This document shows positions 1 through 33,737 of a DNA stretch of 33,737 nucleotides, piece after piece (within the stretch, counting starts at the first letter, position 1; the number at the start of each line of letters is the position of its first letter). The notes beneath the pieces were generated by a model. The model saw only the letters and a program-made list of their open reading frames with translations. It did no database searches and was not told where the DNA came from. Location: positions 1 to 33,737 of the forward strand of contig JAQUKG010000006.1 in assembly GCA_028719245.1 (NCBI GenBank), in the 5' to 3' direction. Source of the stretch: Candidatus Altimarinota bacterium (GTDB taxonomy: Bacteria; Patescibacteriota; Gracilibacteria; BD1-5; UBA6164). The position numbers and the translations under genes are program-made.

Positions 1-71
1 CTATCGTCTAGTGGTTAGGACATCGGGTTTTCATCCCGGTAACCGGAGTTCGATTCTCCGTAGCCGTGCCA
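1..71 (+). tRNA. tRNA-Glu (TTC), 5' end cut by window edge
   Basis: The anticodon stem and loop (CGGG, loop TTTTCAT, CCCGG) place anticodon TTC at 30-32. The T arm (CGGAG-TTCGATT-CTCCG) and 3' acceptor strand TAGCCGT, followed by G and an encoded CCA, are intact. Only the last three bases of the 5' acceptor strand (CTA) are present, so about four bases lie outside the window. It is the first of three closely spaced tRNA genes. Confidence 0.93.
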
Positions 72-158
72 TTAAAATTCAAAATAAGTAGAACTTTGGA
101 CTTAAAAATAGATTTAAATCAAAGCTAAAAGGTAAGTTCTAAAAGTTCTTTTTTATAT

Positions 159-233
159 CGCGGAGTAGAGAAGTGGTATCTCGCAAGGCTCATAACCTTG
201 AGGTCGTCTGTTCGATTCAGACCTCCGCAACCA
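159..233 (+). tRNA. Initiator tRNA-fMet (CAT)
   Basis: Cloverleaf with acceptor CGCGGAG/CTCCGCA, anticodon CAT in loop CTCATAA, T arm GTCTG-TTCGATT-CAGAC and an encoded CCA. The first acceptor pair is a C1-A72 mismatch, the hallmark of bacterial initiator tRNA. The anticodon stem is CAAGG/CCTTG, so only two of the usual three consecutive G-C pairs next to the loop are present. Such variants occur in some AT-rich bacteria. Confidence 0.9.
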
Positions 234-250
234 ATAAAACTACGACATAT

Positions 251-327
251 GTCAGTGTAGCTCAGTTGGTTAGAGCGCGGGATTCATATCCCCGAGGTCG
301 GCAGTTCAATTCTGCCCATTGACACCA
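251..327 (+). tRNA. tRNA with CAT anticodon (elongator Met or Ile2)
   Basis: A 77-nt cloverleaf with perfect acceptor pairing (GTCAGTG/CATTGAC), loop TTCATAT with anticodon CAT, T arm GGCAG-TTCAATT-CTGCC and an encoded CCA. The anticodon stem CGGGA/CCCCG ends in an A-C mismatch next to the loop. It could be elongator tRNA-Met, or tRNA-Ile2 whose C34 is changed to lysidine to read AUA, a common codon here. Sequence alone does not settle which. Confidence 0.85.
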
Positions 328-348
328 ATTTAATAAAAATAAAATAAT

Positions 349-374
349 CTTCAATTTTTTTGAAGGTTTTTTTT
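349..374 (+). terminator. Intrinsic terminator after tRNA cluster
   Basis: CTTCAA at 349-354 pairs with TTGAAG at 360-365 across a T-rich loop and is followed by G and a run of eight T. It lies 20 nt after the last tRNA and likely ends the tRNA transcript. Confidence 0.65.
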
Positions 375-383
375 ATAAACTAA

Positions 384-414
384 AAAATATATTCCCTTGA
401 ATATATTTTTTTTT
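384..414. terminator. Strong hairpin with T tract, possibly bidirectional
   Basis: A perfect 11-bp stem (384-394 with 399-409), loop CCTT, preceded by A's and followed by a run of T's. It is the second hairpin in tandem after the tRNAs and just upstream of uvrA, so it probably insulates uvrA from tRNA transcription. Confidence 0.6.
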
Positions 415-458
415 CAATACAATATATGTTTATATATTTAGAATTTAATAAAAATAAA

Positions 459-3284
459 ATGTCTGATTTTTTAGAATTATTTTGAGCCAAAACTCATAAT
501 TTAAAAAATATTAATGTTAAAATTCCAAAAAATAAACTAACGGTTATTACTGGTCTTTCTTGAAGTTGAAAATCCAGTTTAGCTTTTAAAACTATTTATA
601 ATATTTGACAACAAAAATATTTGGAAAGTTTATCTAGTTATGCTCGTATGTTTATTTGATGAATGAGCGAAGAAGCACTTTATGATGAGATAAAATGACT
701 TTCTCCAACTATTTCAATTGACCAAAAAACCACAAATCGTAATCCTAGATCAACAGTTTGAACTATTACTGAAATTTATGATTATTATAAATTACTTTAT
801 CTAAATATTTGAGAAAGAAAGTGTATTAAATGCTGAAACGAAATTAAAAAAGATACTTTAACAAGTGTAATTCAAGAAATAAAATCTTTTGAAATTTGAA
901 CAAAATTTATGATTAAAACTCCAATTTTAATTTGAGAAGATTTAAGTTTGGAACTTATAAAAAAGGAAGTTTTAAAATTATGATTTATTAGATATGCTAT
1001 AAATAATGAAGTTTATACTTTAAGTGATGAAGTAAAAGTTGAAAAAAATACTAAAGATCAAGTTTATATAGTGGTTGATAGACTTGTAGTTAAAGATTAT
1101 ACCTGAGATGAAAATCTTGATATAAAAAGATTAAAAGATAGTTTAACTTTAGCTTTCAAAATATGAAAATGACTTCTAAATTTAGATTTTTATTCTGATG
1201 ATAAAATAATTTCAAATAAATATTCAAATATATTTGTTTGCTCAAACTGTTGACATATTCCAGAGCAATTAGAAATTTCAAATTTTTCTTTCAACTCTCC
1301 TGCTTGAAGTTGTCCTGATTGTCATTGACTTTGAGAAAAACCAGTTTTTTTAGAAGAAAATATAGTTAACCCTAGACTTACAATCGCAGAAGGAGCAGTT
1401 TTACCATGGTTTTGAAGTTGATATTATAATGAATTACTTTTACAAGTTTGTTTTGTAAATAAAATAAATCCAAATGATAAATATTGAAATTTAACCCAAA
1501 AACAAAAAAATATTATTTTATACTGAACTTGAGAAATTACTTATAGAATTAGTCCAGAAAATAATATGTCATCAAAGGTTTATAATGCAAAATATAAATG
1601 AGTAATTAATATTTTGACCGAAAAATATTTTGCTTGAGATATAGAAGATGAAAAATTATCTCAATATATTACAAATATTTCTTGTCCAGTTTGTGATTGA
1701 TATAGGTTAAATTTAGAAAGTCTATCGGTTTATTTTAAAGGTTTAAATATTGGACAGTTATCAAATAAATCAGTTAAAAATTCGCTTATTTTCTTTACAA
1801 ATATTAACTTGTCTATAACTGAAAGTAAAATAGCAAAAAATATTTTAAAAAACATTGTAGAAAGACTTGAATTTTTATCAGGTGTTTGACTTGATTATAT
1901 GACTATTTCAAGAAAATCTAATACTCTTTCAGGTTGAGAATCTCAAAGAATTCGTCTAGCAACTCAAATCGGAACAAAACTTGAATGAATTATTTATGTT
2001 CTTGATGAACCATCAATTTGACTACATCCAAGAGATAATGATATGCTTATAAAAAATTTAAAAAAATTAAGAGATATTTGAAATACTCTAATAGTTGTTG
2101 AACATGATGAAGATATTATGAAAAATGCAGATTATATTATAGATATTGGACCGTGAGCTTGAATTCACGGTTGAAATATAGTTGCAGAATGAACTTTAGA
2201 AGAAATCATTAAAAATGAAAATTCTATTACATGACCTTTTTTAGCTAAACATATTTCAATAAAAATTGATAGAAAAATTAGACGAATAAATAAATTTATA
2301 GAAATAATTTGAGCTCGTCAAAATAATTTAAAAAATATTGATGTTAAAATACCTTTGCAAAATCTTACGGTTGTGACATGAGTTTCTTGAAGTTGAAAAT
2401 CTAGTTTAGTAAATCATATTTTAGCTAATTATCTTTCAAATAAACTAAATTGAGCAAGTAGACAAGTTTGAAATGTTAAAGAAATTAAATGACTAGAAAA
2501 TATAGATAAAGCAATTGTAGTTGATCAATCTCCTATTTGAAAAACTCCTAGATCTAATCCTGCAACTTATACAAATGTTTTTACACATATTAGGGAACTT
2601 TTTTCATCAAGTGAAGAAGCTATGGTTAGATGATATTGACCTGGAAGATTTAGTTTTAATACTCGTGATTGAAGATGTCCACATTGTGATTGAGATTGAG
2701 TTAAAAAGATAGAAATGCATTTTTTACCACCAGTTTATGTAAAATGTGAATATTGTGAATGAAAAAGATTTAATAAAGAAACTTTAGAAGTTCAATTTAA
2801 AGCAAAAAATATTGCAGATGTTTTAGATATGACGGTTGAGGAAGCTCTAGATTTTTTCAAAAATCAACCAAAAATATTCAAAGTTTTAGATGTTTTAAAT
2901 GATGTATGACTTTGATATATTAAATTATGACAATCTTCAACAACTCTTTCAGGTTGAGAATCTCAAAGAATTAAACTAGCAACAGAACTTTCAAAAAGAT
3001 CAACTTCAAAAACCTTTTATATCTTAGATGAACCAACAACTTGATTACATTTTTCTGATACTCAAAAATTATTAAAAATACTTCATTCTTTAGTTGATAA
3101 ATGAAACACAGTTTTAGTTATAGAGCATAATATGGATGTAATTTTAAATGCAGATTATATCATAGATATTTGATTAACTGGTTGAGATGAGTGATGAAAT
3201 TTGGTAGTTGCTTGAGATATAGAAACAGTTAAAAATTGTAAAGAAAGTTTTACATGAGAAGCTATAAAGAAGTATTTAAGTTAA
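459..3284 (+). CDS. uvrA: Excinuclease ABC subunit A
   Basis: Damage-sensing ATPase of nucleotide excision repair, which loads UvrB at DNA lesions. It has 941 aa, like other UvrA proteins (about 940). Two ABC modules are visible: Walker A GLSGSGKSS at 32-40 and GVSGSGKSS at 641-649, and LSGGESQR signatures at 490-497 and from 830. The first module's Walker B has D516-E517. Zinc cysteines are at C261/C264/C285/C288 and C740/C743/C763/C766. Many of the invariant glycines are TGA codons, so code 25 is required. The ATG at 459 is chosen because the family motif ([12 protein letters not shown]) begins shortly after it. An in-frame ATG at 426 would add 11 residues. It ends TAA, 43 nt from the convergent leuS. 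No Shine-Dalgarno motif is seen. Confidence 0.98.
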
Positions 3285-3327
3285 TTTTGACTTTAGATAA
3301 AAATATTGCCCTAATTTTAAAAATCTT

Positions 3328-6459
<3,132 letters not shown>

Positions 6460-6465
6460 AAAATT

Positions 6466-6491
6466 AAATTTTAAATTTTAAATTTTAAATT
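6466..6491. repeat. 7-bp tandem AT repeat in the leuS leader
   Basis: AAATTTT is repeated three times, followed by a partial AAATT copy, directly upstream of the leuS start codon (minus strand). It is likely low-complexity leader sequence. A TATACT hexamer (6497-6492, minus) upstream could be the leuS -10 element, but no good -35 accompanies it. Confidence 0.7.
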
Positions 6492-6510
6492 AGTATATTT
6501 AAAAACAAAA

Positions 6511-6544
6511 AAAATCTAGTTTTTCTTTTGAAAAACTAGATTTT
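6511..6544 (-). terminator. Intrinsic terminator after the pilin-like gene
   Basis: A perfect 15-bp inverted repeat (6511-6525 with 6530-6544) with a 4-nt loop. On the minus strand it is followed by a long T run. It lies 23 nt downstream of the stop of the 6568-6960 gene and separates it from leuS. Confidence 0.85.
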
Positions 6545-6567
6545 AATTTTAAATTAACTTTAAATTT

Positions 6568-6960
6568 TTAAGCAGCTAATAATGATAAAACCCATTTAAC
6601 TATAGATCAAGCTAGAAATATAACAAGTAATCAAATTCATCATTGAATTAATATAGTTTTTCATTTTTTAACTTTATCTTCTTCACCTCAAGCAGTTAAT
6701 ATTTGAAATCATCCCCATAATGCATATCAAACAGCTATTAAATATAAGAATGTCATAACATAATTAACATATGTTTGTAAAGCTTCTGATAAAGGTTGAT
6801 CTTCTAATCAACCAGTAACTGTAGCAGCATTATCAACTCAGAAAGTAGCATCAGGAGCACTAGTAGTAGTAGATGTAGCAAAAACTTGAGAAACACCTAC
6901 TTGAACTAAAGATAACATTCAAACAGTAGAGTAAACAGATTTTTTTACTAAATTATTCAT
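6568..6960 (-). CDS. Type IV secretion pilin-like membrane protein (Mbov_0395/TrbC-VirB2-like)
   Basis: A 130-aa protein with an N-terminal signal-like segment (residues 1-29, ending near VFATS), a short Thr/Ser-rich linker and two hydrophobic helices (about 66-90 and 103-128). These are separated by a charged turn, LTAGGEEDKVKKGK. This arrangement, with a conserved Gly-rich turn and Lys residues between two helices, is typical of the small pilin-like proteins widespread in candidate phyla bacteria and mycoplasmas. It is monocistronic, with a near-consensus promoter and a strong terminator, suggesting high expression. A paralogue-like protein lies at 28297-28749. No other secretion genes are adjacent, so the role in a pilus or secretion channel is inferred. 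Confidence 0.75.
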
Positions 6961-6990
6961 AAATAAAAAGTTATTAAATAAAACATTGGC

Positions 6991-7019
6991 ATTATAATGA
7001 AAACAAGGTAAAAAAGCAA
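6991..7019 (-). promoter_or_regulatory. Sigma70-type promoter of the pilin-like gene
   Basis: On the minus strand, TTGCTT (7019-7014), a 17-nt spacer and TATAAT (6996-6991). Transcription would start near 6984, giving a leader of about 24 nt before the ATG at 6960. Confidence 0.75.
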
Positions 7020-7041
7020 ATTTTTTAGGGCAAATTAATTC

Positions 7042-7071
7042 TTGACTTATAATATTTTATTTTTATATTCT
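7042..7071 (+). promoter_or_regulatory. Probable promoter of the methyltransferase-ruvB operon
   Basis: TTGACT (7042-7047), an 18-nt spacer and TATTCT (7066-7071), about 26 nt before the ATG at 7098. It is divergent from the pilin promoter. Confidence 0.5.
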
Positions 7072-7097
7072 TATATATTAATCTCTAAAGCCAAAAA

Positions 7098-7646
7098 ATG
7101 GATATAAATATCTTTTTAGAAAAACTAAAAAAGCATTGAATTGAAAATGAAATTCCAAACATTTCAATAGTAAATGCAAGATTTATAAGAGATTTAATAA
7201 AAATTCAAGGAACTAAAAATATGCTTGAAATTTGAACTGCAAATTGATTTAGTGCTATAAATTTTGCTTTAGAATTAAAAGAAATATGATGAAAACTTAC
7301 GACTATTGAATTTTCAAAATTATCGCATGATCAAGCTTTAGAAAATTTTGAATTAGCCTGAGTTAGTAAAATTATTAATGCAATAAATTGAAATGCACTT
7401 GATGTTATTCCAAAACTTGACGAAAAATATGATTTTGTTTTTATTGATTGAATGAAAAGAAGAACTCATGATTTTTTAGAACTTGTTTGGGATAAAGTTT
7501 TACCTTCTGGAATAATTATAATTGATGATGTAATAAAATTTAGAGAAAAAATGGTTTGATTTTGGGAATATTTAGAAGAAAATAATATAAAATATAATAC
7601 AATTCCAATAGATATTGATGATGGAATTATTATGATTATTAAATAA
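7098..7646 (+). CDS. Class I SAM-dependent O-methyltransferase
   Basis: 182 aa. The Rossmann-type SAM-binding motif is LEIGTANGFSA (E44 ends the first beta strand), followed by the acidic end of strand 2 (TTIEFS), the metal/catalytic-type motif FVFIDGMKRR and IIIIDDV. These match the family 3 O-methyltransferases (catechol O-methyltransferase-like, including the tRNA 5-hydroxyuridine methyltransferase TrmR). The substrate cannot be read from sequence. It is the first gene of a four-gene operon, and the gap to ruvB is 10 nt. The glycines of motif I include TGA codons. Confidence 0.85.
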
Positions 7647-7656
7647 TAATTAAATT

Positions 7657-8670
7657 ATGGCTATAAAAACAAGTATAAAAGAAAAAAAACCTGAGAGAAT
7701 TATAGAAACAAAAGCTCAAGATATTGACTTAAATGAAGCTAATTTAAGACCAAAAGCTTTAAAAGATTATGTTTGACAAGAATTAATAAAAAAACATTTA
7801 TCTGTTTCAATTGCTTCAGCTAAAATGAGAAATGCAAGTTTAGAACATATACTTTTTTATTGACCTCCAGGTTTATGAAAAACTACCCTTTCAAATATTA
7901 TAGCATCTGAAATGTGAAGCAATTTAAAAATAACTTCAGGTCCAGCAATAGAGAAACAAGCAGATTTAGTTAGTATATTATCAAATTTAGAGAATTGAGA
8001 TATACTTTTTATAGATGAAATTCACCGTTTAAAACCACAAATTGAGGAAATTTTATATACTGCAATGGAAGATTTTGTAATTGATATAATTGTTTGAAAA
8101 TGAACTTGAGCACAAAGTGTAAGAATGCCTGTAAATAATTTTACTTTAGTTTGAGCTACAACAAAACTTAGTGCTTTATCAAGTCCTTTAAGAGATAGAT
8201 TTTGAAATGTTATGAAACTTGATTTTTACTCAGAAAACGATTTATCAAAAATTATTTTAAGAAATTCTCAAATACTTAATTTAGAAATAATGCAAGATTT
8301 AATAGGAGCAATTTCAAGAAGAAGTAGAGGAACTCCTCGTATTTCAAATAGACTTTTAAAAATTCTAAGAGATTATAATATAATTTGAAAAGAAATAAAT
8401 GATAAAAAGGTTTTTGATGAAATTTTTTTAAATTTATGAATTGATAGTTTAGGGCTTGATTATTTAGATAAAAAATATTTAGAAACTATAAATTACAAAT
8501 TTTCTTGATGACCTGTTTGACTTTGAACTCTTGCATCAAGTATTTGAGAAGAAGAAGCTACTTTAGAAGATGTTGTTGAACCATATTTACTTCAAATTTG
8601 ATTTATAGAAAAATCAAGTCGTGGTAGAAAAATTACTGAAAATGCAATTAAACATTTACATAAAAAATAA
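7657..8670 (+). CDS. ruvB: Holliday junction branch migration ATPase RuvB
   Basis: 337-aa AAA+ motor that drives branch migration with RuvA. Visible in order: the N-terminal box [12 protein letters not shown], Walker A GPPGLGKTT at 69-77, Walker B with DEIH at 120-123, sensor 1 (VGATT), the arginine-finger box [21 protein letters not shown], and the C-terminal winged-helix segment GGPVGLGTLAS...EPYLLQIGFI. The length is normal. It starts 10 nt after the methyltransferase and ends 3 nt before the next ORF. ruvA and ruvC are not in the window. Confidence 0.98.
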
Positions 8671-8673
8671 ATT

Positions 8674-9087
8674 ATGGATATAACAGAACAAAGATTACAA
8701 TGGCCTACTCCTATAGATTGATTTCAATATAAAATAGATCATAGATGAGATGCTCAATTAATATTTCATGGAATTTTAAGACACACTTGAGATGAAGTTT
8801 TTAATTTACTTATTAATTATGGACTAAATCCAGAAGATAAGATAGTCCATTTAAATGAATTTTACCCTAATTGAAGAGGTCTAAATGAAGAAACTTCTGA
8901 AAATATGAGAAATTGAGTCTGAACTACAGTTTTAGAGTATTTAATAAATAAATCTATCAGTAATGGGGCAAAAGCTATGTTTGTATTTACTTGAAAGGAA
9001 TCAATGAGAACTTTTCTTATAAAACATGGTTTTATAAAAATTGATAATGATAGATATGTAAAAATATTATCTCCTAAGAAACATTAA
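8674..9087 (+). CDS. Small protein with GNAT-acetyltransferase-like C-terminus
   Basis: 137 aa. The N-terminal half has no recognised motif. The C-terminal half (GVGTTVLEYLINKSISNG, then a beta strand FVFTG and FLIKHGFIKI) has the layout of GNAT motifs A and B: a Gly-x-Gly acetyl-CoA loop, a helix, a strand, and the Ala/Phe-x-x-x-GF element. It would be a short member of the family. It sits 3 nt after ruvB and 9 nt before the FemAB-like gene, so it is almost certainly cotranscribed. The substrate is unknown. Confidence 0.6.
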
Positions 9088-9096
9088 AATTAATCT

Positions 9097-9996
9097 ATGT
9101 CTATTTGGCAAACAAATTCTTGGAAAGAATTACTTTTAGCATCACATCAAGCAAGTGATGTTTTTGAAGTTGACTGAATTTTTATAGAAAAAAGAAGTTT
9201 AGGTTTATGACAATTTTGACTTTTTGTTTTGTGAATTGAAAATCTAGAAAATATAAATGAAGAAAAACTAATAGAACTTTGTAAAAAAGAAAATTGTTTA
9301 TTTATTCAAGTTGAAAGTTTTTGAGTTAATAAAGAAATAAATTTTAAACTAAAGAAATTCAAATCTTGATACTATAAAAAATTTATAACTCCATACACTG
9401 CTATAATTGACTTAACTAAAAGTGAAGAAGAGATTTTGAAAGAAATGAAACCAAAATGAAGGTATAATATTGGTTTAGCTGAAAAAAAATGAGTTGAAGT
9501 TTTGAAGGTAGAAAAAAATGATGAAAATGTAAAAATATTTCATAACTTAATGAAAGAAACTACTTCAAGAGATAAATTTAATTGAAATTCATTAAATTAT
9601 TATTTTGATTTTTTAAATATTATTCCAAATTCTAGTTTGATTTTTACAAAATTAGAAGATAAAATATTATCTGCTTGAATATTTGTTTTTGATAAAGAAA
9701 TTAGTATTTATTATTATTGAGCCTCAACATCTGATGTAAATTTTAGAAACTTAATGGCTCCATATCTTATGCAATGGTTTGCTATAAAGAAAGCAAAAGA
9801 AATTTGAAGTAAAATTTATGATTTTTTATGAATTGCAACTCCTTGAGAAGAAAAATCAAAATTAACTTGAGTTACTGATTTTAAATTAAAATTCACAAAA
9901 GATATTATTAATTGTAGTGAAAGTTATATTTGTATAACTTCTAAATTTAGATTTTTTTTACTTAAAATATTAAAAAAGCTAAAATCAAGTTTATAA
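9097..9996 (+). CDS. FemAB-family aminoacyltransferase (peptidoglycan bridge type)
   Basis: 299 aa. This family transfers amino acids from aminoacyl-tRNA to lipid II or peptidoglycan peptides. Supporting features are an N-terminal SIWQTNSWKELLL opening, an internal ID/KS-rich segment followed by KPKGRYNIGLAEKKGVEV (the classic FemAB core box), a second GNAT-like half with LSAGIFVFDKE and YYYGASTSDVNFRNLMAPYLMQW, and a G-x-x-x-PG-x-x-K segment (GIATPGEEKSKLTG). The length is slightly shorter than the Fem proteins of Firmicutes (about 400 aa), as in the short FemX-like forms. It is the last gene of the operon and ends 13 nt from the convergent gene at 10010. Confidence 0.85.
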
Positions 9997-10009
9997 ATTT
10001 TATCTTTTT

Positions 10010-10324
10010 TTAAAAATTAAATTCTAGATTTTCAATTTCTTTTTGTTGTTTTTGCATTTCTAGTCTTTCATTTATTTTTATATTATTTAAAAAATTAAAT
10101 TGTTTTATTATTTTTAAATTATTTATAATTTCTTCATATTCTTTTTTTTTATCTTCTAAAAATTGATATATAGAAGATAAATTTCAAGAACTTAGGAAAT
10201 CATAAATTTGTGTTAATTCAAACAAACTAAAAAGATTTAGATTTTTCTCTAAATTTGAGGTTATTGGGTGATTTATAGAAAGTAAAATTTTTAAAATTTT
10301 ACTTTCTAATTCTAGTCTTTCCAT
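10010..10324 (-). CDS. Hypothetical protein, 104 aa, helical
   Basis: Not recognised. It is rich in Leu, Lys, Glu and Asn with no membrane segment and looks wholly helical. The C-terminal third (NERLEMQKQQKEIENLEF) is a likely short coiled coil. It is the last gene of the seven-gene minus-strand run and begins 5 nt after the stop of the 658-aa gene, implying translational coupling. Confidence 0.75.
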
Positions 10325-10329
10325 AAAAA

Positions 10330-12306
10330 TTATTTATTTTTAAAAGATTCTTCTAAATTACTAATAAATATTTTTTCATCAAATCATCATCAAATTAAGA
10401 AATTTTTTCATTCAAATTTTGTTTTCATAATATTATTAAAGCTAGTTTTTGACATTGTTCATTCATTAAACCAATAAGAATAATTTGGTTTTTCTAAAAA
10501 TCATAATTTATAAAAAGCAGTTGTTAAAATATTTAGATCAAAATCATTATTTAAAAATGTTGTGGAATTCATTTTTCAATCATCTATTTTTATTTGTCAT
10601 AATCAAGTTAAATTTGTATGACTATTTAAAATATTAACCATTCTTTTAAAATTATTTCAAAAATAACCAAATCATAATTTATCTATATATTCAATTTTAT
10701 CAGCAATTTCTAAAAATTTATTTATTCAATTTTCATTATTATCATATTTAAAATTATATCATAAAGCTCATTGAACAAAGATTTCTCAATCTTCATTTAC
10801 TTCAAAATTTCTATTTCAAATAGTTTGTTTAAAATTCTTTTCTCAATTTAATCATTCTAATCATCATTTTTCATTAATTTTTGCATTTAATCATAATTCA
10901 GATATTTGTTTTTGCATTTCTTTTTGTTTTCATCAAGGTTTTAATAAATCGATAGGATTTGGTTTATTTATGACTGATCAACTTAAAGTTGATAAATATA
11001 AAGGAATATTATCTTTAATAGGGTTTGTTAATAATTGCCTCACTCTAGCTTTTGTTTCAGGAGTAGTATTTGGATCAACTAATAATTTATTAACTTGTAT
11101 TTCTAATGATTTTTCTAAATTATTAGTATTTTCATTAGTAAAGTTTTGTATTTTTACTTTGTATCAAATAAATCTATTTTCATCTAATGACATAGTAAAA
11201 TAGTCTAAAAATTCAAGTAAATAATATTTATCACTAATATTAATAGTTTTTAAAATAACATTTAATTCATTATCAACAAAATGTTTGAATTTTTCTCAAG
11301 AATTATCTAAAGCAATTCATTCTAATTTTAGTTCTAAATTTTTATCTTTTATGTTACTTAATTGTATTATAATATCTTTTGAAACAAATTCAGGATTTAA
11401 ACAACTTTTAAAAATTTTTTCATCAGCATAAATCTTTTTTAAATTTGCCATATTTAGAATTAATGTCTTTTGACTTGGATCAAGATTATCTATAAAATCA
11501 ACTAATTCACCAACTTTTTTGTTATCTTTTAAATAATTTTTATATAAATTGTCTAAATTTTCTAAGTCTGTTGGAAATATGCTTGATAATTTTATCAAAT
11601 CTAACTCAATTATATTTTTAGAATCTGTAAAAAATTTAGATTCTTTTATGTCTTTTATGTGTTTTGGTAAATTAATTATTAAATTATTATCAACTGAATA
11701 TTTTAATATTTTTTCTTTATCTTTAAAATCACTATCTTCAATATATTTTATAGATTTTTCTAAGTCTCATAAAGTAGAAATTAACATATCTAAATTTCAT
11801 TGTATCAACTGTTTATTTACATTTAAAAGTTGTGAATCTTCAGAATTTTTATAATAATTTTCAAAATAATTAACTTTATCATTTATAAAAAGAAAGTTAT
11901 TTTTTGTATAAAGTAAAATACTTTCTTCATATTTTGGGTATTTTAAAATAAGGTCTTTTGTCATTTCTGAAATTTTATTTAAATTTTGTTTTCATTTTTC
12001 GTCAGTATATTTTGAAATATTTTTAACTGGATCATCTAAATATTCAGCAAAGGTAGTTATTAATGCTTTTACCAAATCAACTTTTGCTTTTATAGAAGCA
12101 GCTTTACTAAGTCATTTTTCATACTCGTCATCTATTATTGTATCTCTATTTTCTCAGTTAATTTTTCAATCACTTTCTGTAAAAATCTGTTTTTCTAATT
12201 GTCAAAGTTTAGCTAAAACATTATCCAAATCTTCTTGTGTTGGATTTTGAATTTCTCAAGAATTTAATGCTTGTGTTGGATTTAATAGTTCAGTTGATTC
12301 ATCCAT
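10330..12306 (-). CDS. Hypothetical protein, 658 aa
   Basis: Not recognised. It starts with a repeated NPTQ motif (LLNPTQ..., IQNPTQ...) and continues as a soluble, Lys/Asn/Ile-rich, mainly helical protein without a signal peptide or membrane segment. Two Trp/Gly-rich patches occur near the C-terminus (NEKGGLEGLNGEKNF and the final FLIGGGFDEK), with Gly largely from TGA. The start ATG at 12306 is 29 nt downstream of the previous stop and the frame is open throughout. Standard-code calling would break it into small pieces. It belongs to the run of large unknown genes and probably forms a unit with the 753-aa protein upstream. Confidence 0.8.
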
Positions 12307-12335
12307 TTTATTTTTTTAATAAATAATTTTAAATT

Positions 12336-14597
12336 CTAACTATTCTTTCAAAATAATCAAACTAAACTTTCTTGAAAAGTATATTGACTAAAAATATTCA
12401 GTCTATTTGGATCAAATTTATTTACGAAAGTTTCTTCTATTAAACTTTCTCAAAGATTATTTACATTTTCTTTTCATCAAACTATTCAAACACAATTAAT
12501 TTTTATAATTCATCATTTTAAATCATTAAAATTTGTAAAAGAATTTATATTTTTTCATACAGAAAGTAAAATAGCCTTTAAAAAAATCATAATTTCATTT
12601 GGATTCAGATAATCATTTCATACACTAAATTGAAATGTATATTTATTTGAAATAGCTTGGAAAATTTTTTCTCTATATTTTAAAAGTCAGTCTAAATTTA
12701 AATCTTTTAAAGTTTGTCCAAAATTTATTAAATTTTCTTTTGCTTTTTCACTTTTTGAGATTATTGCAAATTCCTTACCTGAAACCTCTAAATTTCATAA
12801 ACTTCATCAAGTTTTTATAATATATTCTCATCATCAAATTTTTCTATATTCCAATTCTCCTCAACTTGGATAAGTAATTGTTTGTATATTTGTATTTTGA
12901 TCTGTTTGTGTTTCTGAGATTCTATGATCTAACTTTTTTTGTTTTTCTGTTTCTTCTCCTTGAAGTTCTTCTTGCTTTTTTAGTTCTTCTTTTTGTTTTT
13001 CTAAAACTTCTAAATTTTTTCTTAAAATTTCATCTCTTTCAATTACACTTTTCAATATTTCTTTATAAATATTTTCTGCTTCTCTTCTTGATCTTCAAAT
13101 TTGAACTATATCATTTCAAGTCATTCAAGCACTAATTCTAGAAACTGAAGATAATTCTAGGGAACTAATTCTATTATGACTTATTCTGTTTTGTATTTCA
13201 TTAACTCTTTTTGTTAAAAAACTTATTTGGTTTGTATCATTACTTTGTTTAGCATTTTCTAAATATTTCTTTAAGTCTTTTAAAATAAATGTATCATTTG
13301 CAATTTCAAATCTAACTTTATTTTGTTTTCCATCAATTATACTTAAAACAGCTTCTTTAAAATTTGCAGGTGGAATATCTAATTTATTTTGTTTGTTAAA
13401 ATTTTCAATTTCCACACAAACTTTCCAAAATCAATAAACTGTTAAATTTGGTTCTACTCTCTTAATTAAATCATTAACCATTTTTTCAGCTTCTTTTTTA
13501 GAAATTCATCTTGAAATAAGAGGCTCTAAAAAGATTCTTTTAATATTATTATTATTTTCTTTAATATTCTTTTGGAACTCAAGTAAAAATTGCCCTTTTT
13601 CCTCTTGAGATAATTTATCAGTTTTTTTTAAATTATTTGAAAATTCTTGTGGATTTTTTGAAGCTGTTATAGAATTTAATAATGATTGCCAAGTTTCTTT
13701 TACTTTTTCAACTATGCTATCATATATTAATCCTAATTCAGAGAAATGAGAAAGAAAATTATAATCTTCTCTGTTCTTTTGTCTTGAAAAGAAAGTAAGT
13801 AATTCCTTTGCTTTATCTTTTCAAAAAGTTTTTATAAGGTAATCAGCTGTTAATCTATTATTTCATTTTAATGAATATAAATAACTAGTTAATTCCATTC
13901 TATTTAAAGATTGAAAATTAGTACAAGTTCTGATTTTGTTTTCTAATTCACTTACGGTAGTTATATAATTTCACTTTTCTTCATTAAATCATTTTAAATA
14001 ACCCTTATTATCATATAATTTATGTCAAACTCAAAATATTTTTTCTATTAATTTGTCTTGAAAAAGTCTAACTTCGTATCTATCATCCAATTCACCTATT
14101 GTGCTATGACTAAAAGTTACTAATTTATCAACTGTTGTATTTTCGTTATATCATGAAAGATATCTTTTGTTTAGATAAGCTAATACTGAAGATGCTTCTT
14201 CAAAAGAATATTCATTAATATTTTTGTCTCTTAACTTTTTTGTTTTTTCTTTAACATCTTGTGTATTAGTTCTTTTTCCAAAATCTCATATAATACTAAG
14301 AATTCATTTTTTTTCTATAACTCAATTGCTTTCAGCTAATACAATAACATCTAATAATTCTAATTTTATCCTTGTTCTTTCTCATACGGATATTTTTTTA
14401 TCACCTTTAATAGATTCTCTAATTGTTATTTTAAGTTCATCATACTCCTTTTGAAATTTTTTATATAATTCCTCATTTCAACTTTTTTTAACAGCTTTTA
14501 AAATTTCATATCACTCTTTTAACATACTCTGAACTTCATTATCTCATCATACTTGAGCTGATAATGTTTGATATTCTACTTCTTGTCCAATTTCCAT
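12336..14597 (-). CDS. Hypothetical protein, 753 aa, with coiled coil
   Basis: Not recognised. It is a soluble, charged, helical protein. A clear coiled coil of Glu/Lys/Gln heptads lies at about 510-560 (EVLEKQKEELKKQEELQG). After it, a Gly-rich, strand-like segment (YPSGGELEYRKIGGGEYIIKTGGSLG) suggests a small beta domain before a helical C-terminus. It has no signal peptide or membrane helix. It ends in TAG, 29 nt before the 658-aa gene. Similar size, composition and organisation suggest the two work together, possibly as intracellular or scaffold components, but no family is assigned. Confidence 0.8.
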
Positions 14598-14654
14598 AAA
14601 TTTTATGATAATTATAAATTTCTTTAATTTTACTATATTTTTAAATTTAATGCA

Positions 14655-14684
14655 AAAATAATCTCTATTTATAGAGATTATTTT
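14655..14684 (-). terminator. Palindromic hairpin overlapping the mtaB stop codon
   Basis: A perfect 14-bp inverted repeat (14655-14668 with 14671-14684) that contains the mtaB stop codon. On the minus strand it is followed by a mixed T-rich tract. It may end or attenuate mtaB transcription before the 753-aa gene. Confidence 0.55.
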
Positions 14685-15931
14685 AGTTTTCAAACAATTA
14701 TTTCATTTTTCTTTATAATTCAGGAAATTACCTCAAAATTATCGCTATTACATTCTATGTAATTTTCGCTCCATCATTTAAAATTTCAATCTTTTATACT
14801 TTCAATTAAAACATTTAAAGTTTTTCACTTTTGAGAAGTAATAAAATTATTTCTAACTTCTTCTCAAATAGAGTTTAATCTATCAACTCTATCTTTTTTA
14901 GTTTTTTCATCTATTTGATTTGAATAAAAACTAGCTGGGACAGATTCTCCAAAAGTATGATTTGAAAAAGGAAAACAATGAAGTTTTGTAATATTAAAAT
15001 TTTTAACTAAATCATAAGTTTGTATAAAATCGCTTTCTGTTTCTCAAGGAAATCAAACTATTAAATCAGATCAAATACTTATATTTACTCAATCTTCTCT
15101 TTTGATATTTAAAATTTTTTTAAGTAATTCTTTCATATATTCTCCATTATAATGTCTTCTCATTGATGCCAGAATATTAGAACTTCAAGATTGAATTGAT
15201 AAATGAAAATGTGGATAAATTCTTTTATTTTCAAATATTTTTAAAACTTTTTCATTTACAAATTCTGGTCAAAGTGAACTAATTCTAATTCTTGGAATTT
15301 CAGTTTTTTCTAAAATATATTTTAGTAGTTCATCAAATTTAGAATTTTTATAATCATTTGTATTTTCGCTTCACCAAGCTCAAAGGTTTATTCAAGTCAA
15401 AACTACTTCTTTTCAACCTTGCATTTCAAATTCTGTTATTTCATCTACAATATCTTCTAGACTTCTATAAAAATGTTTTCATCTTTTTATAACTGTTAAA
15501 CAAAAACTACAAAAACTATCACATCAACCTTGAATTACTAAAAACTTTTTTGTTGTTAAAGCTAGTTTTGGAAGTTTAACAATCCCTCCTAACCTCCCCT
15601 TATCAAAGGGAGAAATATTAGAGAAGTTTTGGGGTGATTCTCAAAGTATTTCTATTTGATTTTTAAATTCTTTTAATTCGTCATATATTTCAAAAAATTC
15701 TTTGTTTTCTGCTCATTTTTCAAAAGCTCAACATCAACTAATATATATTTTTTCATTTTCTTTTAAAATTTGCAATTCTTGTTTAACAAATTTTAGCCAT
15801 TTTTTCTTTGCTTTATCTGTTACAACACAACTAGCAACAAAAACCCCTAATTTATCTTTTAAATAAGGGGAATTTAACCATTCATCAGTATAATATTTAT
15901 TTACTTTACATCCAAAAACTTTGTATTTCAT
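14678..15931 (-). CDS. mtaB: tRNA t6A37 methylthiotransferase MtaB (radical SAM)
   Basis: Radical SAM enzyme that adds a methylthio group to t6A37 of ANN-decoding tRNAs. It has 417 aa. The N-terminal MTTase domain shows GCKVN at the start, SCVVTDKAKKK and a GCGAF cysteine motif. The radical SAM cluster is C137-x3-C141-x2-C144 (GGCDSFCSFC), with LTGINLGAWG and LIVGFPGET downstream, and a TRAM-like C-terminus. MtaB rather than MiaB is preferred because of GCKVN and the short N-terminus. The start is ATG at 15931; a TTG one codon earlier is possible. A higher-GC palindromic element is inserted in frame before the radical SAM domain. It is the only housekeeping gene inside the run of large unknown genes. 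Confidence 0.9.
15580..15646 (-). repeat. In-frame palindromic repeat element inside mtaB
   Basis: This stretch is visibly richer in G and C than its surroundings. It contains CTCCC...GGGGAG hairpin arms (15593-15613) and flanking CCCTCCT and ACCCC motifs. It encodes the peptide SPFDKGRLGGI in the linker between the MTTase and radical SAM domains. I recall very similar sequence (TTTGATAAGGGGAGGTTAGG) as dispersed repeats in other bacteria, comparable in behaviour to Rickettsia palindromic elements. The exact borders are estimates. Confidence 0.7.
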
Positions 15932-16004
15932 CAAAATTATTTAAAAATTATTTTTTTTGATTTTAAGAATTTTGGGTTTTAATGCAAGGGAAAAAGAAAT
16001 CTTT

Positions 16005-19000
16005 CTAGGAAACATAACTATTATAAGCTTCATCTAAAAAATCCATATACATTTTTTTATCTTCTGGTGTAATATTTTGTTTTCTTTCTCTAGCAACACT
16101 TATTCTATCATCTAAATATTTTTCTGCATATTTTCTTCACATAATATATAATCACATAACCTCTGCTAAATCTTCTGCATATTGAACTACATCTCATTTT
16201 CATTCATAAAACTCTCTTCAAGATATAAGACTTAATCAATTTCAACTTTCCTTTCTTAGTTGTCTATTCCTAGCTAATAATCTTTGTGCTATATGTCCGT
16301 CTTGATTAATTGTTGTATCATTACAAAAATTTAATGTAATTATATGTCATAATTCATGATTAAACTGTCTAATACTATCATTTGGTACTGGATTAATACC
16401 AGATATTTCATACAATCTCTTAATATCATCTGCATATTTATTTGGTCAAGATTTTACTCATATACATATAGCATTTGCTACTGTATGAGAATATCAAACA
16501 TTTGTTGTACTTGAAACCCAAATATTTCAATTTTTAGCATAAAATGCTGAAATTGCTCTTTTTGCACTTTTATTAGAAATAGAAGCTAATATAGATATAA
16601 TGTATGCTTTATGTTCTTGTCATCTTAAATAATTGCCATATCAAGGCCATTCACTTAAACGAGAATCTATTTCTTTTCATACTAATAAAGTTTTTAAAGC
16701 AACCTCAAATTCTCTATTAATTTTTTCTTGTTCTTCTAATTTATTAGGAATTTTATCCTCAAAATTTTCATATATATCAAATTTTCTTTCTCTCATTATA
16801 TTTGAAAAATAGTCAAAATCTAATATCTCTATTCTAGCATCGCTTGAAGAGCTTCTTAATGTCGTTCTCTTAATAATTTTATACTTAGATTTATTAATTC
16901 ACATAAAACTTAACATTCTAACAAAAAGTTTATTAGTCACTTCATAAGTTTTATCTAATATATCATTTTCACTTCATCAAGAAGTTTTTATCTCATTTAC
17001 TTGTTTTGAATACAATCTAACTTTTGTTAAATAATACCTATACAATAACGATAAATTTGATTCTAAGTTCTCTTTGTTAAATATCATATTTTGACTTTGT
17101 CATAAATCTTCAAGACTCATTTCATTAATCATCCTCATTAAATCCTCGTTTTCACTGGCATTATAATTTTTGTATTGGTTATGTAGTCAATCTCCTCTAT
17201 ATAAAGACATTATAGCTCTTCTAGGATTATCTATAGCATTTTTTCTTAAATCTCTTTTTATTTTCAATCATTGATTTTGAGTAATTCTTCTTATTCTATA
17301 GGCTAAATCTATATCTTCTCATATTTTTAGATCTGGATCAAATCATCAAGCAAAAGCATATAAGTCAGATCTATAAGATCAAGATCATACATTACTTCTT
17401 CATTTTGTATATAATCTATTTAATCAACTAGTCATTGTATACATAAAATGTAACAATGGTAATTTCTCAATAACTTCTTTTGGGTACCTAGATTCACTTT
17501 TATAAACTCATACATTATCATCATCTTCAAATTGCCTTATTACATGACTTAGAAAAAATCTATTTTTATCTAAAGCATCTGCTCATCAATTTCTTATTAT
17601 TAATACTCTTTCTTTTCAATTATCTCTTTTAACTTTCCTAAATAATGATAAGTCTGCCATTGTCTTATATATTAGCCCCATTGAAGGTCTTCATTCAAAA
17701 TTAAAAGTATGTTTTACCAAATTTACTTTAATCTCTGGATGTTCTCTTTTAAATCTTAGAATTTCATCTTCTGTTTTTTTATCAAATTCTATATTAGAAT
17801 TAGGACGATTTAAAAATACGTTTATTTCATAATAATTTGGATTAAGTCTTGTTCAATCATCATTTAATTGTTTAACTGAATATTCATATAATGTTTTATA
17901 AATATGTTCTCATTCTCTATATGCTGGTAGATTTATAGAAAATTTACAATCTTGATGTAAATCTGATATTTGAGAAGATAAATTAGATAATAATTTATGA
18001 TCTCATTTTAAACTAATATAAGCTAATTCAGTAGATATATTTTGATCCCCAACATCTTGACTCAAATTTACATAATCATTTTGTTTAGTATCATCATATA
18101 AATCATCATACATAAAAGTTTCTTTCTCATCTATAGGTATTTTAACAAACTGTCATACAGGAGTTTTAGATTTTGAATCTCTTATTTCATGATATCTATT
18201 TCATCCAAATGGTATTCCATACCAAGTATCAGTTCAAGGAACAGGAGTTGCTGGATCATAATATCATGCAGTTGTAGTTGTGATTTGATTAAATACTAAT
18301 TCTCAACTTCAATTTATTGTTTGCATTGGATTAATACTTATATCTCAACCATTTATATGAACTTCTCAAACTTCTATTTTATAAAAACTTTCACTACCAA
18401 AAGCATCTTGCAAACTTGGAGGAATTTGTATATTTCAAGCTCAATCAATTGGTAAAGGAATATATGGTCATCATTCATTAATCGTTAATACAGCTTGTAT
18501 TTTTCAACTAGTAAAATCTGTAGGTACAACATCTCAAAAATGATGTCAATTATAAAAAGGATTCTTTCACAAAAGTTTTGAAACATTCCATCATCATTTT
18601 CAATCAGTATGAAGATATTGTTCAGTATAATCAAAGTTTGGTGCAGGAGTTCAGTTATCATACCAATGAGGATGTTTTATACTAGTATAAGCAGTTAAAT
18701 CATCTGGATATTTCATAACCGTAACTGGCTCATGATATGCTCATTGAATATCTTGTCAAGGAGTGCTTCCATATCAAGCTAAATGTAATATTCCTCAAAC
18801 GGTTGCTCAAACTCAAGCTGAAACTAATGCAAAGTTTTTTCATTGTTTCCAAGCATAATCTCTTTCTTCTTTTCTACGAACATCAAATGCACCTATAGCT
18901 TTACTATCTATTTCTTTATATAAATCATAAATTATCTTATCTAATGGATCTTGTTGATTTGTTTCCCAAACTCTAGAATTAAATCTTGCTAGCAATCATG

Positions 19001-20420
19001 GATGAACTTGATTTAATAATGACAACATCTCAATATGTTGAGATGAAATAGATTTATCAGCATCGTATTGAAGCATATTTATATTTCTAGCACGACCAAC
19101 TTTATGTTTAACTAGGTAATATATTCAAGCTATTAAAGCATCTTCATCTTTAGGATTTGTTAATCAAACTGCAAGTCTATTGTACAAATCCATAGTTGAA
19201 TGTTGATGTTCATTTTTATGAGCCTCGTTTGATGATTCTCAGTCAACTGATTTATTTCAAGTTTCTAGTCACATAGCTCATCTACGATCTATTTGGGCAG
19301 TTCTATCTCTTAATTCTCTTTTAGCTCTTCCTCATGCTAAAACTCATCAAGTAGCAGATCATACTAAAATTGGTGCTACTAATCCTCACCAAGGTCATAA
19401 TGCAACTCATCATACTAAAAGTCAAGCAAAGCTACGAGTTCAAAATGCTGAAGCTAATGCAGCAAAATTTGGATGATATATAAATGAAGCCACCTTTTCT
19501 TTAAACCATTTACCTGGTATTTTATTTACTTTATCGCTTAACCAGTCTATCATTTTTACAACTGCTCATTCCTTTCTTTCTCAATTTCATTGTTCCATTC
19601 TACCAATATCAAAGATATTTAATCTAGCTTCAAATGTACTTAAATCTTTTAAAAGTCATGCTTTTTCCAATCTAGCAAAAGAAACATTTAGTTGTTCTAT
19701 ATCTGTTGTTATTTTTTGACTAGTTATCTTTTTATATTCTGAATCAATTATTTGTTTAACTGTTTTCATTTTTTCTTTACGAGCATCGCTTCCTTGAGGT
19801 AAACTCATCCATTCTGAAATAGCAGCATTTAAATGTTCATTTCATTTTAAAGATACTTTTCAATTATCTAATTGTTCATACTCAAGATATGTTTTATTTT
19901 CAATTCAAACACTAGAAGCCCTAGCTTGTTCTTCTAATTTAGCTTCTGTATATTTTCAATTTTGAAGTCATTGTTCAATTTCTTTTTTAATTCTTCTTTT
20001 TTCACTGTCTATCCAAGCATCTCTTCACATTCTTTTTATACTTCTAGATAAAAATCAAATAGTATTTCTTTTAAGCCAGCTTCATTCTTTTAATTTTCTC
20101 ATTTCTTCATCAAAGTTTTCCATAGCTTTATGTTCTGCACATATATCTATAACTCTTGATAAATCAAGCACATCCAAAGATACTACATTTGCAGTATTTT
20201 GTGTAGTAGTTTGAGAATCTTGCCCCAGTTCTTGAGTAAGTGGTTGAGTTTGTGAATTTCAAGATCTTTGCACAGGTCAAGGCATACACATAACTCTATC
20301 AACTTGCCCTTCAGTTTCTTGCACTTGTTTTCAGAATCAAAAATCTCTTTGCAATCAAACTCATTTTTTAAGTCCTTTTTGAGGTTCTTCTTGTGGTTTA
20401 CTTCCGAATCAAAATCTCAT
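16005..20420 (-). CDS. Giant membrane protein with glycosyltransferase-2-like and HELGH zincin-like domains
   Basis: 1471 aa; the frame was checked codon by codon with no TAA/TAG. Order: a Gln/Thr-rich N-terminus (1-110), a helical segment, a Gly/Ala-rich hydrophobic region (about 313-360), a second hydrophobic segment (about 528-548), and a Trp/Pro/Gly-rich beta region (about 550-800). A GT2-like domain follows at about 824-1060: FSINLPAYREGEHIYKTL, VLIIRNGGADALDKN, YRSDLYAFAGGFDPDL and GEDIDLAYRIRR (E1035). Then comes a helical region, and a C-terminal zincin-like domain with HELGH at 1355-1359 and EDLAEVMGLY with a possible Glu ligand at E1420. A canonical DxD is not obvious, so glycosyltransferase activity is uncertain. 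It lies 15 nt after the 99-aa gene. It is not a known family as a whole. Confidence 0.85.
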
Positions 20421-20435
20421 AATAATAAAATTAAA

Positions 20436-20735
20436 TTATAAATTATTTTTAAAATCTTCTAACCAAACATCAAAATATTTATCTACTTCCATATCATAGT
20501 TTGGAACTCTAGTAGATAAAAATTCATCAGCATCAAACATATCTGGATCAAACATAATTGCATCACGAAATAAGTTTTTATCTTCTCTAGATAGTAAATC
20601 TGCTGCTATATTTGTCAGCACATATTCTTCAGCACTAGCTAGAGTTTTATCTATTATTACATTTTCATCTATTCAAGGAAATGTAAGTCATGCTGTTTTG
20701 ATACAATCTTGTATCTTTTGTCTAAATATATCCAT
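20436..20735 (-). CDS. Small acidic hypothetical protein, 99 aa
   Basis: Not recognised. It is acidic and helical, rich in Asp/Glu, Leu and Phe (FDPDMFDADEFLSTRVPNYD), with no signal peptide or membrane segment. It lies between the 1035-aa and 1471-aa genes, 15 nt before the latter. Its size and charge suit a small cytoplasmic partner or chaperone-like subunit of a large neighbour, but that is inference only. The start ATG is at 20735. Confidence 0.75.
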
Positions 20736-20807
20736 ATTTTTAAAAGTTAAGAGTTATTTATAATTATTTTTTAAAAGAAATCAAGAGTTTTTTATTAAAG
20801 ATAAAAA

Positions 20808-23800
20808 TTAATCTTTAATTTTACTATCAATATATCATCACAATAAATATCATCACATAGTATATCATAAAAATTCAATAAAATCTGAGGCTGACAATTC
20901 ATCCTCCCATAAAATTCATCAAGTTGCTAAGGTTCATTTTATTGCTAATCCTTTATAACTTGACCATTTACTAAGTTCAGCAGTTCTATCTCAAAGCATA
21001 ACTAATTTTAATAACTCTCAAGAAGATTTAAAAAATCATTTTGTATTTTTAAATATATCAATTAATTCCAAAGCTGTTCTTCAAGGTGTAAGTGCTTCTG
21101 AATATAACCATGATATAACTTTTGTTATTTCATTTTTATTAGCAGGAGAATATTTAGAATTTTTTACATGTTCCTTAATTGTAGTTAATATTCATTTAGC
21201 TTCTTCTAAAGTTTTATTTGGAATAGGTTTATTTAACTCTACTCAAAATCATTTCATTATATTTGCAAAATTATTATCAGTAAAATTTTTTAATTCCTCT
21301 CAAACTAATTTAGTTGTTCAATCTGATTTTAATACAACTATATCAATTTCATTTCCAGTTTTTTCAAGTTTTACTACATGACCATCTAATGTAATTTTTT
21401 TTCAGATATTAGCCTCTTTTAATATTCAATTAAATTTTCAAGCTTCTTTTAATTCTTCACCTACTTTAGTAATATTTATATCTTTAATTATATCATCAAT
21501 ACTTCATCTTTTAATAGTTCAATCAGCTAACTTGATTTCATATTCAGGGCTTTTTCTAACTTTTCATATCATATTTCATGTATTTCTTATTTCTGCTCAT
21601 CAAATCATCTTAGTTTCTCAAGGTTTAATAGATTTTATAAATTGAGAAGAATATTGACTAAACATCTTATTTTCAGTCCTACTTAAAGCTCAAGCTCATT
21701 TTAATAATGATTCTCATCTATTAGCTATACCTTCAGAAACTCTTCAAGAAACACTAGCTAATCTTTGTAATTTTTCAGGAGCTAATTTTGAAATATATGT
21801 AGTTATTTTTCCAAGCCATTGAGTATGTTTTAGTCATGGGATAAGTCATACTGCAGCAGCAGCATTATCCCAGAAAGTTTTTTTACCTCATTCAAATCTA
21901 GGATCAACTACATGACTAAATTTTAATATATCCCAAAGTAAATCTTCATCTTGGTTTGCTAAATCTGCTACTGAATATCAAACTCATAACATTCATGATA
22001 CAACTATTCACCGAGGTCATGTAGCACTTGGAGCTAAAGTTATTCACATTAATCACATTAATCATCAAATGTATTCTAATGTATAATCAACTTTAGTTCA
22101 TTCTTTATAAATGTCTACTGCTCAGCTTCAATCTTGATGTTTTAAGACTCAGTCAAATTTTCAATTAATATAGCTTCATTCCCATATAAAAATTAATTTT
22201 CCATCTTGCCGTTGATTCATAACCGTTTGATTCGCATTAGATTCCATTCAATTATTCACCTTTCAGTTTTTATAATCTCATTTAAAATAATTTCAGTTTT
22301 CTAACTTAGTATATCAAGCTTTTTCTAATGTAGTAGTGTTTGTTGGTGCATTTTGAGATTGTGCTTGTGCTCAAGCTTGAGGTACTGTTCAAGCAACTCC
22401 ACCAGCGACAGCTGTTCATGGATTAGTTGTTCAGTTTGTTCAAACTGCATTTTGAGACTCAGCTGTTCTTTCTAAATAATCTTTTATGGTTTCACCTGGT
22501 TTATAGTTTCATATATTATCTTTTTTATTTTTCAATAATTCAGCAAATATATACTCATAATATTTTCTATTTTCTAAATTAAGAGTAATTCAAATACTTT
22601 TAAAAAATTTATTTATTTCTTTAAGATCTCATTTTTTAGTTTCAAATATATTTAAATTTTCAGCATCAAGTTTTAAAAATTTATCATTTTTAGATAATTC
22701 TCACCATAAATTAGAAACTTGGTTTTTATCAAGAGTTCAAGCATTTGATTCTAATAAAGTAGAAAATTTATTATAAATAGAGTTTTCATTTTCTCATCAT
22801 AAATGTGATGAAACTTCACTTGCTAAAATTCATGTAGCTCAAGGAACTGATGCTACAACTCATACTCAAGCTCATATTTTAGCTCATGATGAAAATTCTC
22901 ATCAAAATATAAATGATAAAAATCCTCAAATAATTGCCAATATAGCCGCACTTCAAAACATTCAATTATCAATAGAGTCTGTTAATAATCATATAGGATC
23001 ATTTTCAAGTTTAGTTTTTAATTGTGCTGCTTCATCACTTGATCTTACTCATAAAGCAATTTTTTTTGCATCTGATAAAGTATTTAGAGATCAAAATATT
23101 TTTCTAGATATTTCTCATAATTTAACTGAATATAATTTATAGTCTTCAAAAGCATTTTCGTTTATTCACTTTCTTTGGTTATAGTATATATCATCAAAAT
23201 AAGAAAGAATAAACTCTTTATCAGCTTGATTATCAAACATATTTTTATCTAAATGTCATCTCAATAATTTATAATCTTCTTCTGATTTAAATTTGAAATT
23301 TTTTAAATCAGTATCACTTGGTTTTTTATTTTGAGCTATACTTATATTATGTTTTAATAATAATCTTTTAACATACTCTGTAGTTGTAAGAGGTTCTTTA
23401 CTATCTTTGTTTTCTGTTAAAAATTTATCAACAACAGATGATCTATAAAGCAATGCTGTATGAATATCTTGTATAGATATTTTTCAACTTCTTATACGGG
23501 AATTAAACAATTCTTGATAATTTACAACTTCGTCTACTCAAGGTATTATAGTAGTTTTATCAACCAATGGTTTATTTCAAGGAGTAAAATTAATTTCATT
23601 TCATTTTATACTATCTATTTTTATTCATTTTTGATTTAGTCATGAAAAAATAATTCATAAAACAAACATCCTATCATTTTTATCAGCAATTGTATCTAAA
23701 CTATCTAAAGTTGATTTAATAAAATCATAAGATAGTTTTCAATTTTCTACATCTTTTTTCAGTTTGTCTAATAAAACTCTTCTTTTATCTGATACTTCAG

Positions 23801-23915
23801 CTGTTTCAGTTGCTTCTCTAGATCTTTCGGCTGGATTTATAATGGTAGTACTAATATCAGTATAAGTTAAATTACCAGATCAATATAATGGTTGTCTTTC
23901 TTGATTTTGAGTCAT
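20808..23915 (-). CDS. Large membrane protein with MORN-like repeats, 1035 aa
   Basis: Not recognised as a whole. The N-terminal 300 residues are soluble and helical. A Gly/Ala-rich hydrophobic stretch (about 318-368) reads as one or two membrane helices, with many Gly from TGA. After a helical part comes a low-complexity Ala/Gly/Gln/Thr linker (about 490-535). MORN-like motifs follow (LENGNYFKGDYKNGKVNNG and GEGSYINGKFDGVLKHQDG, about 537-590), then a second hydrophobic pair (about 605-640), a helical region and a hydrophobic C-terminus. It is the first gene of the minus-strand run, 72 nt before the 99-aa gene, behind a promoter shared back to back with ftsX. It is plausibly an envelope-anchored scaffold. 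Confidence 0.8.
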
Positions 23916-23948
23916 AATTTTTAATATTAAAATAATAAAATCACTCAA

Positions 23949-23977
23949 ATTTTATCATATCTTTTTTTATTTTGCAA
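23949..23977 (-). promoter_or_regulatory. Promoter of the 14 kb minus-strand gene run
   Basis: On the minus strand, TTGCAA (23977-23972), a 17-nt spacer and TAAAAT (23954-23949), about 34 nt before the ATG at 23915. The -35 hexamer is a palindrome also usable by the opposite strand. Confidence 0.55.
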
Positions 23978-23999
23978 AAAAAAACTTTTTTAATAATAT
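23972..23999 (+). promoter_or_regulatory. Promoter of ftsX sharing the palindromic -35
   Basis: TTGCAA (23972-23977), a 16-nt spacer and TAATAT (23994-23999), about 31 nt before the ATG at 24031. The same TTGCAA serves the divergent promoter. Confidence 0.45.
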
Positions 24000-24030
24000 A
24001 TTTTTGATTTTAAACTTTTTATTTTTATTT

Positions 24031-24921
24031 ATGCTTTACAGATTATTGAAATATTCAATTAAAAATATTTTAAGAAATAAATTTTTGAGTTTTTCTTCAG
24101 TTCTAGTTTTAGCATTACTTATGTTTTTCATAAATATACTTATGATTGTCTATAATTTAAGCGATAATTTGATAGAAGTTATTAATTCAAAATTAACTAT
24201 TTCTCTTTATCTAAAAGATGATTATCCAAAAGAATCCATTGATGTTCAAAAATTAATTAATGATATATCAATGCAAACTCCAAATATAAAAATTGAATAT
24301 AAATCAAAAGATGAAGTTTTGGAAGAAATGAGAAAAAAAGATGAAGAACTTGTTAGTATAATCAGATCTCAAAATCCGCTTCCAGCAACAATAAATCTTT
24401 CAAATATAAAAATTGAAGAATATGAAAAACTAAATTATATAATAGAATCAAAATTATATATTTTATCAGATTTTAAAACAAGTTCTATTTATGATTATAG
24501 AACACAATATTTGAAAATATTAAAAATTATTTGAATATTAAAAACTTTAAAATTAGCTTTATATATAATTATTTGAATATTTTTACTTTCTATATTTGTA
24601 ATAACTTATTCTATAATTTGAAATTTTATTTATCATTATAGAGATGAAATATCTATTACAAAATTAGTTTGATGAAGTAATAGTTTTATATACGGACCAT
24701 TTGTTTTTCAATGAATAATTTATTCAATTATTTGATTTTTTTTAAGCACAAATATATTTTTACTTATTTTAAATAATATAAGTATAGTTTTTGATCAATC
24801 TAAAGTAAAAGAATATGTAGTAAATAGTGATTTAAGTTATATTTTATTTATTCAGTTAATTATGTTTATAATAATTTGATCTGTAAGTTCATTTTTATCA
24901 TCAGGGAAATATATGAAATAA
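24031..24921 (+). CDS. ftsX: Cell division protein FtsX
   Basis: 296-aa permease-like partner of the FtsE ATPase, which activates peptidoglycan hydrolases at the septum. The topology is typical: a short cytoplasmic N-terminus (LLKYSIKNILRNKFLSFSSV), TM1 about 17-42, an extracytoplasmic domain (about 45-165) with SLYLKDDYPKE and the PLPATINL motif, then three TMs near 180-200, 225-250 and 265-290. The segment ISITKLVGGSNSFI before TM3 is the conserved FtsX/MacB-type signature. ATG 24031 fits the family start; an upstream in-frame TTG at 24004 is less likely. ftsE is not adjacent, unlike the usual ftsEX pair, and the gene seems monocistronic. Confidence 0.9.
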
Positions 24922-24993
24922 TAAATTATAAATACCATTATTTCTTTAATTTAAACCAAAATATAATCATATCTAATTTTCTGTAAAAAAAAT

Positions 24994-25021
24994 TTGCATT
25001 ATTTTAATTATTTAATATAAT
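24994..25021 (+). promoter_or_regulatory. Promoter of the tRNA-Asp/tRNA-Ala unit
   Basis: TTGCAT (24994-24999), a 16-nt spacer and TATAAT (25016-25021). Transcription would begin near 25028, about 16 nt before tRNA-Asp. Confidence 0.7.
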
Positions 25022-25043
25022 CCTACTCGCTTTACTCTAAAAT

Positions 25044-25120
25044 GGGGATGTAGCTCAGTTGGTTAGAGCGCAGCACTGTCACTGCTGAGGTCGCGAGTTC
25101 GAATCTCGTCATCCTCGCCA
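25044..25120 (+). tRNA. tRNA-Asp (GTC)
   Basis: A 77-nt cloverleaf with acceptor GGGGATG/CATCCTC, anticodon stem CAGCA/TGCTG, loop CTGTCAC (anticodon GTC), T arm GCGAG-TTCGAAT-CTCGT and an encoded CCA. Confidence 0.97.
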
Positions 25121-25134
25121 TTATTTTGAAATTT

Positions 25135-25211
25135 GGGGCATTAGCTCAGTTGGCTAGAGCGCCTGCCTTGCACGCAGGAGGTCAACGGTTCGACCCCGTT
25201 ATGCTCCACCA
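25135..25211 (+). tRNA. tRNA-Ala (TGC)
   Basis: A 77-nt cloverleaf with acceptor GGGGCAT/ATGCTCC, anticodon stem CCTGC/GCAGG, loop CTTGCAC (anticodon TGC), T arm AACGG-TTCGACC-CCGTT and an encoded CCA. It is 14 nt after tRNA-Asp. Confidence 0.97.
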
Positions 25212-25226
25212 TAGATTTCTACGAAA

Positions 25227-25257
25227 ATTAAGATTTTAAATCTTAATAATTTTTTAT
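25227..25257 (+). terminator. Terminator after tRNA-Ala
   Basis: ATTAAGATT (25227-25235) pairs with AATCTTAAT (25239-25247), loop TTA, followed by a T-rich tract. It separates the tRNA unit from the small basic ORFs and tuf. Confidence 0.6.
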
Positions 25258-25274
25258 TCTTATTATACTATAAT

Positions 25275-25487
25275 ATGTCAAGTATTAGTAAAAGACCTAG
25301 AAGACTTAATTATGCTGTTAATAACAAGAGAGTTAAGAGTACTTCAAAAGTTTGAAATGCTGTTAAGCATTTTGAAATTTTAAAAAGAAGAGTTGAACTT
25401 GAGTGAGAAACTAAATGGTTAAGCAATGCTTTTTTAATTGTATGAAAAAAATTAAAAAAATACTGAATTAAAACTAACAATATATAA
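25275..25487 (+). CDS. Small basic protein, 70 aa, upstream of tuf
   Basis: Not securely recognised. It is highly basic (SKRPRRLNYAVNNKRVK at the N-terminus, KKLKKYGIK near the end) with a central helix AVKHFEILKRRVELEGE. The context (tRNAs, tuf, rpsJ, rpmB) suggests a ribosome-associated protein. The helix has a loose resemblance to bS21, but the family motifs are missing. TATACT (25264-25269) lies so close to the ATG that the transcript could be leaderless, though no good -35 is seen. Its TAA is one base before the next ATG, a strong sign of coupling. Confidence 0.7.
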
Positions 25488-25488
25488 T

Positions 25489-25575
25489 ATGGCTAGACTT
25501 ACATGACATGCTCACAGAAAATTAAGAAGAGCAGTAAAATTAATTACAAAGAAAATGAGAAAAAACAAAGCTTAG
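25489..25575 (+). CDS. Very small basic peptide, 28 aa, between the 70-aa ORF and tuf
   Basis: A 28-codon ORF (MARLTGHAHRKLRR... ending KKMRKNKA, stop TAG). About half of its residues are Lys, Arg or His and it has no acidic residue. It starts one base after the preceding stop codon and uses one TGA as Gly. Size and charge resemble tiny ribosomal proteins such as bTHX, without clear sequence similarity. It could instead be a leader peptide for tuf. It is considered real because of the coupling, the composition and the translation-gene context. Confidence 0.6.
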
Positions 25576-25623
25576 TTTAAAAGTTGTTTTTAAAATATAT
25601 TTTATTTTTTTATTTATAATATT

Positions 25624-26811
25624 ATGGCTTACGATAGATCTAAACCACATATGAATATTGGTACTATTGGTCATGTTGATCATGGTAAAACTACTACTAC
25701 AGCCGCTATTTCTGCTGTATTAAATGCAAAATATGGAACAGGTGAAGTTACTTCATTTGATAAAATTGATTCTGCTCCAGAAGAAAGAGCAAGATGAATT
25801 ACAATTAATACTGCTCATGTTGAATATGAAACTGCTGCTAGACATTATGCTCATGTTGATTGTCCTTGACATGCTGATTATGTTAAAAATATGATTACTG
25901 GTGCTGCTCAAATGGATGCTGCTATACTAATAGTTGCTGCTACTGATTGACCTATGGCTCAAACTAGAGAACATATTTTATTATCAAGACAAGTATGAGT
26001 TCCATATATCGTTGTTTTTATGAATAAATGTGATATGGTTGATGATGAAGAAATGCTTGAATTAGTTGAAATGGAAATTAGAGATTTATTATCTAAATAT
26101 GATTTCCCATGAGATGATACTCCAATTATTAGAGGTTCATGACTTGCTGCATTAAATAATCCAAAAGATTTTGATGGTGCTGCTAAACCAATTCTTGATT
26201 TATTTGAAGCTATTGAATCATATGTTCCAGTTCCAAAAAGAGATTTAGATAAAACTTTCTTAATGCCTGTTGAAGATGTATTTTCTATTAAAGGTAGAGG
26301 TACAGTAGTAACTGGTAAAATTGAACAATGAGTAATTAAAGTTTGAGATGATATTGAAATAGTTGGTCTTAGAGATACTAGAAAAACTACTTGTACTTGA
26401 GTAGAAATGTTTCATAAATCTCTTGATCAAGGTCAAGCTTGAGATAATGCATGATTACTATTAAGGGGTATTGAAAGGGATGATGTTGAAAGAGGTCAAG
26501 TTCTTGCTAAACCAGGTACAATTAAACCACATACTAAATTTGAATCTGAGGTTTATGTATTAACTAAAGATGAATGAGGAAGACATACTCCATTTTTCAA
26601 ATGATATAAACCACAATTTTATTTCAGAACTACAGATGTTACAGGTGATGTTGAATTACCTGCAGGTGTAGAAATGGTTATGCCATGAGATAATACTAAA
26701 ATGACTGTTACTTTACAAGCTCCAATTGCAATGACTGAATGATTAAGATTTGCTATTAGAGAATGAGGAAGAACTGTTTGATCATGAGTAGTTGCTAAAA
26801 TTTTAGCTTAA
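25624..26811 (+). CDS. tuf: Translation elongation factor Tu
   Basis: 395-aa GTPase that delivers aminoacyl-tRNA to the ribosome. G1 is GHVDHGKT (16-23), the switch I region is RARGITINTAH, G3 is DCPGHADY (C80, P81, G82), and G4 is NKCD from N134. Beta-barrel domains 2 and 3 follow with normal length ([55 protein letters not shown]). Invariant glycines G82 and the G of RARGIT are TGA, which makes this gene the cleanest proof of UGA=Gly in the window. Codon use is biased to GCT and GAT, as expected for a highly expressed gene. The leader has no Shine-Dalgarno motif. Confidence 0.99.
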
Positions 26812-26823
26812 TATGATTTAATA

Positions 26824-26849
26824 CTAAGAAGAAATAATTTTCTTCTTAG
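26824..26849 (+). terminator. Hairpin between tuf and rpsJ
   Basis: A perfect 11-bp stem (26824-26834 with 26839-26849), loop TAAT, 12 nt after the tuf stop. The following T tract is weak, so it may be a partial terminator or an mRNA stabilising/processing hairpin that lowers rpsJ relative to tuf. Confidence 0.55.
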
Positions 26850-26884
26850 AATTTAGTTTATATTAATTGTTATTTAAAATATAT

Positions 26885-27205
26885 ATGGCAAAAAAAACAT
26901 CAGAAAAAATGAGGATAACTATTAAAGCTTTTGATCATAGATTACTTGATGAAGCTGTTAAAAAAATAGTTTTAGTTGCTAAGGATTCTTGAGCAATTGT
27001 TGTTGGTCCTATTCCTCTTCCTACGAAAGTAGAAAAAATTACTGTAAATAGATCTACATTTGTAAATAAAGATGCTAGAGAACAATTTGAAATTAGAAGA
27101 CACAAAAGAATTATTGATTTAACTGAGACAACTCCAAAAACATTAGAGTTATTCCAAGAAATAAATATTCCAAATGGAGTTTGAGTTGAGATTAAATCTT
27201 TATAA
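26885..27205 (+). CDS. rpsJ: Small ribosomal subunit protein uS10
   Basis: 106 aa, a 30S head protein that also partners NusB in antitermination. Conserved motifs are RITIKAFDHRLLDEAV, GAIVVGPIPLPTK, FVNKDAREQFEIRRHKR and IDLTE. The start at 26885 gives an N-terminal MAKKTSEK extension; the internal ATG at residue 9 would also be compatible with the family. tuf-rpsJ adjacency is the classic str/S10 junction. Here, however, rpsJ is followed by rpmB rather than rplC, so the S10 operon is broken. Confidence 0.97.
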
Positions 27206-27248
27206 TAATTTTAAAATTATTAATTTATTAGTTGTTAATTAAAATATT

Positions 27249-27446
27249 ATGTCAAGAGTTTGTGAGATAACTTGAAAAAGAACTTGAGTTGGTAATACAA
27301 GAAGCCACTCAATGAGAGCTATGAGAAGAAAATATTATCCAAATCTTTTCTATAGAAATATTAAAGACCCTGAAACTGGATTAGTTTATAGAATTAGAGT
27401 TTCTGCTTCAGGACTTAGAACTTTAAAGAAAAAAGGAATTATATAA
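27249..27446 (+). CDS. rpmB: Large ribosomal subunit protein bL28
   Basis: 65 aa. It opens with SRVCEITGKRTGVGN, followed by SHSMRAMRRKYYPN and the C-terminal RIRVSASGLRTLKKKG, all standard bL28 features. Only one of the cysteines of zinc-binding forms is present (C5). It lies 43 nt after rpsJ and is followed by a terminator. Confidence 0.95.
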
Positions 27447-27449
27447 TAG

Positions 27450-27486
27450 AAATGTAAAGGTATGATAAAAATTATCTTTACATTTT
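27450..27486 (+). terminator. Terminator after rpmB
   Basis: A 10-bp stem (27450-27459 with 27476-27485), containing a smaller inner hairpin and ending in TTTT. It sits just before tRNA-Leu. Confidence 0.7.
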
Positions 27487-27490
27487 GTTT

Positions 27491-27576
27491 GCCCAGATGG
27501 TGGAATTGGTAGACACGCAGGACTTAAAATCCTGTTCCAATCTGGAGTGCGGGTTCGATTCCCGCTCTGGGCACCA
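27491..27576 (+). tRNA. tRNA-Leu (TAA)
   Basis: An 86-nt class II tRNA with acceptor GCCCAGA/TCTGGGC, anticodon loop CTTAAAA (anticodon TAA), a long variable arm, T arm GCGGG-TTCGATT-CCCGC and an encoded CCA. Confidence 0.96.
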
Positions 27577-27674
27577 TTTAAAAAATAAATCGTTGAATAA
27601 CATATACTATCAAACAGATTTTATCCTATTAATTTACGATATTTTCAAAAGGAAGAATTAAAAATTCTTGAGTA

Positions 27675-27680
27675 TATAAT
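27675..27680 (+). promoter_or_regulatory. Possible -10 element for rpsP-khpA
   Basis: A TATAAT hexamer 27 nt upstream of the rpsP ATG. No convincing -35 is present. The rest of 27577-27707 holds nothing else I can identify. Confidence 0.35.
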
Positions 27681-27707
27681 TTATTTATAAGAATTAATAA
27701 TATTTTT

Positions 27708-27947
27708 ATGTTAAAAATTAGATTGGCTAGAGCTTGAAAGAAAAATTCACCTTTTTTTAGAGTAGTTTTGACTGAACATACAGCTCCTACAAAAAGTTGA
27801 TACAAAGAGGTTTTATGATTTTTTAATCCGATTACTAAAGAATTTAAATTAAATGATTTAGAATCAATTAAAAAATATATTTCAAATTGAGCTCAATTTT
27901 CACCAAGGATTGAGAAATTGATAAAAACTAATAATATAATTTTATAG
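27708..27947 (+). CDS. rpsP: Small ribosomal subunit protein bS16
   Basis: 79 aa. It matches bS16 from the start, MLKIRLARAGKKNSPFFRVV, through ALTEH-like VLTEHTAPTKSG, EVLGFFNP and the C-terminal SNGAQFSPRIEKLIK. Several invariant glycines are TGA. It stops at TAG. It is followed by khpA, the common rpsP-khpA (ylqC) neighbourhood, but rimM and trmD are absent. Confidence 0.96.
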
Positions 27948-27953
27948 TATTAT

Positions 27954-27976
27954 ACCCCTTATTTAGGGGTTTTTAT
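27954..27976 (+). terminator. Terminator between rpsP and khpA
   Basis: ACCCCT (27954-27959) pairs with AGGGGT (27965-27970), followed by TTTTT, 6 nt after the rpsP stop. This is a strong G-C stem in an AT-rich context. Confidence 0.75.
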
Positions 27977-27999
27977 TATTTATCTAACATTACACTAAT

Positions 28000-28236
28000 A
28001 TGCAAGAAGTAGAATTTTTAAAATTTATTGTTGAAAATTTAGTTGAAAATAAAAATGAAATTGATATTCAAAGAACTGAAGATGAAATGTGAGTTTTACT
28101 TACTTTGAAAGTAAATAAATCTGACATGTGAGTAATTATCTGAAAAGGTTGAAATATAGTAACTTCTATTAGATCATTACTTAAGATACTTTGAAATAAA
28201 ATTGGTAAAAGAGTAAATTTAAAAGTATTAGATTAA
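28000..28236 (+). CDS. khpA: KH-domain RNA-binding protein KhpA
   Basis: 78-aa single KH domain that, with KhpB/EloR, binds RNA and affects cell elongation in Gram-positive bacteria. The KH signature loop GVIIGKGGNIVTSIRSLLK is intact, as is the family ending GKRVNLKVLD. Position after rpsP is conserved across many bacteria. Two glycines of the GKGG loop are TGA or mixed. Confidence 0.92.
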
Positions 28237-28296
28237 TATTGCAATATTTTTATATTTAATTATATTAAAATCATATTAACTTTTAATTTAATTTTT

Positions 28297-28749
28297 ATGT
28301 TTATTGAGACTGTATTTGCAATGCAAGCTGGTGATACAAATGGTACATCTGCTTTGTTTAGTTCTAAGATGGATATTTGAGATTTTCTTTTGTTTGCAAT
28401 TTCTATGATAGTTTTATTCGCTTGAATTTTCTCAATTTTATATATTTTATGGTGATGAGTTTTATTAATATTATCTTGATGAAAAGATGATAAAATTAAA
28501 CCAGCTATTAACTCTATAAGATATGCTTTGATTTGATTATGAGTTATAGTTTTGTCAATATTTGTTTTTCCAAAGATAGCATGACTTTTGTGACTTGATG
28601 TAACTAAATATTCATCTCCTGATAAAATATTTAAGGAAATAAAAATTTTGTGAGACAAAATATTTTGAACTAAATCCACAACAACTATAGATTCCAATTG
28701 AGATATAAAAAATGTTAATTCTCTACCAAATGATTTCTCTGATTTGTAG
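28297..28749 (+). CDS. Type IV secretion pilin-like membrane protein, second copy
   Basis: 150 aa. After a short N-terminus it has two hydrophobic helices (about 29-58 and 74-98) flanking the Gly-rich charged turn ILSGGKDDKIKPAINS. This is the same architecture as the protein at 6568-6960 (two helices around a GG-E/D-K turn) but with a longer C-terminal tail. The stop codon TAG lies within the left arm of a 36-bp inverted repeat, so the last codons are complementary to the def 3' end. It may be a pilin or membrane component of a type IV secretion-like system. No partner genes are adjacent. Confidence 0.72.
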
Positions 28750-28818
28750 ACAAAATAAACAACAAAAAAGCTAAATTAAATAAATTTAGCTTTTTTGTTG
28801 TTTATTTTGTCTACAAAT
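28742..28818. repeat. 36-bp perfect inverted repeat; bidirectional terminator between pilin-like gene and def
   Basis: 28742-28777 is the exact reverse complement of 28783-28818 with a 5-nt loop. Its core (AAAAAAGCTAAATT and AATTTAGCTTTTTT) is a perfect bidirectional terminator for two convergent genes. The outer arms contain the TAG of the plus-strand gene and codons for the last residues of def (VDKINNKK). Confidence 0.9.
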
Positions 28819-29264
28819 AAAACTCAATCTAAATGATCTATTTCGTGTTGAATTATACGAGCTGAAATTCAATTTAATATCAAAGTTTTTTGTTTTTTAT
28901 TTTCATCTATATAATTTAATTTTATTGATTTATACCTTTGTACTTCTCATCTTTTTCAAGGAACAGATAAGCATCATTCTGTTTCTATATCAGTTTCTTG
29001 AGATTTCTCAAGAATTTCTGGATTTATCATCAAAACAGTTTGATAATTTTCATCTTCCCGATCTCTCAAAAGACTAACTATAATTAGTCTTTTATTTTCT
29101 CAGATTTGAGGAGCAGCAAGTCATACTCATCTATTATTTGGATTTTTTATATATTTAATCATTTCTTTCCCAAGTTTAATATATTTATCAAGCTCCTGAG
29201 TTTTAACTGCTTCGCTTACTTTTCTTAGTATTTCATTTTTTGTTCAAGTTTGGATTTTTAACAT
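28776..29264 (-). CDS. def: Peptide deformylase
   Basis: 162-aa metalloenzyme that removes the N-formyl group from nascent proteins. The three family motifs are intact: GVGLAAPQIG (Q53), EGCLSVPG (metal ligand C98) and QHEIDHLDG (HEIDH at 140-144). Key glycines are TGA. Its last residues (VDKINNKKAKFI) are encoded in the right arm of the 36-bp inverted repeat. Stop TAA. ATG 29264 gives a normal-length protein (MLKIQTGTKNEILRKVSE). Confidence 0.97.
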
Positions 29265-29293
29265 ATATTTCTTATTTACTAATAATTGTAATC

Positions 29294-29321
29294 ATTATAA
29301 AAATAATTCTACTTTTTCAAA
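29294..29321. repeat. 28-bp direct repeat, copy 1 (3' end of methyltransferase)
   Basis: Identical to 29960-29987. It covers the last three codons (LKK and TAG) of the methyltransferase and 15 nt beyond. Confidence 0.9.
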
Positions 29322-29932
29322 GTTTTCTTAAAACAAATTGTAAACCATTCTTGATTATTGAAATTTTGCTTATCTTCATAAATTACATCAAATTTATTTC
29401 AAGCAAGTTCTTTATATTCTTCCAAACTATAATGATAATAAACTCTTGTTCAAAATTCATCGGTTTTTGTTATTTCACTATATTTATCTGAAATTTTCAT
29501 TGAAATATAAATAATTCAATTATTATTTAATATTTCATAAAATTTCTTAAACAGTTTAATAGTTGTTTCTTTATCAGAATGAATGAGAGATGCAAATGCA
29601 AAAATAATATCAAATTTTCTATCAAATTTATATTCTTCTATATCTCAAACTAAAAACTCTCCATCTGGAAATTTATTTTTTGCATGTTTTATTGCTTCTT
29701 TTGAAATATCTATTCAAATATAATTTTTTGAAAAGTTTCTAATATAATCATATTCTCTTCATGTAAAACATCATATTTCTAATATACTTACATTTTTATC
29801 TTTTCAATATAATTTTAAAGCATTATCTATATCAAAAACTCTTGTAGGTATTTTATCAAATTTTTCTATTAACTCTTTAGCTTTTGAGTTATAAACTCAA
29901 AAGTTTAGTTTTTTTATTTCTTTTTTAGTCAT
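29309..29932 (-). CDS. Class I SAM-dependent methyltransferase
   Basis: 207 aa. SAM-binding motif I is ILEIGCFTGREYDYI (E52), with strand-2 acidic motif IGIDISKEAIKHAKNKF, motif II-like GDIEEYKFDRKFDIIFAFASLIH and a C-terminal strand pair (YYHYSLEEYKEL). It is a Methyltransf_11/25-type enzyme of unknown substrate. The gene is bracketed by 28-bp direct repeats and shares the LKK-TAG ending with clpB, suggesting it was inserted between def and clpB. Confidence 0.85.
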
Positions 29933-29959
29933 TTTAATTTTTTATAATTTATATGTTTT

Positions 29960-29974
29960 ATTATAAAAATAATT

Positions 29975-29987
<13 letters not shown>
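29960..29987. repeat. 28-bp direct repeat, copy 2 (3' end of clpB)
   Basis: Identical to 29294-29321, in the same relation to a stop codon: it covers LKK and TAG of clpB plus 15 nt of 3' flank. Confidence 0.9.
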
Positions 29988-32557
<2,570 letters not shown>

Positions 32558-32576
32558 ATATTTATAGTTAAAAAAT

Positions 32577-32609
32577 AAACTAGCACATATATATTATATG
32601 TGCTAGTTT
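32577..32609 (-). promoter_or_regulatory. CIRCE-like operator of clpB, also a hairpin after the LamG gene
   Basis: A 14-bp perfect inverted repeat (32577-32590 with 32596-32609). It holds TAGCAC (32581-32586), 13 nt, then GTGCTA (32600-32605). The HrcA-binding CIRCE element (TTAGCACTC-N9-GAGTGCTAA) has the same TAGCAC-N13-GTGCTA core and spacing. It lies 20 nt upstream of the clpB ATG and overlaps the promoter -10. On the minus strand it is followed by a T-rich tract, so it could also terminate the upstream LamG gene. Confidence 0.65.
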
Positions 32610-32619
32610 TAAAAGTCAA
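32593..32619 (-). promoter_or_regulatory. clpB promoter
   Basis: TTGACT (32619-32614, minus strand) is followed by TATAAT at 15-nt spacing (32598-32593) or TAATAT at 17-nt spacing (32596-32591). The -10 lies within the CIRCE-like repeat. Confidence 0.55.
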
Positions 32620-32630
32620 AAGATTTTTTA

Positions 32631-33737
32631 TTATTTTATTACATTATATAAATTCTGAATTTCTTGATCTGAAAGTGCACGGTTGTAAATACGAACTTCG
32701 TCAATAGCTCAAGAAAAATAATCCCAATATCATCATCATATTTGTGTAGTATTATTTCAAGCAATATAACTTCAGGTTGCAGAAGAAACAATTACATTAT
32801 TTAAATACATATATGCTATTTGACTATTATATTTTATGACTAAATTATTCCATTTTTTCAATTGTAAGCCTCAAAGTAAATATAATACTAAATTTCCTCA
32901 TTCTTGAGTATCCCAAAATATAGGATATCAAGTACCTTCATTAATCCCAAATCTATATCAACTAGAAAGATATCAACCCTTTAATGACATTATTTCTTGT
33001 TTCCATCAATTTTTTGAGGTAAATGTATCTGGATTTAGCCATATTGAGATTGTAAAATTACCATTAGTTGTAAAATTTAAATTAGGCCCAGTAATTGTAA
33101 TATTATCGCTAATTCCATTAAATATTCTTGCATTTCATATTATGCCAGAAGATATAATGGTTCAATTTACAATTCAATCATTATGATATCAACTTAAATC
33201 TTTTAGTTTTCCATCGCTAGTTCTTGTTTCCATATCCCAATATCATACAAGTGAATTATCTAAATTTGATAGTTCTTTATTATTTACACTCATAGCTGTT
33301 AATACTTGATTTCAGCTTCAGGTTAATATTCAACTTGATGAGTTTGAAAATACTGTTTTATATGTAGTTCAACTATTTGTTGTTAGTAAATCTATATTTG
33401 TTCAACTTTCTTGAATTGGATTATTATTTGTATCAAGTATTACTCATAAACTATTTCATAATACACTTGGTACTCTTAGTGTATTATCAGTAGCATATAC
33501 TTCTTGGATTATTAGATTATATGATAATGGATTTCATTCTAGTAGTGTTAATAATTCATACTTTGTATTATTTAAATTTGTTAGATATGTGTATCTAGTT
33601 TTATCTAATGGATCTAGTGGTATTTGATTCATATTTATTATTCTTGTAGCATTATCTCAAAAATATCATTGAGTTGCTATAATACTACAGCTTGCTACGC
33701 TCTTTATTCAGCTTTCTGTTTGTGGGTATAATCATGT
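32631..33737 (-). CDS. LamG-domain surface protein, pilin-like upstream part; 5' end outside window
   Basis: The last 368 residues of a protein that continues beyond the right edge. The visible N-terminal portion (QIPLDPLDKTRYTYLTNL, KYELLTLLEGN) resembles the C-terminal region of type IV pilin-like or pseudopilin proteins of candidate phyla bacteria. It is followed by Ser/Thr/Asn-rich repeats. A concanavalin A-like/LamG domain then runs from LVGYWDMETRTSDGKLKDLSG to the terminal AIDEVRIYNRALSDQEIQNLY, which is the classic ending of this fold. It is likely an extracellular carbohydrate- or surface-binding adhesin displayed on a pilus. The signal or prepilin segment cannot be checked. Stop TAA, 22 nt before the CIRCE-like hairpin. 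Confidence 0.85.

What the first reader, a model, noticed from the sequence alone, without database searches (positions are those of the whole stretch)
16005..20420. 1471-aa protein joining GT2-like and zincin-like domains behind membrane segments
One polypeptide carries two Gly-rich hydrophobic regions, a Trp-rich beta region, a GT2-like core (INLPAYREGEHI, AGGFDPDLKIGEDIDLAYRIRR), and a C-terminal HELGH with EDLAE 61 residues later, fitting a gluzincin Glu ligand. I know of no described family with this combination. It could be a self-contained envelope glycosylation and processing machine, or a toxin-like host-contact effector.
Basis: partly seen in the sequence, partly recalled or inferred. 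Interest (0 to 1): 0.8.

Follow-up and report, generated by a model that had tools for sequence, protein, structure and literature searches.

The report
Membrane-anchored glycosyltransferase with added protease-like tail
A giant protein of an ultra-small bacterium (Gracilibacteria) ties a sugar-transferring enzyme module to a membrane anchor that recurs, next to the same small partner gene, across the Patescibacteria, and in this lineage alone it also carries a tail that looks like a zinc protease.

Summary
All named motifs are present. The GT2-like core is confirmed. AlphaFold2 gives a confident GT-A fold (VIA-align Z 18.8 to a solved glycosyltransferase), and a relative with the same layout passes Pfam's GT2 cut-offs. 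The N-terminal half plus GT is not unique. It is a patchily distributed, apparently undescribed Patescibacteria family: helical N-terminus, Gly-rich hairpin, ~160 aa, one TM, 'WYDN-T' beta domain, C-terminal GT. A small DUF5663-like gene lies beside it in every locus examined with the N-half; close relatives also exist with the GT split off or missing. What is unique in the ~730 Patescibacteria genomes searched is the C-terminal HELGH…EDLAE domain. Its motif is far from chance and its codons match housekeeping genes, but it has no relatives, so the zincin fold could not be tested. The GT active site is unusual: DDGS is replaced by NxPN throughout, and the first Asp of DxD became Gly/Ala in every code-25 member aligned. 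Best reading: an accessory membrane-tethered glycosyltransferase of the cell surface with a lineage-specific putative protease. Orientation, activity and target are unproven.

The parts
16005..20420 (-). 1471-aa protein: N-terminal half + GT-A module + HELGH domain (genetic code 25)
20199..20420 (-). residues 1-74, low-complexity N-terminus, no signal peptide apparent
18141..20198 (-). residues 75-760, conserved N-terminal half (helical, Gly-rich hairpin, TM, beta domain)
19323..19469 (-). residues 318-366, Gly-rich hydrophobic hairpin
   Evidence: conserved
18756..18836 (-). residues 529-555, Gly-rich transmembrane segment, K/R before it and none after in close homologues
18141..18698 (-). 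residues 575-760, beta-rich WYDN-T domain shared with standard-code Patescibacteria
   Evidence: hhalign E 2.6e-12
16761..17963 (-). residues 820-1220, divergent GT2-like GT-A glycosyltransferase module
17577..17588 (-). residues 945-948 GGAD, DxD-like site (codons TGA TGA GCA GAT); D948 invariant
17313..17318 (-). residues E1035-D1036, putative catalytic acidic pair (ED motif)
16005..16850 (-). residues 1191-1471, orphan C-terminal domain with zincin-like motif
16344..16358 (-). HELGH, residues 1355-1359
16161..16175 (-). EDLAE, residues 1416-1420, candidate third zinc ligand
20436..20735 (-). 99-aa DUF5663-like partner gene, 15 nt upstream of the 1471-aa ORF

Best explanation
This is a membrane-anchored, accessory glycosyltransferase. 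The helical N-terminus (1-317) and the 366-528 segment lie in the cytosol, where the small DUF5663-like protein probably binds. A Gly-rich hairpin (318-366) and one TM (529-555) anchor the chain. A beta domain and linker carry a GT-A module (820-1220) that transfers a sugar to a glycan or protein at the cell surface or at contact with another cell. In this lineage a further ~280-aa domain with a complete gluzincin-type motif (HELGH + E1416) was added, most simply to cleave a protein in the same place. Shown: the ORF and code, the family and its layout, the DUF5663 linkage, the GT-A fold, the HELGH domain being lineage-specific. Inferred: membrane topology, side of the membrane, catalysis, targets, and that HELGH is a working protease.
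For: GT-A fold: pLDDT 70-95 over most of model residues 35-430; VIA Z 18.8 to 6p61, about 16-19 to WrtF, TarP, TarS, SpsA; Foldseek E 2e-8. Relative G403 (same layout) passes Pfam cut-offs for Glyco_tranf_2_3 and Glycos_transf_2. D948, N871 and G915 invariant and E1035 nearly so down to ~20% identity. Same layout in G111 and in standard-code Patescibacteria G403, G373, G360. DUF5663-like gene at every locus with the N-half: window, G032, G058, G111, G298, G299, G291. In G298, G299, G291, G070 it is the only copy above cut-off in the genome; G076 has two matches, one beside each of its two GT genes. K/R before the TM and few or none after it. Pro-rich linkers follow the beta domain in G058 and G299; PG_binding_1 repeats precede GT in G298: both hint at an outside location. 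Lineage-specific HELGH: absent from 353 class genomes and without real relatives among 380 phylum genomes.
Against: GT2 enzymes need nucleotide sugars, which are cytosolic; the stand-alone GT homologues (G114, G003, G052, G270, G297) show no obvious signal peptide, and the one scanned (G114) has no TM, so the module may face the cytosol. DDGS is replaced by NxPN family-wide and DxD position 1 is Gly/Ala in code-25 members, so activity is not assured. No polysaccharide gene cluster lies around the window gene. The N-half structure model failed (pLDDT 33), so topology rests on hydrophobicity and charge only.
Confidence: 0.4

Rival explanations
1. Cytosol-facing envelope enzyme: the GT module stays inside, uses an ordinary NDP-sugar and adds sugars to a lipid- or protein-linked acceptor at the inner face of the membrane; the anchor only localises it.
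For: GT2 biochemistry; stand-alone GT homologues without apparent export signals; in G298 an ordinary GT2-like gene lies next to the GT gene; a gene that looks by eye like a flippase lies near one copy in G076.
Against: Charge bias puts the region after the TM outside in close homologues; patchy presence (14 of 353 class genomes) argues against a housekeeping role.
Confidence: 0.25
2. Delivered effector: the Gly-rich segments and a DUF5663 'chaperone' help pass the chain into a partner cell, where GT and zincin modify host proteins.
For: Chaperone-sized partner linked to the N-half; variable C-terminal tails in relatives; GT module elsewhere joined to a protein kinase; host-attached lifestyle with giant surface proteins in the related Vampirococcus (PMC8080830).
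Against: No known export domain; no small immunity-like gene downstream (a methylthiotransferase-like gene follows); the GT is one conserved family, not a swapped cargo set; HELGH is seen once.
Confidence: 0.15
3. Degenerate GT used as a binding or scaffold module: the GT-A fold no longer transfers sugars.
For: DDGS lost family-wide; DxD first Asp lost in all code-25 members aligned; the residue at catalytic D1036 is Glu in several.
Against: D948 invariant and E1035 conserved at ~20% identity; standard-code members keep DAD.
Confidence: 0.2

Closest known systems
GT2-type GT-A glycosyltransferases (PF00535/PF13641; e.g. 6p61, WrtF, TarP, TarS, SpsA, PcManGT)
   Same: GT-A fold over ~180-210 residues at 2.4-3.4 A; xAD metal site; GG…ED motif; relative G403 passes Pfam cut-offs
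   Different: NxPN in place of DDGS; Gly/Ala at DxD position 1 in code-25 members; 11-18% identity; fused behind a membrane anchor and beta domain
DUF5663 (PF18908)
   Same: The partner gene is a relative (blastp 2.7e-4 to a PF18908 hit; common profile); PF18908 hits in G298, G299, G291, G070, G076 are linked to the same loci
   Different: The window's own copy is below Pfam's threshold; no paper held mentions DUF5663
Gluzincin metallopeptidases with HExxH…ExxAE
   Same: HELGH and Glu 61 residues later, both in predicted (low-confidence) helices
   Different: No significant profile or sequence match; fold not testable without relatives
Giant membrane proteins of Vampirococcus and Gracilibacteria (PMC8080830, PMC6851277)
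   Same: Giant proteins inferred to be in the membrane or outside the cell of related, probably host-dependent bacteria
   Different: The passages read describe adhesion, protease-inhibitor and toxin-like domains, not this anchor-GT layout

Membership tests
GT2 / GT-A glycosyltransferase | GT-A fold | tested here: met
   (Z 18.8, rmsd 2.4 over 182 residues)
GT2 / GT-A glycosyltransferase | Profile match to PF00535/PF13641 | tested here: inconclusive
   window protein: none, weak NCBIfam hits; homologue G403 above both Pfam cut-offs
GT2 / GT-A glycosyltransferase | DxD metal/nucleotide site | tested here: inconclusive
   D948 (third position) invariant; first position is Gly, Asp in standard-code members
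GT2 / GT-A glycosyltransferase | N-terminal DDGS nucleotide motif | tested here: not met
   NRPN; the first N is invariant in the family; hence filed as GT2-like with a GT-A fold, not as a canonical GT2 member
GT2 / GT-A glycosyltransferase | ED catalytic acid pair | tested here: met
   E1035-D1036; E is replaced by D in two and D by E in several of 13 homologues
GT2 / GT-A glycosyltransferase | Sugar transfer activity | not testable with these tools
   needs biochemistry
Gluzincin metallopeptidase | HExxH with downstream Glu ligand | tested here: met
   HELGH 1355, E1416; 2.5e-5 by shuffling
Gluzincin metallopeptidase | Zincin fold | tested here: inconclusive
   model mostly below pLDDT 50 in this region, no relatives
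Gluzincin metallopeptidase | Family profile match | tested here: inconclusive
   no Pfam match and no meaningful PDB match; one sub-threshold NCBIfam match, archaemetzincin E 0.08
Polymorphic toxin | Immunity gene directly downstream | tested here: not met
   next gene is a 418-aa radical SAM protein; the small gene is upstream and tracks the N-half
Patescibacteria DUF5663-anchor-GT layout (defined here) | Hairpin + TM + WYDN-T beta domain + GT with adjacent DUF5663-like gene | tested here: met

The most novel reading that the evidence does not exclude
A Patescibacteria-specific contact system: DUF5663 assembles a giant anchor protein that displays or delivers a glycosyltransferase (here with a zinc protease) acting on a partner cell.
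Probability: 0.2. Interest if true: 0.8.

Novelty: new variant of a known kind. Interest (0 to 1): 0.5.

Why it matters
Patescibacteria live on other cells by means that are largely unknown. This analysis turns an isolated oddity into a testable gene pair, DUF5663 plus a membrane-anchored GT-A protein, found from Gracilibacteria to distant Patescibacteria. It gives a domain of unknown function a genomic context (no paper in the held library mentions DUF5663) and points to defined active-site residues to test. The added HELGH domain would be a rare case of a glycosyltransferase and a putative metalloprotease in one chain.

Tried and rejected
Plus-strand or table-11 reading: no gene. First idea that the window fused two separate genes: dropped after the same layout turned up in standard-code Patescibacteria; fused is more likely the old state, the split in G298 (964 + 902 aa) and the losses in G032 and G058 later, though no tree was built. 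HELGH relatives: none in 353 class genomes. Weak phylum hits (E 0.003-0.08): five loci were looked at and no HExxH was seen in the frames printed. The one phage hit (E 0.7) lies in a 418-aa protein without HExxH; none in plasmids or viral contigs. Pfam, NCBIfam, PHROGs and PADLOC gave nothing significant for the window protein. PDB profile search of the GT alignment: nothing. Structure of the N-half: pLDDT 33, not used. A LysM-like stretch seen by eye in the giant protein of L120 was not called by Pfam and is not used. L035/L036 giant proteins share the hairpin-TM topology but no detectable sequence similarity to the N-half. The G298 E-value is by construction, since its sequence was in the query; the independent evidence is (E 2e-4; E 8e-17 to the standard-code members). 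Assembly chimera: against it, one frame, homogeneous codon usage and the same N-half+GT joint in G111.

Full report
1. What is there. The stretch 16005-20420 holds no gene under the standard code. The code is right: UvrA, LeuRS, ClpB and EF-Tu in the window need it, and TGA makes up 47-95% of Gly codons in the window genes checked. The source is a Gracilibacteria-type genome: the nearest named relatives are Candidatus Gracilibacteria. Its assembly is 1.35 Mb in 113 contigs.

2. Domain layout. Residues 75-760 form a conserved N-terminal half with a Gly-rich hydrophobic hairpin (318-366), one TM (529-555) and a beta-rich region (575-760). Residues 820-1220 are a GT2-like module. Residues 1191-1471 carry HELGH (1355) and EDLAE (1416). 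Codon usage is uniform along the gene apart from the short N-terminus.

3. The GT module. An alignment of the window protein with relatives from Gracilibacteria, Peregrinibacteria, an unnamed bacterium and a Nanoarchaeia contig gave a model with pLDDT 70-95 over most of residues 35-430. Foldseek and VIA-align place it among GT-A enzymes (E 2e-8; Z 18.8 to 6p61, about 16-19 to WrtF, TarP, TarS, SpsA). A relative with the same layout (G403) passes Pfam's cut-offs for PF13641 and PF00535. Motifs: N871 (in NRPN, where DDGS is expected) and D948 are invariant in 13 sequences; E1035 is E in all but two. The first Asp of DxD is kept in the standard-code members (DAD) but is Gly or Ala in all code-25 members aligned; in the window that Gly is a TGA codon. 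The genome has one copy; 14 of 353 class genomes have the module.

4. The wider family. Relatives of the N-half: G032 (940 aa) and G058 (1080 aa) with other C-termini, and G111 with N-half and GT in one frame. The GT of G111 runs to a contig end; a second contig carries the rest and its frame stops without a HELGH domain (that the two contigs adjoin is an inference). Further relatives are G298 (964 aa, with the GT in the next gene, 902 aa), G299 (2163 aa) and G291 (1781 aa). Starting from the partner gene instead, 20 DUF5663 loci from a sample of 126 Patescibacteria genomes were read: three lie near giant proteins that end in the GT module, in G403 (1244 aa, GT E 1e-64, gene 13 nt away), G373 (1558 aa, E 1e-86, about 1.5 kb away) and G360 (1344 aa, E 2.5e-25, 7 nt away). 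Profile comparison links their beta domain to the window's (E 2.6e-12) and their whole N-terminal part to G298 (E 8e-17). Eleven of the 20 fetched loci hold a DUF5663-type gene with a same-strand neighbour of at least 700 aa within 600 nt.

5. The partner gene. A 99-aa DUF5663-like gene lies 15 nt upstream of the window ORF. A member lies at the N-half gene in all seven loci (in G298 the GT gene and another gene lie between). It is the only copy above cut-off in G298, G299, G291 and G070, and two matches (one below the cut-off) go with the two GT loci in G076. Linkage this tight is not expected by chance, so a working partnership is likely; what it does is unknown.

6. The HELGH domain. The motif pair is improbable by chance (2.5e-5 per shuffle). 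No relatives were found in 353 class genomes, and weak hits in 380 phylum genomes did not hold up where checked. It is therefore taken as a lineage-specific addition, and the zincin fold remains unproven.

7. Orientation. K/R residues precede the TM and few or none follow it in close homologues; Pro-rich linkers follow the beta domain in G058 and G299, and PG_binding_1 repeats precede the GT in G298. These hint that the GT lies outside. Against this, stand-alone GT relatives show no apparent export signal and GT2 enzymes use cytosolic donors (established knowledge). This is the main unresolved point.

8. Verdict. The most likely role is an accessory, membrane-tethered glycosyltransferase acting at the surface or at contact with another cell.

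Noticed in passing
window 3328-6459 (-): LeuRS has a NUDIX domain inserted after its editing domain (PF00293 E 4e-10) and is cut into two ORFs by an in-frame TAA at 4381-4383; the same frame continues with the conserved KRETNTMPQW.
   Followed up: partly
window 6568-6960 (-) and 28297-28749 (+): Two type IV secretion pilin-like genes flank the region (PF18895; the second just under the Pfam cut-off).
   Followed up: no
window 20808-23948, 12336-14693, 10330-12306 (-): Three more giant proteins of unknown family on the same strand around the 1471-aa gene; the first has Gly-rich hydrophobic segments and, by eye, MORN-like repeats.
   Followed up: no
L040 5087-12433: Tandem copies of the GT module (90% identical), one at the end of a 1576-aa protein, the other fused to a protein kinase domain.
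   Followed up: partly
L047 7314-10688: A Nanoarchaeia contig encodes an 1124-aa protein with the GT module and, by eye, an APH-like kinase at its C-terminus.
   Followed up: no
L107, L114 and L103-L106, L108: Many DUF5663 genes lie in what look by eye like nusA-infB and def-fmt neighbourhoods, some with a giant hairpin-TM protein inserted beside them.
   Followed up: partly
window 32631-33632 (-): Laminin_G_3 (ConA-like lectin) domain protein.
   Followed up: no

Follow-up and report, generated by a model that had tools for sequence, protein, structure and literature searches.

A lineage variant of CIRCE at the clpB promoter of a Candidatus Altimarinota bacterium: a predicted HrcA operator that may also serve as a terminator

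Near one end of a 33,737-nt stretch of DNA from a Candidatus Altimarinota bacterium (hereafter the window; contig JAQUKG010000006.1 of assembly GCA_028719245.1), the chaperone gene clpB is preceded by a co-directional open reading frame for a LamG/ConA-like protein, and a palindrome lies between the two (Table 1). TGA was read as glycine (genetic code 25), because the reading frames of the window are long under that code only, a usage that points to a bacterium of the Gracilibacteria/SR1 type. Both 15-bp arms of the palindrome are perfect (AAACTAGCACATATA), and the terminator scan agrees on its 3-nt loop. The start of clpB (32557, minus strand) lies 19 nt past the repeat; on the other side, the stop codon of the LamG-like frame (32631) is separated from it by 21 nt, which contain the -35 of clpB. 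The original prediction had correctly placed this stop close ahead of the repeat, with a distance one nucleotide too long (22 nt). The promoter-like pair TTGACT/TAATAT spans 32619-32591, its second hexamer falling within the repeat. The claim that the palindrome stands ahead of a heat-shock gene and over its -10 is therefore borne out for clpB, and the overlap with the -10 is kept in 31 of the 38 clpB sites found in the order to which the genome belongs.

Table 1. Features of the clpB promoter region, in window coordinates
Feature	Position	Strand	Remarks
clpB, proposed controlled gene, 860 aa in code 25	29975..32557	-	Pfam Clp_N, AAA_2, ClpB_D2-small
Perfect inverted repeat, proposed HrcA operator and terminator-like hairpin	32577..32609	-	15-bp arms, 3-nt loop; ATTTTTT tail
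27-bp 9-9-9 CIRCE-type unit, CTAGCACAT-N9-ATGTGCTAG	32580..32606	not assigned	core exact
Promoter-like -10 inside the operator	32591..32598	-	TAATAT with 17-nt spacing, or overlapping TATAAT with 15
Promoter-like -35 of clpB, TTGACT	32614..32619	-	same spot relative to the operator in 31/38 clpB sites
LamG/ConA-like ORF, upstream, co-directional, open at window end	32631..33737	-	Laminin_G_3 1.5e-23

The repeat contains TAGCAC-N13-GTGCTA, that is, the core and spacing of CIRCE named in the original prediction, as an exact copy at 32581-32605. When up to two mismatches are allowed, this is the sole match in the window, with 0.37 expected and 29 of 100 shuffled sequences reaching one, so that the window by itself is not conclusive. 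In the whole genome of 1.35 Mb, the exact core is present in three copies and its backward control in none, the corresponding figures at up to two mismatches being five and three. A search of the window against Rfam returned tRNAs only.

Most of the other sites of the genome precede chaperone genes. The original prediction had proposed to look for the repeat before groES, dnaK or hrcA: an exact core at C22:7969 lies upstream of dnaK (dnaK match 2.9e-223), whose reading frame starts 86 nt on, and a core with one mismatch at C7:22971 lies 38 nt ahead of groES, with groEL following and the groES promoter divergent from a thioredoxin-like frame. The third exact copy, at C58:152, precedes the start of a reading frame of which 42 residues are present at the contig end; these have no Pfam match, and we take them to be the beginning of htpG by their likeness to the Hsp90 N-terminus. 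The fifth genomic site (C11:28073, two mismatches) falls inside an ABC-transporter-like frame and was taken as background. No core with up to two mismatches was detected before hrcA in this genome. The recurrence ahead of chaperone genes, here and across the order, rules out a chance palindrome. The dnaK operator of the window genome overlaps the stop codon of the gene upstream.

As for the repressor, an hrcA gene is present at C7:23461-23913, where a six-frame reading of the genome gives 35.6 bits. The 232-aa protein matches PF01628 with 49.7 bits (cut-off 22.2), while PF03444 stays below its cut-off (17.5 against 21 bits), and the N-terminal winged helix-turn-helix matches HrcA of T. maritima (1stz) with 55 bits. 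Moreover, the predicted model (pLDDT 77) aligns with 1stz_A over 224 residues with a Z score of 20.6, the next row reaching 12.3, which identifies the protein as HrcA even though it is shorter than 1stz (338 residues, about 340 being expected). Its relatives within the order are mostly of 230-244 aa, and 24 genomes from elsewhere in the phylum likewise have open frames of 231-266 aa; shortness is thus not the cause of the change in the operator described below. Accordingly, both things on which the original prediction was staked, an hrcA gene in the genome and the motif before groE and dnaK, are in place. Around this locus (L007, 3991-5127, on contig C7), hrcA overlaps the 3′ end of a frame that looks by eye like a glycosyltransferase gene, and a perfect AT-rich hairpin lies 3′ of hrcA, facing a convergent thioredoxin-like frame.

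The association extends to the order as a whole. Of its 77 genomes, 74 contain the exact core and two the backward control, and HrcA scores above cut-off in 70. Of 153 exact sites, 151 were examined, two of genome G076 being left out, and a chaperone gene lies downstream of 139 of the 151: dnaK at 61, clpB at 38, htpG at 27, groES/groEL at 11 and dnaJ at 2. The clpB sites were assigned by the gene start in 27 cases and, in the remaining 11, by a match to ClpB whose start falls around position 120-160 in the protein from the window. The 12 other sites precede what we presume, by eye, to be pyrG (2), glmS (1) and a DUF2000-like frame followed by clpB (1), together with a small conserved frame (3) and unclear genes (5).

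Some of these non-chaperone neighbours deserve a word of their own. The small conserved frame, of about 140 aa and starting MF(K/Q)G(R/K)I, stands behind an exact core in three genomes (L023/G011, L031/G020, L045/G041); no Pfam family scores above cut-off, and the regulon might thus include a gene not recognised before. One family is represented by two genomes (L013/G001, L014/G002), and in each an exact core lies directly ahead of a frame that by eye appears to encode a CTP synthase. At L141 (G039, 1001-2025) the exact core is followed by the small DUF2000-like frame and then by clpB, as if the former had been inserted into the operon.

The operator is, however, not a CIRCE in the strict sense. 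The consensus of this element is TTAGCACTC-N9-GAGTGCTAA, and the arms of the 27-bp unit (CTAGCACAT against TTAGCACTC) differ from it in three of nine bases each, six of 18 in total, outside the near-full consensus of about two mismatches at most. The original prediction had noted a departure in the outermost bases; the comparison stands, but the departure is not confined to them, since the inner TC/GA has been lost order-wide. In particular, none of the 151 sites of the order has TC after TAGCAC on both strands and 17 have it on one, whereas in other orders of the phylum it is present on both strands in 50 of the 72 sites counted (72 listed out of 96 exact sites, summed over 47 of 115 genomes). 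For these two reasons, the six differences and the complete lack of two-sided TC, the element is filed here as a variant of CIRCE. A CIRCE ahead of hrcA itself is common, though not universal. Outside the order, 10 of the 17 hrcA loci of the phylum that could be parsed have the exact core upstream; within it, none of 22 stretches with hrcA does, two of these being from the window genome. The repressor differs along the same line: in the order, 20 of 21 HrcA loci have QPYNSAGR as their wing sequence, while the third residue is H in 14 of the 17 parsed loci of other orders (of 24 loci in all, seven were set aside because the wing motif did not parse them). This co-variation of operator and wing is correlative and compares two groups, so that a single event could explain it. 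Compared with the textbook HrcA/CIRCE system, then, what is shared is the 9-9-9 palindrome, the TAGCAC/GTGCTA core, an hrcA gene in the genome and sites at dnaK and groESL; what differs is the inner TC/GA, which none of the 151 sites has on both sides, the lack of an hrcA site at up to two mismatches, and a placement that varies by gene.

Placement was measured from the first base of the core to the best promoter-like pair of each site. At clpB sites the -35 lies near -15 and the -10 near +7 in 31 of 38, the operator covering the -10; at dnaK sites the -35 lies at +30 to +34 in 60 of 61, the operator preceding it; at htpG sites the -35 lies at -30 to -26 in 26 of 27, the operator coming just after the -10. 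The groES sites are split, seven of 11 resembling clpB and four dnaK. In other words, the position of the operator is fixed for each gene and differs between genes. If the predicted promoters are used, the mRNA of each of these genes would lack the hairpin in part or entirely. Most dnaK sites consist of an operator flanked by A-tracts, 7-8 nt before the -35 (for example L008, 3969-3995), and repression there cannot be a simple cover of the -10.

Whether the palindrome of the window also ends transcription is a question raised by its shape. As the original prediction had remarked, the repeat is followed by T's, ATTTTTT lying directly past it on the clpB-sense strand, and a stem-loop with a T-rich tail after a stop codon is what defines an intrinsic terminator. 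On that strand the RNA folds with -19.2 kcal/mol (z -6.0 against shuffles), and the hairpin energy ranks third among the 38 clpB sites; four of the 15 stem pairs are G-C. A terminator scan of 20000-33737 found 12 candidates, the repeat among them, where 1.9 were expected, some of the 12 being overlapping versions of one hairpin. The AT-rich terminators of the window at 28757-28803 and 29879-29905 likewise consist of a hairpin with few G-C pairs and a T-tail, but contain no HrcA core and do not overlap a chaperone promoter.

In a comparison across the order, sites with a co-directional upstream neighbour were set against sites with a divergent one. The orientation was derived from ORF length or codon usage instead of annotation, a crude procedure whose two versions disagree in four of the 76 sites called by both. 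At clpB the contiguous stem measures 12.9 bp at co-directional sites (n=13) and 8.9 bp at divergent sites (n=14; p=0.001). The hairpin energy shows the same contrast by ORF-length calls (-14.6 in 18 sites against -11.4 in 16, p=0.014; tail p=0.057) and by codon-usage calls (-15.6 in 13 against -10.8 in 14, p=0.0013; tail p=0.23), and it persists inside family f1 alone (p=0.019), with the same sign in the other families (p=0.12 with 3 and 8 sites). Permutations stratified at genus level gave p=0.016 for energy and p=0.0024 for the tail, and at site level p=0.003 and 0.002, while the tail of the opposite strand, used as control, showed no contrast (p=0.38). No energy contrast was observed at htpG (p=0.79; tail p=0.04, with only three divergent sites) or at dnaK (p=0.52; tail p=0.10). 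A terminator-like shape is seen at 33 of the 61 co-directional sites and at 8 of the 32 divergent ones, the term being defined by thresholds of our own choice (-9 kcal/mol and five T in eight) which the energy and tail permutations do not use. At clpB, eight of the 14 divergent sites have this shape, though that strand needs no terminator there, and one co-directional site, L076 (G032), has a weak hairpin and lacks the T-tail. Taken as a tendency among sequences, the contrast lends moderate support to a terminator function where one is needed.

From the sequence comparisons, it appears very probable that HrcA controls clpB through this repeat as its operator, in a lineage-specific form of CIRCE. 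We favour, at roughly 55%, the view that it additionally terminates the LamG-like gene, so that the dual role originally proposed is well backed on the operator side by the shared, order-wide sites, and in part on the side of termination, by the shape and the clpB stem contrast. A serious contender, to which we give somewhat better than one chance in three, is that the repeat is an HrcA operator and nothing else: the T-rich stretch would simply be where the clpB transcript begins, AT-rich as usual, the extra pairing would come from base composition, and the LamG-like gene would read through into clpB. The terminator-like shape of divergent clpB sites that do not need it, the lack of an energy contrast at htpG and dnaK and the GC-poor stem all speak for such an arrangement; it does not readily account for the longer clpB stems beside co-directional neighbours, with no contrast on the opposite strand, nor for the outcome of the genus-stratified permutations, and the short gap after the LamG stop, taken up in part by the -35, leaves no room for another terminator.

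The converse, an intrinsic terminator of the LamG-like gene that resembles CIRCE by chance, would explain why a stem-loop with a T-tail lies at a suitable distance after the stop; it is very unlikely, given that core and spacing recur before dnaK, htpG and groESL, with chaperones downstream of nearly all sites of the order, and that A's instead of T's come after most dnaK sites, so that the common core does not mark terminators. Still less credit is due to an operator for a different heat-shock repressor, for instance CtsR or HspR, of which clpB is a target in other bacteria: by consensus patterns, CtsR-type operators in the window number 26 against 23.4 expected and HAIR-type (HspR) operators four against 1.7, close to chance and with none at the clpB promoter, and it is HrcA that co-occurs with the core in the order. 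Equally slight is the chance that the repeat acts as RNA in the clpB leader, as a thermosensor or mRNA-stability hairpin. A CIRCE within the 5′ leader does affect mRNA stability in other systems; here, however, the predicted -10 lies inside the repeat, leaving only part of the right arm in the clpB mRNA, and the dnaK operator, placed before the -35 in all but one site, would not be transcribed from that promoter.

For the favoured dual role, we infer HrcA binding, heat release, start site and termination as follows. Active HrcA would occupy the promoter spacer together with the -10 and keep RNA polymerase off clpB; upon heat shock, HrcA would be released and clpB transcribed along with dnaK, groESL and htpG by virtue of the common operator. 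The lengthened arms and the T-tail would end the transcripts of the LamG-like gene. As the start is predicted in the right arm, the clpB mRNA would be devoid of the whole hairpin, and RNA coming from the LamG-like gene would carry it.

A more tentative reading, which we regard as possible but put at about one chance in three, joins these features: the order would have given up the inner TC/GA together with a change of the HrcA wing (mostly from QPHTSAGR-like to QPYNSAGR) and the loss of the operator before hrcA, and the bases so freed at clpB would have been taken over by the -10 and, beside a co-directional neighbour, by a terminator. If true, a single 33-bp palindrome would combine the functions of promoter, operator and terminator, and the release of HrcA could alter alike the initiation at clpB and the read-through from the upstream gene. 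According to the excerpts available of one study, the CIRCE signal is highly conserved across distant groups (PMC545781), which makes an order-wide change notable. The order offers a natural example in which an operator that is otherwise strongly conserved has changed along with its repressor, and the locus a testable case of one palindrome common to operator and terminator. The predicted sites also provide a concrete heat-shock regulon (dnaK, groESL, clpB and htpG under HrcA) for an order of uncultured bacteria with small genomes.

Control of clpB by CIRCE is in itself already known in Mollicutes, whose HrcA regulons, in the available parts of two papers, count clpB and dnaK among the CIRCE sites (PMC4245973, PMC5138195). 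Small genomes and these two genes under CIRCE are features in common with the present case; the Mollicutes regulons differ in keeping a near-full consensus, with at most two changes in functional elements (PMC5138195), and in including lon, and the same excerpts describe no sharing of a clpB operator with a terminator. The CIRCE elements of M. gallisepticum lie upstream of promoters, again as given in the excerpts (PMC4245973). In the portion available on cyanobacterial groES, transcription starts inside the CIRCE loop and yields an mRNA without the full hairpin (PMC2662882); a start inside the operator is predicted here as well, the gene being clpB instead of groES, and that portion mentions no terminator role. 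Our literature search found no CIRCE described as both operator and terminator, including in the available parts of PMC4245973, PMC12494982, PMC8069837, PMC6212727 and PMC545781, the word "terminator" being looked for in PMC8069837 only. In the literature searched, HrcA was not found together with Gracilibacteria or the candidate phyla radiation, and for HrcA with Patescibacteria the only match concerned, by its title, the oral microbiota.

Two further observations concern the window at large. On the minus strand, at 3328-6459, leucyl-tRNA synthetase is represented by two frames in the same phase, with a TAA in that phase and a few codons between them. The gene may be split, or the break may stem from the assembly or from a difference between strains; the first part has a NUDIX domain adjoining the editing domain. 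Finally, the hairpin at 28757-28803, a GC-poor stem of 20 bp between convergent genes, bears T-tails on both strands and is likely a two-way terminator.
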